From an uncultured Vicinamibacterales bacterium (GTDB lineage Bacteria; Acidobacteriota; Vicinamibacteria; Vicinamibacterales; UBA8438): a DNA stretch of 64,000 nt. The position numbers and the translations under genes are program-made. Below, one piece after another: positions 1 through 64,000 of the stretch. Below the pieces are notes generated by a model. It was not told where the DNA came from and searched no databases. It saw nothing but the letters and a program-made list of their open reading frames with translations. The stretch covers positions 310,001 through 374,000 of the forward strand of contig OY282382.1 of NCBI GenBank assembly GCA_958295905.1, written 5' to 3'. Numbering within the stretch: position 1 is the stretch's first letter; every line of letters starts with the position of its first letter.

Positions 1-1442
1 AACACCGTCGCCGTCGAGATCGTGATCGCGAACTGCGCGTACAACCGGCCGGTGATGCCGCCCATCATGGCGATCGGCGCGAACACCGCCAGCAGCACGA
101 GCGTCGTCGCCACGATGGGACCGGTGACCTGCCCCATCGCTCTGGCCGTCGCCGCCTTCGGCGACAGCCCCTCCGTGTCGATCAGGCGCACCGTGTTCTC
201 GACGACGACGATCGCGTCGTCGACCACGATGCCGATGGCGAGCACCAGCCCGAACAGCGTCAACGTGTTGATCGACAGCCCGAACGCCGGCATCACCGCG
301 AACGTACCGAGCAGCGAGACGGGGATGGTGACGGCCGGGATCAGCGTGGTGCGCACGTCCTGCAGAAACAGGTACACCGTGGCGACGACGAGCAGCGCCG
401 CGATCAGCAGCGTGATGACGACTTCGTTGATCGAGGCGGTGATCGCGCGGGTCGAATCGTACGCGATGCGGTGCTCGAGACCGTCCGGAAAGCGCTCGGC
501 CAGCTCCGCCATCGCCGCCCTGACCCCGGCGGCCACCTCCAGCGCGTTGGCGCCCGGTAGCTGATAGATCCCGAGGGCGACCGACGGTTGCCCGTTCAGC
601 CGCATGAACATCGCGTAACTCTGTGCGCCGAGTTCGACGCGCGCGATGTCGCGCAGCCGGAGGATCGCGCCGTCGCGCACGCGCAGGATCAGGTTCTCGA
701 ACTCCGCCACCTCGGACAGCCGGCCGGTTGCGTTGACGGTGTACTGGAACTCCTGTCCCGACGGCGTCGGCGGGGCGCCGATCTGCCCGGCCGCCACCTG
801 GACGTTCTGGGTCCGGATGGCGCTGACCACGTCGTTCGTCGTCAGCTCAAGAGCCTTCAGCCGCGCCGGGTCGAGCCAGACGCGCATGCCGTAGTCCCGC
901 GCCCCCATCACCTGCACGTTGGCCACGCCGGGGACGCGCGACAGCACGTCCTTCACGTTCAGGTTGATGTAGTTGCTGATGTAGACGTCGTCGTATCGGC
1001 CGTCGGACGACACCAGGTTGACGACCTGCACCATGTTCGTCGACTGCTTCCTGGTGGTGACGCCCTGCCGCGTCACTTCCTCGGGCAGCAGCGGATAGGC
1101 CGCCGCCACCCGGTTCTGCACCAGCACCGTCGCCATGTCGACGTCGACGCCGACGCCGAACGTGACGGTCACGCCCATCGATCCGTCGTCCGAGCTGGTC
1201 GACGAGAGATAGATCATGTCGTCGACCCCGTTGACCTGCTGCTCGATAGGGACCGCCACGTTGTCGGCGATGGCCGGCGCGCTGGCGCCCGGATAGGCGG
1301 CGCTGACGGATACCGTCGGCGGGGTGATGTCGGGCGTCTCTTCGATCGGCAGGTTCGGAACGGCGACGGCCCCCAGCAACGAAACGACGATGGAAATGAC
1401 GAGGGCGAAGACGGGCCGCTGAATGAAGAAGCTCGAGAGCAT
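1..1442 (-). CDS. RND efflux permease, HAE1/AcrB type (partial, C-terminal half outside window)
   Basis: Inner-membrane proton-driven RND pump subunit that would export drugs or other hydrophobic compounds with an adaptor and a TolC channel. The reading frame is open from the ATG at 1442 to the window edge, giving about 480 N-terminal residues. Visible are the first transmembrane helix (start MLSSFFIQRPVFAL), the porter-domain segment with IEQQVNGVDDMIYLSS, and TM4 with GIVVDDAIVVVEN, whose two adjacent Asp residues are the proton-relay pair of HAE1 pumps. The ATG shares one base with the TGA of the upstream adaptor, so the two are translationally coupled. No outer-membrane partner is visible on this side. 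Confidence 0.93.
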   Translation of the reverse strand, partial: MLSSFFIQRPVFALVISIVVSLLGAVAVPNLPIEETPDITPPTVSVSAAYPGASAPAIADNVAVPIEQQVNGVDDMIYLSSTSSDDGSMGVTVTFGVGVDVDMATVLVQNRVAAAYPLLPEEVTRQGVTTRKQSTNMVQVVNLVSSDGRYDDVYISNYINLNVKDVLSRVPGVANVQVMGARDYGMRVWLDPARLKALELTTNDVVSAIRTQNVQVAAGQIGAPPTPSGQEFQYTVNATGRLSEVAEFENLILRVRDGAILRLRDIARVELGAQSYAMFMRLNGQPSVALGIYQLPGANALEVAAGVRAAMAELAERFPDGLEHRIAYDSTRAITASINEVVITLLIAALLVVATVYLFLQDVRTTLIPAVTIPVSLLGTFAVMPAFGLSINTLTLFGLVLAIGIVVDDAIVVVENTVRLIDTEGLSPKAATARAMGQVTGPIVATTLVLLAVFAPIAMMGGITGRLYAQFAITISTATV

Positions 1443-2626
1443 CACGGCAACCTCGAGGCTTCGTCCGGCGCAGACGCGCCGGCCGGCACCGCCGGGGCCT
1501 CACGCATCACCGGCGTGACCGGGAGACCGGGCCGGGCGCGCTGGATGCCGTTCACGACGTAGCGCTCGTCCGCGCGCAGGCCTGCGGCGACGACCCGGAG
1601 ACCACCATCGAGCGCGCCGACCTCGATGTGCCGCAGCTCGACGACGTCGCCGTCGCCGACCACGAGCACGTACTTTCCGCCGAGATCGGTGCCGACCGCC
1701 CGCTCGGCGACCAGGACCGCGTCCGCCAGGACCGGGCCGGGCACCCTGATGCGCGCGAACAGACCGGGGAACAGCTTGCCGGTCGGATTCGGGAAAACCG
1801 CGCCCGCGCGAATCGTGCCGGTGTCCGGATCGACGGTGTTGTCGACGGAGTCGAGCCGTCCCGCGTGTGGCCAACCCGCTTCGTCGGCCAGTCCGAGCCA
1901 GGCGGCGGGAGGTTCGTCCCCCAGCGCCAAACCCTCCGCGCCGAGGAGCTCGAGCACCAGCATCTCGCTGGCGTCGAAGTAGGCGTACATCGGATCGATG
2001 CGCATGATCGTCACCAGCGATCCGCTGTCCGGCCCGCTGACGAAGTTGCCTGCGCCCAGCAGGTTGCGGCCGACCAGACCGCCGATCGGCGCCCGGATCT
2101 CCGTGTACGACAGCTCCAGCTCCGCCTGATCGAGGCGCGCCTGCCGGCCGAGGAGGTTCGCTTCCAACCGCGTCACTTCGGCGCGCGCGCGATCAACGTC
2201 CTGCGCGCTGACCGCGTTGGTCCGCAGCGCCTGATCGAGGCGCGCCAGATCGGATCGCGATCGCGCCAGATCCGCCTCCACGGTTCTGACTTCGGCCACG
2301 GCGATGTTGCGGGCGGCAACGTACGGCGCCTGTTCGATGGAGTACAGCATGGCGCCGCGCCGCACGACGCCGCCCGCTCTGAAGTGCACCGCTTCCAGCA
2401 GTCCGCTCACCCGCGCCCGGATGTTGACGACTTCGAACGCGGCCATGCGGCCGGTGAACTCCTGGTACTCGATCACGTCGCGCCGGATCGGGAGGGCGAC
2501 CGTTACCTGCGGCGGGGGAAGCGGCGGCGCCGGCGCCGGCTCGGAGCCGCAGCCGCCCGCAATCGCGGCGGCGGTCAGCAGCAGGAGCGGCCACCATCGG
2601 TCGATCCGGTCACACACGGCGTGCAT
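1442..2626 (-). CDS. RND efflux periplasmic adaptor (membrane fusion) lipoprotein
   Basis: 394-residue adaptor linking the RND permease encoded immediately downstream to an outer-membrane channel. A signal sequence ends in a lipobox (AIAGGC, Cys about 26), so it is probably lipid-anchored. Then follow the biotinyl-lipoyl half (IRARVSGLLEAVHFRAGG), a long alpha-helical hairpin rich in Glu, Arg and Leu, the second lipoyl half (IRAPIGGLVGRNLLGAGNFV) and beta-barrel and membrane-proximal domains. The ATG at 2626 has a GGGAGG ribosome site six bases upstream. It is the first gene of the pair; the upstream side is repeat-rich DNA. Confidence 0.93.
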   Translation of the reverse strand: MHAVCDRIDRWWPLLLLTAAAIAGGCGSEPAPAPPLPPPQVTVALPIRRDVIEYQEFTGRMAAFEVVNIRARVSGLLEAVHFRAGGVVRRGAMLYSIEQAPYVAARNIAVAEVRTVEADLARSRSDLARLDQALRTNAVSAQDVDRARAEVTRLEANLLGRQARLDQAELELSYTEIRAPIGGLVGRNLLGAGNFVSGPDSGSLVTIMRIDPMYAYFDASEMLVLELLGAEGLALGDEPPAAWLGLADEAGWPHAGRLDSVDNTVDPDTGTIRAGAVFPNPTGKLFPGLFARIRVPGPVLADAVLVAERAVGTDLGGKYVLVVGDGDVVELRHIEVGALDGGLRVVAAGLRADERYVVNGIQRARPGLPVTPVMREAPAVPAGASAPDEASRLP

Positions 2627-3060
2627 CAGGTGCCTCCCGCGTGCGGCAATCGTCTTTGATCCACCGCCGCCGGAGAATCCCGGCGGTCACCGGCGGTCAC
2701 CGTGGTCCGCACAGCCACATGATACGCGCGTCAACAAGTCGAACGAGGTCCCGAGCGGGCACCCAGGGGCATCCCACGCTGACTGCGCGTGACGGCTCGC
2801 CGACCAGCCACGAGACGGTGATCGCCTTGCCCGTCTCGGGGCATCCCACGCTGACTGCGCGTGACGGCTCGCCCCCGATTCGAGGGGTCGCCACCGTCTT
2901 GCTTGCCGACCGGCCGGCACCGCGTGAGACCCACGATTCCGCACGTCCGGAACCCCAGGACCCGCCACGATTCTGCCTGCGCACAGCGGTGGCGAACCGT
3001 AGGATGGTCCTGAGCGGGCACCCCCCGCGGGTTGACCGGTCGGGGCCGCCGCCCGGCCGG
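2627..3060. other. Intergenic region with dispersed repeats (family A)
   Basis: No convincing gene. It holds two perfect 36-base direct repeats (2766-2801 and 2838-2873), 72 bases apart, and a longer stretch to about 3030 that matches 39143-39320 elsewhere in the window. Reading frames through it are GC-rich artefacts with no family resemblance. Confidence 0.7.
2766..2873. repeat. Two 36-bp direct repeats with a 36-bp spacer
   Basis: The unit GGGGCATCCCACGCTGACTG continues to GGCTCGCC and is identical at 2766-2801 and 2838-2873. The second copy extends into the larger family A repeat also found near 39.15 kb, so the first looks like a truncated duplicate. Confidence 0.85.
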
Positions 3061-3600
3061 CTACTCCGACAGGCGTTCCAGGCCGACCAGCGTCCAGCCG
3101 GCGCCGGCGCGCTTGAAGTAGACGTGCACGGGCCGGGTCCACGCGGCGCGCGGCGGGTCCACGGCCCTCACCTCGACGCGGACGAACGCGACCGGCCGTG
3201 AGGGCAGCGCGCCGAGACCCTTCGCGAACCGGTCCACGGTGACGTCGATGAACGGTTTGGCCCGATGCTTCAGATCGGCCGGCAACGGCAGGAACAGGAT
3301 TTCCCGCGTCGTCTTGTCGACCGAGTACCGCAACGACGAGTCGAGGATGCGCCCCGCCGCCGCCCAGAGCGCGCCGGTGGCCAGAATCGCCGCCCGTCGA
3401 GCCGAGGCCGATGGGCAGAATCAACAGGGCGAACCCGATGCCGAGATGGCGGTGGATGCGGCTCGTCAGCCCGATCTGAATGACCAAGCCGGCCAGCGAC
3501 AGGTAGAGCTGCACCTGGCCGAGGAACGCCGCGATGAGGTCGGCGCCGCCGGTGCCCGCGGCGCAGACTCCTAGCCGAAACGCCCGCCGAGCAGGCACAG
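3061..3600 (-). pseudogene. Decayed Npt1/Npt2-type MFS (nucleotide transporter-like) gene
   Basis: Two frames together spell a piece of an MFS protein of the ADP/ATP-carrier-like family common in Acidobacteria. From about 3575 to 3395 one frame reads a membrane segment (LVIQIGLTSRIHRHLGIGF, then ALLILPIGLG). Near 3395 the frame shifts, and the next frame continues ALWAAAGRILDSSLRYSVDK and the hallmark TTREILFLPLPADL to FAKGLGAL. After that the expected membrane helices are missing and about 47 unrelated residues (ending WTLVGLERLSE) lead to the stop at 3061. The N-terminal half of the transporter is absent. So it is a deletion-fused, frameshifted remnant. An ATG at 3333 could give a 90-residue chimera, but I doubt it is functional. 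Confidence 0.7.
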
Positions 3601-3800
3601 GCCAACCACGCGGCCGCGAACGTGGCCGCCGGCATCGAGAACGGCCGGCGCCGTCGAGCGGTTCGCCCGCCGCCAACCGGCCGCGCCCGTCGCGGAAATC
3701 GAACGCTCGAACGGGATCGGCGACCCGTCTTCGGCCGCGCATGCCCCCTGCGGCACCGCGCCGGCCGGCACGTCGCGCGGGCGGGCGCGGCGCCGGTTCG

Positions 3801-4562
3801 CTACTGGGTGACGCCGGCGCCGCGATAGCTGAGCGAAACGTCGTACTCGAGGACGGTCCGTTCGACGCTGGTGATGACGCCGGCCAGCTCGTCGAGGGCG
3901 CGGGCGGCGTCGGCGTCGCCGAAGGCCCGGAGAATGCCGCCGCGGGACAGCTCGGCATAGCTGCGCAGGTTCTCGACTATCTGCCAGACCACCGGCCCCG
4001 GCCCGAACTGGCGGTGATAGATGCCGAAGATCACCCCCGCGGCCCGGAAATTGTCGAGGTTGTTCCTCAGGAACGCCTCGAACATCGACGCCCGCCCCGG
4101 GGCAATCTCGAGGTTGGTGACCCGCGCGATGGGCAGCCCGCTGACGTCGTCCGACTCCACGCTGAGGTCGCCGCGATAGAGCACCGCGTAACTCCGGCGC
4201 GAGACGGTGTACTCGCGTAGCCGGTTGAGCACCCGGTCGAGTTGGCGCGCACTCAGCGCCAGGGCCAACGGCCCGCCCGTATCCAGGTTGGCGAAACCGC
4301 CGAGCGGGTGCACGAAGAGGCGCTCGTAGATCGATCCGAACTCGCCGGTCATCCACGCCGAGCGCCAGGGTACCCCCGCCCGCTGCAGGGCCGGGTTGAT
4401 CTCGTCCAGATAGAGCTCGTTGAAATCGTCCAGCCTGTCCGGCCTGACCTGCACGATGTCGACCTCGTACCACACGTCGCCCTGAGCGCGTGCCTCGGGC
4501 GCCGCGACCAGCGCCCCGATGGCGAGCACGAGGCCCGCCGCCATCCATCGCTGCGAGTTCAT
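3801..4562 (-). CDS. Secreted hypothetical protein (possible NIPSNAP-like fold)
   Basis: 253 residues. The N-terminus has a typical Sec signal peptide with a likely cut after ARA-Q (about residue 27). The mature part opens with DVWYEVDIVQVRPDRLDDF and has a second similar half (IARVTNLEIAPGRASMFEAF). This looks like two ferredoxin-like alpha/beta units, as in NIPSNAP or Dabb proteins; that assignment is inference. No catalytic motif is evident. The ATG at 4562 was chosen because the signal peptide starts there; the frame is open further upstream. It stands alone, with a terminator-like palindrome between it and the upstream gene. Confidence 0.75.
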   Translation of the reverse strand: MNSQRWMAAGLVLAIGALVAAPEARAQGDVWYEVDIVQVRPDRLDDFNELYLDEINPALQRAGVPWRSAWMTGEFGSIYERLFVHPLGGFANLDTGGPLALALSARQLDRVLNRLREYTVSRRSYAVLYRGDLSVESDDVSGLPIARVTNLEIAPGRASMFEAFLRNNLDNFRAAGVIFGIYHRQFGPGPVVWQIVENLRSYAELSRGGILRAFGDADAARALDELAGVITSVERTVLEYDVSLSYRGAGVTQ

Positions 4563-4764
4563 TGTTCTCCTCCTCGATTCCCGAACCGGCCACCCACTTC
4601 CGGCGGCCGCCGACGGTGACCCGGAACGCGCGCGGCCCGGACTACCGGCGCCGCCATCCTCCCGGCGCCGCCCCCCCCGCCGTAGCGGCAGATCCCCGAG
4701 AGCCTTAGCCCGGAGATCGTCGCAAGGTCGCGCTGCGGCCTCCGAGCGCTGTCCAATCAACCCG

Positions 4765-4801
4765 CCAGGAATTCACGCCGTTCTACAGCGCAGATTCCTG
4801 G
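4765..4801. terminator. Palindromic element / terminator-like hairpin
   Basis: CCAGGAAT (4765-4772) pairs with ATTCCTGG (4794-4801) around ACGCCGTTCTACAGCG. It lies just downstream of the gene that ends at 4836 and belongs to the dispersed palindrome family seen at 22507, 31277 and 60806. Confidence 0.6.
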
Positions 4802-4835
4802 CAAAGGCCCGGTCTTGCTTTCAAAGACGGGGGCC

Positions 4836-5726
4836 CTATTCCTGGGAGCCCGTCACGATGACCTCCACATGCGCCGTCGTCCAGCAGCACTGATCGCCGC
4901 CGCCGCCGTTGCCGGAGATGTCGTTTCCGGTGGCCATCAACCGGTACCGGCCCGGTTCGCTGAAGGTTGCGGTCGTCAACGTCTCGCCGCCGTCGAGCGC
5001 CTCGAACGTGTGCGTGAGCTGCGGCCCGGCGTCCTCCCCTTCCGCTTCGAACGTCACTTCCCCCGGTCCGCGGTACTTCTTCCAGGTCACGCTGAGTGGG
5101 GGACGGCGGCGACGCCCCGCACGCTGCTCCGGCTCGACCGTCAGCGGCCGGTCCGTCACCGTCGCCGGCAAGCCGAGGGGCTCGCCGACCGTCGTCGACC
5201 AGGTCGCCGCCACCCCGTGCGGCGGCCCCTGCCGGTCCGCCCCGTCCGCCCCGATCCGCAGTGTCGGAGGAACGTTGCCGTTCGCCTTGTTCAGGAAGGG
5301 ATCGGTGTAGTAGGCGGGATTCGCCCAGAACGCGATCTCCGAGAGCTGGTTGTTGACCCGGATGGTCCAGGTCAGCTTCTCCTCCGCCCGGTCCGAAGGC
5401 ACGGTGATCGAGAACACGCCCCAGTTCCGGCCCGGCAAAAAGTGGGTGGGCTGCCCCTTGTCGGCGTCGCCCGGCCCCAGGCGATTGTCGTCGCCGACGG
5501 GAATCTCGACGGCCTCGTCGTTCCGGTTGAAGTAGCCGACCAGCAGCGTGATCGTCCCGTCCTCGTTCCGGGACCACCCTTCGTAGGCGGGCCAAATCGC
5601 TTCGCCGGTGCTGCCCTGGGGCTCGAGGGCAAGCGGCGGGCGGGGCGGCTGCGCAGCGGCCGGCGCCGCGAGAACCGCAGCGGCGGCGACGGCGGTGAGG
5701 ACGGTCACGATGCGGGACGAATGCAT
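4836..5726 (-). CDS. Secreted hypothetical protein linked to a cytochrome/copper protein
   Basis: 296 residues from the ATG at 5726, which begins a clear signal peptide (cut near AAAQ, residue 26). The mature protein has beta-rich segments with conserved-looking aromatic patches (LVGYFNRNDE, FLPGRNWGVFSI) and a C-terminal Ig-like stretch (FSEPGRYRLMATGND). A Gly run is followed by DQCCW near the C-terminus. I do not recognise an enzymatic domain. It follows the heme/copper monooxygenase-like gene on the same strand after 90 bases, so the two are probably co-expressed and periplasmic. An upstream in-frame ATG at 5756 is possible but would spoil the signal peptide. Confidence 0.78.
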   Translation of the reverse strand: MHSSRIVTVLTAVAAAAVLAAPAAAQPPRPPLALEPQGSTGEAIWPAYEGWSRNEDGTITLLVGYFNRNDEAVEIPVGDDNRLGPGDADKGQPTHFLPGRNWGVFSITVPSDRAEEKLTWTIRVNNQLSEIAFWANPAYYTDPFLNKANGNVPPTLRIGADGADRQGPPHGVAATWSTTVGEPLGLPATVTDRPLTVEPEQRAGRRRRPPLSVTWKKYRGPGEVTFEAEGEDAGPQLTHTFEALDGGETLTTATFSEPGRYRLMATGNDISGNGGGGDQCCWTTAHVEVIVTGSQE

Positions 5727-5816
5727 GGAAAGCGCTCCAGCCCTGTCGGGCTTCAAGGCGCGAAAGGCACCGCCCGGTCATCAGGGCGGCGCCCCCGCAC
5801 ACCAAACCTCGGCGCC

Positions 5817-7163
5817 CTATTCACCGCCGCGCTGCGCCAACGCCGCCTCGCGCTGCGCCACCTCCGCAGCGTAGTCATCTTCGTCGAAGTAGGTCACGTT
5901 GACCCAGGCGTGCGCCATCTCGTCAACGGTGCGGTCGCCGTAGCCGACCCAGACGTCGGGGTCGGGGTTGGCCCGGTTCGCGGCGGTGTTGTCGTGCCAC
6001 GCGGTGACCTTGATCAGGGTGCCCTTGGGCAGCAGCGGCGCCGAGTCGTCGGCGTAGACGTAGCTGTTGTGCCAGTTGAAGTTGAAGTCGCCCACATGGC
6101 TCAGCAACCGGCGGCGCCCGGTCGGCAGAATCGCCTCCATCGACATCGCCTTGCCGCGCAGATGCATGTGCGGCTGATAGCTCTCGATGCGGGCGCCGCG
6201 CTGCAGCGGGAAGAACCCTTCCGTCACGGCCACGGAGTTGGGGGGGATGTCCACGCCGCCGGCGCCCATGATGTGCAGTACCTGCCGGTGCTCCGGGGTC
6301 TGGTCCTTCGGGTAGAGGTAGACGCCGAGCTGCGCGCTGTCGGTGATCTCTTCACCGGCCGCCGAGTAGTGGATGTCCCACTGGATTTCGGAGTCGGCCA
6401 GCATGAGCTTGCCGGCGCCCGGGCGCATGATCTCGCCCTGCTTGCCGACCGCCCACTCCATGAACGTGCCGGCGGTCCGCGACCGGTCGATGCCGTTGGC
6501 GGCATTGGCGGCGTTCGCCCGGCGAATCGCGGGATCGACCTCCTCCTGCACCAGCCTGGCAATCGCATGGTGGGTGATCTTGCGGCCGGCGACGGTCCCG
6601 GGCCGGATCTCGATCGCCCGCGCCCAGCGGTCCTCGGTCAACCCGGTCGGCGACCGCGGCTTCCACCACGCGTCGTTCGCCTCGGCCGCCATCGTGAAGG
6701 GCGCCGACTCGACAATCAGGTCGGGCGGCCCGTCGAACTGCTCGGCGAAGTACCACTTCGACTCGTCGGGCCAATCGACCGACGCCGGCGCGTCCGCGGG
6801 GTTGCCGCGCGGCGCGCCGGCGTCGACCCAGCGCACGACCGTGTCGATCTCCGCGTCGGTCAGCGACCGGTCGTTCTTGAACGCCTGAATCCCGACGGTG
6901 CGGTCGACGTGCCACGGGGGCATCTGCCGCGCCGCCACGCGATCCTTGATCGACCGCGCCCAGGGCCGCGCCTCCTGATAGGTCACGAGCGACATCGGCG
7001 CGATGGAGCCCGGGCGATGACACGCTTCGCACTTGGCCTGGAAGATCGGGGCGACGTCCTTGGTGAACGTCGGCGCCGCCTCCTCGGCCGCACCCGCCGG
7101 GGCCGCCCAAACGCCGAACACAAGCACGAACATTCCGAGACTCTTCGCTGTGGCGCTCTTCAT
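5817..7163 (-). CDS. Secreted cytochrome c / copper type II ascorbate-dependent monooxygenase-like protein
   Basis: 448 residues with a signal peptide. A c-type heme motif CEACH (Cys45, Cys48, His49) sits at the start of the mature protein, followed by a distal Met candidate (QMPPW). The rest resembles the two-domain copper-monooxygenase fold of the peptidylglycine/dopamine hydroxylase type: a DIHYSAAG segment and HMHLRGKAMS, which carries the typical HxH copper ligands. The heme could feed electrons to the copper site; that is inference. The real substrate is unknown. Upstream lies 180 bases without features; downstream is the secreted protein ending at 4836. Confidence 0.82.
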   Translation of the reverse strand: MKSATAKSLGMFVLVFGVWAAPAGAAEEAAPTFTKDVAPIFQAKCEACHRPGSIAPMSLVTYQEARPWARSIKDRVAARQMPPWHVDRTVGIQAFKNDRSLTDAEIDTVVRWVDAGAPRGNPADAPASVDWPDESKWYFAEQFDGPPDLIVESAPFTMAAEANDAWWKPRSPTGLTEDRWARAIEIRPGTVAGRKITHHAIARLVQEEVDPAIRRANAANAANGIDRSRTAGTFMEWAVGKQGEIMRPGAGKLMLADSEIQWDIHYSAAGEEITDSAQLGVYLYPKDQTPEHRQVLHIMGAGGVDIPPNSVAVTEGFFPLQRGARIESYQPHMHLRGKAMSMEAILPTGRRRLLSHVGDFNFNWHNSYVYADDSAPLLPKGTLIKVTAWHDNTAANRANPDPDVWVGYGDRTVDEMAHAWVNVTYFDEDDYAAEVAQREAALAQRGGE

Positions 7164-7343
7164 CGACTGCGTCCTTTCACTCTCGTGTTCGGTTCGTTCA
7201 GCGCCGCAAGCCGCCTCCGCAGGCCCCAGACCAACCGCAGGGGCCCACTGCGGCGCCCCACTGTCTAAACGTCGGCCGCGCGCGCGGCGTTTACCTACCC
7301 CGCGCCCTGCGCAGAGCCCGTCACGGTCGCGCCGCCGCGGCGG

Positions 7344-9014
7344 CTACGGGTCCCGGCGGCGTTGCGCCTGAAACCGATCCCACAGCGCCGCGCCGCCGAC
7401 GTGCAACCCCTCTCCGACCGACACCGCCGCGCCCAGCTCCAGGTACCGATCGGAAGCCGGGCGGTAGGCCGGCCACGCCGGCAGGCCGGGACCGTTGGGG
7501 TCGCCGGTGGCGGCGAACCGTATCCAATACGCCCGCATCGTCTCCGACAGCTTGGCGTCGACCTCGGTATAGTCGCCGACCGGGGTCAGCCCCAGCGGCC
7601 GTTCCCCCCCTTCGTCGCTTGTCGTCAACGTGCCGAAAACGTACACGAGCTCGGCCGCGTGGTGCGCCCCCAACGTCTCACCCCAGGGGGTGGGGGGCAC
7701 CCGGGTGAAATGATACATCCATACCGGCGCCACCGCCGACTGATGCCGGGCGTGCGCCCGTACCGGCCCCGCGAAGTACAGGTCGTGGATGAGGTGATCG
7801 AGCCCGTCCCGCACCGTCTCGGTGGTGACGTCGTAGTGGGCGAGCAGATCGCCGGCCAGATCGGGGTACACCGACTCGACGTGCGCGGCGAACGCATCGA
7901 CGCCGTCCAGGGGGAACCCCCGCGTCATCAACGACCCCTCGTTGCCGTTCATGCCTACCACCAGGGGCACGTCGTGCTGCCGGCCGCCGGCGTACATCGC
8001 CAGCGGATCGTCGGGAATGGCCCAGCCGTCCACGTTCGGCGCCCAGACGTGGCCGGTGCGCAGAAACGGACTGCCGGCCCCCGCCCCGGCCGCCTCGAGC
8101 ACCGCGTCGGCGGAGGCGGCCCGCATCGCCGCCAGCGCCGCCGCCGGATCGAGGTCCCCGGCGCCCAGCGCGGCCCCGATGGCCGTCCCCTGCGCCTCGG
8201 CCGGCGTCAGATCGGCGGCACCGCCCTGCAACGGACGGTCCCAGCCGTGAATCCAGTTGCTCTGCGCGATGGCGCGGTGAAAGAGCCCCTTGGACTGCGG
8301 CATCACCATGACCGACATCACCGCGCCGCCGCCGGCCGACTCGCCGAAGATGGTTACGCGATCAGGGTCGCCCCCGAAAGCGGCAATGTTGTCCCGTACC
8401 CATTCCAGACCGGCCACCATGTCCAGCAGCCCGTAGTTGCCGGAAGCGCCGTGCGGGGACTCGGCGGACAGCGCGGCATGGGCGAGAAACCCGAAGACGT
8501 TGAGCCGGTAGTTGATCGTCACCACCACCGCGCCCTCGGCCGCCAGCCGGGCGCCGTCGTAGATGGCGGTCGACCCGGAGCCGCCGGTGTATCCGCCGCC
8601 GTGGATCCAGTACAGGACCGGCCGGGGCTCGCGCGTCTCCGCCGGCGCCCATACGTTCAGGAACAGGCAGTCCTCGCTCTGCTCCACGTCACGCCCGCCG
8701 GCCTGGACGCAGATCGATCCGGCCCGGCCGGCGTCGCGCACTCCTTCCCAGGCGACGACGGGCGCCGGGGGACGCCACCGCAGCCCGCCCACCGGCGGGG
8801 CCGCGAACGGAATCCCCTTGTACGCGATGACACCGGCCGCGGCCTCCGTCCCCTGAACCCGGCCCCCGGCGACCGCCACCGGCGTGTCGGCCGACAGCAT
8901 GACGGCCGACGAACCTCCCTGGGCGGCGGCGGGCGCCGTCCCCCCCGCGAGCAGCCCCGCGGCCAACCCCAGGACCAGCGGCAGACGCCCCCGGCATCCC
9001 ATTCCCTTCCCCAT
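7344..9014 (-). CDS. Secreted carboxylesterase type B
   Basis: 556 residues. The ATG at 9014 has an AGGAG site seven bases upstream and begins a signal peptide ending near AAAQ. The mature part is a type B carboxylesterase of the alpha/beta hydrolase fold: the oxyanion-hole motif YWIHGGGYTGGSG, EDCLFLNVWAP, and the nucleophile elbow FGESAGGGAV with Ser226. The C-terminal GAHHAAELVYVFG holds the likely catalytic His. It hydrolyses carboxylic esters, probably in the periplasm; the substrate is not predictable. It is monocistronic, bounded by a tRNA gene upstream. Confidence 0.92.
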   Translation of the reverse strand: MGKGMGCRGRLPLVLGLAAGLLAGGTAPAAAQGGSSAVMLSADTPVAVAGGRVQGTEAAAGVIAYKGIPFAAPPVGGLRWRPPAPVVAWEGVRDAGRAGSICVQAGGRDVEQSEDCLFLNVWAPAETREPRPVLYWIHGGGYTGGSGSTAIYDGARLAAEGAVVVTINYRLNVFGFLAHAALSAESPHGASGNYGLLDMVAGLEWVRDNIAAFGGDPDRVTIFGESAGGGAVMSVMVMPQSKGLFHRAIAQSNWIHGWDRPLQGGAADLTPAEAQGTAIGAALGAGDLDPAAALAAMRAASADAVLEAAGAGAGSPFLRTGHVWAPNVDGWAIPDDPLAMYAGGRQHDVPLVVGMNGNEGSLMTRGFPLDGVDAFAAHVESVYPDLAGDLLAHYDVTTETVRDGLDHLIHDLYFAGPVRAHARHQSAVAPVWMYHFTRVPPTPWGETLGAHHAAELVYVFGTLTTSDEGGERPLGLTPVGDYTEVDAKLSETMRAYWIRFAATGDPNGPGLPAWPAYRPASDRYLELGAAVSVGEGLHVGGAALWDRFQAQRRRDP

Positions 9015-9213
9015 CGGTCTCCTCCCCCGCCGCTGACGACGGATCACTTCGCCTCCCCCGCCGCTTCGCGGTTGCGGGCGCTCCGCCGGCGGTTGGTACG
9101 CAGCCCTCTGGGCTTCGCTCGACCATCCGGCGTCCGGCATGTCCGAACCGACACGCAGTAGCGACCCGCCGATCACGCAACCGCCTTATTTGCAATTACT
9201 TACGGGCATGAAA

Positions 9214-9307
9214 TGGCGGTGAGGCAGGGATTCGAACCCTGGGAAGAGGTTTATGCCCCTTCAACGGTTTAGCAAACCGCCGCCTTCAGCCTCTCGGCCA
9301 CCTCACC
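9214..9307 (-). tRNA. tRNA-Ser (anticodon GCU)
   Basis: A 94-base class II tRNA. The acceptor arm GGTGAGG (9307-9301) pairs with CCTCACC, followed by discriminator G and an encoded CCA (9214-9216). The D arm region (GGCCGAGAGGCTGAAGGC), anticodon loop TTGCTAA, a long variable arm and the T arm GGTTCGAATCC are all visible. The GCU anticodon reads AGC and AGU codons. Confidence 0.97.
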
Positions 9308-9320
9308 GCATCGGCGTGCG

Positions 9321-9340
9321 CGGGCCCGCCGGGGCGGGCC
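9321..9340. terminator. GC-rich hairpin between M24 peptidase gene and tRNA-Ser
   Basis: GGCCCGCC and GGCGGGCC form a strong inverted repeat. It could end transcription of the upstream peptidase gene or sit in the tRNA leader; no T tract follows on the minus strand. Confidence 0.4.
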
Positions 9341-9350
9341 GCAATCGATG

Positions 9351-9356
9351 ATTATA
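9351..9356 (-). promoter_or_regulatory. Perfect -10 box upstream of tRNA-Ser
   Basis: TATAAT on the minus strand, 44 bases before the tRNA 5' end, in an otherwise GC-rich stretch. No good -35 box is visible, so the assignment rests on the -10 alone. Confidence 0.45.
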
Positions 9357-9418
9357 CCCGCATATCGGCGGTCGCGGCGGTCGTGCCCCGCAGGTAACGA
9401 CCGGACCACCCCGGATCG

Positions 9419-10750
9419 TCAGTCGATGATCCAGAGGCTCGTCTGCGGCCCGGACAGGTAGCGGGGCGGGGCGTCCGCGGCGATCAGGGTGTCCTCCTCC
9501 CGCATGATGGTGACCGGCTGGCCGTCCCATTCGGGGACGGACGCGGTGACCGCGAACTCGAGCGAGACCCAGTCGCCGTCCTTCAGGGTGAACCGCGGGT
9601 GGTCGCCGTAGCGCTCGGGCCAGTCGTGAATCGCCCACATCCCGGCGTCGTGCACCCAGTAGCCCTGGACGTGCGAGTAGACGAGCAGGTCGATGCCGGC
9701 CGCGGCGGCGCGCCGCTCGGCCGCCTGCTTGATCGCGATGCCGGTGCGGCCGACCCGCATGGCGTCGAGAATCAGCCCGGCCGCGCGGGAGGAGGCCTCG
9801 AACGCCCGCGCCAAGCCCGCGGGCGGCGCCGACTCGCCTTCGCGGAGCACGTAGGCCATCTTCTGCTGGTCGGCGACGATGCCCGACGTGCGCACCCCGA
9901 AGTCCACGTGCAACAGGTCGCCGCGCTCGATCGCCGGATCGGCCGAATCGTCGAGGCTGACGCCGCCGGCCCGCTGCAGATCGAGCGAGGCGGGGAAGTT
10001 GAACTCGAACCCGAGGCGCTTCCACTCGGCCGTGATCCAGTACTGCACGTCCATCAGGGTGGTGCGGCCGGGGGTGATGACGTCGCCGGAGAACGCGCGG
10101 CGCAGGATGTCGAACGTGGCCGTGCTGGCCTCGCGCTGGACCTCGTGCTCGGCCTCGGTGTGCACCGAGGCGTAGTCGACGACGAGCGGCTCGGACGACA
10201 CGACACGGCCGGCGCGGTCCGGCCCGAGGGTCTCCAGCAGATAGTTCTCGAGCTCGGCCGTCAGCCCGTCCGCCATGCTGATGGTTCGTGACCGGTTGAC
10301 GGCGATGCGCCGGGGGTCGCGGGCGGCCAGGTACTCGCGCAGGTGCGGCATCAGCCCCTCTTCGCCGTACGGCGTGAGGGTGTCGTAGAACCGGCGGAGA
10401 TGGCCGCTGAGGTGGGTGCCGATCGCGGTGGTGTCGAGCCCCGCGCCGGCGCCGGCATCGAAGAACAGATAGGCGTTGCGGTGGCCGTACCAGCCGGTGA
10501 CGCCATAGCCCCCGAAGAGCTCGAGCAGCGGGTCGGGCGCGTTCTCCCGACTCAGGATGATCCACAGGTCGACGTCGTGGCGGCGCATGAGCGGCAGCAG
10601 GTGCCGCCGCATCTTGTCCGCCTTGATCGTCCACTCACGCTCGGTGCGGGCGCGTATCAGCTCGGGGCCGAGCTGCGCCCCCGCCGGCGCCCCCGTCACC
10701 AGAACGAGGGCGCCCACGAGCGATACCCGTCGAAGCTGTCGAAGCGCCAT
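9419..10750 (-). CDS. Secreted M24 family metallopeptidase (Xaa-Pro aminopeptidase-like)
   Basis: 443 residues with a signal peptide (cut near AGAQ). The fold is the creatinase/aminopeptidase P type. Metal-ligand motifs are present in order: Asp in HVDFGVR, His in YSHVQGYWVHDAG, Glu in SLEFAV and Glu in IMREED. Expected reaction: release of an N-terminal residue before proline, or a related amidase reaction, with two divalent metals. It is 27 bases downstream of the sorbosone-dehydrogenase-like gene on the same strand, so the two probably share a transcript. The C-terminus ends TSLWIID. Confidence 0.88.
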   Translation of the reverse strand: MALRQLRRVSLVGALVLVTGAPAGAQLGPELIRARTEREWTIKADKMRRHLLPLMRRHDVDLWIILSRENAPDPLLELFGGYGVTGWYGHRNAYLFFDAGAGAGLDTTAIGTHLSGHLRRFYDTLTPYGEEGLMPHLREYLAARDPRRIAVNRSRTISMADGLTAELENYLLETLGPDRAGRVVSSEPLVVDYASVHTEAEHEVQREASTATFDILRRAFSGDVITPGRTTLMDVQYWITAEWKRLGFEFNFPASLDLQRAGGVSLDDSADPAIERGDLLHVDFGVRTSGIVADQQKMAYVLREGESAPPAGLARAFEASSRAAGLILDAMRVGRTGIAIKQAAERRAAAAGIDLLVYSHVQGYWVHDAGMWAIHDWPERYGDHPRFTLKDGDWVSLEFAVTASVPEWDGQPVTIMREEDTLIAADAPPRYLSGPQTSLWIID

Positions 10751-10777
10751 CCTGCCACCCCCGACGCGCGCGCCGGA

Positions 10778-11896
10778 TCACCCCCCGTAGGTAATGCGGT
10801 AGATCGCGCCCGCGGTGTCGTCGGTCACCAGGAGGGCGCCGTCCGGCATGACCTCGACGTCGACGGGCCGGCCCCAGGAGCTGTTGTCGGGGTTCAGCCA
10901 GCCTTCGGCGAACACCGAGTAGTCGGTCACCCGATCGCCGTCGAGAGTCGCGACGGTGATGCGGAAGCCGGTATGCCCGGCCTCCCGGCTGCGGTTCCAG
11001 GAGCCGTGTTCGGCGATGAAGATCTTGTCCCGGTATTCGGCCGGAAACATCGATCCGGTGTAGAACCGCATGCCGAGCGACGCCACGTGCGGTCCCAGCG
11101 TCCGGGCCGGCGGCGTGAACTCGTCACACCCCCGCAGCTCGCCGAACTCGGGGTCCGCGATGTCTCCCTGGTGGCAGAAAGGATAGCCGAAGTGCATGTC
11201 GATCTCGGGGGCGTGGTTCAGCGTGTCGCCGGGACTCTCGTCGCCCAGCCTGTCCCGTCCGTTGCTCGTGAACCACAGGGCGCCGGTGTCCGGATGCCAG
11301 TCGAACCCGACGGAGTTGCGCACGCCGTGGGCGAACACCTCCAGATCGGTGCCGTCCGCGTTCATCCGGGTGATGGTGGCGTAGCGGATGTCGTCGCCGG
11401 TCCGGTCGCAGATGTTGCAGGGGGCGCCCACGGGGACGTACAGCTTGCCGTCGGGCCCGAAGCGGATGAACTTCCAGCCGTGCGCCCGATCGCTGGGGAA
11501 AGCCGCGGTCACGACCACCGGGTCGGGCGGGTCCTGCAGCCGCGACTCGATGTCGTCGTAGCGCAGAATCCGGTTCACCTCAGCCACGTAGAGCGATCCG
11601 TCGCGAAACGCGACGCCGTTGGGCATGTTCAGTCCGCTGGCCAGCGTCAGCACGTCGTCGGCCTTCTGGTCCCGGTCGGTGTCGAGCACGGCGTAGACGT
11701 TGCCGGCCCGGCGCGTGCTGACGAAAAGGGCGCCGCCCGGCGATCGGGCCATCGATCGGGCGTTGGGCACGTCGGGCGCATACACCTCGATCGAGAATCC
11801 GTCCGGCAGGGTGAGCTTGTCGAGCTGAACCTGGGCGGAGGCGGCGCCGGCCGTGACGCTCAGGCCGAGGACGAGTCCGCAGATGAATCGATGCAC
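10778..11896 (-). CDS. Secreted PQQ-type sugar (sorbosone/glucose) dehydrogenase-like protein
   Basis: 372 residues from a GTG at 11896 that has GGAGG five bases upstream; a signal peptide ends at ASAQ. The body is a six-bladed propeller of the GSDH/L-sorbosone dehydrogenase family: LPDGFSIEVYAPDVPNARS, GLNMPNGVAFRDGSLYVAE, the HGVRNSVGFDWHP motif that holds the quinone-binding His-Arg-Asn, and AEHGSWNRS. Two Cys (CNIC) in a loop are typical of the sorbosone-dehydrogenase group. The cofactor would be PQQ and the substrate a sugar or aldehyde outside the cytoplasm. Shares a transcript with the M24 peptidase downstream. Confidence 0.88.
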   Translation of the reverse strand: MHRFICGLVLGLSVTAGAASAQVQLDKLTLPDGFSIEVYAPDVPNARSMARSPGGALFVSTRRAGNVYAVLDTDRDQKADDVLTLASGLNMPNGVAFRDGSLYVAEVNRILRYDDIESRLQDPPDPVVVTAAFPSDRAHGWKFIRFGPDGKLYVPVGAPCNICDRTGDDIRYATITRMNADGTDLEVFAHGVRNSVGFDWHPDTGALWFTSNGRDRLGDESPGDTLNHAPEIDMHFGYPFCHQGDIADPEFGELRGCDEFTPPARTLGPHVASLGMRFYTGSMFPAEYRDKIFIAEHGSWNRSREAGHTGFRITVATLDGDRVTDYSVFAEGWLNPDNSSWGRPVDVEVMPDGALLVTDDTAGAIYRITYGG

Positions 11897-11959
11897 ATGA
11901 ACCTCCAACTGGGAAAACCGCGCGACCTTAATCCGGGAGAGTCCCCCATGCAGGAGAAT

Positions 11960-12014
11960 CGCACCCTCGATTCAAGTCCGTTTATCCGAAGATTATGACA
12001 TGACGAACCACTAG
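11960..12014. repeat. About 55-bp dispersed element, also at 24315-24368
   Basis: On the minus strand the sequence AGTGGTTCGTCATGTCATAA begins right after the VWA gene stop and continues to TTGAATCGAGG. The plus strand at 24315 has the same string with few changes, ending TTGAGTCGAAC. Both are AT-richer than the surroundings and lie between genes. Confidence 0.6.
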
Positions 12015-13198
12015 GGCAGCGAGATCAGGATCGCGGCCGCCTGCGCACCTTCCGGCGAGCCCGCATCCGCCTCGACCGCCTGCCCGAACCACCGTTTCGC
12101 CGCCTCCATGTCGCCCACGTTGAGCGAGACCAGCCCCAGCTTGAACAGCGGCTTCACCCAGTCCTGATCCCGGTCATGGGCCTTCTGGTACCAGTCGGCC
12201 GCCTGCGCGGAGTCTCCGGCCGCGAAGGCCGCTTCGCCCTGGTTGAACAGCTCTTCGCGGCTGTTGCCCACGTCGCCGGCGGCGGCGACGGCCGGCGCGG
12301 CGGGGCGGGGCCGACCGTTCGCGGAGATGCTCAACCTCACCCCCCCGCGGCGCACGGCGGCAGAGATCCCGGCATCCGGATCGGTGCCGGGCGGCGGCAC
12401 GTAGGCGACGGCGTACTGATTCCGCATATCGGCGTACTGGCGCGAGATCTCGGCCGCCATCTCGGCGAGCCTCTCGGAAATGGACTGGCTCGGACCGGCG
12501 ACCGTGTCGTACCAGCCGCCCGTTATCCGCGTCACGTCGCTCGCGATACCGGTCTGGAACCCTTGACCGCTCGTGGTGAACAGGCCCAGCGCATGGATGA
12601 TCACCCCGCGCTCGACGGCCCGCTCGACAAAGGCCTTGTACCGGCCGTCGGTCAGCGTCCGTTGGGCCGGCCCGTCCGTGGTGACCACCGCCAGGACCGG
12701 CCACCTCCGGTCGTCGTCCCAGCGATTCACGGTCTCTTCCAGACCGGCGAAGAACCCGGCGGCGCGATCTTCTTCCACGAAGAACCGCGCCAGCTGATCG
12801 AGGACCTCGCCGTGGTCGTCCGTGAAGTCCACGATCAGGCGCGGCCGGCCCGACAGCAGCACCAGCCCCACCTCGCTGTCCTCGGGCAGGGCTCTCACGA
12901 ACTCGGGCAGAAAGTCGCGCAGATACCGAAAGAACGGCGCCGCGCCGTCCGCGTCGTCGACAATCAGCGCCACCCGCAACGGCTGGTCGATGAGATCCAC
13001 CCGCGCGACCTCGACACCGACGCCGTCGTGCTCGATGGTGAAGTCGCCCGCGCCGAGGTCGGTCACCGGTTCGCCTTCGCGGTCGAGCACCTTGACGAAT
13101 CTCTCGACTTCCTGGGCCTGGGCGGCGCGCGCCCCCCCCGCGGCGAGGAAGACGGCCAGGACGACACCGCACAGACGACCGAATCGTTCATTGCTCAT
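12011..13198 (-). CDS. VWA-domain protein with C-terminal TPR (acidobacterial VWFA type)
   Basis: 395 residues from the ATG at 13198 (AGGAG seven bases upstream), with a signal peptide. Residues about 30-100 form the beta-rich lead seen in VWFA-related acidobacterial proteins (VKVLDREGEPVTDLGAGDF). A von Willebrand A fold follows, but its MIDAS is altered: VALIVDDADGA rather than DxSxS. The last 90 residues contain a TPR-like pair (NQGEAAFAAGDSAQAADWYQ). It probably binds partners in the periplasm. Last of three clustered minus-strand genes after a TonB receptor and a lipoprotein; function unknown. Confidence 0.82.
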   Translation of the reverse strand: MSNERFGRLCGVVLAVFLAAGGARAAQAQEVERFVKVLDREGEPVTDLGAGDFTIEHDGVGVEVARVDLIDQPLRVALIVDDADGAAPFFRYLRDFLPEFVRALPEDSEVGLVLLSGRPRLIVDFTDDHGEVLDQLARFFVEEDRAAGFFAGLEETVNRWDDDRRWPVLAVVTTDGPAQRTLTDGRYKAFVERAVERGVIIHALGLFTTSGQGFQTGIASDVTRITGGWYDTVAGPSQSISERLAEMAAEISRQYADMRNQYAVAYVPPPGTDPDAGISAAVRRGGVRLSISANGRPRPAAPAVAAAGDVGNSREELFNQGEAAFAAGDSAQAADWYQKAHDRDQDWVKPLFKLGLVSLNVGDMEAAKRWFGQAVEADAGSPEGAQAAAILISLP

Positions 13199-13322
13199 GA
13201 ACTTCTCCTGCACTTGATCGAAAGGGATTCGAGAACGGGACCAAACCGGTCCCTGAGCCTTCCTTCCGAACTACGAGCCCGTGCGCCGTCGGGTTCCCAC
13301 GACGATGCGCCCCCGGGGGTCG

Positions 13323-13847
13323 TCACGGCTGCACCCTCACTTGATGGACCGGGTTGATGGCGATGCCGTCGTCGTCCTTGAAGTTCAACGTCACCGCAAT
13401 GAGGGCCTCCCGCCCGCCCGCCGGCAACGTGTACCATACGTCGAACGTCCTCGACGTCCGGCCTCCCGGCTCGATCCGGTCCACGTCCGCCCGAGACTCG
13501 AATTCATAGCGCTCACGGTCCACGCCGCCGCCGGGGCCGTCCGGGGGGGAGCTCAACAACTGTTGCAGCGAAATGCTGTCGGATTCGAAGGTGAAGCCGA
13601 TATCGTAATCGGGATTGCCCTGCAGGATGAGGTCGAAGGAGGCGAGGAACGCATACTCCCGCACCTGACCGTTCACCTCGTAGGTCTTCCCCGTCGACGC
13701 GACGGCGTAGGTGGGATCCGGCGCCGTGGAGATGGTGACCGGAGGCACCCGCGCCGCCGCGTCGGTCGGCTCGAGGGGGGTCTCGTCGCACGCCGCCAGC
13801 AAGAGGCCCGCCGCAAGCAGGCCCGTGAAACAGATTCTCTCCAACAT
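13323..13847 (-). CDS. Hypothetical lipoprotein
   Basis: 174 residues from the ATG at 13847, with GAGGA just upstream. The signal peptide ends in the lipobox LLLAAC (Cys about 20), so the protein is lipid-anchored. The mature part has no recognised domain; it contains beta-rich stretches such as REYAFLASFDLILQGN and EALIAVTLNFKDDDG. It lies 93 bases downstream of the TonB-dependent receptor and 124 bases upstream of the VWA protein, which suggests a surface-associated function together with them. Confidence 0.78.
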   Translation of the reverse strand: MLERICFTGLLAAGLLLAACDETPLEPTDAAARVPPVTISTAPDPTYAVASTGKTYEVNGQVREYAFLASFDLILQGNPDYDIGFTFESDSISLQQLLSSPPDGPGGGVDRERYEFESRADVDRIEPGGRTSRTFDVWYTLPAGGREALIAVTLNFKDDDGIAINPVHQVRVQP

Positions 13848-13940
13848 CGCTTCCTCTACGACGCACTCCGAATCCGGGCCGCAGTTCGACTTCGCGGCCC
13901 CGGCGCCCGGTGGCAAGCGCCCCGCGGCCCGCCGGGACCG

Positions 13941-16229
13941 CTAGAAGCCTACCTGCAGCCCCGCGCGAACGAAGCGGCCCAGCGCGGGGAAACCGGCCAC
14001 TTCCTGGTACCGTTGGTCGGTCAGGTTCTCGCCGACGATCGAAACGCTGAGCCGACCGCCGAGACGCCACCGGGCGTACGCGTCCCAGCGCCGATACGGA
14101 TCCAGCGCGTCGACACCCAACACGTGACTGACGACGTCGATGTTCGTCCGCCGCTCCCCGACGTAGGTCAGCGTGCCGCCGACGGAGACCGGACCGAGAT
14201 TGAGATCGGCCGTGAACGCAGCTTGATGAAGCGGCACCCCCGGCAACGCCTCTCCGGTCTCGATCAGCTCGGTGCCTCGGGTCACGAGGCTGTCGGTGAA
14301 CGTGTACGCCGCCCTCAGTTCGACCGGAGACGCCGGGGTTGCGGTGAACGACGCCTCCAGCCCGTGCGCCCGGCTTGCCGGCAGGTTGACGTAGCTTGTC
14401 CGCGCTTGGTCGAAGGTCGCGGTCGTCACCAGCGGCTCACGGATTCCGGCCCCCACATCCTCCACGAACTGCATCCGTTCGGACAGCCTCAACCGGCGGA
14501 ACGCGGCCAGCGACTCGAGGGGGGGGACATCCACGCCCCCCCACACGATGAGGTCCCGATAGGCGTGCCGAAACCCGGTGAGATCGATCTGGAGCCGCTC
14601 CCCCCACGGAGCGGCGGTCAGACCGCCGTCGAACACCACGCTGCGCGCCTGTAGCAGCTCGGGATTCCCGCGGAGCCACAGGGTGTCGCTGAACCGCTGT
14701 CCCAACGTCGGCGCGGAAGCCGCGGTGCCGGCGCTGCCGTGGAGGAAGACGCCGGGTCTCAACTCGTAGCGCACCGCCCCGCGCGGCATTCCCACGATCG
14801 GGTAGGGGCCGTGGCGTTCGACGCGCCCCCCGGCGGTCACGGTCAGATTGTCCTGCACCTGCATGCGGTCCTCACCGTACGCCACCAGGTTGAGCCGCTG
14901 CTGGTCGAACCCCTCATCAAGGCCGAACCGGCCGGCCCGCACCTCGGCCCAGCCCCCGAAGGTCAGGAAATGGAACTCGTCGGCCCGCCGGGTGTACTCG
15001 TACACGAGCTGCGCCGACTGCTGATCGTCCCGGAGCCCGTCCGCATGCACGAAGTCCGGCAGATCGAACCGCAGCCCGGTGCGGTCGACCGGCCGCAGAT
15101 CGACGGTGCCGGAATCCTCGGGATTCAGAGCCCGGCGCTCCGTCCGCGACACGACGAGGCGCCCCTCGTGCAGGCTCTGGCCCCGGCGCAACCCCAACGT
15201 CACCCCCGACATCAACCGGGTCCGCTCTTCCGAGGCATCCCGGTCGGCGCGCAGGAGCGACGTCGGTCCCGGCCGCCCGACCGTACTCCTCGCGCCGCGG
15301 AAGGTGAAGTCCACCGACAGGTCCTCCCGCACGAGACCGACGGTCCCGGCCACCCCGTTCCGCATGAACGCGCTGTTCGGCTGCTCGTTGTCCGTCTCGA
15401 TGCGCTGCCCGGCGATGCTCCAGTCGTAGTCGCCCCGCCGCCCCGTGGTGGCCGCCTCGACCTGCCGCCAGCCCAGCTCTCCGGTCTCGACCCCCAGCGA
15501 TACCCGCCGCGCCCGCGCATCGCCGGCCACCTTCGTCAACCGCTGCGCGCCGCCCGCCAGATCCCCGTGCCGGGTCGACGTCATGCCGCGGACCGCCTCG
15601 AAACGAGCCCACTCCAGTTGCGTCGCGGCATCGAGCTCCGACCCGAACCCCGGGAACGGCAACCCGTCGGTCAGCAGAAAACGGTCGCCGACCGGCGCCC
15701 CCCGCAGCCGGACGGCGGTCGGCTGGCCCACGCCCCCCGCCCGGTTCACGGTCACGCCGGGGACCCGCCGGAGGAAGGTCGCGAACGCGTGGTCGCGGAC
15801 TTCGAACGCGTCGAGATTGGCGAGAGTCGCGGTGAGGCCCGGGCCCGAGCCGAGCAGCCGGTCGCCGCCGCGCAACCGGGTCGGGACGTCGGTCGCGCTG
15901 CGGAGCGTGAAGTCACGGCGAATCGTGATGTCGGCAACCACGGTGATCGGGAACGCAGGTTCCACCACCTGCGACGCGTCGTCGATGGCCGGGCTGTACC
16001 GCCCGGCGGCCAGTCCCTCCAGGCGATAGTCACCGTCGGCGTCGGTCACCGCCGTCAACTCGACGTCGGTCCCGGTGAAGGTCAACCGGAGCCCCTCGAC
16101 CGGCGTGCCGACGACCGTCGTCACCGTCCCGGTCAGCGTGCCGAGCCCCTGAGCCGACACGGTGGTGGCGACCGCCCACCCAATCAGGGCGAACCGGGTG
16201 AAGTTGGCGCAGACTCGTGGTTCATTCAT
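13941..16229 (-). CDS. TonB-dependent receptor with N-terminal carboxypeptidase-regulatory domain
   Basis: 762 residues with a signal peptide cut near VSAQ. Residues about 28-110 form a CarboxypepD_reg-like beta sandwich (GTLTGTVTTVVGTPVEGLRL). A plug domain follows (FATFLRRVPGVTVNRAGGVG, VRLRGAPVGDRFLLTDGLPF), then a 22-strand-type barrel ending in an outer-membrane terminal Phe (VRAGLQVGF). It would import a large substrate across the outer membrane using TonB energy. No canonical TonB box is obvious before the plug. Length is at the short end for this class. First gene of a cluster with a lipoprotein and a VWA protein. Confidence 0.9.
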   Translation of the reverse strand: MNEPRVCANFTRFALIGWAVATTVSAQGLGTLTGTVTTVVGTPVEGLRLTFTGTDVELTAVTDADGDYRLEGLAAGRYSPAIDDASQVVEPAFPITVVADITIRRDFTLRSATDVPTRLRGGDRLLGSGPGLTATLANLDAFEVRDHAFATFLRRVPGVTVNRAGGVGQPTAVRLRGAPVGDRFLLTDGLPFPGFGSELDAATQLEWARFEAVRGMTSTRHGDLAGGAQRLTKVAGDARARRVSLGVETGELGWRQVEAATTGRRGDYDWSIAGQRIETDNEQPNSAFMRNGVAGTVGLVREDLSVDFTFRGARSTVGRPGPTSLLRADRDASEERTRLMSGVTLGLRRGQSLHEGRLVVSRTERRALNPEDSGTVDLRPVDRTGLRFDLPDFVHADGLRDDQQSAQLVYEYTRRADEFHFLTFGGWAEVRAGRFGLDEGFDQQRLNLVAYGEDRMQVQDNLTVTAGGRVERHGPYPIVGMPRGAVRYELRPGVFLHGSAGTAASAPTLGQRFSDTLWLRGNPELLQARSVVFDGGLTAAPWGERLQIDLTGFRHAYRDLIVWGGVDVPPLESLAAFRRLRLSERMQFVEDVGAGIREPLVTTATFDQARTSYVNLPASRAHGLEASFTATPASPVELRAAYTFTDSLVTRGTELIETGEALPGVPLHQAAFTADLNLGPVSVGGTLTYVGERRTNIDVVSHVLGVDALDPYRRWDAYARWRLGGRLSVSIVGENLTDQRYQEVAGFPALGRFVRAGLQVGF

Positions 16230-16531
16230 GGTCGACAGAACTCATTGAACAGCATACATGGCATCAAGGTCACGACGCGATCCGGCCGGTTTCGGCCGGC
16301 GCCGAAGCCGGTGACCGCCGGCAGACCGTTCGACCCGACGCGCCGGGGGCCGGACGCACGTCCCGCTCGAGCGACGCGGCCCACGCCGGCGCCGAAGCCG
16401 CCCCGCATCGACCCGACGCCCCGATGCGGCCCGGACTCCGGCCACCACGGGCTGCCGACGGGCGGAACGGTGCTCCAAGGGGTTCGATGCGCCGCGGCGG
16501 GGATGCCGCCGCGGCCGGCCGGCGTGCGCGA
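16230..16531. other. Intergenic, GC-rich
   Basis: About 300 bases with no gene. It contains short imperfect palindromes such as TTTCGGCCGGCGCCGAA near 16290 and a second GCCGGCGCCGAAGCC near 16390. No terminator with a T tract is evident. Confidence 0.5.
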
Positions 16532-19500
16532 TCAGTACCGGAACAGATACGAGATCTTGGTGAAGAACGCGCGATTGGTCCGCAGGAGGTCCGTCGTGTA
16601 GAACGTGGGATTGCCCAGGTACGCCGGCGTGTAGCCGTCCCCCCCGGCTATCAGGTCGCCCTGCTGATACCGGTCGTCGTAACCGATGAAAAACACCGTT
16701 CCGGAGTTGACCCGGTACGTGAACAGCACGTTCGCGCCCACGGTGCGGCTGAACGAATTGTATTCCAGGATATTGCGCAGCAGGAGCCGATCCGTGAACT
16801 GGTACGTGGTCAGTGCCCGGTAGATCTTGACGTCGAACACCTCGCTGTCGTCGAACGGATCCACGAGGTTGCTCGTGCTGATGTTCACCTGCGACTGCAG
16901 CCGGGTGAACGGCCGGACGGTCATGAAGAGGCCGCCGTTGCCGCCGGTCCCCAGAAACGAGTCCGCGCCGGCGTATCGAACCTGGTCGCCGTAGTTGAAG
17001 TACCCGCCGAACGAGATCGCCTGAATCGTGTTGATGTTGCCGCCGAACGAGTAGGACTGCTTCTCGAAGTTGATGCCGCCGAACCGCTCCATGTCGCGGT
17101 TCATGCCGAAATTGAGTCGGATGTTCCTGGCGAACGAGAAGTTCACGCCGGCATTCACCATCTCGTCCTCGAGGATGTCCCCGAAGTTCCAGTTCCGGGT
17201 GTAGCTGAACGACGGCCCCCAATTGATGAGCCAGCTCTCCGGCCACCAGCGATACCCGACGTTGCCGGTGCCGGCCCGGATGTCCCGCCGGCGAACGAAT
17301 CCGACCGCGGTGTCGAACGCGGGATCGATGGTGTACCCGGCCAGGAAGTAGGTCAAGTTGCGGCCGTTGTTCCTGATTCCAACGTCGAACATGTTCCCGG
17401 ACGTGTCCGCCAGATCCAGATCGCGGTTCTGGGACGTGATCGCCCGAAACCCGATCGACGTCGCGTCGTTCAGTCGGAAATTGCCGTCGAGACCGCCCAG
17501 CCGGCTGTAACCGTCGAGAAACTCCCGATCGGTGACGATGGCGCCGATGTGCGATTCCGCGTACAGGTCGTAGCGCACGCGCCCGATGAGCACGTTCGCG
17601 GTCTCCCCGTATCCCCGGGCGGCGGGGTCATCGAGGTTCCCGGGCGCCTCGTCGTTGGCGACCAGCACGCCGAGCGTCGTGTTGCCGACCTTGCCGGTGA
17701 CCTTGCCGCCATACCGCGGATCGACGATCGTGCGGGTGTGCACGAAGTTCACCGGCCCCGGCATGTTGAAGATCTCCTGCCCTTCGAGAAAGAACGGCCG
17801 CAGCTCGGAATAGAACAGCGGGAACCGCTGGTTCACCTCGATCTGCGGCCGGTCGGACTCGATCTGCGAGAAATCTGGGTTGTAGGTGGCATCGAGGGTG
17901 AGGTTGGAAGTCAGGCCGTACTTGACGTTGACGCCGCCCTCCGGCTGCCGCTCATTCCCGAATCCGCCGGACGACCGGTCGAGACTGCCGGCCTGAATGG
18001 CGGTGACGGTCGGCAGGATCTCGAGGTTGCGGCTGGTGGACAACCCGCTGAGCCCGTCGAGGACCCCCATCTGGGGCAGCAGCCCCGACACGTCGCGCGA
18101 CATCGGCGACCAGACGACCGTCTCGTCCTTGCCGCGAATGCGCCGCGCGATCTGCAGGCCCCAGCGATGCGCCCGGTTGCCGGCCGCGGGATACCGCAGG
18201 CTCTTGAACGGGATGGCCATCTCCGCCGTCCATCCGTCGTCCACGATCGTGCCGCCGGACTCGAACAGCGCATCCCAAGACTGATCGCCCCAGCGCACGC
18301 CGCTGAAGCTGCGCCCCCCTCCGGAAAACCCCCCGCGACCGCCGCCGCGACGGCCCCCGCGACCGCCGCCCCCGCCCCGCGCTTCGAGCAGCGAGTCGTT
18401 CTGGACGCCGTAGCCGTTGACCGAGAAGACGTAGGCCCGCTGCTGGTCGAGAAACGTATCGAAGTAGACCGAGATGATGTCGTCACCGTACAACGCCCGG
18501 TCCCGGTCGACCCGGTTCGCGCGCATCATCGAGGGTTGAGAGTAGTGGGCGTACAGGCCGAAGTACAGATGCGTGTCGTCGAAGGCGACGTAGACCTCGG
18601 TGTCTTCGGTCGCCGGTTGCCCCTCCAGCGGGCTCTGCTGCACGAACTCGGTGATGCGGGTGGCCCGTTGCCAGACGGCGTCGTCGAGATTGCCGTCGAT
18701 CTGCGGCGCCTGGGAGGTCCGGACCGCGGTGACGTTCGGCCGGCCGGCGAGGATGCCCAGCGAGGCGGCCGCGGCGAGACCGGAGGCGCCCGCGCCCGGC
18801 GGCGCGCCGCCGCGGGTCGGCCCACCGGCCCGCGGTCCACCCGTGCCGAGCCGCCCGGCGGCGCCGGCGGGCGCTTCCCCGGAACGGGTCTCCGCCCCGC
18901 GGCCGGGGAATCCGCCGGGCGCGACGGGGTTCGCCGAACCGCCCGGGGGCAGAATGATGCCCCCCGTCACTTCGCGGTCCTCGGCTCGGCCGGGGGAAAG
19001 ACCGCGCGCGCCGGCGCCGAGGGGTCCCGGCCCGCGGAGCCGACGGTTCCTGATCGCGCGTTCGAAGTCGAAGCCGCCCCCGCCCTCAACGAACGGCGCC
19101 GCGGCCCCGCCGGCGGGGCCGCCGAAGCCGGCGTCTCCTTCGCCGCTTCCCCCGGTTCGAGGGCCGAGCGGCGCCAGGCCGCTGCCGCGGGCGGCTCGCC
19201 CGAAGTCGCCGTCTCCTCCGTCGCCGAGCGACGGCAGACCGCTCCCGCCCGCGGGCGCGGCACGCAGCGCCAGCGCCGCGCCGCGGGTCAGCTCGCCGGC
19301 GATCCGATCCTGCAGGTCGAAGAGGTCGTCGAAGGGTCCGTCGACCTTCGCGGTTCCGGCGAGCTCGGCGCTCTGCGTGTCGACCAGCCGCGCGGTGATG
19401 CGCAATTGGTCTCCGATCCGCTGGTAGCCGCCGGCGACGACCCACCGCGAGCCCAGCTCGCGCCCGAGTGCCGCGGCGAGGGTGTCGTCCAGGTTGGCGG

Positions 19501-19828
19501 CGCCGCGGCCGCGCATCGTGGCCGCGACGTGCTCCCGTGCGACCACCGCGAAGACGTCCCGGGTCACGAGGTCCGCCGCCACCGTCTCGGCGATTCCGTC
19601 CCCAAGCCAATCGTCCCTCTCGTTACGAGAGATATTCGCGAACGGCATGACCACCACCGAGTCGGACACCACCGACTCGACGGACTCTCCGGCGGAGACG
19701 GCCCACGCGGAGGGCGGCGCCGACGGACGGGGGAGCTGGCCGGGAGCGGCGGTCGCAACGGTGGCAACCGCGGTCAGCAACCCGATCGGGCCGAGCCCGA
19801 GAACGCCGGCGATGCAGCGGATCTTCAT
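16532..19828 (-). CDS. Fusion of TolB/FlgO-like N-domain with DUF5916 (CBM9-like plus beta-barrel) protein
   Basis: 1098 residues with a signal peptide. Residues about 55-200 resemble the TolB-N/FlgO-like domain found in regulators and assembly factors (SVVVMPFANISRNERDDWLG, GRELGSRWVVAGGYQRIGDQ). A long Gly/Ala/Pro-rich linker of roughly 160 residues follows. From about residue 370 there is a carbohydrate-binding family 9-like domain (APQIDGNLDDAVWQRA) with a Gly/Arg-rich insertion (residues near 490-515). The last about 500 residues are the DUF5916 barrel (NPDFSQIESDRPQIEVNQRF, LRPFFLEGQ), ending ISYLFRY. It is probably an outer-membrane protein for polymer binding or uptake. The ATG at 19828 has only a weak ribosome site. 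Confidence 0.85.
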   Translation of the reverse strand: MKIRCIAGVLGLGPIGLLTAVATVATAAPGQLPRPSAPPSAWAVSAGESVESVVSDSVVVMPFANISRNERDDWLGDGIAETVAADLVTRDVFAVVAREHVAATMRGRGAANLDDTLAAALGRELGSRWVVAGGYQRIGDQLRITARLVDTQSAELAGTAKVDGPFDDLFDLQDRIAGELTRGAALALRAAPAGGSGLPSLGDGGDGDFGRAARGSGLAPLGPRTGGSGEGDAGFGGPAGGAAAPFVEGGGGFDFERAIRNRRLRGPGPLGAGARGLSPGRAEDREVTGGIILPPGGSANPVAPGGFPGRGAETRSGEAPAGAAGRLGTGGPRAGGPTRGGAPPGAGASGLAAAASLGILAGRPNVTAVRTSQAPQIDGNLDDAVWQRATRITEFVQQSPLEGQPATEDTEVYVAFDDTHLYFGLYAHYSQPSMMRANRVDRDRALYGDDIISVYFDTFLDQQRAYVFSVNGYGVQNDSLLEARGGGGGRGGRRGGGRGGFSGGGRSFSGVRWGDQSWDALFESGGTIVDDGWTAEMAIPFKSLRYPAAGNRAHRWGLQIARRIRGKDETVVWSPMSRDVSGLLPQMGVLDGLSGLSTSRNLEILPTVTAIQAGSLDRSSGGFGNERQPEGGVNVKYGLTSNLTLDATYNPDFSQIESDRPQIEVNQRFPLFYSELRPFFLEGQEIFNMPGPVNFVHTRTIVDPRYGGKVTGKVGNTTLGVLVANDEAPGNLDDPAARGYGETANVLIGRVRYDLYAESHIGAIVTDREFLDGYSRLGGLDGNFRLNDATSIGFRAITSQNRDLDLADTSGNMFDVGIRNNGRNLTYFLAGYTIDPAFDTAVGFVRRRDIRAGTGNVGYRWWPESWLINWGPSFSYTRNWNFGDILEDEMVNAGVNFSFARNIRLNFGMNRDMERFGGINFEKQSYSFGGNINTIQAISFGGYFNYGDQVRYAGADSFLGTGGNGGLFMTVRPFTRLQSQVNISTSNLVDPFDDSEVFDVKIYRALTTYQFTDRLLLRNILEYNSFSRTVGANVLFTYRVNSGTVFFIGYDDRYQQGDLIAGGDGYTPAYLGNPTFYTTDLLRTNRAFFTKISYLFRY

Positions 19829-20138
19829 GATGGCTCGTTTCGACGGCCCCGCGCGGGGCCCTCCCCGCGGACCCGCAGGGACGACAGTTCGGTATCAGTA
19901 GACGGATCCGGCGAAGATGCCGTTTACCGAATCTCCCTGCGCAAGTCCGTTCCGCCCGCGCGCCGCCACACGTCTCCCACCGGTCAGGGGCGGGGAATCA
20001 TCGGCATGGCGCAAGTCCGTTCCGCCTTCGAGACCCAGGAACGCGGGCCGCGGGACGACGGCGGGATCAGCGGCGGCTCTGCGCAAGTCCGTTCCGCCGG
20101 CATCCGCACCGCCACGGACGGAGACGACGCCCCGGTCG
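19829..20138. other. Intergenic region with three spaced 18-bp repeats
   Basis: No gene. It separates leuB from the DUF5916 gene and holds three identical 18-base repeats described separately. Confidence 0.6.
19939..20098. repeat. Three copies of an 18-bp direct repeat at 70-72 bp spacing
   Basis: GCGCAAGTCCGTTCCGCC occurs at 19939-19956, 20009-20026 and 20081-20098. The intervening 52-54 bases are not similar to each other. The same approximately 70-base period recurs in other repeat loci of this window. Confidence 0.9.
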
Positions 20139-21227
20139 TCATGCCTCGGGCGATGCGCCGTCCTTCACGCGAGCCGCAATCTCTCCGGCCATCGCGGACC
20201 CGCTCACCGGAACCCTCCCCCGCGCGGTCACCAGATCGGCGGTTCGATGCCCGGCGGCCAGCGCCGACCCGATCGCCCGCTCCACCGCATCGGCCTCCGC
20301 GTGCGCCCCGAGCGCGTGCCGCAACAGCATGGCGGCAGAGGCGATGGCCCCGATGGGGTTGGCGGCGTCACGGCCGGCCAGCGTCGGAGCAGATCCGTGG
20401 ACCGGCTCGAACAACCCGCCGCGGCCGCCGATGCCCGCGGACGGCAGGAGTCCCAGCGAGCCGACCACGGCGCCGGCCTCGTCCGAGAGAATGTCCCCGA
20501 AGAGGTTGCCGGACAGCACGACGTCGAACTGCTTCGGGTTCGTCGCGAGCAGAAGGGCGCAGGCGTCGACATACTGATGATCGAGGGTCACGTTCGGGTA
20601 CCGCGCGCCTACTTCGGTCACCACCTCGCGCCACAGCCGGGACGTCTCGAGCACGTTCGCCTTGTCGACCGAGGTCACCCGCGAACGGCGCGCCGATGCG
20701 CTCTCGAAGGCGATCTCCGCGATCCGCTCGATCTCGGGCCGGGTGTACCGCATCGTGTTGAACGCCGACCGGCGATCGTCCGCCATGCCGCGCGGCTCAC
20801 CGTAGTAGATGCCGCCGGTCAGCTCGCGCACGATGAGCATGTCGGCCCCGGCCACGCGATCCGCCTTGAAGGCGCCGCCGTCCTCGAGACCGGGCCAGAC
20901 GCGCGCCGGCCGGAGGTTGGCGAACACCCCCAGCGTCCGGCGCAACTGCAGGAGCGCCGTCTCCGGCCGGCCTTCGCTCGATCCCCGGTCGAACGCGGGG
21001 TCGCCGACCGCCCCGAGCAGCACCGCATCGGCCGCGAGACAGGCGGCGCGGGTCTCGTCCGGCAGCGGCGGCCGGCCGGCGCGGAGCGCCGCCCCGCCCA
21101 CCGTGTGCGAGGTCATGGTGAACGTGTGACCGAACCGATCGCCCACGGTCCGCAGAACCAGCTCCGCGGCCGCGGTGACCTCCGGCCCGATGCCGTCGCC
21201 CGGCAGCAGCGCAATCGTCGCCTGCAT
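20139..21227 (-). CDS. leuB: 3-isopropylmalate dehydrogenase
   Basis: 362 residues, normal for LeuB. It oxidises and decarboxylates 3-isopropylmalate with NAD in leucine synthesis. Family motifs: start IALLPGDGIGPEV, substrate loop LLQLRRTLGVFANLRPARV, ELTGGIYYGEPRG, active-site Lys and Asp in VDKANVLETSRLW and GNLFGDILSDEAG, and the NAD-binding FEPVHGSAP. The ATG at 21227 has GAGGC upstream; only 10 bases separate it from the leuA stop, so the genes are co-transcribed. Confidence 0.96.
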   Translation of the reverse strand: MQATIALLPGDGIGPEVTAAAELVLRTVGDRFGHTFTMTSHTVGGAALRAGRPPLPDETRAACLAADAVLLGAVGDPAFDRGSSEGRPETALLQLRRTLGVFANLRPARVWPGLEDGGAFKADRVAGADMLIVRELTGGIYYGEPRGMADDRRSAFNTMRYTRPEIERIAEIAFESASARRSRVTSVDKANVLETSRLWREVVTEVGARYPNVTLDHQYVDACALLLATNPKQFDVVLSGNLFGDILSDEAGAVVGSLGLLPSAGIGGRGGLFEPVHGSAPTLAGRDAANPIGAIASAAMLLRHALGAHAEADAVERAIGSALAAGHRTADLVTARGRVPVSGSAMAGEIAARVKDGASPEA

Positions 21228-21237
21228 GTCGGACGCC

Positions 21238-22416
21238 TCAGGCCGCGCCGGCCGAACGGTCGGCGTGGAGACGGGCGACGATGGCGGCCAGATCGGTGTC
21301 TTCGACCGTCTTCTGCCGATCCGCGAGGTCGATCATGGACCGATACACCCGATCCAGCTCCAGCCGGCTCAGCTCGAACCCGAGCTGCCGGCACCGCTGC
21401 TTGACCGCGTGCCGGCCCGAGTGCTTGCCGAGCACCAGCGTCGACTGCGCCACCCCGACGTCCGCCGGACGCATGATCTCGTAGGTGCGCCGGTCCTTGA
21501 TCACGCCGTCCTGGTGGATCCCCGCCTCGTGGGCGAAGGCGTTCCGCCCCACGATGGCCTTGTTGGCCTGCACCGGCTCGTGGGTCAGCTCGGACAGCAA
21601 CCGGCTCGTGGGATAGAGCTCGGTGGTCCGAATCCCGGTCGTATAGGGCATCCGGTCGTGCCGAACCCGCGTCACCATCACCAGCTCTTCGAGCGACGCG
21701 TTGCCGGCCCGCTCCCCGACGCCGTTGATCGTGCACTCGATCTGGCGGCACCCGGCGCGCACCGCCGCCAGCGAGTTCGCCACCGCCAACCCGAGATCGT
21801 CATGGCAGTGGGCGCTGAAGACGGCCCGATCGGCGTTGGGGACGCGGCCGATGACGCCGGTGAAGAACTCTTCGATCTCGTCCGCCGTGCAGTAACCGAC
21901 GGTATCCGGCAGGTTGATGGTCGTCGCCCCCTGCGCGATCGCGGTCTCCACGACCCGGCAGAGGAAGTCGGGGTCGGTACGCGTGGCGTCCTCCGCCGAG
22001 AACTCAACGTCGTCGGTGAACGTGCGGGCCCGCTTCACGTTGTCGACCACCGCCTGCAGGCACTCGTCACGCGAGATGCGGAGCTTCCGCTCGAGATGCA
22101 GGTCGGACGTGGCGATGAAGGTGTGAATGCGTGAGCGCCGGGCCGGCTTCACCGAAGCCGCGGCGCATTCGATGTCGGCGGGGTTGCACCGGGCCAGGCC
22201 CGCGATGACCGGTCCGTCGATCTCGGACGCGATCAGGCGGACCGCCTCGGCGTCGTCGTTGGACGCGATTGGAAAGCCCGCTTCGAGCACGTCCACGCCC
22301 AGCGCCTGAAGCTGGCGGGCGAGCGCCAGCTTCTCGGGCGTGTTCATCGAAAAGCCGGGGGCCTGCTCGCCGTCCCGCAGGGTCGTATCGAAGATGATCA
22401 GTCTGTCGTCCGCCAC
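21238..22416 (-). CDS. leuA: 2-isopropylmalate synthase, short form without regulatory domain
   Basis: 392 residues from a GTG at 22416 (AGGAG seven bases upstream). It condenses acetyl-CoA with 2-oxoisovalerate, the first committed step to leucine. The TIM-barrel catalytic domain is complete: DTTLRDGEQAPGFSM, the metal ligands HCHDDLG, and NGVGERAGNASLEE, followed by the helical subdomains (AFAHEAGIHQDGV, LGKHSGRHAV). It stops there. Usual LeuA proteins run to about 510 residues with a C-terminal leucine-binding dimer domain, which is missing here. Gene order argues for LeuA over homocitrate or citramalate synthase, but the short form should be kept in mind. Confidence 0.9.
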   Translation of the reverse strand: MADDRLIIFDTTLRDGEQAPGFSMNTPEKLALARQLQALGVDVLEAGFPIASNDDAEAVRLIASEIDGPVIAGLARCNPADIECAAASVKPARRSRIHTFIATSDLHLERKLRISRDECLQAVVDNVKRARTFTDDVEFSAEDATRTDPDFLCRVVETAIAQGATTINLPDTVGYCTADEIEEFFTGVIGRVPNADRAVFSAHCHDDLGLAVANSLAAVRAGCRQIECTINGVGERAGNASLEELVMVTRVRHDRMPYTTGIRTTELYPTSRLLSELTHEPVQANKAIVGRNAFAHEAGIHQDGVIKDRRTYEIMRPADVGVAQSTLVLGKHSGRHAVKQRCRQLGFELSRLELDRVYRSMIDLADRQKTVEDTDLAAIVARLHADRSAGAA

Positions 22417-22506
22417 GATGTCTCTCCTTGCTCCACCAGCCGCCAACCGCGATTCCAGCCCGGACACCGTCGCCGGCGGCTCCGCTTGCCGCACGACCAA
22501 CCCTCC

Positions 22507-22539
22507 AGGAGTCCGCGCCGTTCTACGGCGCAGACTCCT
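22507..22539. repeat. Palindromic repeat (14-bp stem)
   Basis: AGGAGTCCGCGCCG-TTCTA-CGGCGCAGACTCCT; arms 22507-22520 and 22526-22539 differ by one position. It is the cleanest copy of the palindrome family and lies in the leuA leader region, preceded by the family lead CCAACCCTCC. Confidence 0.9.
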
Positions 22540-22541
22540 AG

Positions 22542-22617
22542 TTGACGTTGAGTCGAACAAGAAGTCAAGATTATAATTGTTAATATTTGATAAATTATAT
22601 TTATAAGGCTACCCGAC
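22542..22617. promoter_or_regulatory. AT-rich divergent promoter region between leuA and LysR gene
   Basis: This stretch is strikingly AT-rich for the window. On the plus strand TTGAGT (22548-22553) and TATAAT (22572-22577) are 18 bases apart and could serve the LysR gene. The AT-rich part would also hold the leuA promoter on the other strand. LysR regulators commonly bind such divergent regions, so it is the likely operator; the exact site is not resolved. Confidence 0.6.
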
Positions 22618-23556
22618 ATGGAACTGCATGAGCTCCAAGTGCTCCAGGTGGTCGCGGCCGAGCGGAGCTTCTCGCGGGCCGCGGCCCGGTTGCACCGCAC
22701 GCAACCGGCGGTCAGCCAGGCGATTCGACGGCTGGAGGACGAGCTCGGCGAGCGGCTGTTCGACCGATCGTCGAAGGGCGGCCGGCTCACCGAGACGGGC
22801 GCCATCCTGCTGGACTACGCCGAGCGGATGTCGCGCCTGAAGAGCGAAGCGGTGGACGCGGTGCGCGAGCTGCAGGAGCTGCGGCGCGGCCGGGTGGTCA
22901 TCGGGGTCAACGAGGCGGCCGTCCACGTGCTGCTTCCCATCGTGATGCAGTTCCGGCAGGACCATCCCCATGCCCAGGTCGAGATGCGCCGCGTGCACTC
23001 GCGGCAGATTCCGGGCGAGGTCCTCGACCGCAGCCTGGACTTCGGACTCGTGACCTATCCGCCGGGGGAACGCGGGCTTCGATCGGTCCGGCTCGGCGTC
23101 GACGAGCTGGTCATGCTGACCCATCCACAGCATCCGCTGGCCCAGCGGCAGGCGATCACGATGAGCGAGTTCGGGCGGCAGACCATCATCGCGCACAACG
23201 ATCCGTCGCCGCGGCGCGATCTGGTCCTGCGGCTCTTCGAGCAGCACCACGCGGCGATCAACATCCAGATATCGCTGCCGAGCCTGGACGGCATCAAGCG
23301 CGCGGTCGAAATGGATCTCGGGGTGGCCCTGCTGCCGCGTCGATGCGCACTCTCGGAGATAGCGCGGGGACGGCTCGCGGCGGTACCGGTCCCCGAGTTG
23401 CGCGCGCCCCGTGACCTGCGGCTCGTCTATCGACGAACCGGGGAGTCATCGCACGCCGCCGGCGCCTTTCTCGAGGCGGCCCAGGCGCACGCGGCCGAAC
23501 CGCACCGGCCGGCGGCGGCAAGGCGCCGCAGCGCGGGTCAGAAGCCGCGCACGTAG
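22618..23556 (+). CDS. LysR-family transcriptional regulator within the leu cluster
   Basis: 312 residues. The N-terminal winged helix-turn-helix is typical (SFSRAAARLHRTQPAVSQAI, RRLEDELGERLFDRS), followed by the two-lobed periplasmic-binding-like effector domain (GRVVIGVNEAAVHVLLPIV). It is divergent from leuA and its 3' end overlaps the leuD 3' end by 19 bases. Position suggests control of the leu genes, perhaps in response to an isopropylmalate-type intermediate, but the ligand is not predictable. The C-terminal 25 residues are Ala/Arg-rich and not part of the domain. Confidence 0.9.
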   Translation: MELHELQVLQVVAAERSFSRAAARLHRTQPAVSQAIRRLEDELGERLFDRSSKGGRLTETGAILLDYAERMSRLKSEAVDAVRELQELRRGRVVIGVNEAAVHVLLPIVMQFRQDHPHAQVEMRRVHSRQIPGEVLDRSLDFGLVTYPPGERGLRSVRLGVDELVMLTHPQHPLAQRQAITMSEFGRQTIIAHNDPSPRRDLVLRLFEQHHAAINIQISLPSLDGIKRAVEMDLGVALLPRRCALSEIARGRLAAVPVPELRAPRDLRLVYRRTGESSHAAGAFLEAAQAHAAEPHRPAAARRRSAGQKPRT

Positions 23557-24131
23557 GGCACGCGGGATGCGACGCCGCGGACGACGTCGAAGTCATCGAG
23601 GAGCAACCCGGTGGCGTCCCACGTGCCGGCGAGGAGAGCGTCGCGAACCTGGTCTTCGACGGTGACGGCGATCCGCCGGCCGTCCGCCTCGAGGACGCGC
23701 CCCGCGAGCGACAGCGCCAGCCGTGTGGCCGGAGCGGCTTCGACGCGGGTCATCAGACCGCCGATCACGTCGTGCGGAGCGGTGACGCAGGCGAGGCCGA
23801 TGGCCAGCGCGTTCCCCCGGAAGATCTCGGCGAAAGACTGGCCGACACAGGCGTCGATACCCCAGCGTTTCAGCGCCTGCGGCGCGTGCTCGCGGGAAGA
23901 CCCGGAACCGAAGTTCTCGTTCACGAGCAGGATCCGCGCTCCCGCGTAGTCGGCGTTCGAGAACGGATGATCGGACCTGCCCGCGCGGTCGTCCTCGAAG
24001 ACATGGTCTCCCAGCCCTTCGAAGGTGATCGCCTTCAGGAACCGCGCGGGAATGATGCGATCGGTGTCGATGTTGTCCCCGCGCACCGGTATCCCGGTAC
24101 CCTCGATACGGTCGATCTCACGCGTGGACAA
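23538..24131 (-). CDS. leuD: 3-isopropylmalate dehydratase small subunit
   Basis: 197 residues from a TTG at 24131 with GGAGG six bases upstream; this gives the usual LeuD length. With LeuC it isomerises 2- to 3-isopropylmalate. The swivel-domain motifs GDNIDTDRIIPARFLK, LLVNENFGSGSSREHAP and SFAEIFRGNA are intact. It lies downstream of leuC after a 368-base repeat-bearing gap, so it may be transcribed separately or by read-through. Its 3' end overlaps the oppositely oriented LysR gene. Confidence 0.93.
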   Translation of the reverse strand: MSTREIDRIEGTGIPVRGDNIDTDRIIPARFLKAITFEGLGDHVFEDDRAGRSDHPFSNADYAGARILLVNENFGSGSSREHAPQALKRWGIDACVGQSFAEIFRGNALAIGLACVTAPHDVIGGLMTRVEAAPATRLALSLAGRVLEADGRRIAVTVEDQVRDALLAGTWDATGLLLDDFDVVRGVASRVPYVRGF

Positions 24132-24499
24132 CGGTTTCCTCCCGGCCGAAGCCCGGCCCCCGCCGGCGGCGATCACGCGGCTGACCCGGCCCCCGCCGCC
24201 TAGGAAGAGTCTGCGCCGCCGAACGGTTTTGGGTTCGATTTGACACAATATGCAGCGGTCAATCGCCAGAGCTTGCGCAACATACGGTGGTCATAATTTC
24301 CTGCGCCGCAGACTCCCAGTGGTCCGTCACGTCATAATCTTCAGGCAGACGAAATTGAGTCGAACGCCGATAGCCGCCCAACCAACCCTCCAGGCCTCCG
24401 CGCCGTTCCAGGCGCCTGCGGCAAGAGGCTCCGCGGCATCGGCCGGCGATGCATCCCGCCCCGCCGGTCCCGCGCGACGCGGGGTTCCGCCAAGGGTTC
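24132..24499. other. leuC-leuD intergenic region with repeats
   Basis: No gene. Two arms of the palindrome family (AGTCTGCGCCG near 24208 and CGCCGCAGACT near 24304) are separated by about 90 AT-richer bases, as though DNA had entered the loop. The 55-bp element shared with 11960-12014 follows at 24315, and another degenerate palindrome lies at 24380-24425. Confidence 0.55.
24315..24368. repeat. Second copy of the 55-bp dispersed element
   Basis: CCCAGTGGTCCGTCACGTCA followed by TAATCTTC and, after a short spacer, TTGAGTCGAAC (24355-24365). The last 11 bases also occur at 22548-22558 in the leuA/LysR promoter region. Confidence 0.6.
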
Positions 24500-25900
24500 C
24501 TACGGCCCGGATTCCGGCAGCGCCGCACGCACGTCGGTCACCTCGCCGGCCAGGGCGGCGGCGGCCACCATCGCGGGACTCATCAGCAACGTGCGGCCGG
24601 TCGGGCTGCCCTGTCGCCCCTTGAAGTTGCGGTTCGACGACGAGGCGCAGACCTGCCGGCCCTCGAGCCGATCCGGGTTCATGGCCAGACACATCGAGCA
24701 CCCGGCGCCGCGCCACTCGAACCCGGCCTCGCTGAACACCCGGTCCAGCCCCTCCGCCTCGGCCGCGGTCCGCACCGCCTGCGAGCCGGGCACCACCAGC
24801 GCCTTCACGTGGCGCGCCACCCGCCGCCCCTTCGCAATCCGGGCCGCCTCGCGCAGATCCGACAGGCGCGAGTTGGTGCAGGACCCGACGAAGGCGACAT
24901 CGATCTTCGTACCCTGGATGGGATCGCCGCCGGCCAGCCCCATAAACTCCAGCGCCTCGGCCACCCCGCCGTCGGACCCCGCCGTCGGTATGCGCCCGCT
25001 GACGCCCACCGACTGGCCCGGGTTGATGCCCCAAGTCACCCGCGGCTCGATGTCGGCGCCCTGGATCGCGACCACGTCGTCGTAGTCCGCGCCGGGATCG
25101 GAGGCCATCGATCGCCACCACGAGACCGCCCGGTCGAACGCCGAGCCGGCCGGCGCGAACGGACGCCCGCGCAGATAATCGAACGTCGTCTCGTCCGGGT
25201 TCACGTAGCCGACCCGCGCGCCGCCCTCTATCGACATGTTGCAGACGGTCAGCCGCTCGTCGATGCTCATGCGGTCGATGACCGCGCCGCCGTACTCGTA
25301 GGCGTGGCCCACCCCCCCCATGACGCCGAGCCGGTGAATGATCTCCAGCACTACGTCCTTGGCGAACACCCCCGCCCCCAGCTCCCCGTCGATGGAGATG
25401 CGCCGGACCTTCAGGGGACTGATCGCCAGCGACTGCGACGCCAGGACGTCGCGCACCTGCGACGTCCCGATCCCGAAAGCGACCGCGCCGAGCGCGCCGT
25501 GGGTCGAGGTGTGGCTGTCGCCGCAGGCGATCGTCATCCCCGGCTGGGTGAGCCCCAACTCGGGCCCGATGACGTGCACGATCCCCTGACGGTCGCTGTC
25601 CAGGTTCCAGAACGGAATGCCGAACTCCCCGCAGTTCCGTTCGAGAGCCGACAGCATCGCCTCGGCCAGGGGGTCGGCAAAGGGCCGCCCCTGATCGCGT
25701 GTGGGAATGATGTGGTCGGTGGTGGCGAACGTCCGGTCGGGAAACGCCACGCCGATGCCGCGCGACCGCAGCATGTCGAACGCCTGCGGCGTCGTCACCT
25801 CGTGAATCAGATGCAAGCCGATGAACAACTGCGTCTGACCGGTAGACAGCGGACGGACCGTGTGGAGGTCCCAGACCTTCTTCAGAAGTGTCCTGCCCAT
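24500..25900 (-). CDS. leuC: 3-isopropylmalate dehydratase large subunit
   Basis: 466 residues from the ATG at 25900, exactly the family length. Aconitase-type enzyme carrying the 4Fe-4S cluster. Ligand cysteines are visible in [14 protein letters not shown] and [13 protein letters not shown]; active-site segments [20 protein letters not shown] and [13 protein letters not shown] are intact. It follows the DUF4340 gene by 70 bases on the same strand, so it may be read from the ABC-exporter transcript. The frame is open far upstream, but that part is antisense-like low-complexity sequence and not LeuC. Confidence 0.95.
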
Positions 25901-25970
25901 GCGATTTCCAGTCCCCGCGACCCGGGCGCCGGCGGCGACATCATTTCGCGGCGGCGGTCCGCCCCGCGCG

Positions 25971-27944
25971 TTACGCCGGCGGCGCCGCGCGGTCGGCCGG
26001 CGCCGCGGGATTCGGGTCGACCGGAACGGTGAGAAAGAGGCCGCGGTCTCCGTCGTCGTCCAGGTCGGCCGGATCACCAAGGTCATCCGGCTCGACCGGG
26101 TCGCCCGCATCGTCCGGGGCCGAGGGCGCAGCCGGGGCACCCGCGTCCGCCGGGTCCGAGGGTTCGGCCGGGGCGCCCGCATCGTCCGGGGCCGGTTCGG
26201 CCGGGGCGCCCGCATCGTCCGGGGCCGAGGGCGCAGCCGGATCACCCGCGTCCGCCGGATCCGGTTCGGCCGGAACCGCGGGCTCGGCGTCGGGCGGCGC
26301 GGACTCGACGGGAGCCGCCGATGCGGCCTCGGCGGGGGCGGCCGGGTCCGGTTCGGCCGGAACCGCGGGCTCGGCGGCGGGCGGCGCGGCGGACTCGACG
26401 GGAGCCGCCGATGCGGCCGGGTCACCCGCGTCCGCCGGGTCCGGTTCGGCCGGAACCGCGGGCTCGGCGGCGGGCGGCGCGGCGGACTCGACGGGAGCCG
26501 CCGATTCGGCCTCGGCGGGGGCGGCCGGGGCTTCCGGCGCGAACGGCGACGCCAACTCGACCGGCTCGGCGGCGCCGTCTTCCTCGATGTCCTTCAGGAG
26601 ATCGTCCCGGCTCTTGCGCACCCGGTTGTAGCTGCCGGCGGAAACGACGTAGTACCACCGCGCGAAGCGGGTGGCGAGCTCCTCGGCGCGGGCGCGGCCG
26701 TCGGCGGTGCGGCGCTCCCACTGCGCATGGAGGTCCGCCCGCTCCCGGTTCGCGCGGTCGGCATCGGTCCACTGCGACTCGGCCTTGTTCTCGAAGTCGC
26801 GGTTGGCGGGCCGCTCGGGCTCGGGCAGCGCCTCGGCGTCGAACTCGGCGTTGATCAGGACGTAGCGGTTCTCGCCGCCGCCGGTCTCCTCGTCGTCGCT
26901 GGTCTCGTCGCCGATCGCCACGGCGTTACCGCTGCCGTAGAGAATCTCGCCGAAACGCAGCGTGTAGAGCACCCCGAGGTCGGTGCGCACCTTCAGTTCG
27001 CCCTCGTTGGACAACATCTCGCCCGCCTGCGTCGGATAGAACCCGCGCGCCTGCATCGTCTGCAGATCGGCGTTGGTGATGGTCCGCTCCTCGAACGCCT
27101 GCCGCAGGTTGCCCGACAGGCCCTCCGGCTTGGGGCGGACCCCGACGATGTTGATCCCCATCAACCCGCCCACGAGCAGGTTCATCTGGACGTAGTCGAC
27201 CTCTTTCCCGTCGGGCAGGTCGTTGGCGGTCCACACGTCTTGCTCGACCCAGTCGACGATGAACTCGCCCCGACGCCGCACGCTCCCGGTGCGCTCGTCG
27301 ACCTCGTACTCGTTCAGCTCGACCCGCTTGACGTCGTCGCGCTCCACCCCGAGCAGGTTGGTCTCGATCCAGTCGTTGAAGTCGGTCGATATCCCGATGT
27401 CGGTGCGCGCCGCGTAGACCCGGTTCTGGTCCGGCACCCGCACGAAGTTCAGCCCGGGCCGCCCCTCGACGCGGGTGCCGATGATCAGGTCGGCCAGCAC
27501 CTCCTCGCTCGCTCCCCGGAAGGTGACCCGACGCCCGCGTCCGCGCAGCGTGCTGACGCCCTCGTCAAGGGGGTCGATGACGCCGAACGCCTCGTGGTCC
27601 GTCACGTTGTCGGATCGGAAGTCATCCTTGGTGATGGCGATCATGCCGGCCGCGGTGTTCGCGAGCCGTTCCTCCCCGTCGGCGGGATAGTCGTGATGCG
27701 ACGGGATGGTCCACAACCCGTCCCGGTTGATCACCCGGAAGACGGCGGCGGCGGCCGTGTCCTCGTCGAACTCGACCACCTCGAGCGACGTGGCCGCCTC
27801 GGGGTCCGTGAACTCGGGAAAGAAGGTCTCGCCGACGTCGAAGAACGCGTCCGGAGCCGAACGGCTCGGTGCGGTGCCGAACGCCAGAGCGGCGGCCAGG
27901 ATGGCCGCGCCGCCGAATGCAGTCGTCTTCTCCAGTTCCGTCAT
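25971..27944 (-). CDS. DUF4340 protein of a Gld-like ABC exporter, with Ala/Pro/Glu/Asp-rich tail
   Basis: 657 residues. An N-terminal hydrophobic segment ([13 protein letters not shown]) is a single membrane anchor. Residues about 30-460 are the DUF4340 region usually encoded beside GldF/GldG-type ABC exporters. From about residue 465 to the end the protein is a repetitive acidic tail built of units such as [20 protein letters not shown], repeated with variation at DNA level between about 26080 and 26540. Its role in the exporter is unknown; it may be a scaffold outside the membrane. It is 64 bases downstream of the GldF-GldG fusion. Confidence 0.82.
26080..26540. repeat. Degenerate tandem repeats coding the DUF4340 tail
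   Basis: Blocks such as GCGGGCTCGGCGGCGGGCGG recur near 26280, 26370 and 26460, together with GTCCGCCGGGTCCGGTTCGG. They encode the variable-number acidic Ala/Pro repeat. Confidence 0.75.
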
Positions 27945-28008
27945 GGCTGTGCCCCGTCGCTCGGAGGCGGCCCCGCTCGGCGGCCGGCTTCCGGAGCGGT
28001 TGAACGGT

Positions 28009-31000
28009 TCAGTCCCGCAGGCGGCGGGCCGCGGCCGCGCCTTCGCGCTCGCGCCGCTGCCGGCGCACGAAGATGGCCACCCCGAGCGCGAACACCGGCA
28101 CCGGCGGCAGCAGGATCGCGAACGTCTTGATGGTGCTCTGGATGCGCCGAATCTGGGTCTCCATCCGTTCGAGACTGGCGCGGATCTTCGTTTCCTTCTC
28201 GGTCTCGATATTCGCCGACAACACGCTCAGGCGGCGGTTCTCGACCTCTTCGAGGTTGCGGGCCATGATCTGCTTGGCCTGCGCATCGATGTCGGTGCGG
28301 TTCTGCACCTCGGCCACCCGCTCGTTCAGCCGGTTCTGGGCGTCGGTCAGGGCCTGCTCGGCCTCGGCTTCCGCCTGCTGCTCGTCGAGGGTACGCTGCT
28401 CGATGAACTCGGCGGTCCGCGCTTCCACCTGCTCCAGGGTCCGATGGCGGGCGCGGCGGCTGCGCAGCCCGATGAAAGAATCGTCATCGAGCAGCGAGTC
28501 CATGGCGTTCAGGAAGAACGTCACGTTGTCGAAGTTCAGGTTGCCGGGCGCGACCTCGCGAATCTGGAAGAACTGCTCGCTGATGAAGTCGAGGTCCGCG
28601 ACCACCACGAGGTTCAGGGGCCCCTCGGTGACCCAGTCCGATGAGGATTCGTCCTCCCCGGCCGCCTCGTCTTCCGTGGCCGCCTCGTCTTCCGTGGCCG
28701 CCTCGTCCTCTTCGGCGGCGACTGCCGGCGCGGCGGTCGCGGCCGGGTCGACCTGCTGCGGCTCCTGCGACTCGGCCGGTTCGTCGGCCGCGGCCGCCTC
28801 TGCGGACGGCGCCGCCGCCGCGGGAGTCTCCGACCCGCCCGGCGCGTCGACCTCGGCCGGCGCGTCCGTCCCGGGCTGCGGCTCCCGGCCCGAGGGGGCG
28901 GGCGCGGCGGCCGCCACCGGCGGATCGGGATCGGCGGGCGCGTCTGGATCGGGATCGGCGGGCTCGCTCGACGCCGCCGCGCCACTCGACGCCGCCGACT
29001 CGCTCGACGCTTCCGCGCCGCTCGACGCCGCCGACTCCGACCCGCCCCCCGCGGCCTCTTCCGTCTCCGCGGCGGACTCCGCCTCCGACGCATCCTCCGC
29101 GGCGGCTTCGTCGTCCTCCTCGGACGCGTCGTCCGCCGACGGCGAGGGTCCGGCCCGTCTCACCCGCGCCGCCACCACGAAGTCTTCGTCGTCCTGCTCG
29201 CGAACCGGGTTGGGGTTGATCGAAGGACCGAAGAAACTCTGCCGCACCAGCGAGAAGTACCCCGTGTGTCCCGACACGACGCCGGTCCGGAGCAACGGCT
29301 CGAACTCGATGTCCGGATCGGCGCCGGGACCGCCCGACGGACGCAGGAATCCCGGGTACAGGAAGACCAGCTCCTGCAGATCGCGGACCACGTCCACGCC
29401 CGGATTGAAGGTCTCCGGGTTCTCGTTGCCCGCGCCGAGAAAGACCACCTCGGACGGCATGTACGAGAGATCCGGGTGCGGGTTGTAACCGTCCCAGAGA
29501 ATCCGGGTCGGCTCCCAGTCGACCCCGAGGTCCTGCATCCACCGCCGCACGTCGCCCCGCGGACCGGGCCGGGCCGAGCCCGGCGGATAGGTGAACGGGT
29601 TCCCGTCTCCCACCCACTCGGTCGGGGCCAGGGTCGGATTGACGGCCGGCAGCGGGTCGACCAGGATCATCGCCGGCCGGCCCTGGCGGATGTACTCGGC
29701 GACGTGGGTCATCTGGTCGGTCTGCATCGACGACGGCAGTGCGACCACGATCGCGTCGATGTCCGGCGGGATCGGGAACTCCGCGTTGACCTCGACCACC
29801 TCGTACTGCTTCCGCAGCTCGTTCACCACCGACCACTGCGGCAACTGCTGGTTGCCCGCCAGGTTCTGGCCCCCGAAGATCTTCACCATCGTGTCGACCA
29901 CCCCGACGCGCCGGCGCTCGGCGCCCGCCACCACCCGGATGGTGCGCACGACCTCGTACTCGGTGGGCAGCCCCCGATCGAAGAACGGGATGACCTGCTG
30001 CTCGGCCCCGGACGTGAACGCCACCCCCATGAAGACGTCGACGATCTCGGAACGGCCGCCGGCCACGTCGCGCATCTGGCGGGGGCCGATGCCGAACTTC
30101 TCGCGCGCCCGGATCGCGGCATCGCTGAACGGCTCGGTCTCCTCGATGAGCACCTCGACCCTGGGCCCGGCGAGGGCGTCGATCTCCTCGAGGGTCCTGA
30201 TCAGGTTCGATCGCGCCTGCACGAACAGCTCGGGCACGACCGGGCTCAGAAACGCCTGGATGAACACCGGGCGGTCCTCGGGCAGCGCGTCGAGAAGCTG
30301 CCGGGTCTCGTCGCTGACCGACGAGAGCTGCTCGGCGGTGACGTCCAGCCGGACCGCGGCCCGCGCCGCCAGCATGTTGACCGCGGCCAGGGCCACCGCG
30401 ACGGCCACCACCCGGATCGCCTGGTGCGCCCACATCGGGAACCCGTCGGGGTCGCGCGGCCAGTGCCGCCGGCCGGCGATCAACGTGTTCAGATAGAGAA
30501 AGAGCCCCGCCACCGACAGGAACATGGCCAGCCCGGACAGGGTCAGGACGCCCCTGGAGAAGTCCCAGAACGGGCTGAACACGCTGAGCGGGGCGACGAG
30601 CCGGCCGGCCTCGACGCTGATCGAGGCGACGACCGAATCGACGAAGATGACCCCGCCGCAGAACACCGCCCCCAGGATGAACGCGACGGTGGCGTTGGCG
30701 GTCAGAAGCGACGCCAGCATGCCGACCGGCACCAGCGCCGCCCCCACCAGCCAGAAACCGACGTAGTTCCCCAGCATCAACCCCAGGTCGGGGCTCCCCA
30801 GGAAGAACAGGACCGCCACGTGGCTCAACGACAGCACGAGCGAGGCGGTGTAGATGCCGAGGGTGGCGACGTACTTGCCCAGCACGATCTCCAGATCGGT
30901 GGCCGGGAGCGTGAACAGCAGCTCGGCCGTCCCCAGCCGGCGCTCCTCCGACCAGACCGACATCGTCAGGGCGGGAATGAACAGCAGCAGGAGGATCGGA

Positions 31001-31188
31001 AACACCTGGTTGAGCTGATCGAGGTTCGCCAGGTTGTCGAGGAAGAACCGATCCTGCCAGAACGCGGCCGCCGCGCTCAGGAAGATGAACAGGGTGATGA
31101 AGACGTAGCCGGACGGGCTGCTGAAGTACAGCCGCAGATCCCGTTTGGCCAGCGCCCGGACGATTGAGAAGTTGATCTTGGTGCCCAT
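28009..31188 (-). CDS. GldF-GldG fusion: ABC exporter permease joined to auxiliary domain
   Basis: 1059 residues from the ATG at 31188 (a second ATG at 31209 is possible). Residues 1-about 240 form the six-helix ABC-2 permease of GldF type (SPSGYVFITLFIFLSAAAAF, SVWSEERRLGTAELLFTLPA). A further helix leads into the GldG/ABC-aux domain (LLDALPEDRPVFIQAFLSPV, IDAIVVALPSSMQTDQMTHV). Between about residues 640 and 850 a 200-residue Ala/Ser/Glu/Asp-rich low-complexity stretch is inserted. A Gln/Glu-rich coiled coil and a final membrane helix (FAILLPPVPVFALGVAIFV) end the protein. With the ATPase upstream it would form an exporter for an unknown substrate. Confidence 0.88.
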   Translation of the reverse strand: MGTKINFSIVRALAKRDLRLYFSSPSGYVFITLFIFLSAAAAFWQDRFFLDNLANLDQLNQVFPILLLLFIPALTMSVWSEERRLGTAELLFTLPATDLEIVLGKYVATLGIYTASLVLSLSHVAVLFFLGSPDLGLMLGNYVGFWLVGAALVPVGMLASLLTANATVAFILGAVFCGGVIFVDSVVASISVEAGRLVAPLSVFSPFWDFSRGVLTLSGLAMFLSVAGLFLYLNTLIAGRRHWPRDPDGFPMWAHQAIRVVAVAVALAAVNMLAARAAVRLDVTAEQLSSVSDETRQLLDALPEDRPVFIQAFLSPVVPELFVQARSNLIRTLEEIDALAGPRVEVLIEETEPFSDAAIRAREKFGIGPRQMRDVAGGRSEIVDVFMGVAFTSGAEQQVIPFFDRGLPTEYEVVRTIRVVAGAERRRVGVVDTMVKIFGGQNLAGNQQLPQWSVVNELRKQYEVVEVNAEFPIPPDIDAIVVALPSSMQTDQMTHVAEYIRQGRPAMILVDPLPAVNPTLAPTEWVGDGNPFTYPPGSARPGPRGDVRRWMQDLGVDWEPTRILWDGYNPHPDLSYMPSEVVFLGAGNENPETFNPGVDVVRDLQELVFLYPGFLRPSGGPGADPDIEFEPLLRTGVVSGHTGYFSLVRQSFFGPSINPNPVREQDDEDFVVAARVRRAGPSPSADDASEEDDEAAAEDASEAESAAETEEAAGGGSESAASSGAEASSESAASSGAAASSEPADPDPDAPADPDPPVAAAAPAPSGREPQPGTDAPAEVDAPGGSETPAAAAPSAEAAAADEPAESQEPQQVDPAATAAPAVAAEEDEAATEDEAATEDEAAGEDESSSDWVTEGPLNLVVVADLDFISEQFFQIREVAPGNLNFDNVTFFLNAMDSLLDDDSFIGLRSRRARHRTLEQVEARTAEFIEQRTLDEQQAEAEAEQALTDAQNRLNERVAEVQNRTDIDAQAKQIMARNLEEVENRRLSVLSANIETEKETKIRASLERMETQIRRIQSTIKTFAILLPPVPVFALGVAIFVRRQRREREGAAAARRLRD

Positions 31189-31276
31189 CGTTCGTTCGTC
31201 GTCTCCCATCGGGGGATTCGGCGGCGCAGCCCGGAAATCGCCGCCCCGCGGCGCGCCACCGCCCCAGCCCAACCCT

Positions 31277-31329
31277 CCAGGCGTCTGCGCCTCCTCACGA
31301 GGCGGCGCCGTTCTACGGCGCAGACTCCC
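31277..31329. repeat. Palindromic repeat overlapping an ABC ATPase stop codon
   Basis: Copy of the palindrome family with a nested second hairpin (CGCCTCCTCACGAGGCG). On the minus strand its loop supplies the TAG stop of the ATPase gene at 31313. Preceded by the family lead CCAACCCTCCAGG. Confidence 0.8.
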
Positions 31330-32137
31330 GGCCGCCGGTCGAAGCCGGCGGGGCCTCCGGCAGCTCGCGGGTCAGCCGGTAGAACGGCTCGTCGAGCGAA
31401 CCGTTCTCCTCGAGGTCCGCGAGCGCCCCGTCGAACACGAGACGGCCGTTGTGGATCAACAGGACGCGGTCGGCGACCGCTTCGACTTCCTGCAGGATGT
31501 GGGTCGAGATGAGCAGAGTCTTCGTACGGCCCAGCCGCTGCATGTTCTCGCGAAACTGCTTAATCTGATTGGGATCGAGGCCGGCCGTCGGCTCGTCCAT
31601 GATCAGCACCTCCGGGTCGTGCAGCAGCGCCTGGGCCAGCCCCACCCGCTGCTTGTAGCCCCTCGACAGCTTGCCGATGGGCTTCTCGAGCACGAGTTCC
31701 AGCGCGCAGATCTCGACGACGGCCTTGATACGGTCCTTGAGGGCCCGCGGAGCGATCCCGCGCGCCTCGCCGAAGAACCCCAGCAGCTCCAGCGGCGTCA
31801 TGTCCGGGTAGAGCGGTCCGTTCTCGGGCAGATAGCCGAGCCGCTTCGACGCCTCGATGCGCTGCTGCCGCACGTCGAACCCGGAAATCGCCGCACGCCC
31901 GGCGCTCGGCGCCAGAAAGCCGGTGAGCATGCGCATCAGGGTGGACTTGCCGGCCCCGTTCGGCCCCAGGAAGGCCACGACCTGCCCCTGGGGAATCGAG
32001 AACGAGGCGTCGCGCACGGCGACGAACGGCCCGTAGTACTTGCTGAGACCGTGCGCGTCAATCATGATCGCAGGATCGGCCGGGTCCGCGGCCGGCTCGA
32101 CCACCGGGCTCGTATTCGTCACAACTTCCTCATCCAT
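31313..32137 (-). CDS. ABC exporter ATPase (GldA/NatA-like)
   Basis: 274 residues from the ATG at 32137 (GAGG nine bases upstream). Walker A GPNGAGKST (residues 58-66), a signature of the LSRGYKQRVGLAQALLHDP type common in Gld/NatA ATPases, Walker B VLIMDEPTAGLDP and the switch His in STHILQE. It hydrolyses ATP to drive the GldF-GldG fusion encoded next. The stop codon lies within a palindromic repeat that continues into the intergenic space before the permease start, so a hairpin follows translation end. Confidence 0.95.
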   Translation of the reverse strand: MDEEVVTNTSPVVEPAADPADPAIMIDAHGLSKYYGPFVAVRDASFSIPQGQVVAFLGPNGAGKSTLMRMLTGFLAPSAGRAAISGFDVRQQRIEASKRLGYLPENGPLYPDMTPLELLGFFGEARGIAPRALKDRIKAVVEICALELVLEKPIGKLSRGYKQRVGLAQALLHDPEVLIMDEPTAGLDPNQIKQFRENMQRLGRTKTLLISTHILQEVEAVADRVLLIHNGRLVFDGALADLEENGSLDEPFYRLTRELPEAPPASTGGRESAP

Positions 32138-32886
32138 GTGGATTCGCCTCGACGCCGCAACGATCCGCGCCGCGGACGGCAATACCTCCGACATGCCGGT
32201 TAAGACGCATCCGGGACCCGAACGGCCGGGACGATCATCGGCCGGCTTCCCGGCAGTCCGAGTCTCAGCGGGGACCGCCGGAAATCGTCGGGTTCGGCTC
32301 CGCTCACCGCCCCACCACCCCTCCCGGAGTCCGCACCACCTTACCGCGCAGACGCCGGAGGCCGGCTCAGCAGGCACAGAAGCATAGTCAATCGGGCCGA
32401 CAGTCAGCAAGTGGGCGGCGTCCAGCCTCCACCCAGGGTGCACGTCAGATTTGTGAGACGACCGCCCTGTCGCTGCCAGATTGGCGATTCCGATCCCGTT
32501 CCCGGCCTGGATGCCCTCCGAACGGGCCTTTACGGGCTTCGACGCGATGGGGCGCCTCGGGGCCGCCCGCGCCGGACACCCCCAACGGCGCCGGCTCACT
32601 TCTTGACGTGCACCCCGTCCAGCCGGCCACTTCCCCCGGATGACGACCGGAGCCGGCACCGCGGCCGAGCCCGGCCCGCCCGGCTCCACGTAGCCCGGCC
32701 ATCGCCGCCCGGCGGCCGCCGCCTCAACCAACCCGCCAGGAATCCCCCGGCAACCCGCGGCGCAACCCCGCGGCGCACCGGAGAGCGGCGGATGCATCGC
32801 CGCTCGAAGGCAGCGGGCATTTTCGCCACGGGCTGCCAGGACCACCGCCGGTGCGGTAAGATGGCGCGGTTCACGCGCGGCCGACC
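32138..32886. other. 750-bp intergenic region between divergent genes, with repeats
   Basis: No gene found. A degenerate palindrome-family copy lies at about 32318-32362 and another family lead (CCAACCCGCCAGG) at 32728. An inverted copy of repeat family B occupies about 32788-32840. Promoters for the flanking divergent genes must lie here but no clear boxes stand out. Confidence 0.5.
32788..32840 (-). repeat. Repeat family B, inverted copy
   Basis: Reverse-complemented, it reads GGCAGCCCGTGGCGAAAATG then CCCGCTGCCTTCGAGCGGCG and ATGCATCCGCC. It matches the plus-strand copies at 33763 and 34645, so with the 33763 copy it brackets the gene at 32887-33720 as an inverted repeat. Confidence 0.75.
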
Positions 32887-33720
32887 ATGCAGCATCCTTC
32901 CCCGCCGTCCTCCCGATACCTTGCCGTACTCCTGGTCGCCGGACTGACCGCCGCGGCCCTCTCCGGAAGTCAATCCGCCCCGCCGGATCCGGGCGATTCG
33001 GCGTTGCCCGAAATCATCGAGCGGGCCCTGGCACGCGCGGCCTGGGCCGAGGAGCAGGGCTTCGGAACGCGTTTCCGCCACGCCATGACGCAGCGGACCC
33101 GCCGGTTCAACGACGACGGCGAGGTCACCGAGGAGGAGACGCGAAGCTACCGGGTGGAACCGTACCGGGACGCGCTGTTCCACCGGTTGACGACCAGGAA
33201 CGGAAAGCCGATCGACGCAAGCGCCCTGATCGAGGAAGAGAGACGCTGGGAGGAATTCCGGGACGAGCGGGACAACCCGCGGAGGCGTGAAGAAGAGGAC
33301 GAGGATACCGAGATCAAGTTCAACGAAGAACTGATCAGTCGGTACACGGCCACGCTGGAGGGCGTCCGCGAGCTCCGGGGCCGCCCCAGCTACGTGCTGT
33401 CGTTTGAACCGCGGCCGGGAAGGCTCCCGGTGCGCAGACGGCTCGACCACGCCCTGAACAAGTCGCGCGGCGAGGCCTGGATCGACCAGGAAACCTACGA
33501 GATCGCCCAGGTCAGCTTTCAGTTGATGGATCGCGTGCGTCTCTGGTGGGGCATCCTCGGCACCATCTCCGACGCCACCGGGCGCCTCGATCGCCAACCC
33601 GTCGCCGAGGACATCTGGATGAACACCCGGTTGGACATCTACTTCCACGTGAGGGTGCTGTTCAGAACGACCCGCCGGGACCAGACCAGGCAATGGAGCG
33701 GGTACGAGATCCCCGGGTGA
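32887..33720 (+). CDS. Secreted hypothetical protein, LolA/lipoprotein-sorting-like
   Basis: 277 residues with a signal peptide (hydrophobic core YLAVLLVAGLTAAAL). The mature part has the look of outer-membrane lipoprotein-sorting or LolA-like proteins: TRRFNDDGEVTEEETRSYRV, SYVLSFEPRPGRLPVRRR, GEAWIDQETYEIAQVSFQLM. An acidic/arginine-rich insertion (RRREEEDEDTE) lies near residue 140. The function is not certain. It is the only plus-strand gene for several kilobases and is bracketed by inverted repeats of family B. Confidence 0.72.
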   Translation: MQHPSPPSSRYLAVLLVAGLTAAALSGSQSAPPDPGDSALPEIIERALARAAWAEEQGFGTRFRHAMTQRTRRFNDDGEVTEEETRSYRVEPYRDALFHRLTTRNGKPIDASALIEEERRWEEFRDERDNPRRREEEDEDTEIKFNEELISRYTATLEGVRELRGRPSYVLSFEPRPGRLPVRRRLDHALNKSRGEAWIDQETYEIAQVSFQLMDRVRLWWGILGTISDATGRLDRQPVAEDIWMNTRLDIYFHVRVLFRTTRRDQTRQWSGYEIPG

Positions 33721-33762
33721 GCCGGCCGTGGCTTCGCCCACGCTGCTGCGCGTGCGACCTAC

Positions 33763-33860
33763 CAGCCCGTGGCGACAGTCCCCGCTGCATTCGAGCGGCG
33801 ACGCATCCCGCCTAACTGCGTCGTTCGTCGGTTGCCTGTGCCCAGACCGTCCTGATCGGG
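33763..33860 (+). repeat. Repeat family B, copy 2
   Basis: Contains CCCCGCTGCATTCGAGCGGC, GACGCATCCCGCC and TCGTTCGTCGGTTG. About 85 percent identical by eye to 34645-34740. Confidence 0.8.
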
Positions 33861-34015
33861 AATGCCGATCACCCCGACGCCACGACACGTCGGGACCTGT
33901 TTCACCGCAACCGGCGCCCTCCCCGCGCCTAGTCCGGCAGGGGCGTTCTCTGCCCGCGGGCACCTCTTCAGGCCGCCGGCGCCCCCGCCGCTCGCGGGGC
34001 TTCCCCACGGGGCCG

Positions 34016-34630
34016 CTACGGACGGGTCTGCTCTTCGTGCCAGCGGGGGTGGTGGTGGCGGGCCCAGCGTTCGGTCACCGTGCCGTCGATCATGGCGCGC
34101 GCGGTGCCGGGGTAGGCGACGGTGCCGAGGTAGACGTGGACGATGAGGAAGAGGCCGCCGCCGAGGGTCGCGAGATAGTGGGCGAGGCGCATCCACTGCA
34201 GGAAGGCCGCGCCGAAGGCGGCGGGGAACCACAGGGCGGCGCCGCTGACGACGAAGACGACGGCCAACGCCCCCTGCACCCAGAAGAACATCTTCTGGCC
34301 GGCGTTGTACTTGCCGGCGGGGGGCACCTTGGCGGTGTCGCGCGTCGCGTAGTGGCGGATCGCGCGCAGCCAGCGCCGGTCCGTGCCGCTCAGGAACATG
34401 TCGCGGAACCAGACCGCGAGCATGGCCCCCATCCCCGCCGTGAACAGCATCCCCACCCAGGGGTGCAGCGCGCGCGCGGAGGGGCCGCCGCCGAGCAGCG
34501 CGGTCAGCCAGAAGAGCGCGGGGTAGGCGAATGCGAGGCCGGTCGCGAGCAGGAGGACGAAGGTCACCCCCACGACCCAGTGCAGGATGCGCTCGAAGAA
34601 GGTGAATCGGGTGAGCAAGCGTTCAGCCAT
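34016..34630 (-). CDS. fdhI: Formate dehydrogenase cytochrome b subunit (gamma)
   Basis: 204 residues, the usual length for FdnI/FdoI-type b556 subunits. Four membrane helices; heme-ligand His candidates in ERILHWVVGVTFVLLLATG, ALHPWVGML and RLAHYLATLGGGLFLIVHVY. It takes electrons from the iron-sulfur beta subunit and passes them to quinone. Last gene of the fdh operon, separated from the beta-subunit gene by a 223-base gap filled with repeat family B. Confidence 0.92.
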   Translation of the reverse strand: MAERLLTRFTFFERILHWVVGVTFVLLLATGLAFAYPALFWLTALLGGGPSARALHPWVGMLFTAGMGAMLAVWFRDMFLSGTDRRWLRAIRHYATRDTAKVPPAGKYNAGQKMFFWVQGALAVVFVVSGAALWFPAAFGAAFLQWMRLAHYLATLGGGLFLIVHVYLGTVAYPGTARAMIDGTVTERWARHHHPRWHEEQTRP

Positions 34631-34644
34631 GGCGGCAAGCCCAG

Positions 34645-34850
34645 CAGCCCGCGACGAGAGTCCCCGCTGCCTTCGAGCGGCGATGCATCCCGCCTGACTG
34701 CGTTGTTCGTCGGTTACCGGTGCCCAAAGGCCCTCCTCACGCCTGGTCAGGCACGGGCGCTCTTTGCCAGCGGGCGCTCTTCAGCCCGCCCGCCGGCGCC
34801 CGCTGCCGCTCTCGGTGCGGCGCGGGGTTCGCCACGGGCGGCCAAGACCG
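34645..34850 (+). repeat. Repeat family B, copy 3, within the fdh operon
   Basis: TCCCCGCTGCCTTCGAGCGG at 34661 and CGTTGTTCGTCGGTTACCGG at 34701, followed by a GC-rich tail (to about 34850) that resembles 33935-34010. It lies between the beta and gamma subunit genes. Confidence 0.75.
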
Positions 34851-34853
34851 CGA

Positions 34854-35756
34854 TCAGGCGGACGGCACCTCGCGGGCGGGACCGTCCCCATGGCCTCCGT
34901 GCTCCTCCAGCCGCTCGGGCCCGTAGCGCAGGAAGTGAACCAGCGTCCCGAGCACGCCGAAGCCCATCAGGTAGGCGCCCATCCGCTTCATGAAGCCGAG
35001 CGCGGTCATCGGCGCGGGGCTCGCGGTCGGGTCCGACGGCAGGCTGTAGTCGCCCAGCCGGTCGCCGTGAGGCACCACGTACATCATGTGGGTGCCGCCG
35101 ACCCCGGCCGGGTTGTAGACGGCCGCGTTCTCGTAGCCGCGCGCGTTGAGCGTCTCCACCTTCTGATCGGCGAGGGCCAGCATGTCGCGCTTGCTGCCCC
35201 AGGAGATGGCGTTGGTCGGGCAGGTCTTCACGCACGCCGGCTCCAGCCCCACCTCGACCCGGTCGACGCACATGTTGCACTTCGACACCTTGCGGGTGGC
35301 GGCGTCGAACCGCGGGATGTCGAACGGGCAGCCGGTGACGCAGTACTGGCAGCCGATGCAGTTCTCCTGGTTGAAGTCGACGATGCCGTTCGTGTACTGG
35401 ACGATGGCCCCCGGCGCGGGGCACGCGAACAGGCAGCCCGGCTCCTCGCAGTGCAGGCAGGCGTCCTTCTTGATCAGCCAGTTGAGGTTGCCGTCGACCT
35501 CCACCTCGTTGAAGCGCATCAGCAGCCACGTCTTCGGGCTCAGGTCGCGGTGGCTCTGGTAGCTGCCGAAGTTGGCGGTCGGTTCGACCCCGAGGTCGTT
35601 CCACTCCTTGCAGGCGACCTCGCACCCCTTGCAGCCGATGCAGGCCCCGATATCGACCAGCTTGGCGTAGGTCGGCCCGCCGGAGCGCAGGGCGCTGATG
35701 GGGATGTAGGCGTCCGGGCTCGCGGAGACGCGGCGGATAGACAAGGTGTCGGTCAC
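34854..35756 (-). CDS. fdhB: Formate dehydrogenase iron-sulfur subunit (beta)
   Basis: 300 residues from a GTG at 35756, with GAGG six bases upstream; a TTG at 35768 is an alternative. Four cysteine clusters bind four 4Fe-4S centres: CIGCKGCEVACKEW, CLHCEEPGCLFACPAPG, CIGCQYCVTGCPFDIPRF and CNMCVDRVEVGLEPACVKTC. A C-terminal membrane helix (YLMGFGVLGTLVHFLRYG) anchors it as in FdnH. It wires the selenoprotein alpha subunit to the cytochrome b subunit. It lies 43 bases after the interrupted small membrane ORF. Confidence 0.95.
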   Translation of the reverse strand: MTDTLSIRRVSASPDAYIPISALRSGGPTYAKLVDIGACIGCKGCEVACKEWNDLGVEPTANFGSYQSHRDLSPKTWLLMRFNEVEVDGNLNWLIKKDACLHCEEPGCLFACPAPGAIVQYTNGIVDFNQENCIGCQYCVTGCPFDIPRFDAATRKVSKCNMCVDRVEVGLEPACVKTCPTNAISWGSKRDMLALADQKVETLNARGYENAAVYNPAGVGGTHMMYVVPHGDRLGDYSLPSDPTASPAPMTALGFMKRMGAYLMGFGVLGTLVHFLRYGPERLEEHGGHGDGPAREVPSA

Positions 35757-35799
35757 GCAAAACCTCAACCACTGGGCTCGCAGATCAGGCCAGCAGTTT

Positions 35800-36090
35800 C
35801 TACTTGTTGATAGGCGCGAACTTCAAGGCTATCCAAGTGAGCAGCGCTGTAAGGCCTTGCCCCCCGAAGAACCAGAGAACGCCACCAAATAGGAGATACC
35901 CCACTTAGGAAAACGAGAATCTGGCAGTGAAGGCGAATCCAATCCGAGCCCGCGTTGCTCGCCATTGTTCACTAACAGTTTTCTTTCGCCATAGGCTCCG
36001 AACGTATTCCACGATGCTCAAAACGAGCGTCAGGATCGACGCGAGTGCACCAATAGTATTGATGCCGAAATCTATTTCCATCGCCTCCAT
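35800..36090 (-). pseudogene. Small multi-helix membrane ORF interrupted by an in-frame TAA, inside the fdh operon
   Basis: The ATG at 36090 shares its A with the fdhA TGA, so translation is coupled. The frame codes 61 residues with one membrane helix (INTIGALASILTLVLSIVEY) and a basic stretch, stops at TAA (35907-35905), and then continues in the same frame from GTG at 35904 for 34 more residues with a second hydrophobic span (GGVLWFFGGQGLTALLTWIA) to TAG at 35800. Base composition is about 50 percent GC, far below its neighbours. Either a nonsense mutation (for example Leu TTA to TAA) broke a 96-residue protein or two small proteins are made. I recognise no family. Confidence 0.7.
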
Positions 36091-39074
36091 CAGGCGCGCT
36101 CCACGTTCACCAGGAACGACTTGAACTCGGGGCAGCGGGTGTTCGCGTCCCCGACGAACGGGGTCAGCAGGTTGGCCATCGACCCCTGGGTCAGCCCGAC
36201 GAACCCCCAGTGGACGGGGATGCCGACGGTCCAGACCACCTTGCCGTTGACGCGCAGCGGCTTGATGCGCTTGGTGACGATGGCCGTCCCCTGCACCTCG
36301 CCCCGCTTCGACCAGACCCGCACCTGGCTGCCGTTCGGAATCCCCTTCTCCGCGGCCAGCCCCTCGGGCAGCTCGACGAAGAAGTCGGGCATCGCCTCCA
36401 CCAGGTACGGCACGTTGCTCGTCACGAAGTGCTCGCGCTCGACGACGCGGTAGACGGTGCACGCGTAGGGGAAGTCGTCGTCACCGGTGGCCAGCGACTC
36501 GCGCACCCCGTCGTACCAGCGGATGACGGGGTTGATCGGCACGTTGTCGTGCATCACGTTCGGCGACGGGCTCTCCACCGGCTCGTAGTGCTCCGAGAAG
36601 GGGCCGTCCGCGAGGTGGCTGCTGAAGAGGCGCGCCACCCCCTCCTCGGTCATGATGAACGCGCCGGCCGCGTCGGGCGGCGTCGTCCGGCCGTAGTCGG
36701 GGACGTCGCCGATCCACTCGCGGCCGTTCCACGCGATGCCGGCCCGGCCCGGGTCCCACGGCCGTCCCTCGGCGTCGGCGGACGCCCGGTTGTACAGCAC
36801 GCGGCGGTTGGCGGGCCAACTGAACGCCCAGTCGTGGTGCATGCCGAGACCGGTGGGGTCGGCGGTGCCGCGGCGCTGCATCTGGTTGCCGGCCTCGGTG
36901 AAGCTGCCGGTGTAGATCCAGTTGCCCGAGGCCGTCGTCCCGTCGTCGGCGAGCTCGCCGAACGACGAGAGCAGCCGCCCCGTGCGCCGGTCGTAGCCGT
37001 TGATCTCCTTCGCCAACTCGACCATCGTCGGCTCGCGCGGGTTCAGGTAGTCCCACGTCAGGTGCTGGATGGCGTCGTTCCAGGCGCCGCCCTCCGCCTG
37101 GTACAGCTCTTTCACCCGCCAGAAGAGCTCGGACAGGATCCAGGTGTCGGCGCGCACCCCGATCGGCGGGTCGATGGCCTTCTCCTTCCACTGCGCCCAG
37201 CGCCCGCTGTTGGTGAACGAGCCGTCGCGCTCGATCCAGTGGGACGAGGGCAGATAGAGCACCTCGGTGTCGATCTGGGCCGGGTCCATGCCCGGCGCCT
37301 TCCAGAACTCGGCTGAATCGAGCATGAAGGGGTCGATGACCACCTTCCACTTCAGCTTCGACATCGCGTCGAGCAGGCGCGGCACGTCGGGGCCGGCCAG
37401 CAGCGGGTTGAAGCCGAGGGCGACGAAGCCTTCCAGCGTCCCTTGATGCGCCTTGTCCCAGATCGACAGCCACGTCGCGTCGCCGTCCTGCTTGGCGAGG
37501 TAGTGGTAGGCGAAGTCGTTGTCGCGCGTCGCCTGCCCCCCGAACCACGCCTTCATCTGCGAGACGTAGAACTTCGGGTAGTTGCCCCAGTAGTTGACGG
37601 TGTCGGCGACGAGCGGCCGCGGCGTCGAGTCGCGCAGGTGCGCGGCCAGGGACGCCTGCGGCGGCGTCGGCACCTTCAGGTAGCCGGGGAGGATGCCGGC
37701 GACGATGGCGTGGTCCGTGGCTCCCTGCACGTTGGCGTGCCCGCGCAGCGCGTTGATGCCGCCCCCGGGCCGGCCGATGTTGCCGAGCAGCAACTGCAGA
37801 ATCGCCGCGGTGCGGATGATCTGGCTGCCGACCGTGTGCATGGTCCAGCCGACCGCGTACATGATCGTCCCGACCCGGTCGGCCCGCCCCGTCGAGCAGA
37901 TGATCTCGGCCATCCGCAGGAACTCTTCCGCCGAGCAGCCGGCGACGTCCGCGACGACGTCGGGCGTGTAGCGGTCGTAGTGCTGCTTCAGGAGCTGGAA
38001 GACCGAGCGCGGATGCTCGAGCGCGGGGTCGCGGCGGACGTAGCCGTCCGGCCCCCGCTCGTAGTCCCAGGCCGTCTTGTCGTAGTTGCCCGCGGCCTCG
38101 TCGAAGCCCGCGAAGAGCCCGTCGGCGAAGCCGTACTCCTCCCCGACGACGAACGTCGCGTTGGTGTGGGCGCGCACGTAGTCGGCGTGGTGCAGGTCGT
38201 TCTCGAGCGCATAGCGGATCAGCCCGCCGAGGACCGCGATGTCGGACCCGGGCCGGATCTGCATGTGGCGGTCGGCGACGGCCGACGTCCGGGTGAAGCG
38301 CGGGTCGATGGTCAGGAGCTTCGCGCCCCGGTGGTCACGCGCCTCGACCGCCCACTTGAACCCGCAGGGGTGGTTCTCCGCCGGGTTCGCCCCCATCACC
38401 AAAATGACGTCGGTGTTCTTGATGTCCTTCCAGTGGTTGGTCATCGCCCCGCGGCCGAACGTGGCGGCCAGACTGGCCACCGTGGGGCTGTGTCATATGC
38501 GGGCCTGATGGTCGATGTAGACCAGGCCCATCGCCCGCATCGTCTTCGTGATGAGGTAGGCGTCCTCGTTCGAGACGGTGGCGCTGCCGACCCACGCGAT
38601 GCCGTCGGCGCGGTTGACGACGCGCCCGTCGTCGTCGCGCCCGCGGAACGAGGCGTCGCGCGAGTCCTTGAACTTGCGCGCGAACCAGTCCATCGCCGTG
38701 TCCCAGTCGACTTCTTCCCAGTCCGCCGCCCCGGCCCGGCGCAGCAGCGGCTGGTGCCGCAGCCGCGGGCTGATCGCGAGCTGCATCTGCGACGCGCCCT
38801 TCGGGCAGAGGGTGCCGCCGTTGATGGGGCTGTCGGGGTCGCCCTCGACGTGGATGACGGTGTTCTTGGTGTTCAGGCCGCCGCTGCCGTGGACGTACGC
38901 GATGGTGCCGCAGCCGACCGCGCAGTACGGGCAGACCGTCCGGTACTCGGTGGCGTTGCGGATCTTGAGCTGGCGGACGGCGGCGTGGGCCGGCCGCAGG
39001 TCGAAGCCGAGGGCGCTGACGGCGAGGGCGCCGGTGACGGAGGTCTTCAGGAACGTGCGGCGCGAGATGTCCAT
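36090..39074 (-). CDS. fdhA: Formate dehydrogenase major subunit, selenocysteine-containing
   Basis: 994 residues if the TGA at 38495-38493 is read as selenocysteine (residue 194). The sequence across it, YIDHQARI-U-HSPTVASLAATFG, matches the ARV-U-HGPTVASLA motif of FdnG. Just after the UGA a hairpin (38481-38463) has a 7-bp stem and AGUCU loop, like the E. coli fdhF SECIS. The N-terminus has a twin-arginine signal (RRTFLK) and a 4Fe-4S motif CPYCAVGCG. Molybdopterin-binding segments such as TIDPRFTRTSAVAD follow. It oxidises formate in the periplasm. The ATG at 39074 has GGAG five bases upstream. No selA, selB or fdhD is in the window. Confidence 0.93.
38463..38481 (-). promoter_or_regulatory. 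Bacterial SECIS-like hairpin
   Basis: On the mRNA, GGUGGCC and GGCCGCC pair (one U-G) around the loop AGUCU, 11 bases after the UGA. E. coli fdhF has the loop GGUCU in the same place. Confidence 0.8.
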
Positions 39075-39142
39075 AGGGGCTCCGTGCTCCCGCCGTTATA
39101 CCACAACCGCGCCGGGCGGGTTGGCCCAACCGTCGGCGCGCA

Positions 39143-39320
39143 GGAGCATCCCACGCTGACGGCGCGTGACGACCCGCCCCCGATTCGAGGGGCGCCGCCG
39201 TCTTGCCGACCGGCCGGCGCCGCGTGAGACCCACGATTCCGCCCGTTCGGAGCCCCGGGACCCGCCGCGATGCCGCCTGCGCACGGCGGTGGCGGAGCGT
39301 GGGATGGTCCTGGTCGGCGC
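39143..39320. repeat. Repeat family A, second locus
   Basis: GCATCCCACGCTGACGGCGC, CCCCCGATTCGAGGGGCGCC and GTGAGACCCACGATTCCGCC appear in the same order as at 2840-3030, with scattered substitutions. Confidence 0.8.
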
Positions 39321-39464
39321 GTCGGGCGGCGGCGCGGCGCCGGGGGCGGGGTGTCGACGGCCGCGCTTGCCGCCTGCGCACGGCGGTGGCGGAGCGTGGG
39401 ATGGTCCTGGTCGGCGCGTCGGGCGGCGGCGCGGCGCCGGGGGCGGGGTGTCGACGGCCGCGCT
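39271..39464. repeat. Perfect 97-bp tandem duplication
   Basis: The unit starts TGCCGCCTGCGCACGGCGGT at 39271 and again at 39368 and ends CGACGGCCGCGCT. I found no difference between the two copies. Confidence 0.93.
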
Positions 39465-39531
39465 TCACCGGATTTGGAAACGATTCACGCGCCGCGGGGC
39501 GGCCCGAGGCCGCGTATACTGCCGACCGTCG

Positions 39532-40983
39532 ATGCGATCGTCCCCCGGCACGCCCCGCTACCGGTTCGCCGGTCACACCCTGTCCCCCGCCCGCCGGACG
39601 CTCGTCCGCAACGGCCGGGAGCTGCCGCTGATTCCGCGCTGCTTCGACCTGCTCGTCCTGCTCGTCGAGCGGCGGAACGAGGCGGTGTCGAGGCACGACA
39701 TCCTCGACGCGGTCTGGAGCGACGTCGTGGTCACCGACGGCGCCCTGAGCCAGGCGGTCCGGATTCTCCGGCGCACGCTGGGCGACGATCCGCGCGAGCC
39801 GATCTTCATCCGCACGGTGCCGCGGCACGGTTACCGCTTCGTCTGCGGCGGCGTCGTCGAAGAGCCGGACGAAGGGCCGCCGGAGCCGGTGCGGGCCGCC
39901 GCGGAGCCCGTGCCGGATCCGCCGGAGCCCGACCCGAACGCCTCCTTCGACCGGGCCCTCCAGGCGCTGCTCGACGACGACGCCGGCGACCCCGAAGGCG
40001 CGGACGTCCGGCGGCGGCAGGCGGCCGAGACCCTGCACCAGCAGGGCACGGCGGAGGCCCTCGACCGGCTGGACCGCAGAAAGGGGCACGCCGTGGCCCG
40101 CGCCTATCTGCGCGAGACCCGCTGGGACGTCCCGGGGGCGGGGCCGGTCCCGCTGCTCGGACATCCGGGTTGGCTGGCGGCGGCGGGAATCCTGTTCCTG
40201 CTTCGCCTCCGGCGCGTGGCCCGGCTGGCCGGGCGGCGGTGGCTGGCGGCGGCCGCCGGGGGCGCGGCCGCGGGGGCGATCGGCGGCATCCTCGGCGGCC
40301 TCGTCCTCCGCTTCGGACCCGGGTCGACGGCCGGCAGCGGCGTGCTGGCGATGCTGCCGCTTCTCGGGACCACGGTCGGCGGCGTCGCGGCGGCCGGGGT
40401 CGGAGCCGGTCTGGCCGCCGCGGAAGCCGCCTTCCGCGCGCGGCGGCGGCTCGCGCTCGCCGCGGCGGGGGCGTCGAGCGGTCTCGCCGTCGGCGCGGCC
40501 GCCCATCTCCTGGGACGCCTCGTGCTCGAGGGCCTGTTCGGCCGCGATCTCTCTCCGGTGACCGGCGCCGTGGAAGGCCTGGTCCTGGGGGGGGCGGTCG
40601 GGCTGGGGTACGGGTTGGCCACGCCGACCGCGGAGGGCGGCATGGCCACCCCCCACGGGCTCGCCCGGGTCCGCGCCGCTCTCCTGACGGGTCTCGCCTG
40701 CGCCCTGGCGGCGGGGATGCTCGGTTGGAGCGGCCGCTTCCTGGGGGCGATGAGCCTCGACTTCATGGCGCAGAGCTTCCCCGGCTCGCAGGTCGGCCTC
40801 GCGCCCTTGGCCCGCCTGCTCGGCGAGCAGACGCCGGGGGTCGTGACCCGGGTCGCGATCAGCGCCTTCGAGGGCCTGATGTTCGGCTCGGGCCTGGCCG
40901 CAGGGCTGACCCGGCGGCCGCGCGACCCCGCGGTCGCGTCGGGCGTTCCGCCGGCGCGGAACTCCTACGGGACCGGCCGTTAG
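39532..40983 (+). CDS. CadC-like membrane regulator: winged-helix DNA-binding domain plus Gly/Ala-rich membrane region
   Basis: 483 residues from the ATG at 39532. Residues 1-100 are an OmpR/PhoB-type winged helix (SPARRTLVRNGRELPLIPRC, DAVWSDVVVTDGALSQAVRI, RTVPRHGYRFV), the form found in CadC/ToxR-like membrane regulators. A Pro/Glu-rich linker follows. From about residue 200 the protein is strongly hydrophobic with perhaps eight to ten helices rich in Gly and Ala (AAAGGAAAGAIGGILGGLVL), unlike the single helix of CadC. It would bind DNA while embedded in the inner membrane; signal and target are unknown. The target may be the divergent fdh operon, by position only. Confidence 0.82.
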   Translation: MRSSPGTPRYRFAGHTLSPARRTLVRNGRELPLIPRCFDLLVLLVERRNEAVSRHDILDAVWSDVVVTDGALSQAVRILRRTLGDDPREPIFIRTVPRHGYRFVCGGVVEEPDEGPPEPVRAAAEPVPDPPEPDPNASFDRALQALLDDDAGDPEGADVRRRQAAETLHQQGTAEALDRLDRRKGHAVARAYLRETRWDVPGAGPVPLLGHPGWLAAAGILFLLRLRRVARLAGRRWLAAAAGGAAAGAIGGILGGLVLRFGPGSTAGSGVLAMLPLLGTTVGGVAAAGVGAGLAAAEAAFRARRRLALAAAGASSGLAVGAAAHLLGRLVLEGLFGRDLSPVTGAVEGLVLGGAVGLGYGLATPTAEGGMATPHGLARVRAALLTGLACALAAGMLGWSGRFLGAMSLDFMAQSFPGSQVGLAPLARLLGEQTPGVVTRVAISAFEGLMFGSGLAAGLTRRPRDPAVASGVPPARNSYGTGR

Positions 40984-40991
40984 CCCGCCCG

Positions 40992-41015
40992 TTTTCGGCC
41001 GCTTTCAGCGGAAAA
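40992..41015. terminator. Hairpin downstream of the membrane regulator
   Basis: CCGCT-TTC-AGCGG flanked by TTTT and AAAA, eight bases after the TAG. The flanks pair as well, so it could act in either direction. Confidence 0.4.
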
Positions 41016-41263
41016 TCACCGAACCGTCACTTCCCGCTCATGTCCCGGGGCGGCCCTGCACCGATACTGGACCGCGGGCGAATCCAAGCCCGGTCTCGGG
41101 AGAGGCGCGGCCGGGCTGCCGACAGCAGGGCGCGCCCATCATGAGTCGCTTGCAAGAACCAGAGAACGGTTGCTCCCACCCGCAGTCGGTTGACGGCGCC
41201 GCTTGGAACGCGGACGCTGACGCGGGTTCGACGGAGCACGTGAGCATCCGGGGAGACTGCGCA

Positions 41264-41479
41264 ATGATCGAAGGAAGACTCCGTCCCGGCGCCCGCGTCG
41301 TCGTGAACGTTCTGGTCGCTGCGCTGATCGGCATGCTCGCCGGCGGCGGGCTCAATGCCGCGCTCGGCGAGCAAGGCGCGGACACGCCGGCGCTCGCGCT
41401 GCTCGGCGGCGGACTGGCGGTCGCCGCCGTGACCGTGGCGCACGCCCGGCGGCGGGCGCGGGAAGCGCAGGACGACTGA
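41264..41479 (+). CDS. Small membrane protein
   Basis: 71 residues from the ATG at 41264, with GGGGAG nine bases upstream. Two hydrophobic spans (VVVNVLVAALIGMLAGGGLN and ALALLGGGLAVAAVTVAHA) separated by a short polar loop, and an Arg-rich C-terminus (ARRRAREAQDD) that should stay cytoplasmic. The frame is open to 41141, but the upstream part is polar and lacks a ribosome site. No family recognised. Confidence 0.55.
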   Translation: MIEGRLRPGARVVVNVLVAALIGMLAGGGLNAALGEQGADTPALALLGGGLAVAAVTVAHARRRAREAQDD

Positions 41480-41519
41480 TCGTGCCCAAAATCGTTCTCC
41501 GGCGCAGATTCCCAGCCAG

Positions 41520-42458
41520 CTAAGCCGGGACGCCGTGGGCGGCGAGACCGTCCACGCCCGGGATCTGCCCGGGCACCGCGGCGTCCGCGGCACGGCCGAA
41601 GTACTCCATCGGCGAACAAGCCCGCACGCTCTCCAGCGACCGCCCTGAGAAGAAATCCGAGATTAGCCTGGCGCACGTCGAGAACTGATGGAGATGGCAA
41701 AGGTGGTCGGCGCGGCGGATCGTCGTGAACGCGGCGTCGGGCAACGCCGCCGCCACCTCCCGGCCGTAGCCGGGTTTGGTGAGATTGTCATGCTCGCCGG
41801 CGAAGATCAACGTCGGCATTCCGGGACCGGCCGTCAGATCCAGCCCGGAGTGCGACAACAGCCGGATTGCGTTCTGTTCATACCGCCTCCGATTCTCGGC
41901 ACTGAAGTTGCGCACCGCCGACCGCAGGACCCGCTTGACGAGGGCGCCTTTCTCCGTGAGACGTTCGTCGGCGGACAGACGCTGGAGCATCATCGCCTCG
42001 AAGGCGTCCATCCTCCCTTCCCGCAGCAACAGGATCGACTGTTCGAGCGGCCGGACGTAATGCAACGGCATCTCCTTCATAGTCCCCACCAGCACCAATC
42101 GATTCACGATGTCCGGACGGGATTGAGCGAAACGGTAGGCCGCGGGCACGCTGTAGGAGGGGGCGGCCAAGTTCGCCCGGGGGACGCGCTCCGCCTCCAT
42201 CACCTTCAGCAGGGCGGACGCCAGGAAGTCGACGCCGTAGCGGGCGGGCAGCGGGTCGGCGGTGCCGAGTCCCGGCAGGTCGACCACGATGACCGGCGCG
42301 GTCCGATTGACGTATCCGGCGAGCTTCGTCCACGCATCCAGCGTCTGGAACGCCCCGGTCAGAAGCACGATCGGCTCGATGCGGCCCGCAGGATTGGGGT
42401 AGACCCGGTAGAAGTAGCGGAACCCGTCGAGACGGAGCTCGCAATCACGTCGGTTCAT
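41520..42458 (-). CDS. Alpha/beta hydrolase with an altered nucleophile elbow, last gene of the efflux operon
   Basis: 312 residues. Alpha/beta hydrolase fold with the oxyanion segment VLLTGAFQTLDAW, a lid, DLPGLGTADPLP, and a late Asp/His pair (GEHDN, RADHLCHLHQ). The elbow reads APSYSV around Ser101, so the usual Gly-x-Ser-x-Gly glycines are Ala and Ser; a nucleophile is still available. No signal peptide, so it is cytoplasmic. It starts 13 bases after the RND permease stop and must be co-translated with it, suggesting that it acts on the exported compound or on a precursor. No close subfamily recognised. Confidence 0.85.
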   Translation of the reverse strand: MNRRDCELRLDGFRYFYRVYPNPAGRIEPIVLLTGAFQTLDAWTKLAGYVNRTAPVIVVDLPGLGTADPLPARYGVDFLASALLKVMEAERVPRANLAAPSYSVPAAYRFAQSRPDIVNRLVLVGTMKEMPLHYVRPLEQSILLLREGRMDAFEAMMLQRLSADERLTEKGALVKRVLRSAVRNFSAENRRRYEQNAIRLLSHSGLDLTAGPGMPTLIFAGEHDNLTKPGYGREVAAALPDAAFTTIRRADHLCHLHQFSTCARLISDFFSGRSLESVRACSPMEYFGRAADAAVPGQIPGVDGLAAHGVPA

Positions 42459-42471
42459 GTTGTGTTTCTCC

Positions 42472-45400
42472 TCACGATGCAGTTGCCGCGGCGCGGGGGC
42501 GTTCCGCAGCGGAGAGGGGCGGCGGCGGCGCGGCGTCCGGCTCCACGCGGACCGTCACCACGTCGGTGTCGTAGTGCTGCTGATGACGTACCGACGACGC
42601 GTAGTGCCGCAGCAGGCGGTGCGGGAGTTCCCGCTCAATCGGCGCGTCGACGATTTCCCCGGGGCGGCCCCCGGGCCGGTCAAGACGGCTGCGGCGCGGA
42701 AGTCCCTGCCTCATCGGCACCTCGACGGTCTGGTCCCCGAACGGCGCCGTCCGGTCGTAGACATCCGCTTCATCGGCGGCGGCGATGAACCGCAGCTCGG
42801 CCGCGCCGCCGTCGCGGCGTGCAACCACGAGCAGACGCCGTCGGTCCGGCACCGCCCCCTCCCGCTGCTGGATGAGGATGAGCAGCGTCTCCTCGGCGGC
42901 CGCGCGGATCCGGCCGGTCATCGCGCCGCTCCAGCCCGCGCGGGCGGCGAACTGGGTCAGGAACTTGTCGATCTTCGGGTAGGCGTGGATGGTCAGGCTG
43001 GCCCGCAGGTGCCTGAACCCCTCGAAGCGGACCCGGAAGAACAGCGAGTAGAGGATCGGCACCACGCCGAGGATCAGCACGGTCGCGAACAGCAGCCCGA
43101 AGATGATCGCAATCGCCATCGGCTCCCACATCGGGCCGCCGCCGACCCAGAGCGGCACCAAGCCGGCGACGGTCGTGGCCGTCGTCAACAGGATCGGCCG
43201 GAGGCGCTGCTGCGTCGCTTCGAAGATCGCCCCCGCCGGGTCGAGCCCGCCCTGGTCGATCTCGATCTCGATCCGGTCGATGAGGATGATGGCGTTGTTG
43301 ATGACGATGCCGGTGAGGGCGACGCAGCCGAGCAGCGTCATGAAGCCGAAGTAGGACTGCGTGACGAGCAGCCCGGCCACCACGCCGACGAGCCCCAGCG
43401 GAATCGTCAACACGATGACGGCGACCCGCCGAATCGAGTTGAACTGGCCGACGAGCAAGAGCAGGATGATCAGCGCGGCGGCCGGAAGCTGCTCGAGGAT
43501 GGACCGGTTCGCCTGGACCGAAGCCTCTTCGTCGCCGCCGAACGCGTAGCGGTACCCCACGGGCCATCCGGCCTGCTCGGCCTCGAGCCACGGGCGGAGC
43601 TGCGCCACCACTTCGGACGGGGACACGCCCGGGGCGGGGGAGGAGGACACCGTCACCGTCCGGAGCCGGTTCCGCCGGCGGATGGTCGACGGCTCCCAGA
43701 CGACCGCGGGATCCGCCACATGGAGGAGCGGGACCGCCCGGCCGACCGCCGGGGAGTACACGTTGACGCTGTCGAACTCCGCCGCGCCGGTGTGGGCGAG
43801 CGTCGACCGGAGCACCACCGGCACGGCGTCGCCGCCCCCGCGGTACCGCGTGGCCTCGATCCCGCGGAGCGCGGTCTGCAGCGAGACCGCGACGTCCCGG
43901 CTGGTGACGCCGGCCCGGCGCGCCCGCGGCTGATCCACCTCGACCAAGATCTTCCTATTTACGCCGCCCCAGTCGTCGGCGACCGACCCGGCACCGCTGA
44001 GCGAGCTCATCCGCGCCTTCACGGTATCGACGATACCGAACAGAACGTCGTCATCGCGCCCCGACAGACGCACCTCGACAGGGGCGGCGACCGGGGGACC
44101 GAACGCCAACGGGTTGAGCCGGGCCTCGAGGTCCGGGAACTGCTTGATATAGAAGGCCTCGAGCCGCGGAATGAGGTCGGCCGCGATGACGCCGCGGCCC
44201 GTAGCGTTCAGGATCGAGAACGCCCGCCGTGGGTCGGGCGACCCGGGGCGGTGCGACGCGTAGAAGCGCGGTCCGCGGTCCCCCACGAACGTCACCCAGT
44301 TGGTCACCCCCCCCGCGGCCGGCGTCCGGCGCCCCGGCACCGCCAACTCGTCCGCGATGAACCGATCGACCGATTCCATCACCTCAATGGTGCGCTCGAT
44401 TGACGTCCCCGGCGGGAGCACGTACTCCGCCGTGAACGTCGGCTTGTCGGAGGGCGGGAAGAAGGCCCTCGGGATGAACCGGGAGCCCTGGAGCGCGAGC
44501 ACGAGCAGACCGGCGAGGGCGGCGAGCGCGAGGGCTCTGTGCCGCAGGCCGGCCAACAACAGCCGCCGGTACCAGCGGTAGAAATGTCCGCGGAAGCGTT
44601 CCGGCGTCCTGACCGGCCCGATTCTGAGGAACCGGACGCACAGCATCGGCGTCACCGTGATCGCCAGGATCCACGACGACAGGAGCGTGACGGTGACCAC
44701 GGTGAAGAGCGGAGCGGTGTACTCCCCGGTGGTCGATTGGGCCAGGAAGATCGGGAGGAACGCCGCGGCCGTCGTCAGCGACGAGACGAGCAGCGGACCG
44801 CGGAGTTCGCGCGCCGACCGGACCGCCGCATCGACCGGCCGCCGACCGCCGGCGATCCGGACCATGATCGATTCGGCCATCACGATGGCGTTGTCGATGA
44901 GCATGCCGAGCGAGATGATCATGGCCGCCAGAGTCACCTGATCAATCCCGATGCCGAGGACGGCCATCACCGGCAGCCCCGCGAGCATCGCCATCGGCAC
45001 GAGGGTCGCCACCACGAGTCCGGTCCGCAGACCGAGGAACGCCAGCGACACCGCCAGCACGATGACGACGGCCTGGAGCAGATTGACGAAGAAGCCACGC
45101 AGCAGGGTCTCTACGACCGCCGGCTGGAACGCGACGATGTCGAACTCGACGCCGACCGGGTACGCCGCCCGCAGCCGGTCCAGCGTAGCCGCGGTCTCTT
45201 CGCCGAGTGCGGTCACGTCGCCGCCGCCGCGCATCGAGACGCCGAACACGATCGCGGGCGCGCCGGAGGCGCGGACCGCGCGGCTGGGCGGATCGGCCCA
45301 GCCCCGGTGGATCTCGGCCAAGTCCTCGAGGTGGACAATCCCGGCGCGCCCGGGCGGCGTGACCACCGTGCGCCTGAGCTCGTCGAGCGACCGGAAGTCC

Positions 45401-46089
45401 CCCGACGGCTCCACCGCGATCCGCTCCGTGCCGGCGGGGACGTCGCCGCCGGGGCCGACGGTGTTTACGCTCTCCAGGATCGAACGGAGTTGGAGCGGAG
45501 AGAGCCCCAGCTCGGCGAGTTGCGCGTCGTCGTAGTCGACGTAGATCCGCTCGGGCTGCATCCCATAGATGTCCACCGCGGCGGCGTCGTCGATCAGGAG
45601 CAGCTCGTCGCGCACCTCTTCGGCCACCGTCTTCAGCTCGCGGTGCGTGTAGCCGTCGCCGGTCAGCGCCACCAGGATGCCGAAGATGTCGTCGGCGCTG
45701 TTCACCATCGGTCCGACGACGCCGGCCGGGAGGTCCCGCACCGCGCGCTGCACGCGCCGCCGCAGGTCGTCCCAGATCGGCTCCATCTCGTCGAACTCCG
45801 CCCGTACGCGGATTTGGACGAACGACATACCGGCGCGCGACGTAGAGGTGGTGGATTCGACTTCCGGCATCTGGTGAATCGCCGCCTCGATCGGCGCGGT
45901 GATCAGACGCTCCACGCGGTCGGGGCTCATGCCCGGACGGAGCGTCGTCACCTGGGCGATGCGGACCGTGAACCCGGGATCCTCGGCACGGTGCATCCCC
46001 CGGTACGCCGCCGCCCCGGCGCCGAGAGCGACGAGCAAGGCGACGACCGTGACGCGGTCCTTCTCGATGGCGGCGCGCGTTAAATCCAA
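42472..46089 (-). CDS. RND efflux permease with C-terminal RsbW/GHKL-like extension
   Basis: 1205 residues. Residues 1-about 1025 are a complete RND pump: first helix VVALLVALGAGAAAYRG, porter domains, TM4 with LGMLIDNAIVMAESI (one relay Asp kept, the second replaced by Asn), and TM10-12 with LTGIVINNAIILIDRIEIE. A typical pump ends there. Here about 180 residues follow on the cytoplasmic side: TIHAYPKIDKFLTQF, AAAEETLLILI, RRRLLVVARRDGGAAELRFI and RLLRHYASSVRHQQHYDTDV. The order of helices and strands recalls an anti-sigma/RsbW-type GHKL fold, though the N-box Asn and DxG motif are not evident. It may be a regulatory or oligomerisation module. The adaptor gene lies 231 bases upstream. Confidence 0.88.
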   Translation of the reverse strand: MDLTRAAIEKDRVTVVALLVALGAGAAAYRGMHRAEDPGFTVRIAQVTTLRPGMSPDRVERLITAPIEAAIHQMPEVESTTSTSRAGMSFVQIRVRAEFDEMEPIWDDLRRRVQRAVRDLPAGVVGPMVNSADDIFGILVALTGDGYTHRELKTVAEEVRDELLLIDDAAAVDIYGMQPERIYVDYDDAQLAELGLSPLQLRSILESVNTVGPGGDVPAGTERIAVEPSGDFRSLDELRRTVVTPPGRAGIVHLEDLAEIHRGWADPPSRAVRASGAPAIVFGVSMRGGGDVTALGEETAATLDRLRAAYPVGVEFDIVAFQPAVVETLLRGFFVNLLQAVVIVLAVSLAFLGLRTGLVVATLVPMAMLAGLPVMAVLGIGIDQVTLAAMIISLGMLIDNAIVMAESIMVRIAGGRRPVDAAVRSARELRGPLLVSSLTTAAAFLPIFLAQSTTGEYTAPLFTVVTVTLLSSWILAITVTPMLCVRFLRIGPVRTPERFRGHFYRWYRRLLLAGLRHRALALAALAGLLVLALQGSRFIPRAFFPPSDKPTFTAEYVLPPGTSIERTIEVMESVDRFIADELAVPGRRTPAAGGVTNWVTFVGDRGPRFYASHRPGSPDPRRAFSILNATGRGVIAADLIPRLEAFYIKQFPDLEARLNPLAFGPPVAAPVEVRLSGRDDDVLFGIVDTVKARMSSLSGAGSVADDWGGVNRKILVEVDQPRARRAGVTSRDVAVSLQTALRGIEATRYRGGGDAVPVVLRSTLAHTGAAEFDSVNVYSPAVGRAVPLLHVADPAVVWEPSTIRRRNRLRTVTVSSSPAPGVSPSEVVAQLRPWLEAEQAGWPVGYRYAFGGDEEASVQANRSILEQLPAAALIILLLLVGQFNSIRRVAVIVLTIPLGLVGVVAGLLVTQSYFGFMTLLGCVALTGIVINNAIILIDRIEIEIDQGGLDPAGAIFEATQQRLRPILLTTATTVAGLVPLWVGGGPMWEPMAIAIIFGLLFATVLILGVVPILYSLFFRVRFEGFRHLRASLTIHAYPKIDKFLTQFAARAGWSGAMTGRIRAAAEETLLILIQQREGAVPDRRRLLVVARRDGGAAELRFIAAADEADVYDRTAPFGDQTVEVPMRQGLPRRSRLDRPGGRPGEIVDAPIERELPHRLLRHYASSVRHQQHYDTDVVTVRVEPDAAPPPPLSAAERPRAAATAS

Positions 46090-46320
46090 GGTTCAACAGC
46101 CGGAGGCGGAACGCCTCGGTGCGCCGGGACCGGCCGGCGGCACCGCGGAAACGGTTCGGATCGACCTGATTCCGATGATTTCCACCGCTGTACGACACGG
46201 CCCCGGGCCGGGTACGGTCCCGGGCGGGCGCAGCGCGGTGCGGTAGTCCCGCCGACCACTTTGGGTCGGGTCGTAGAACCTCGACGGTACGATCCCGGGA
46301 AATCGAGCCATCAGGACGCC
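46090..46320. repeat. Intergenic element, family C copy 1
   Basis: Lies between adaptor and permease genes. It contains ACCGGCCGGCGG, GGAAACGGTTCGGATCGACC and CCGCTGTACGACACGG, matching 54590-54680 in order and spacing. The part CCGCTGTACGACA resembles half of the TGTYGC dyads upstream of the operon. Confidence 0.6.
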
Positions 46321-47478
46321 TTAGCCGCCCGCGAGAGCCGGATCCGGAATAAGGTCGAACCGGACCTCGTCGCCGTCCCGGAGGCGGCTGACGCCGGCAA
46401 CGACGACCACCTCGCCCGCAGAGAGGCCGTCGAGAACCTCCAGATCAGCGCCGGAGAACCCGCCGCCGACAGCGACCGACCGCCGCCGCACCACGGAGCG
46501 GCCGGCCGCCGCCTCGATCACGAACACGAAGTGTCCCGTCCGATCCGCGGCGACGGCGCGCGCCGGAACGACGAGCGCTGCGGCCGACGCGTCGTCCTCA
46601 ACCGCGATAGTGACATCGGCCGTCATCCCGGACCGGATGTCCACGGAGACATCGTGGAGACGGATGGTGACAGGGAAGGTCGTGCCTGTCGCCGTCGTCG
46701 TGACTCCGATCTCGGTGACCACGCCCTCGAAACGTTCGTCCGGAACCGCACTGAAGACGGCGGACGCCGAGGCCCCTTTGCGGATCCGGCTGATCAAGGT
46801 CTCGGAGACCGTGAACCCGACCTCGGGGGCGGTACCGGAAGTGAGCATTACGACCGGGGCCCCGGGGAGGACGTGCTCGTTCACGCCGGCGGCGACGGTC
46901 GCGATGACCCCCGTGCCGGGGGCGGTCAAGCGGGTATACGCCGCCTGCCGTTCGGCCATCTCGACCCCCTTGGTCATCGACTCGACCTGCGCCCCGGCGA
47001 AGTCGACGGCGGAAATCGCGGCGTCGAGGCTGGCCCGCGCCCCGTCACCGTTCTCGTACCGACGCCAGGCGCGCTGCAGATCGGCTTCCGCGTTCACCGC
47101 TCCGGCCTGGGCCTGCCGCAGCGCCGCCCGCGCCGCCTGCACCCGCAGCTCGTAGTCGACCGGATCGAGATCCCCGATCGGATCGCCGGCCTGCACGCGG
47201 TCGCCGACGTCGACCGCCAACCGGGTGATCTTGCCGGCGACCATGAAGCTGAGCGAGGAACTCGTTTCCGTGCGCGCGACACCGGAGAACGTCCGCGTGC
47301 GTTGCGCGCCGGAGGCCTGAACCGTCGCCGTGCGCACGGGGCGCACGACCGGCGGCTCGGGCGGGACCGGATCGTTGCAGGCCATGGCGAGCGGGGCCAG
47401 CAGGCCGGCCGCCGCCGCCGCAGCCAGCGGGCGCCGCGGACGAAAGCGCGGGGATTTGCCGGGGCAGGTGGGTTTCAT
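46321..47478 (-). CDS. RND efflux periplasmic adaptor lipoprotein
   Basis: 385 residues. The ATG at 47478 overlaps the TGA of the preceding gene (ATGA), and AGGAG lies just upstream. The signal peptide ends in LAMAC, so the protein is lipid-anchored. Lipoyl halves LSFMVAGKITRLAVDVGDRV and RLTAPGTGVIATVAAGVNEH flank a short helical hairpin; beta-barrel and membrane-proximal domains follow. It would couple the permease downstream with the TolC-type channel encoded just upstream. Confidence 0.92.
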   Translation of the reverse strand: MKPTCPGKSPRFRPRRPLAAAAAAGLLAPLAMACNDPVPPEPPVVRPVRTATVQASGAQRTRTFSGVARTETSSSLSFMVAGKITRLAVDVGDRVQAGDPIGDLDPVDYELRVQAARAALRQAQAGAVNAEADLQRAWRRYENGDGARASLDAAISAVDFAGAQVESMTKGVEMAERQAAYTRLTAPGTGVIATVAAGVNEHVLPGAPVVMLTSGTAPEVGFTVSETLISRIRKGASASAVFSAVPDERFEGVVTEIGVTTTATGTTFPVTIRLHDVSVDIRSGMTADVTIAVEDDASAAALVVPARAVAADRTGHFVFVIEAAAGRSVVRRRSVAVGGGFSGADLEVLDGLSAGEVVVVAGVSRLRDGDEVRFDLIPDPALAGG

Positions 47479-49934
47479 CGACACGGTTCTCCTTCCGGTT
47501 CCGGTCTTGACGGCGTGCCGCCGGGTCGGCGGCCCGCCGCGCGGGAAAAGTCGCGAAGACGTGCGTTGAACTCGGCGATCTCCGGCGGCTCCATGAAGAA
47601 ACCGAAACGGCCGATCGCGCGCTGCACGCCCATGAGGTCAATCAGATAGTCGTAGACGGCGCCCGCTTCAAGTTGCCCGGTCATCAACGCGGTATTCTGC
47701 GCGTCGATCAGAAGGAGAGCGGGCGCATCCCCTTCGCCGTAGGCGTCCGCGACCAGCTCCAGGTTCCGACGCGCCGCTTGCGCGGCTTCGGTGGCGAGGT
47801 CGATGCCGAGGTGCGACGCGCCGGCGACATGCAGCAAGGATCGGATCCGCTGCTCGACACGCGCCGCCGCGGCCCGCCTGGCAAGGCGCAACTCGTCGAG
47901 CCCGCGTTCCGCCCGCGTCCGTTCCGCCCGGCGGGCGCCGCCGTCGAACAGCGGGAGCGCCGCCGAGAGACCGACGGTCCAAGTGAAGGGGCCCGGGGGT
48001 GTGAGCGGAAGAACACCCACCCCACTCCTGTCGACCGCACCGTACCGGAGCCCCGTCACGTCCGCCTCTGCTGCGACCGTCGGCGCCCACGACGCGCGGC
48101 GCGCCGCGAGAACCGCGCGTTCCTGCGCTGCGACGGCCGCGTCGAGCTGACGGATTTCCGGTGACTGCGCCAGCCCTTCCGCCGTCATGAACCCGCGGAA
48201 GCGCTCGAACGTCACCGCATTCCCGGCGTACTCGTCGAGCGTCGCGGGGGAGGCGAGCAGCGCGGGATCGGTCAGATCGACGCCGGCCGCCTCGAACGAC
48301 TCCTCCAGCGGCCGGTCCAGCAGCCGGTTCAGCGCGATCTCCGCGACCTCCCGTTGCGCGCGCGCTTGAACCACGGCGCGGAGGTGTTTCGCGATCTCGA
48401 TCTCCCACCGTACGACCTCCGACGCCCGGGCGACGCCGATCAGCCGGCGCGAGTCCGCCAGTTCGTGATTCGCCCGCGTGGCCGCCACGTTCTGCCGGTG
48501 GAGCCGCTCGATGGTCCGTGCGCGCAGGACGTTGAGATATCCGACGGCGGCGGTGTGCGCGACGTCGAGCCGAAGCTCCTCGCGGGCGTGCCCGCGCGAT
48601 CGCAGCAGATGCTCCTGAACCTGGACGTTGGCCCGAGCCTCCTCGGAATAGAGGACCTGGGACAACCCCAACGACGTGCCCGCGAACCAGGGCGGCCGCA
48701 CGCCGAGCGACTGCGCGACGAAATCCCGCCCCGGCGTCCCGGCGAAAGTGGACGCGGCAACCTGCGGCCGCAGCGCCGCCTGCGCGTCCCGGGCGGTCTG
48801 ACGCCCCGCCGCCACCCACTCGTCGAACGCCGCGAGATCGTGGCTGGCGAGCACCGCCCCGCGCACGGCCGACGCCAAGTTCAGGCGGCGCGGGACCGCG
48901 CGGCGTTCGTCCTGCAGCAACTCGGCCTGACTCATGACGCGCCAACCGGGGTGCACGCCGACGGCCCGGGCCGTGGCCGCGTTGAGCGCCGGGCGCTCGG
49001 CTCGGTGGAAGTCGACGGGGAGCGCGCCGGCGTCCTCGCCAAGCAGGATGCGCTGTACGTGGGAGGCGATCCGCCGCGCGAGCCTCCGGGGTTCCGCGTC
49101 CCGGTAGAGGCTCATCAACAGGCCGCGCTCGACGTCGCTCCGCCCCCAACAGGAAAAGGTGGGCAGCCGCCGATCGATCAGGGCGCGGATCAGCCGATCG
49201 AAATCCCCGGGCGGAAGCTGTGTGAGCGGAGTGACGTAGACCGCCTCGGCCCCGGCCGGAATCGCGGCGATCGCAGCCTCCAAGGACGACCCCACGCCGA
49301 TGATCTCCGCCTCGATACCGAGGGCCGCCGCCCGCCGCCTCAGGTTGGTCCCCATCACCGGCGTGGCGGCCAGCAGCGTCTCGTTCACCAGGTAAGCGAG
49401 GCGGGCGAACGGCGCCACCTGCCGGAAGCGGCGGATCTCTTCCGAATGGTCGGCGGAGAAAGCGACGTAGTTCAGATTGGACACGCCGCTCACCCGCACG
49501 CCGTCGGCGTTCCGCACGATCGGAAAACCCTGCGACTCGGGGTCGAGCACGAACGCGGATACGACGGGCTTCGGCGGAACGCCCCGGCCGACGATCTGAC
49601 TCGACGACACCGGGCCGGCCGTCAGCACCAGGTCGACGTCCGGATCCGCCAGCAACGCATCCACTGCCCGCCGCGTTCCGTCGACCGTCCAGTCGGCAAC
49701 CCGCCGTTTCTCCGCCGGCAGAATCACCGCGAACCGCGGGCCGAGAAGATCGGCGATCTCGTGCGCAAACCGCCGCTGCATGTCGTCGGTGCTGTCCCCG
49801 GGGCCGTCGGCCACGATGCCGATGACGCAGGGGGCGCAAGTCATCTGCGCGGCGGTCGGCCGGGCGGGCGTGGCCAACGCGGCGGCCGCGAGCAGGACGG
49901 CCGCAACCCGGCGCGCGTCACCTCCCATCGCCAC
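47475..49934 (-). CDS. Fusion of ABC-type substrate-binding domain with TolC-family outer-membrane channel
   Basis: 819 residues from a GTG at 49934 (GGGAG nine bases upstream); an ATG at 49928 is an alternative. After a signal peptide, residues about 30-340 resemble the ABC_sub_bind family (PF04392), a type I periplasmic-binding fold: VIGIVADGPGDSTDDMQRRF, DVDLVLTAGPVSSSQIVGRG, GAEAVYVTPLTQLPPGDFDR, GVHPGWRVMSQAELLQ. The remaining 450 residues are two OEP repeats of a TolC channel with long helices (YLNVLRARTIERLHRQNVAA, LIDAQNTALMTGQLEAGAVY). A binding domain tethered to the channel could sense or hand over substrate. First gene of the operon, with a sigma54-type promoter upstream. Confidence 0.88.
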   Translation of the reverse strand: MAMGGDARRVAAVLLAAAALATPARPTAAQMTCAPCVIGIVADGPGDSTDDMQRRFAHEIADLLGPRFAVILPAEKRRVADWTVDGTRRAVDALLADPDVDLVLTAGPVSSSQIVGRGVPPKPVVSAFVLDPESQGFPIVRNADGVRVSGVSNLNYVAFSADHSEEIRRFRQVAPFARLAYLVNETLLAATPVMGTNLRRRAAALGIEAEIIGVGSSLEAAIAAIPAGAEAVYVTPLTQLPPGDFDRLIRALIDRRLPTFSCWGRSDVERGLLMSLYRDAEPRRLARRIASHVQRILLGEDAGALPVDFHRAERPALNAATARAVGVHPGWRVMSQAELLQDERRAVPRRLNLASAVRGAVLASHDLAAFDEWVAAGRQTARDAQAALRPQVAASTFAGTPGRDFVAQSLGVRPPWFAGTSLGLSQVLYSEEARANVQVQEHLLRSRGHAREELRLDVAHTAAVGYLNVLRARTIERLHRQNVAATRANHELADSRRLIGVARASEVVRWEIEIAKHLRAVVQARAQREVAEIALNRLLDRPLEESFEAAGVDLTDPALLASPATLDEYAGNAVTFERFRGFMTAEGLAQSPEIRQLDAAVAAQERAVLAARRASWAPTVAAEADVTGLRYGAVDRSGVGVLPLTPPGPFTWTVGLSAALPLFDGGARRAERTRAERGLDELRLARRAAAARVEQRIRSLLHVAGASHLGIDLATEAAQAARRNLELVADAYGEGDAPALLLIDAQNTALMTGQLEAGAVYDYLIDLMGVQRAIGRFGFFMEPPEIAEFNARLRDFSRAAGRRPGGTPSRPEPEGEPCR

Positions 49935-50053
49935 GCTCAGCAGCTCCCGTCCCAGAAGCGGCGCGGGCCGGTGGCGGAGTGCCGGTGCCCGCACCGCTCA
50001 CGTGCGGCGCCCGCGAAGACGACGGTCCGAGTCCCGCGCATGCGCTGCATGTT

Positions 50054-50069
50054 TGCAATACTCGCGCCA
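50054..50069 (-). promoter_or_regulatory. Sigma54-type promoter of the efflux operon
   Basis: Minus strand TGGCGCGAGTATTGCA. It matches TGGCACG-N4-TTGCW with one change and has the required GG-N10-GC spacing. The predicted start is near 50043, about 110 bases before the first gene. Confidence 0.82.
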
Positions 50070-50134
50070 CCTCCAGAGCGCCTTTGGATTTCAGTTCATA
50101 TAGTGGGCAATACGATGACCTCGAAGGCCGTTCG

Positions 50135-50151
50135 TGTTGCCAAGCGCAACA
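50135..50151. promoter_or_regulatory. Dyad site 1 (putative activator binding site)
   Basis: TGTTGC-CAAGC-GCAACA, a perfect 6-bp inverted repeat with 5-bp spacer, centred about 100 bases upstream of the predicted sigma54 start. Confidence 0.7.
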
Positions 50152-50218
50152 GTTGGATCATCGGCGGGTCGTCTTGATGGCAGTTCTCTCCCTATCTGCG
50201 GGGGGAATCGGCGCACCG

Positions 50219-50235
50219 TGTTGCGGTGTGCGACA
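50219..50235. promoter_or_regulatory. Dyad site 2 (putative activator binding site)
   Basis: TGTTGC-GGTGT-GCGACA, same layout as site 1 with one arm base changed. Centre-to-centre distance is 84 bases, eight helical turns, so both sites face the same side. Confidence 0.7.
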
Positions 50236-50367
50236 GTATGCTATTCTGCGCCGGCCATGGGCCCTGCCAAGGCGGATCGGGTGGAATCGCCGCGTGGCGG
50301 CGCGCCGCGGTGGGCTGACGGAGGTGGCGAAACACCAAGCCCTCTGGTCGAGGAGACGGGGAGAACA

Positions 50368-52680
50368 GTGACGACCAACCCGAGGTTGCTGATTGTTGGA
50401 GTTCATCCCGGGATCGCCGGCCTGGAGACCGGTCTGGCCGACCTCGGATATACCGTCGCCACCGTTCCGTCCGGGCAGCAGGCCGTTGCGGAAGCAACCG
50501 AGGCGCGGCCCGATCTGGTGGTGATCGAGCTGCGGCTGGGAGGCGGGATCGGCGGCATCGAGGCGGCCGGACAGTTCCGGACCCGGTTCGACGTGCCGGT
50601 GATATTTCTCGCCGATGAAGCCGCGGCGAGTCTCTGGCCCCGGGCCCGGATGACGGACCCGTTCGGTTGCCTGCCGAAGTCGGTCATGGCGCGAGAATTG
50701 CAGAGGAGTATCGACGCCGCCCTCTCCCTGCATGATCGCGAAACGAGCTTCAGGAAACACGAGCGGCGGATCGAGCAGGAAGCATTGGAATCGCGACAGG
50801 AGCTCAAGAAGCTTCGAGCGGATGTGAAGCTCATGACAAGCATCTTCGATTCCGTCTCTGACGGTGTCGTGGTGATGAGTTCGGATGGAGAATTCCTGCT
50901 CGTGAATTCGAACGCCGAGCGAATCGCCGGCATGGGGGCGACGGAAGGCGCTCTGTCTGACTTGGGCACACGATACGGCACGTATTACCTCGACGGAGAA
51001 ACGCCCGTTTCCTCGGAGGATCTGCCGCTCGTGCGCGCCATACGGGGGGAATCGCTGGACGACGTCGAGCTTCTGATACGCAATCAGCAACGACCCCAGG
51101 GAGTCTGCATCAGTATCAGCGCGAGGCCGCTGAGCGCGGGGTCCGGCGCGGAAGGTGGCTTGATCATGTTCCGCGACGTCACCAAGCTCAAGACTGCGGA
51201 GGCCAAGTTACTGGAGAAGATGCGGGAACTCCAAGATCAGGCCGCGCTCATGGGAACCATCTTCCATTCCCTCAGTGACGGCGTTGTCGTCTGCGGGGCC
51301 GCTGGAGAGTTGCTCGTTTCCACTCCGAGTGCGGAACGCATTGCGGGCATTGCGGGTCCCGGCACAAGTCCTGATGAATGGTCCACCGAATACGGCATTT
51401 TCCTTCCAGACGAGGAGACGCCGTTTCCGGCGGAAGATCTGCCGATGGTACGTGCCCTGAGAGGCGAGGCGACGAACGACGTCGAGCTGTTCGTGCGTAA
51501 CGCAAGGATCCCCGAAGGCGCCTTCGTCACCATGAGCGGAAGACCGCTGAAGGAAGGCACGAACGAGGTCAAAGGGGGCGTCGTCGTGCTCCGCGACGTG
51601 ACCGCGCACGTCCGCCGGGAACAGGCGCTGACGCAGGCGTTCTCCCTCGGAAAACTGGAGGTCCTCGATACGGTACTCCACAATATCGGCAACGCCATCA
51701 ACAGTGTCTCGGTGGGGCTGGAAACCATTGACGCGGAGCTGCGGCAGAACCAAGTCGCGGATCGGCTCTCCGCCGTTGCGGAGGCGCTGGAGGCGCATCG
51801 AAGCGACTGGATCACGTATTTGGACACGGACACGCAAGGCCGGAAGGTCATGCCGTTCATCATCGCTCTGGCCGCGGACCTTGCCAAACAGAATCAATGG
51901 TTGCTGCAGATCACGGGTCGAGTCGGCGCGCGGGTGTCGCACATCGTCGACATCATCCGGACCCAGAAGGCGTTAGACGCTGGTTCCATGGGACAAAAAA
52001 TCGTCAATCCGCAAGAATCGATCACCGCGGCGGTCAAGGTTCTGGCTGATTCACTGGAGACGAGAGGCATCAAGGTGCACGTCGATTTCGATCGTGGACA
52101 GGCGCAGACCGAGATCCAGATTCACGAGAGCAGATTTCATCAAGTGCTGGTCAATCTCATCAAGAATTCGATGGAAGCGATCGATGCTCTTGCGGCGTCG
52201 GCCGGACTCGACGACCCCCATATCCGGGTCCGCTACTATCACCGGGAAGACTACCTGATAATCGACGTGGTCGATAACGGCATCGGGATTGACGAGGCGC
52301 ACACCCGGTTGATCTTCGGCGCCGGCTACACCACGAAGACGGCGGGGAGGGGGCTCGGGCTCCATTCCGCCGCGAATTTCGTCATCGGTACCGGCGGCCG
52401 GATAATCGCGTTGAGCGAGGGCATCGGCAAGGGAGCGACCATGCGGGTCATGCTGCGACGTTCCGCCGTTGCCCCCGTTCCCCCCCAAGCGCCCCGGGTG
52501 GACGCGGGGGGGGGACTCCAAGGGGGACTCCCGCGCATAAGGAGCCCCCGCTTGACCTGTAGCGCGACGGCCTCTCTTTACGGTCACCCGGACAGGTCGT
52601 CTCAGATCGTCCCCGGCCGAATCCCCTCAGCGAGCACAAGGGAATGCAATCGAAAGTTCACAGAAGCTGCAGAGTACTGA
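50368..52680 (+). CDS. PAS histidine kinase with N-terminal pseudo-receiver
   Basis: 770 residues from a GTG at 50368 after GGGGAGAACA; upstream starts to 50134 are open but lack support. Residues 1-125 look like a receiver domain, but the phospho-acceptor is Glu54 (LVVIELRLGG) and the N-terminal acidic pair is missing. A coiled coil leads to two tandem PAS domains (MTSIFDSVSDGVVVMSSDGE and MGTIFHSLSDGVVVCGAAGE). The H-box is VLHNIGNAINSVSVGLET with His438; the ATPase has NLIKNSMEAID, VVDNGIGID and TKTAGRGLGLHSA. It should phosphorylate the downstream regulator. A run of nine G at 52506-52514 near the 3' end probably alters the C-terminus. Confidence 0.9.
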   Translation: MTTNPRLLIVGVHPGIAGLETGLADLGYTVATVPSGQQAVAEATEARPDLVVIELRLGGGIGGIEAAGQFRTRFDVPVIFLADEAAASLWPRARMTDPFGCLPKSVMARELQRSIDAALSLHDRETSFRKHERRIEQEALESRQELKKLRADVKLMTSIFDSVSDGVVVMSSDGEFLLVNSNAERIAGMGATEGALSDLGTRYGTYYLDGETPVSSEDLPLVRAIRGESLDDVELLIRNQQRPQGVCISISARPLSAGSGAEGGLIMFRDVTKLKTAEAKLLEKMRELQDQAALMGTIFHSLSDGVVVCGAAGELLVSTPSAERIAGIAGPGTSPDEWSTEYGIFLPDEETPFPAEDLPMVRALRGEATNDVELFVRNARIPEGAFVTMSGRPLKEGTNEVKGGVVVLRDVTAHVRREQALTQAFSLGKLEVLDTVLHNIGNAINSVSVGLETIDAELRQNQVADRLSAVAEALEAHRSDWITYLDTDTQGRKVMPFIIALAADLAKQNQWLLQITGRVGARVSHIVDIIRTQKALDAGSMGQKIVNPQESITAAVKVLADSLETRGIKVHVDFDRGQAQTEIQIHESRFHQVLVNLIKNSMEAIDALAASAGLDDPHIRVRYYHREDYLIIDVVDNGIGIDEAHTRLIFGAGYTTKTAGRGLGLHSAANFVIGTGGRIIALSEGIGKGATMRVMLRRSAVAPVPPQAPRVDAGGGLQGGLPRIRSPRLTCSATASLYGHPDRSSQIVPGRIPSASTRECNRKFTEAAEY

Positions 52681-54560
52681 TCGTCGATGATCAGGAGGAT
52701 ATCCATCAGGACTTCAAGGAGATGTTGAAGCCTGGATTCGACAAATCAACAGACGACCTCGCGGCCGCCTTCCTGCCGAGAGAGACCGACCGGAGATTTC
52801 TGCCCGAGTTCGAGCTTATGCATGCGGGGAGCGGAGAAGAAGCATGCGATCTCATACGCAGGCAGACGCGGCGGAGCCTGCCCGTCGCCCTCGCCTACGT
52901 CGACATCAGAATGCCGCCGGGTATGGACGGAATCGAAACCATCCGCCGAATAAGGGAAATCGACCGCAATGTCGAGATCGTCCTGATGACCGCGTACACC
53001 GACGTGCCGTTGGCCGAGATCGTCCACGAGATGGAACTGCTTCATAAGTTGTTGTACATCAGAAAGCCGGTCACGCGCGACGAGATTCAGCAAATCAGCT
53101 CTGCGCTGGTGGCGAAGTGGAATCTGGAGCGGGAGGTGGAGGATGGACGCCGGGAGCTCCTCGCCAGTCATCGAAGGCTGGAAGCGGTAATCGACACCAT
53201 CGAAGAGGCGATTGCGATGTACGACACCGAGGAACGCTTGGTGTTCGCGAACCGGTGGTACACGAAACTGATGAACCGGACGGAAGACGAGCTGAAGAAG
53301 ATGTCGGGGGAGAGCGCCTGGCAGCTTTGGGAGGAGCGGTTCCGGGAACAAAACCGACCCGATCCCGCGTCGCCCGGGGGGTCCGCCGCCGCCGGGCGCG
53401 GGGAGAGCAGCGTGGTGGAAATCCCCTCGGATGAGCCGCCGGAACGCCGGCTGTTCCTCAGGAGGAAGAGACCGGTGCTGAGCGGCGGCGGAGCGGCCCT
53501 GGGGGACTTGTATGTGTACCGGGACGTGTCCAAGGACGCCGAGTACGAACGGGTCAAGGCCGAAGTGCTGCGCCTGCGCGCGGAGGTCGAGGTGGAGACG
53601 GCGTGGGCCGTCGAGGGGATGGTGGGATCCAGCGCGGAAATGCGGGAGGTGTATGCGCTGACGAAGCGCGCGGCGGGAAGCGACATCAGCGTCCTCATTC
53701 GCGGCGACAGCGGAACCGGCAAGGAATTGTTGGCGAGGGCTCTGCATTTCGGAGGCCCGCGCAAGACGGGTCCGTTCGTGGCGATCAATTGCGCGGCGAT
53801 TCCGGAGACGCTCATCGAAAGCGAGCTGTTCGGGCATGAGCGGGGTGCGTTCACCGGCGCGACGGGACGCAGGGCGGGGTGCTTCGAGCGGGCTCAAGGA
53901 GGAACCCTCCTGCTGGACGAAATCGTCGACATGCCGGCGACGTTGCAGAGCAAGCTGTTGCGCGTACTGCAGGAGCGGGAAATCCAACGGGTCGGCGGCG
54001 CCTCGACGGTGCCGGTCGACGTGCGGGTGATCGCGGCGACCAACCGGAGTCTGGAGGCGGCGATAGGGGCCGGGACGTTCCGCGTGGATCTGTACTATCG
54101 CATCGCGGCGTTCCCCATCACGATTCCCGCGCTCACGGAGCGCCGTGACGACATCCCGCTGCTGGTCGACCACTTCGTGAAGGAAAGCGCCGCGCGCAAC
54201 AACAAACCGATGGACGGGGTTTCCAGCGGGGCGTTACGGCTGTTGCTGCAGTACGAATGGCCCGGCAACGTCCGCGAACTGCAAGGCATCATCGAGCGCG
54301 CCGTGCTGTTGGAGACGACGAACGTGCTGCAGGTGGGCAGCCTGCCGTCCCGGTTCGGGGCGGTCGGGCAGGCCGACCGCCCCGCGGGCGAGCTGTGGCT
54401 GGCGGAAGTCGAGCGTCAAGCGATAGTCCGCGCGCTGAAGGCATCGGGCAACAACGTCACGCGGGCGGCGCGGGCCCTCGGCATCAACCGATCCACCCTG
54501 CATCGGAAACTGAAGAATCACGATCTCAGACGCCCCGGCGACGGCGACGGCTCGGCGTGA
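52644..54560 (+). CDS. NtrC-type sigma54-dependent response regulator (REC-PAS-AAA-HTH)
   Basis: 638 residues. Receiver domain with [11 protein letters not shown], an insertion of about 30 residues after the first helix, phospho-Asp87 in [12 protein letters not shown] and the Lys in IRKPVT. A PAS-like domain follows ([20 protein letters not shown]). The AAA+ module has Walker A GDSGTGKE (354-361), the sigma54-contacting loop GAFTGA (401-406) and Walker [10 protein letters not shown] Fis-type helix-turn-helix ends it ([20 protein letters not shown]). It would activate the divergent sigma54 promoter. Its start overlaps the annotated kinase end by 37 bases. Confidence 0.95.
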
Positions 54561-54589
54561 CCGGCTACCGGCCCGTGGCAATACTCCGC

Positions 54590-54700
54590 GGCGCGCCAGA
54601 ACCGGCCAGCGGAGGGGTGGAAACGGCTCGGATCGGCCGGATGCGGCAATTTTTGCCGCTGTGCGACACCGTTCTTGGGCCGAATCCGGCCCCGGCCGGA
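54590..54700. repeat. Intergenic element, family C copy 2
   Basis: Between the convergent regulator and acylase genes. ACCGGCCAGCGG, GGAAACGGCTCGGATCGGCC and CCGCTGTGCGACACCG match 46129-46200. The string TTTGCCGCTGTGCGACA resembles dyad site 2 with a changed left arm. Confidence 0.6.
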
Positions 54701-54812
54701 TGCAGCACAACTTCTGCCACGGACTGCTGCGATGCCGTTCGAGCCCGTGGTGGGCGGCGACCCGGAGAGCCGAACGCGGAACGGCTGCCCGTGACCCGGC
54801 GCCGGCCTCGAC

Positions 54813-57182
54813 TCAGCGCTCCGCCGGCTGCAGCGTCAGGCGGTGCGCGCCGTGCTCCTCGACCGCTTCCCGCGTGTAGAGCAGGGGGAAATACTCGCCG
54901 TTGCCCAGATTCTCGGCGAGGTTCCCGTAATAGGGGCTGCCGGGCTGGGCCGACTGTCCGGGGGCGTTGCTGGCCACCGACCGGTCGGGGTCGGCGAGGT
55001 CGATGATGCGCCGGAAGTTGGCGCCGGTGGCGTTGACGGCGCCGAAACCTCCGGGGCGCTCGACGGCGGGCAGGTCGAACGCCGGATCCAGCATGTGGGG
55101 CAGGGCGCTGGCGTGCACCCGGCCGTGCCGCCACTCGGCGCGGTCGGGGCCGAGCTCGTCGGTCAGCCGCTCGACGGCCGCCGTCAGGCCCTGCTCGATG
55201 AGCGCGCGCCGCTCGGCCGCAGGGGTTGCCGCATCCCGCACCGCACCGTCCACCTCGGCGTTCCAGCGCACGTAGAGCGCGCCGGCGGCGCTCCCGCGCG
55301 AGACCGTGGCGTCCCATTCGGCGATCAGCCCGCGCGCCCACTCGGCGTCGGGGTCGTCGGACGTCCAGCCCTGGAACGCGGGGATGTCCCGCTCGGCCGC
55401 GAGGAGGCGCGCGTCGTGCTGAATCCGCTTGTGGTCGTCCACCGCGAGCGTCCCGCCGGCGCCGAAAATCTGGTGCAGCCGGGCGATGCGCGAGGTCTCG
55501 ACCCCCCGCGACGAGTGGTAGAACACGGGGCGGCCCTCGTAGCCCGGCGGGTGGACGTTGTTGTTGGCGGTGGCGATGTAGCCGCGCTCGGGGTTGAACT
55601 CGCGCGGCAGGTCTTCGCGGAACCCGCGCCACTCGTAGTCGCCGTTGCCGGGCACCGGCAGCCGCCCGTTCCAGCCGTCGCGGTCCGGCGTCAGCCCCGT
55701 CACCTGCAGGGCGATGTTGCCGTCGGCGTCGCCGCAGATGAGGCTGTGCGTGGGCACCAGCCAGTGCATCGCGCGGTCGAAGAAGTCGGCGCAGCTCTCG
55801 GCTTGGGCGAGCTGGAAGCTGCCCTTGTAGGCGGCGGTGCCCGGCTCCTGCACCACCGACCGCACCGCGTAGGCGACGCGGTTCTCGAGGTCCTCGTAGA
55901 AGACGGGGCCGTGCCGGCTGAACTTCAGCACGATCGGCTCGGGGTCCCGGCCCTTGACGGGAATCTCTTCCTCGATGATCCGCAGCGGCTCCCAGCCGTC
56001 CCGCCACCGCACCAGGTCGGGCTCGTCGGGGTGCAGCTCTTCGACGTAGACGTCGACCATGTCGGTGCCGGCGAAGGTGAAGCCCCACGCCATGTCCGCG
56101 TTGCTCCCGGCGTCGACGCCCGCGAACGGCGGCTCGCCGCCCCCGATCACGTTCCAGCCGGGGGCCACGAGATGGACGAAGTAGCGCAGCGCAGGCATCT
56201 CGATGCGCCGGTGGGGGTCGTTGGCGAGTATCGGGACCCCGGTCGGCGACCGGGCGCCGGTCATCACCCAGTTGTTGCTGCCCTCGGTCGCGACGATGCC
56301 CGGCAGGACCCGCGCCGCCCGCAGCCCGGGCGGGCTGACGAGGTCACGGTACGGCTCGACGATCTCCAGGGCGGGCAGGCGCCCGGCCACGAACGGATCG
56401 CCGTCGCCGGCCCGCATCGCGTCGAGGACGTCCTCGGTGATGATGCTGACGTCGAGGCCGTCGGGCACCACGAGGTCGTCCCAGGGGTCGGGGGCGGCGC
56501 GCCGGTTCGCCTCGTCGACCCCGTAACGGGCGACGTTCAGCGCGAGCTGCATTTCGTGGAGGGCGTGCCCGCGCACGCTCGGCACCCCCAGCGCGGCCCA
56601 GCGCAGCACGGCGGTCTCGGCCGTCCACGGCTCCGGCACGACGCCGGTGAGCTGGAACTCCACCGGGAGGTTGCCGCGGTGCTGCTCGATGTAGGCGTTC
56701 ACCCCGTTGGCGTGCGCGGTGAACAGGCGGTGGGCGTCGGGGTGGTAGCTGGTCCACTCGGTCTCGTCCCACGGCCCCCGGAACATCATCAGCCGGGTCC
56801 GGCGGTCGTAGTCGAGCGCCTCGGGCCCGAAGACCTCGGCCAGCCGCCCCCCGCGCCAGCGGCGCCACATCTCCATCTGCCACAGCCGGTCCTGGGCCAT
56901 GACGTAGCCCTGCGCGAAGAACAGGTCGTCGTCGTTCTCGGCGTAGATGTGGGGCACGCCCCATTCGTCGCGAATCACCTCGACCGGCGCGGTCAGGCCG
57001 GGGACGGTCAACTCTCCCTCGATGGTGGCGAGCGAGCGTTGCGCGAGCGCCTCGAGCGACTGCGGTTCGCCGGGGGCGGCGCAAACCGCCGCCGATGCCG
57101 CCAGCGCGACCAGCGCCGCCCGGGCGACGTGCCCGCACGCCGGTACGACCGGTCCCGTTCCGCATCCGACAGGAATATCCAT
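54813..57182 (-). CDS. Penicillin acylase family protein
   Basis: 789 residues with a signal peptide (or lipoprotein signal: AAVCAAPG). An Ntn-hydrolase precursor: alpha chain (PVEVIRDEWGVPHIYAENDD, YVMAQDRLWQMEMWRRWRGG), a linker, then the beta chain starting at Ser302 in TEGSNNWVMTG, which becomes the N-terminal nucleophile after self-cleavage. Downstream motifs ILANDPHRRIEMPALRYFVH, DMAWGFTFAGTDMVD and KFSRHGPVF are typical. It hydrolyses amides of acyl amino compounds such as beta-lactams or acyl-homoserine lactones; the substrate is unknown. The ATG at 57182 has GAGGG five bases upstream. Confidence 0.93.
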   Translation of the reverse strand: MDIPVGCGTGPVVPACGHVARAALVALAASAAVCAAPGEPQSLEALAQRSLATIEGELTVPGLTAPVEVIRDEWGVPHIYAENDDDLFFAQGYVMAQDRLWQMEMWRRWRGGRLAEVFGPEALDYDRRTRLMMFRGPWDETEWTSYHPDAHRLFTAHANGVNAYIEQHRGNLPVEFQLTGVVPEPWTAETAVLRWAALGVPSVRGHALHEMQLALNVARYGVDEANRRAAPDPWDDLVVPDGLDVSIITEDVLDAMRAGDGDPFVAGRLPALEIVEPYRDLVSPPGLRAARVLPGIVATEGSNNWVMTGARSPTGVPILANDPHRRIEMPALRYFVHLVAPGWNVIGGGEPPFAGVDAGSNADMAWGFTFAGTDMVDVYVEELHPDEPDLVRWRDGWEPLRIIEEEIPVKGRDPEPIVLKFSRHGPVFYEDLENRVAYAVRSVVQEPGTAAYKGSFQLAQAESCADFFDRAMHWLVPTHSLICGDADGNIALQVTGLTPDRDGWNGRLPVPGNGDYEWRGFREDLPREFNPERGYIATANNNVHPPGYEGRPVFYHSSRGVETSRIARLHQIFGAGGTLAVDDHKRIQHDARLLAAERDIPAFQGWTSDDPDAEWARGLIAEWDATVSRGSAAGALYVRWNAEVDGAVRDAATPAAERRALIEQGLTAAVERLTDELGPDRAEWRHGRVHASALPHMLDPAFDLPAVERPGGFGAVNATGANFRRIIDLADPDRSVASNAPGQSAQPGSPYYGNLAENLGNGEYFPLLYTREAVEEHGAHRLTLQPAER

Positions 57183-57238
57183 CAGAGCCCTCAGTGATCC
57201 GTTCCGGAGAAATAGAAATAGAACGACTCGATCAGCGT

Positions 57239-57340
57239 AATCGGCGGAAGCACGCCGATCTCACCGCGCTTCAGGCGGTCCGCGCGGCCGACAACACCCG
57301 CGGCGATCAGCGGAATCAGCGGAAGCACGCCGATCCCACC
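57239..57340. repeat. Two 27-bp direct repeats at 75-bp spacing
   Basis: AATCGGCGGAAGCACGCCGA then TCTCACC at 57239-57265, and AATCAGCGGAAGCACGCCGA then TCCCACC at 57314-57340. They lie in the 196-base gap between YggT and the acylase. Confidence 0.85.
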
Positions 57341-57378
57341 CCCGCTGCGGCGCCGGTCATCCGTAGCTGCCGGCGCCA

Positions 57379-57609
57379 TCACCAGAACAGCCCCCGGATC
57401 ATGCGGAGCCCGATCAGCAGGACCATCGGCGAGAAGTCCAGCCCGCCCATCGGCGGCAGGGCGCGCCGGATGGGGTCGAGCAGCGGCTCGGTCATCGCGC
57501 TCACGAAACTGGCGATCGGGTTCGACGGGGGCAACTGCATCCACGAGACGACCACCGCCACCAGCACGATGAGGGAGTAGAGGTCGATGAGTTGAATCAA
57601 CAGCGACAT
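57379..57609 (-). CDS. YggT family membrane protein
   Basis: 76 residues from the ATG at 57609, preceded by AAGGG. Two membrane helices around LVAVVVSWMQLPPSNPIASF and the family signature TEPLLDPIRRALPPMGGLDFSP shortened here as TEPLLDPIRRALPP. One YggT unit instead of the two found in the E. coli protein. YggT proteins are linked to osmotic stress and to membrane or division functions. Nine bases downstream of the PhoD-like gene, so co-transcribed with it. Confidence 0.9.
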   Translation of the reverse strand: MSLLIQLIDLYSLIVLVAVVVSWMQLPPSNPIASFVSAMTEPLLDPIRRALPPMGGLDFSPMVLLIGLRMIRGLFW

Positions 57610-57618
57610 GGGCACCCT

Positions 57619-59091
57619 TCATCCGGCCGTGCGGACCGTCTCGTAGGTCGGGACTCCGTGCTCGTCGAACCAGCGGAAAGCGGCGGCCGGCGCCTCGCCG
57701 GGGGTGACGGCCACTTCCAGGAAGCCGCCGGTGGGCTCGGGCGACGAGAACGGCTGCACGATCAGGCCGTCGGGATCGTTCGACCCGGGGTCGCCCGGCG
57801 CCCGGCCGAGGCGCGCGTTGGCGTCGACGAGGGCGCCGGTCGAGAACTCCTCGAACCCCCGCGGATGGATCGAGTGGTACTGCCAGTGCCGGTCTCCGCT
57901 GACGATGTAGAAGTGGTTGTCGAGGAAGCCGTTCTCCTCCAGCCAGTCGAAGAACCGGTCGCGCTCGTACTGGAAACCCATGGGGTTCGAGTGGTTGTCG
58001 CGCTTGAAGGGGTCGTGCCCCTCGGCCTGGCGTCCCGCCTGGTCGGCGTCGTCGGGGCCGATCATCGGCGTCGGCGAGATCAGGATCTTGAAGGTGGCGT
58101 CGCTCGCGAGCAGGGTCTCCTTCAGCCACTCCATCTGCTCGGCCCCCCACAGGGTCTTGTCGGGCCCCGGCTCGGCCATGTTCGGGCTGCGGTAGTCGCG
58201 CCCCTCGGTCAGCCAGATCTGCAGGTCGCGCGAGACCCGGTGGGTCCGGTAGGTCCGCGGGTCGGGGTCGGCAGGGTCGACGACCGGCACCTGCTCGAGA
58301 AACGTCGCCTTGCCCAGCGCGGGCGAGGGGTCGGGCTCGAGGTCGACGGTGTTGTCGGTGTCGTTGTAGCGGTAGTCGTGGTCGTCCTTCTCCCAGTAGG
58401 TGGCGACCGACGAGAACAGCTCGATGAACCGCGGCTGCACGAACTGCTGGTGCCACTTCTTGCGCAGGAACGACCGGGTGCGCTCGAACTCGCTGAACGG
58501 CGCGTCGTAGTAGACGTTGTCACCGGTGCCGACGAAGAACGCCGGCCCGCGGGCGAGGATCGCGGCCAGCCCCGGATAGCCGAGCGGCCGGTCCTCGGGG
58601 GAGCCGGCGCGCGGGCCGTCGCCGTGAAAGCGCGCGTAGTTCATGCCCGTGACCACGACGAAGCTCACCTCCTCGGCCGCCTCCGCCCCGGGCAGGGTGC
58701 GGAACGAACGGGTCGGGCCGAGCCGGGTGTTGTCGGCGGTGGGGCCGTACTCGAGCCGGTAGAAGTAGCGGGTGCCCGCGCTCAGCCCGTCGACGGCGGT
58801 CTTCACGATGTAGTCGCCTTCGGGCGCCGCGTCGAGCCACGCCGTCGTCGTCGAGTCGGCGAAGTCGTCCGAGAGGGCCAGCTCGAACCGCGCCGTCCCC
58901 GGCGCCCCCGCCACGTCGCCGTCCACGAGGCCGTCCGGGGTGGTCAGCCGCGACTGCAGGATGACGCTGTCCGCGGTCACCTCGCCGGCCATCTCGCCCT
59001 GGCCGTTGGTGATGGTGATGGGGTCGGGCGCAAGGCCGCCGCAGCCGGCCAGCAGCCCCAGGCCCGTCAATATTGCCGCCGTCTTCGTCAT
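57619..59091 (-). CDS. PhoD-like alkaline phosphatase lipoprotein
   Basis: 490 residues from the ATG at 59091; the signal peptide has a lipobox (LLAGC). An Ig-like N-domain (GEMAGEVTADSVILQSRLTT) precedes the metallophosphatase domain of PhoD type: FVGTGDNVYYDAPFSEFE, the metal-binding WEKDDHDYRYNDTD, WLKETLLASDATFKILISPT and IVSGDRHWQYHSI. It would cleave phosphodiesters or phosphomonoesters in the periplasm with metal cofactors. Followed at nine bases by yggT. Confidence 0.9.
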   Translation of the reverse strand: MTKTAAILTGLGLLAGCGGLAPDPITITNGQGEMAGEVTADSVILQSRLTTPDGLVDGDVAGAPGTARFELALSDDFADSTTTAWLDAAPEGDYIVKTAVDGLSAGTRYFYRLEYGPTADNTRLGPTRSFRTLPGAEAAEEVSFVVVTGMNYARFHGDGPRAGSPEDRPLGYPGLAAILARGPAFFVGTGDNVYYDAPFSEFERTRSFLRKKWHQQFVQPRFIELFSSVATYWEKDDHDYRYNDTDNTVDLEPDPSPALGKATFLEQVPVVDPADPDPRTYRTHRVSRDLQIWLTEGRDYRSPNMAEPGPDKTLWGAEQMEWLKETLLASDATFKILISPTPMIGPDDADQAGRQAEGHDPFKRDNHSNPMGFQYERDRFFDWLEENGFLDNHFYIVSGDRHWQYHSIHPRGFEEFSTGALVDANARLGRAPGDPGSNDPDGLIVQPFSSPEPTGGFLEVAVTPGEAPAAAFRWFDEHGVPTYETVRTAG

Positions 59092-59206
59092 CGTCACTGC
59101 CCCCCGGCCGCGGCCGGCCCGCCCGGCGTTCGCCCGCCTCCAGCGGTAGTGGGGGGCGATCGTCGTTCCAGACACGGCGCGGGGCCATCGTAGCACGGGC
59201 GCGCGG

Positions 59207-60742
59207 TCAGAACGGCAGCCGGTCGATGCGGTAGCCGAGGTGCCAGGCGATGTAGTCGTGGCTGAAGTCCTTGCCCCGGCTCATGAACCGGAAGCTCACG
59301 TCGGTGAACCAGCGCTCGGCGAAGCGCAGGATGGTCCCGACCCGATAGTACGGGGCGGGCCGCTCGTCGGACCGCGTGCGGGCCAGATGCGTCCCGAAGT
59401 GCAGGTAGATGGAGATCGGCCCGGCGATCTGCTCGTACCCCGTGTAGACGCCGACGCTGCCGCCGCCGGCGAGACGGGTGTCCGGAACCCGTGCCGTTCC
59501 GGCCGGCCGGGCGGTCTCCAGGGACCCTTCCAGGCCCCCGCCGACTTGGCCGATGCGGTAGAACCGGCGCCAGATCGATCCCTTCAGCGCGGCGATCCGG
59601 ATGGACCCGCGGGGGCCGAACCGGTCCCCGCGCCAGAAGAACCCGACCCCCCGCACCGCGAGCCCGCCGTCGAGACGCGTCTCCCACCGGCCGACGAACG
59701 GGGGCCGGTGTTCGCGCCGCCGGGGCGGTCCGCGCACGCCCAGGCTGCGCTGGACGGCGACGCGCGGGGCGGTCACCGTCAGGCCCCGGTTCGGGCTGCC
59801 GACGCCGCCGTTCGAGAAGTGGTTCAGCGAGAACCCGGCGAGGAGGTCGAGGCGGTCAGAGAGGCGCCGCCGCCCCAGGAACCCCAGGTCGATGTAGCTC
59901 GTGAGCCGGGTGGTCGGATGCCGCTCGAACGGGAACGCCTCGAACGCCGGCGTGTTCCAGCCGTGCGTCACGCCCATGCCGATGCTCGCGAGGACGTCGA
60001 CGGCGGCGATGGCCGGCACGATCGGGGTTTGGATGAACCCGTACACCGACACCGGCCGGCCCCGGTCCGTCGGCGCGCCGCCGAAGTCGCCGAACTGGAC
60101 GCCCGCGCCGTACGACGGGAAGCGGTAGGTGTGGTGCCACACCGCCGACCCGTCGGTGCGCCTCACAAGTTCCACGCGATAGGAACGGAAGGAGTTGCGA
60201 GGCAGGGGATGCGTCCGGCCGACGACGCCGGCCTGAAGGTCGAAGCGCAGCGCCCAGTCCTCGGGTGTGCGGAGTCGGAACCGGCGCCGCACCGCGCGGA
60301 ACGCCTTGGGCAGGAACCCGTCCGCGTCCGCCTCCGGGCTCGATTCCGCGATGCCTGCGGGACCCTGGGCGCCGGCGCCGTCCGGCGGCTGCGCGGCTGT
60401 TGGCTCGGGGGTCGCGGGACTTGCTGCGCCGGCGTTGTCCGGCGGCGGCGCGGCTGTTTTCTCGGGGGTTGCCCGATTCCCGGCCCCGGCACCGTCCCGC
60501 GGCGGCGCGGTGGTTGGCTCGAGGGTCGCGGGACTTGCCGCGCCGGCGTTGTCCGGCGGCTGCGCGGTTGTTTTCTCGGGGGTTGCGCGGTTCCCGGCGC
60601 CGGCGTTGTCCGGCGGCTGGGCGGTTGTTTTCTCGAGGGTTGGGCGATTCCCGGCCCCGGCGCCGTCCGGCGGCGGGGCGGCCGCCGGGACCGACGCGGG
60701 GCACAGCAGAAGCCCGATGAGCGTCAGGGGACGGTAACGCAC
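59207..60742 (-). CDS. PagL-like lipid A 3-O-deacylase with N-terminal repeat region
   Basis: 511 residues from a GTG at 60742, chosen because it begins a signal peptide; a TTG at 60805 is an alternative. Residues about 25-145 are five and a half repeats of 19 residues, for example PPDNAGAGNRATPEKTTAQ. The remaining part resembles the PagL/acyloxyacyl hydrolase outer-membrane barrel (PF09411): YGFIQTPIVPAIAAVDVLAS, and the catalytic pair His308-x-Ser310 in LNHFSNGG. It ends in an outer-membrane terminal Phe (DRLPF). It would remove an acyl chain from lipid A. The N-terminal repeats are not part of PagL. Confidence 0.78.
   Translation of the reverse strand: MRYRPLTLIGLLLCPASVPAAAPPPDGAGAGNRPTLEKTTAQPPDNAGAGNRATPEKTTAQPPDNAGAASPATLEPTTAPPRDGAGAGNRATPEKTAAPPPDNAGAASPATPEPTAAQPPDGAGAQGPAGIAESSPEADADGFLPKAFRAVRRRFRLRTPEDWALRFDLQAGVVGRTHPLPRNSFRSYRVELVRRTDGSAVWHHTYRFPSYGAGVQFGDFGGAPTDRGRPVSVYGFIQTPIVPAIAAVDVLASIGMGVTHGWNTPAFEAFPFERHPTTRLTSYIDLGFLGRRRLSDRLDLLAGFSLNHFSNGGVGSPNRGLTVTAPRVAVQRSLGVRGPPRRREHRPPFVGRWETRLDGGLAVRGVGFFWRGDRFGPRGSIRIAALKGSIWRRFYRIGQVGGGLEGSLETARPAGTARVPDTRLAGGGSVGVYTGYEQIAGPISIYLHFGTHLARTRSDERPAPYYRVGTILRFAERWFTDVSFRFMSRGKDFSHDYIAWHLGYRIDRLPF
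60370..60690. repeat. 57-bp coding tandem repeats
   Basis: GCGCCGGCGTTGTCCGGCGG and CTCGGGGGTTGC recur every 57 bases, coding the 19-residue N-terminal repeats of the PagL-like protein. Confidence 0.85.
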
Positions 60743-60805
60743 GCGAACCAGGAGTCTTCTGCGCGCAGCCCGAGGAATCGTCGCCGCGTGGCTCCGACCG
60801 GCCAA

Positions 60806-60844
60806 CCCCTCCAGGACCGAGCCGTTCTACGGGACCGGCTCCTG
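60806..60844. repeat. Palindrome-family copy overlapping a PQQ-dehydrogenase stop codon
   Basis: CCAGGACCGAGCCG-TTCTA-CGGGACCGGCTCCTG. As at 31313, the loop supplies the TAG stop of the minus-strand gene. Preceded by CCAACCCCT. Confidence 0.75.
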
Positions 60845-62809
60845 CGGCAACGTCAGCGCGACCAGCTCCGAGTTGGCGCCGCCGCTGCCCGTCGCCACCA
60901 CGAGATACTGCCGGCCGTCGTGCCGGTAGGTCACCGGATTGCCCCCGGGGGGCGCCGGCAGGTCGACCGAGCCGAGATGCTTGCCGGTCGTCTTGTCGTA
61001 GGCGCTGATGGTGCGCGAGCCGGCCGCCACGTCCTCGTAACCGCGGCCGCCGTGGTTCATGATGAGCAGCGACGGGGTCACCAGCGGTCCCGAGCTGATG
61101 CCGCCGCCCCCGCCGAGCGGCGGCAGGTCGAGATGCGCGAGAGCGGGATGATTCCGCGGGCCGTCTCCGTGCGGCTGCATCCACGCCCGGTCGCCGGTGT
61201 TCAGGTCGAGCGCGGTCACCCGCTTGTAGGGCGGCTTGAACAGCGGCAGCCCCTGCGGGCCCGGCAGCCCGACGCCCCACGGATCGGTGAAGTAGCCGAC
61301 CGTGGCCGGCGCGTCGTACCTGACCACCTCGACGACGATCAGCGTGCTCGACGACGACACGAACAACCGGCCCGTCTCGACGTCGACGGCCGCCCCCTGC
61401 CAGTTCGCGCCCCCGCCGGCCCCGGGCACCTGGATGAACGGGGTCTCCGCGCCGCGCAGCACCGGGGGCGAGAAGATCGGCCCGAACCGGGCCCGTGTGC
61501 TCACCAGATCGAGCGCCTCGGCTTTCAACGCGGGGGTGAAGTCGATGACGTCGTCGATGCCGATGCCCTGCCGGTCGAACGGCGGGGGCTTCGTGGGGAA
61601 CGGCTGGGTCGGCGAGTACCACTCGCCGGGCACGTTGCCCTGGGGCACGGGACGCTCCTCGATGGGCCAGATCGGCTCGCCCGTCGCCCGGTCGAAGACG
61701 TAGGTGAACCCCTGCTTGCTGACCTGGGCCAGCGCCTTGACTTCGCGGCCGTCGACGGTGACGTCGAGCAGGTTGGGGCCGGTCGGGAAGTCCCAGTCCC
61801 ACAGCCCGTGGTGAACCGCCTGGAAGTGCCACTCGCGCTGCCCGGTCTCGATGTCGACGGCCACGATGCTCTCGGCGAACAGGTTGTTCCCCGGGCGCAT
61901 GCCGCCGTACCAGTCGTTCGACGGGGTGCCGGTGGGCAGGTAGACGAGGCCGAGCTCCTCGTCGACGGCCATGTACGACCAGACGTTGGTGTGCCCGCTG
62001 TAGCGCCACGACTCGTTTTGCCACGAGTCGGCCCCGAACTCGTCGCCCTGCGGGATGGTGTGGAAGATCCACTTCATCTCACCGGTGCGGGCGTCGTAGG
62101 CCCGCACGTCGCCCGGCGACGCCTCGCGCCGGGTGATGTAGGTGTCCTGGATGATGCTGCCGGTGATGATGGTGTCGCCCGCCACCGCCACCGGCGACGA
62201 GTAGGTCATCCGCGACGCGTCGATCCCGCGGCTGTAGCCCTGGGTCAGGTCGACGCGGCCGTTCTCGCCGAAGTCCGGGTAGAGGGCGCCGGTGCGGGCG
62301 TCGAGCGCGACCAGCTTCAGGTCGTGGTTGGACATGAAGATGCGCGCGTCGCCGCTCTCGCGGTCCTTCCAGTACGACAGGCCCCGGTGGTGCCAGCCCA
62401 TGTTGGGGGGGCGGTCCATGTCGTCGTAGATGCGCGGATCGTAGGTCCAGACCGTTTCGCCGGTGCCGGCGTCGAGGGCCGCCGCCTGCCCGAGGGCGGT
62501 GCTGACGTAGACCAGCCCGTCCGCCATCAACGGCGACGACTTGAACGCGCTGGGGCGGATGCGGTCGTGCTCTTCGGCGACCGCGCGGGACAGCGACGTC
62601 CAGCGCCACGCGATCTCCAGGTCCGTGAAGTTCTCCGCCGTGATGTCGTCGAGCGGCGAGTATTTGGTGTTGGCGGCGTCCCGGCCGAAGTGGTGCCACT
62701 CGCCGTCGGGCACCCGCGATTGGCCGCCCGCGGCCACGGGGGCGAACGCCACCGCGGCGGCCAGCGCCGCGCACGGGACGAGAAGCCGAAGCCGGGCGCC
62801 GGTGTCCAT
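60827..62809 (-). CDS. PQQ-dependent dehydrogenase (quinoprotein glucose/alcohol type)
   Basis: 660 residues from the ATG at 62809, with AAGGAGG seven bases upstream and a signal peptide. Eight-bladed propeller with tryptophan-docking repeats: YSPLDDITAENFTDLEIAWR, ALDAGTGETVWTYDPRIYDD, VAVDIETGQREWHFQAVHHG, YVFDRATGEPIWPIEERPVP and ISAYDKTTGKHLGSVDLPAP. PQQ and calcium would bind in the central funnel. There is no cytochrome c domain, so electrons must pass to a separate acceptor. The substrate is unknown. A 94-residue gene lies 50 bases upstream. Confidence 0.92.
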   Translation of the reverse strand: MDTGARLRLLVPCAALAAAVAFAPVAAGGQSRVPDGEWHHFGRDAANTKYSPLDDITAENFTDLEIAWRWTSLSRAVAEEHDRIRPSAFKSSPLMADGLVYVSTALGQAAALDAGTGETVWTYDPRIYDDMDRPPNMGWHHRGLSYWKDRESGDARIFMSNHDLKLVALDARTGALYPDFGENGRVDLTQGYSRGIDASRMTYSSPVAVAGDTIITGSIIQDTYITRREASPGDVRAYDARTGEMKWIFHTIPQGDEFGADSWQNESWRYSGHTNVWSYMAVDEELGLVYLPTGTPSNDWYGGMRPGNNLFAESIVAVDIETGQREWHFQAVHHGLWDWDFPTGPNLLDVTVDGREVKALAQVSKQGFTYVFDRATGEPIWPIEERPVPQGNVPGEWYSPTQPFPTKPPPFDRQGIGIDDVIDFTPALKAEALDLVSTRARFGPIFSPPVLRGAETPFIQVPGAGGGANWQGAAVDVETGRLFVSSSSTLIVVEVVRYDAPATVGYFTDPWGVGLPGPQGLPLFKPPYKRVTALDLNTGDRAWMQPHGDGPRNHPALAHLDLPPLGGGGGISSGPLVTPSLLIMNHGGRGYEDVAAGSRTISAYDKTTGKHLGSVDLPAPPGGNPVTYRHDGRQYLVVATGSGGANSELVALTLPQEPVP

Positions 62810-62859
62810 CAAGGTTCCTCCTTGCCTGCCGTTCCGCGGTCCGCCGAACCGCACGGTCG

Positions 62860-63144
62860 TCAAATCGAGAACGAGGATCGTACCGTCCGCAGAGGCACGG
62901 CATGCGAGAACCATCCGAGATCCACGGCGCGCTCCCGGACTTCCTGGACGGAGAAGAGCCCGTCGGCGAAGAGCTTCCCGCCCGCCAACTGGGCGTCTCC
63001 CGCCGTATCGAAGATCGCCTCGATCTCCGCGTTGCGGAGCAGCGCCCACTTCCCGGCGCTGGTCTTCATCAGATCGGGGAGAAGCGCCGTAAAGGCAGCG
63101 TAGTTCTGGTCGATCTGGTCCTGAATCGGCTTCTCAACAGTCAT
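62860..63144 (-). CDS. Small conserved-looking protein of unknown function
   Basis: 94 residues from the ATG at 63144 with GAGG seven bases upstream. No signal peptide or membrane segment. Central features are TSAGKWALLRNAEIEAIFDT and LFADGLFSVQEVRERAVDLG; the ending WFSHAVP looks fixed. It resembles short DUF5678-type proteins in plan (a reader of a label such as KWALLR), but I am not sure. Could be a toxin-antitoxin-like or accessory protein; no partner gene is visible. Confidence 0.7.
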   Translation of the reverse strand: MTVEKPIQDQIDQNYAAFTALLPDLMKTSAGKWALLRNAEIEAIFDTAGDAQLAGGKLFADGLFSVQEVRERAVDLGWFSHAVPLRTVRSSFSI

Positions 63145-63243
63145 GCAGCCACCTCGACGGAACGCGAATTACTTCCAGTCTATGCAATATGCGCTTCCGG
63201 GACAACGCGTCGCTACGCACCGGGAGGCGCGGAGCGCGGCCGG

Positions 63244-64000
63244 TTAGCCGGGTCCGCGCAGGTCGAAGAGCGGCTCGGCCACCGTCATGCCCGCCCGGTG
63301 CGCCTCGGCCGCCGCCACCACCGCAGCCAGCGCGTCGGGGTTCCCGGCCGCCACGTCGTAGCGTTCGCCGGGGTCCGCCCCGAGGTCGAACAGCAGGGGC
63401 GGGTTGTGGTCGGTCCGCTCGGGCGGGAGGCCGTACCGGCCCGCGGTCACGAAGTGCGCCTTGTGGCGCCCGAGCCGGAACGCGAACAGCTCGCCCATCC
63501 GGTAGTAGGCCATGGTCTCCCGCGGCGCCGGCCCCGTGCCCAGCAGCACCGGGCTCAGATCGACGCCGTCGATCGGCCGGTCGCCGGGTGCCGCGCCGCC
63601 GCCGAGGACGATGGCGGTGGTGAACAGATCCATGGCCGAGCCGATGGCCTGGGTCACGCCGGGCGATATCGTCCCCGGCCACCAGAACAGACCGGGCACC
63701 CGCATGCCTCCCTCGAACGTCGTCCCCTTGCCGTGCCGCAGGGGACCGGCCGACCCGCCGTGGGTGCGGTAGCTGATCCAGGGGCCGTTGTCGCTCGTGA
63801 ACACCACGAGGGTCCGCTCGGCGAGGTCGAGGCGCTCGAGCGTCTCGATCACCTGCCCCACCGCCCAGTCGATCTCTTCGATGACGTCGCCGTAGACGCC
63901 GGCGCTGCTCCGACCCCGGAAGTCCTCGGACCGGAACAGCGGCATGTGGGGCATCGTGTGGGGCAGATACAGGAAGAAGGGCCGGTCCCGGTGCGACTCG
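63244..64000 (-). CDS. Sulfatase (arylsulfatase type), partial
   Basis: The C-terminal 251 residues of an alkaline-phosphatase-superfamily sulfatase; the frame is open to the window edge (RPFFLYLPHTMPHMPL). Visible motifs: VYGDVIEEIDWAVGQVIETL, TLVVFTSDNGPW with metal-binding Asp-Asn, GSAGPLRHGKGTTFEGGMRV with the conserved Lys, and DLGADPGERYDVA. The catalytic formylglycine Cys/Ser lies outside the window. It would hydrolyse sulfate esters, perhaps of polysaccharides. Confidence 0.93.
   Translation of the reverse strand, partial: ESHRDRPFFLYLPHTMPHMPLFRSEDFRGRSSAGVYGDVIEEIDWAVGQVIETLERLDLAERTLVVFTSDNGPWISYRTHGGSAGPLRHGKGTTFEGGMRVPGLFWWPGTISPGVTQAIGSAMDLFTTAIVLGGGAAPGDRPIDGVDLSPVLLGTGPAPRETMAYYRMGELFAFRLGRHKAHFVTAGRYGLPPERTDHNPPLLFDLGADPGERYDVAAGNPDALAAVVAAAEAHRAGMTVAEPLFDLRGPG

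Follow-up and report, generated by a model that had tools for sequence, protein, structure and literature searches.

Related systems

The arrangement closest to the one described here is the NtrC-type enhancer of glnA. NtrC is a two-component AAA+ activator with a Fis-type helix-turn-helix (HTH) that recognises a 17-bp dyad with a 5-bp spacer, TGCACC-N5-GGTGCA, and two such enhancer sites lie ~100-200 bp upstream of a -24/-12 promoter. The locus analysed here, part of a 64,000-bp stretch of DNA from an uncultured Vicinamibacterales bacterium (hereafter the window), has the same layout. It differs from NtrC/glnA in its half-site, GTYGC, in a regulator whose receiver and AAA+ domain are separated by a PAS domain, and in its presumed target, an efflux operon. 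The regulator falls well short of NtrC proper (348.9 versus 558.6 bits for the TIGR01818 equivalog). Its best NCBIfam score is to AtoC (380 bits) and its best PDB sequence match is ZraR (1ojl), over the AAA+ and HTH domains. Unlike members of the AtoC/ZraR group, however, it lies far under their equivalog cut-offs (714 and 760 bits), and the match does not include the receiver-PAS part. The regulator is placed in the NtrC superfamily, below every equivalog cut-off shown.

The same outer letters (TGT...ACA) are found in the upstream sites of two other sigma54 activators. The NifA site is quoted as TGT-N10-ACA in PMC6296734, which also describes the CbrB subsites, TGTTAC and GTAACA, as non-palindromic. 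In contrast, the window dyad reads TGT-N11-ACA, and the architecture of the regulator is different.

A further point of comparison is provided by sponge symbionts. Poribacteria, Latescibacterota and Acidobacteriota of sponges are described as rich in eukaryotic-like repeats (PMC8163846), and Calx-beta domains as enriched in sponge symbionts (PMC9531527). Relatives of the regulator in those phyla sit before Calx-beta, Ig-like, cadherin and LRR proteins, whereas the window's own target is the efflux operon. The sponge-symbiont passages and searches consulted here describe no sigma54 circuit for such repeats. Our literature searches found no paper that spells out a GTYGC-N5-GCRAC-type dyad, and none that relevantly joins sigma54, sponge and Poribacteria. 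While the mechanism is classical, the regulator family, its site and its breadth appear to be undescribed.

Promoter and dyads

The putative sigma54 (-24/-12) promoter TGGCGCGAGTATTGCA lies on the minus strand at 50054-50069, with transcription predicted to start near 50043. Read from 50069 down to 50054, it is TGGCGCG-AGTA-TTGCA, which keeps the GG-N10-GC spacing with consensus flanks and agrees with the original prediction that it fits sigma54 rules. Scored with hand-set sigma54 weights, it is the joint top of the window, tied only with a string at 50687, and the strict pattern TGGCRCGN4TTGCA has four matches in the 6,297,210-bp genome, 50054-50069 among them. The same genome encodes RpoN (PF04552, E=4.6e-63), which supports the sigma54 reading of the site. 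A composition-based gene caller placed no gene in 49994-52644, where it missed the kinase as well, and by its scoring the open reading frames that cross the intergenic stretch are all negative, except for the end of the outer-membrane protein gene.

The equally scoring string, TGGCGCGAGAATTGCA at 50687-50702 (plus strand), means that two of the four strict genome matches are less than 650 bp apart. We set it aside as a promoter, since it lies within the codons of the kinase, points into this gene and looks like a coding coincidence.

Upstream of the promoter, two candidate enhancer dyads are located at 50135-50151 (TGTTGCCAAGCGCAACA; centre ~-100, perfectly symmetrical) and 50219-50235 (TGTTGCGGTGTGCGACA; centre ~-184, one mismatch to symmetry), with the cores GTTGC-N5-GCAAC and GTTGC-N5-GCGAC, respectively. 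This bears out the claim of two TGTTGC-N5-GCRACA dyads about 100 and 184 bp upstream of the predicted start, as well as their 84-bp spacing, which amounts to 8.00 helical turns between centres. The helical phasing suggested by this spacing does not hold as a conserved rule, however. In relatives, the dyads are 18-19, 72-73, 82, 94, 109, 113 or 145 bp apart, and with a range of 18 to 145 bp and beyond we dropped whole-turn spacing as a conserved feature. The commoner pattern is a proximal dyad at ~-75 to -140 and a distal dyad or pair at ~-160 to -270 from the first base of the promoter.

The genome scan that had been suggested as a check found TGTTGCN5GCRACA at three places in 6,297,210 bp, two of them in the window. 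Here and for the promoter, genome-wide counts are from pattern searches, not matrix scans. The promoter combined with GTYGCN5GCRAC at a gap of 52-82 bp occurs once in 29 genomes, namely in the window, and the source genome contains no match at a gap of 83-113 bp. Because the elements are individually rare and their joint arrangement is found only once in 29 genomes, they are likely to be more than chance.

The third site, at 3372244, has a weak neighbour at 57 bp and no sigma54 site nearby in 18 kb, and we attribute it to chance. Five of the genome's other dyads with at most one mismatch, inspected over ~550 bp on either side, lack a good sigma54 site at the usual enhancer distance, and two of these five have an identical dyad string. 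One of the five, at 2060086, has a sigma54 match scoring 16.3, but this is ~500 bp away.

Genes of the locus

The promoter faces a run of three genes on the minus strand, which together encode a tripartite RND efflux system. The first encodes a TolC-type outer-membrane efflux protein (OEP; 47475-49994, E=9e-28) and overlaps by 10 bp with the gene for an RND periplasmic adaptor, or membrane fusion protein (46321-47484; RND_mfp, 210 bits, above cut-off). An AcrB-type RND permease follows (42472-46089; ACR_tran, E=1.9e-151).

On the plus strand, a histidine kinase (50368-52680) diverges from the operon. It contains a receiver-like domain, two PAS-like regions and HATPase_c, and is read from a GTG start after GGGGAG. 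Behind it lies the presumed dyad binder, an NtrC-family sigma54 response regulator (52644-54560) consisting of receiver, PAS, sigma54 AAA+ domain with GAFTGA, and Fis-type HTH (Response_reg E=1.2e-11, Sigma54_activat E=7.3e-69, HTH_8 E=1.6e-14). The alignment of seven orthologues shows its phosphorylation pocket (D15/D16, D87, T116, K141) to be invariant. Pfam and the alignment agree with the original prediction in that an NtrC-family gene with GAFTGA is nearby, but the activator is not the direct divergent neighbour of the operon, a position taken by the kinase.

Recurrence beside orthologous regulators

Genome contigs were scanned for orthologues with the receiver-PAS part of the regulator as query. 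The best 80 matches listed include more than 50 good orthologues, and the metagenome-assembled genomes with these orthologues are labelled Acidobacteria, Latescibacterota, Gemmatimonadota, Poribacteria, Deltaproteobacteria, Binatia and one Gammaproteobacterium. In most of the related loci, a kinase of this kind directly precedes the regulator. The exact dyad GTTGCN5GCAAC occurs 10 times in 23.9 kb of post-regulator DNA (450 bp from each of 55 orthologous loci) and 3 times in the remaining 848 kb, an enrichment of ~120-fold after the regulator gene. A sigma54 site together with a dyad is present in 15 of the 55 post-regulator stretches, compared with 2 of 1205 random windows; only these 15 related loci pass both thresholds, and the 55 are not independent, as many are closely related and several are near-copies. 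Taken together, the recurrence of the same dyad beside orthologous regulators in other phyla argues for a link between this regulator family and this dyad and for the predicted role of the dyads as an NtrC-type enhancer.

Because the dyad motif came from the window itself, we also made an unbiased palindrome scan, with all 5-bp half-sites and spacers of 0-20, of the post-regulator stretches other than those of the window and the same-genus locus. GTCGC-N5-GCGAC ranked first, followed by its shifted form TCGCA-N3-TGCGA and, in third place, GTTGC-N5-GCAAC, which gives the consensus GTYGC-N5-GCRAC. A symmetric matrix built from 33 sites of other loci, two from the same-genus genome, ranks the window dyads first (50135-50151, 17.3 bits) and second (50219-50235, 14.7 bits) of the 64 kb, with the next site at 12.4 bits. 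Background sequence from the family and from the genome itself (353 kb) contains two sites that reach 14.5 bits. As the 33 sites were picked by their likeness to the core GTTGCN5GCAAC, the matrix, unlike the palindrome scan, is not fully independent and lends support rather than proof.

Elsewhere, the promoter stands for the most part in front of genes for giant repeat proteins (Calx-beta, Ig-like, cadherin, LRR) or of the regulator gene. The second placement, seen in six loci (L082, L085, L087, L091, L097, L120) at ~95 bp ahead of the point where the regulator match begins, suggests autoregulation. In a regulator tree, the window groups with Vicinamibacteria (94/93), and rows from Gemmatimonadota and Latescibacterota are interspersed with one another, possibly through transfer or mis-binning. 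The genomes with regulator and site look mostly sponge-associated: going by their names, bins such as RHO, COS and IRC would correspond to sponges sampled in PMC8163846 (Rhopaloeides, Coscinoderma and Ircinia).

Relatives of the same genus and family

Seven of the same-family genomes searched carry an orthologue of the regulator, with 54-58% identity. In the same-genus genome G001 (L012), kinase, short regulator and full regulator come first, followed by a 425-bp gap and then a downstream gene run. The gap contains dyads at 9999 and 10144, with two mismatches each, and the best sigma54 site of the contig, GGGCATGGTTCTTGCT at 10249. It is followed by patatin-like, desaturase-like and methyltransferase-like genes (labels from a reading of the translations) and then by the orthologous efflux genes, all co-directional. 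Promoter and dyads therefore go with the efflux genes in both genomes, whose gene orders differ. Efflux is seen as the putative target in only two genomes, that of the window and G001. In G023, the efflux operon is not located beside the regulator, and no comparable sigma54 site or dyad is present in the 448 bp covered upstream of the operon.

Four other relatives (G012, G026, G018, G002) have a sigma54 site, mostly ...GGTTCTTGC, ahead of a giant gene. Calx-beta repeats are recognised by Pfam in the giant genes of G012 and G026 and, in G018, in a neighbouring giant gene; the giant gene of G002 (L079) matches the Calx protein of G026. The dyads of these four are weaker, and in several relatives within the Vicinamibacteria they are degenerate.

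The short regulator of G001 (L012:7144-7959) has a receiver and an HTH and lacks the AAA+ domain; its receiver is 52% identical to that of the window regulator. In Vicinamibacterial regulators beside Calx-beta genes (L079, L080, L083, L086, L088), GAFTGA is replaced by GAFSGA; the two efflux-linked regulators retain GAFTGA. Very large genes (~1,900-2,600 codons) with Calx-beta repeats also lie near the kinase or regulator genes at L032, L033, L035, L037 and L050 of same-family genomes.

Proposed mechanism and alternatives

The elements, the domains, RpoN and the recurrence of dyad and promoter beside orthologous regulators are visible in the DNA itself, and phosphorylation, binding, looping, the start site and efflux as the output are inferred. 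We consider it very probable that the locus is a classical sigma54 enhancer-promoter, in which the regulator on its two dyads switches on the efflux operon; the two paired dyads are most likely bound by the two-component regulator. Upon some signal, the kinase (50368-52680) would phosphorylate the regulator (52644-54560), whose Fis-type HTH would bind the two GTYGC-N5-GCRAC dyads at ~-100 and -184. Here, the regulator would assemble as an AAA+ ring, the intervening DNA would loop, and the GAFTGA loops would remodel the sigma54-RNA polymerase waiting at 50054-50069. Transcription would then start near 50043 and proceed into the genes for outer-membrane protein, adaptor and RND permease.

Alternatively, the dyads could be operators of a repressor, or of an autorepressing regulator, acting on sigma70-type promoters, with the sigma54-like site being coincidental. 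The promoter could be that of the divergent kinase gene or a leftward sigma70-like sequence, TTGGCA-N16-CAGAAT (50270-50243, minus strand), which faces the same efflux operon, matches at 9 of 12 positions where shuffles give 0.1, and has the distal dyad just downstream, a usual operator position. The intergenic DNA around this match shows low conservation. A repressor would, however, leave unexplained both the GAFTGA/AAA+ regulator and the joint occurrence of sigma54 sites and dyads after orthologous regulator genes in other phyla, and we regard it as very unlikely.

The chance is slimmer still that promoter and dyads are real and that they serve another of the genome's sigma54 activators instead of the adjacent one. 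There are thirteen PF00158 matches in the genome, ~ten of them strong, so that candidates exist; yet the dyad tracks orthologues of the adjacent regulator across phyla, and the HTH motif N-[VIL]-T-x-A-A-x-x-L-G-I is, wherever a match was found in these orthologues, nearly the same as in the window. Least probable, close to negligible, is a chance resemblance with no regulatory role. Sigma54-like strings of this quality do arise by chance, since an equally good 16-mer sits in the kinase reading frame at 50687-50702, but this would account neither for the joint rarity of the elements genome-wide nor for their recurrence in other phyla.

Wider implications

What is new under the preferred reading, a sigma54 enhancer-promoter served by the adjacent regulator, is a block of regulator, site and promoter that recurs in different phyla, for the most part ahead of giant repeat proteins, and has an efflux target in this lineage. 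Control of the efflux operon would be a local variant, which one genome of the same genus shares. More tentatively, and with chances we put somewhat short of even, animal-associated, mostly sponge-associated, bacteria of several phyla may share a sigma54 two-component module that has a GTYGC-N5-GCRAC enhancer of its own and controls host-facing functions. As part of the same tentative proposal, these functions would usually be giant surface proteins with eukaryotic-like repeats, and the efflux operon in this lineage. If true, the symbiotic surface of these bacteria would be under a common regulatory switch. Gene regulation in uncultured sponge-associated bacteria seems to be little known. Here, sequence gives the regulator, its DNA site and the type of promoter in several phyla. 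This makes it possible to predict regulons and to test reporters in heterologous hosts, also for the giant repeat proteins presumed to be host-facing.

Additional features of the efflux proteins

Two of the efflux proteins have unusual ends. The permease extends ~185 aa past the AcrB profile at its C-terminus (42472-43035, minus strand), with a weak HATPase_c_2 match (13.7 bits, E=0.065). The OEP carries an N-terminal ABC_sub_bind-like region (PF04392, 19.8 bits, sub-threshold, ~230 aa aligned) and is possibly a ligand-binding efflux factor. This fusion is kept in same-family genomes.
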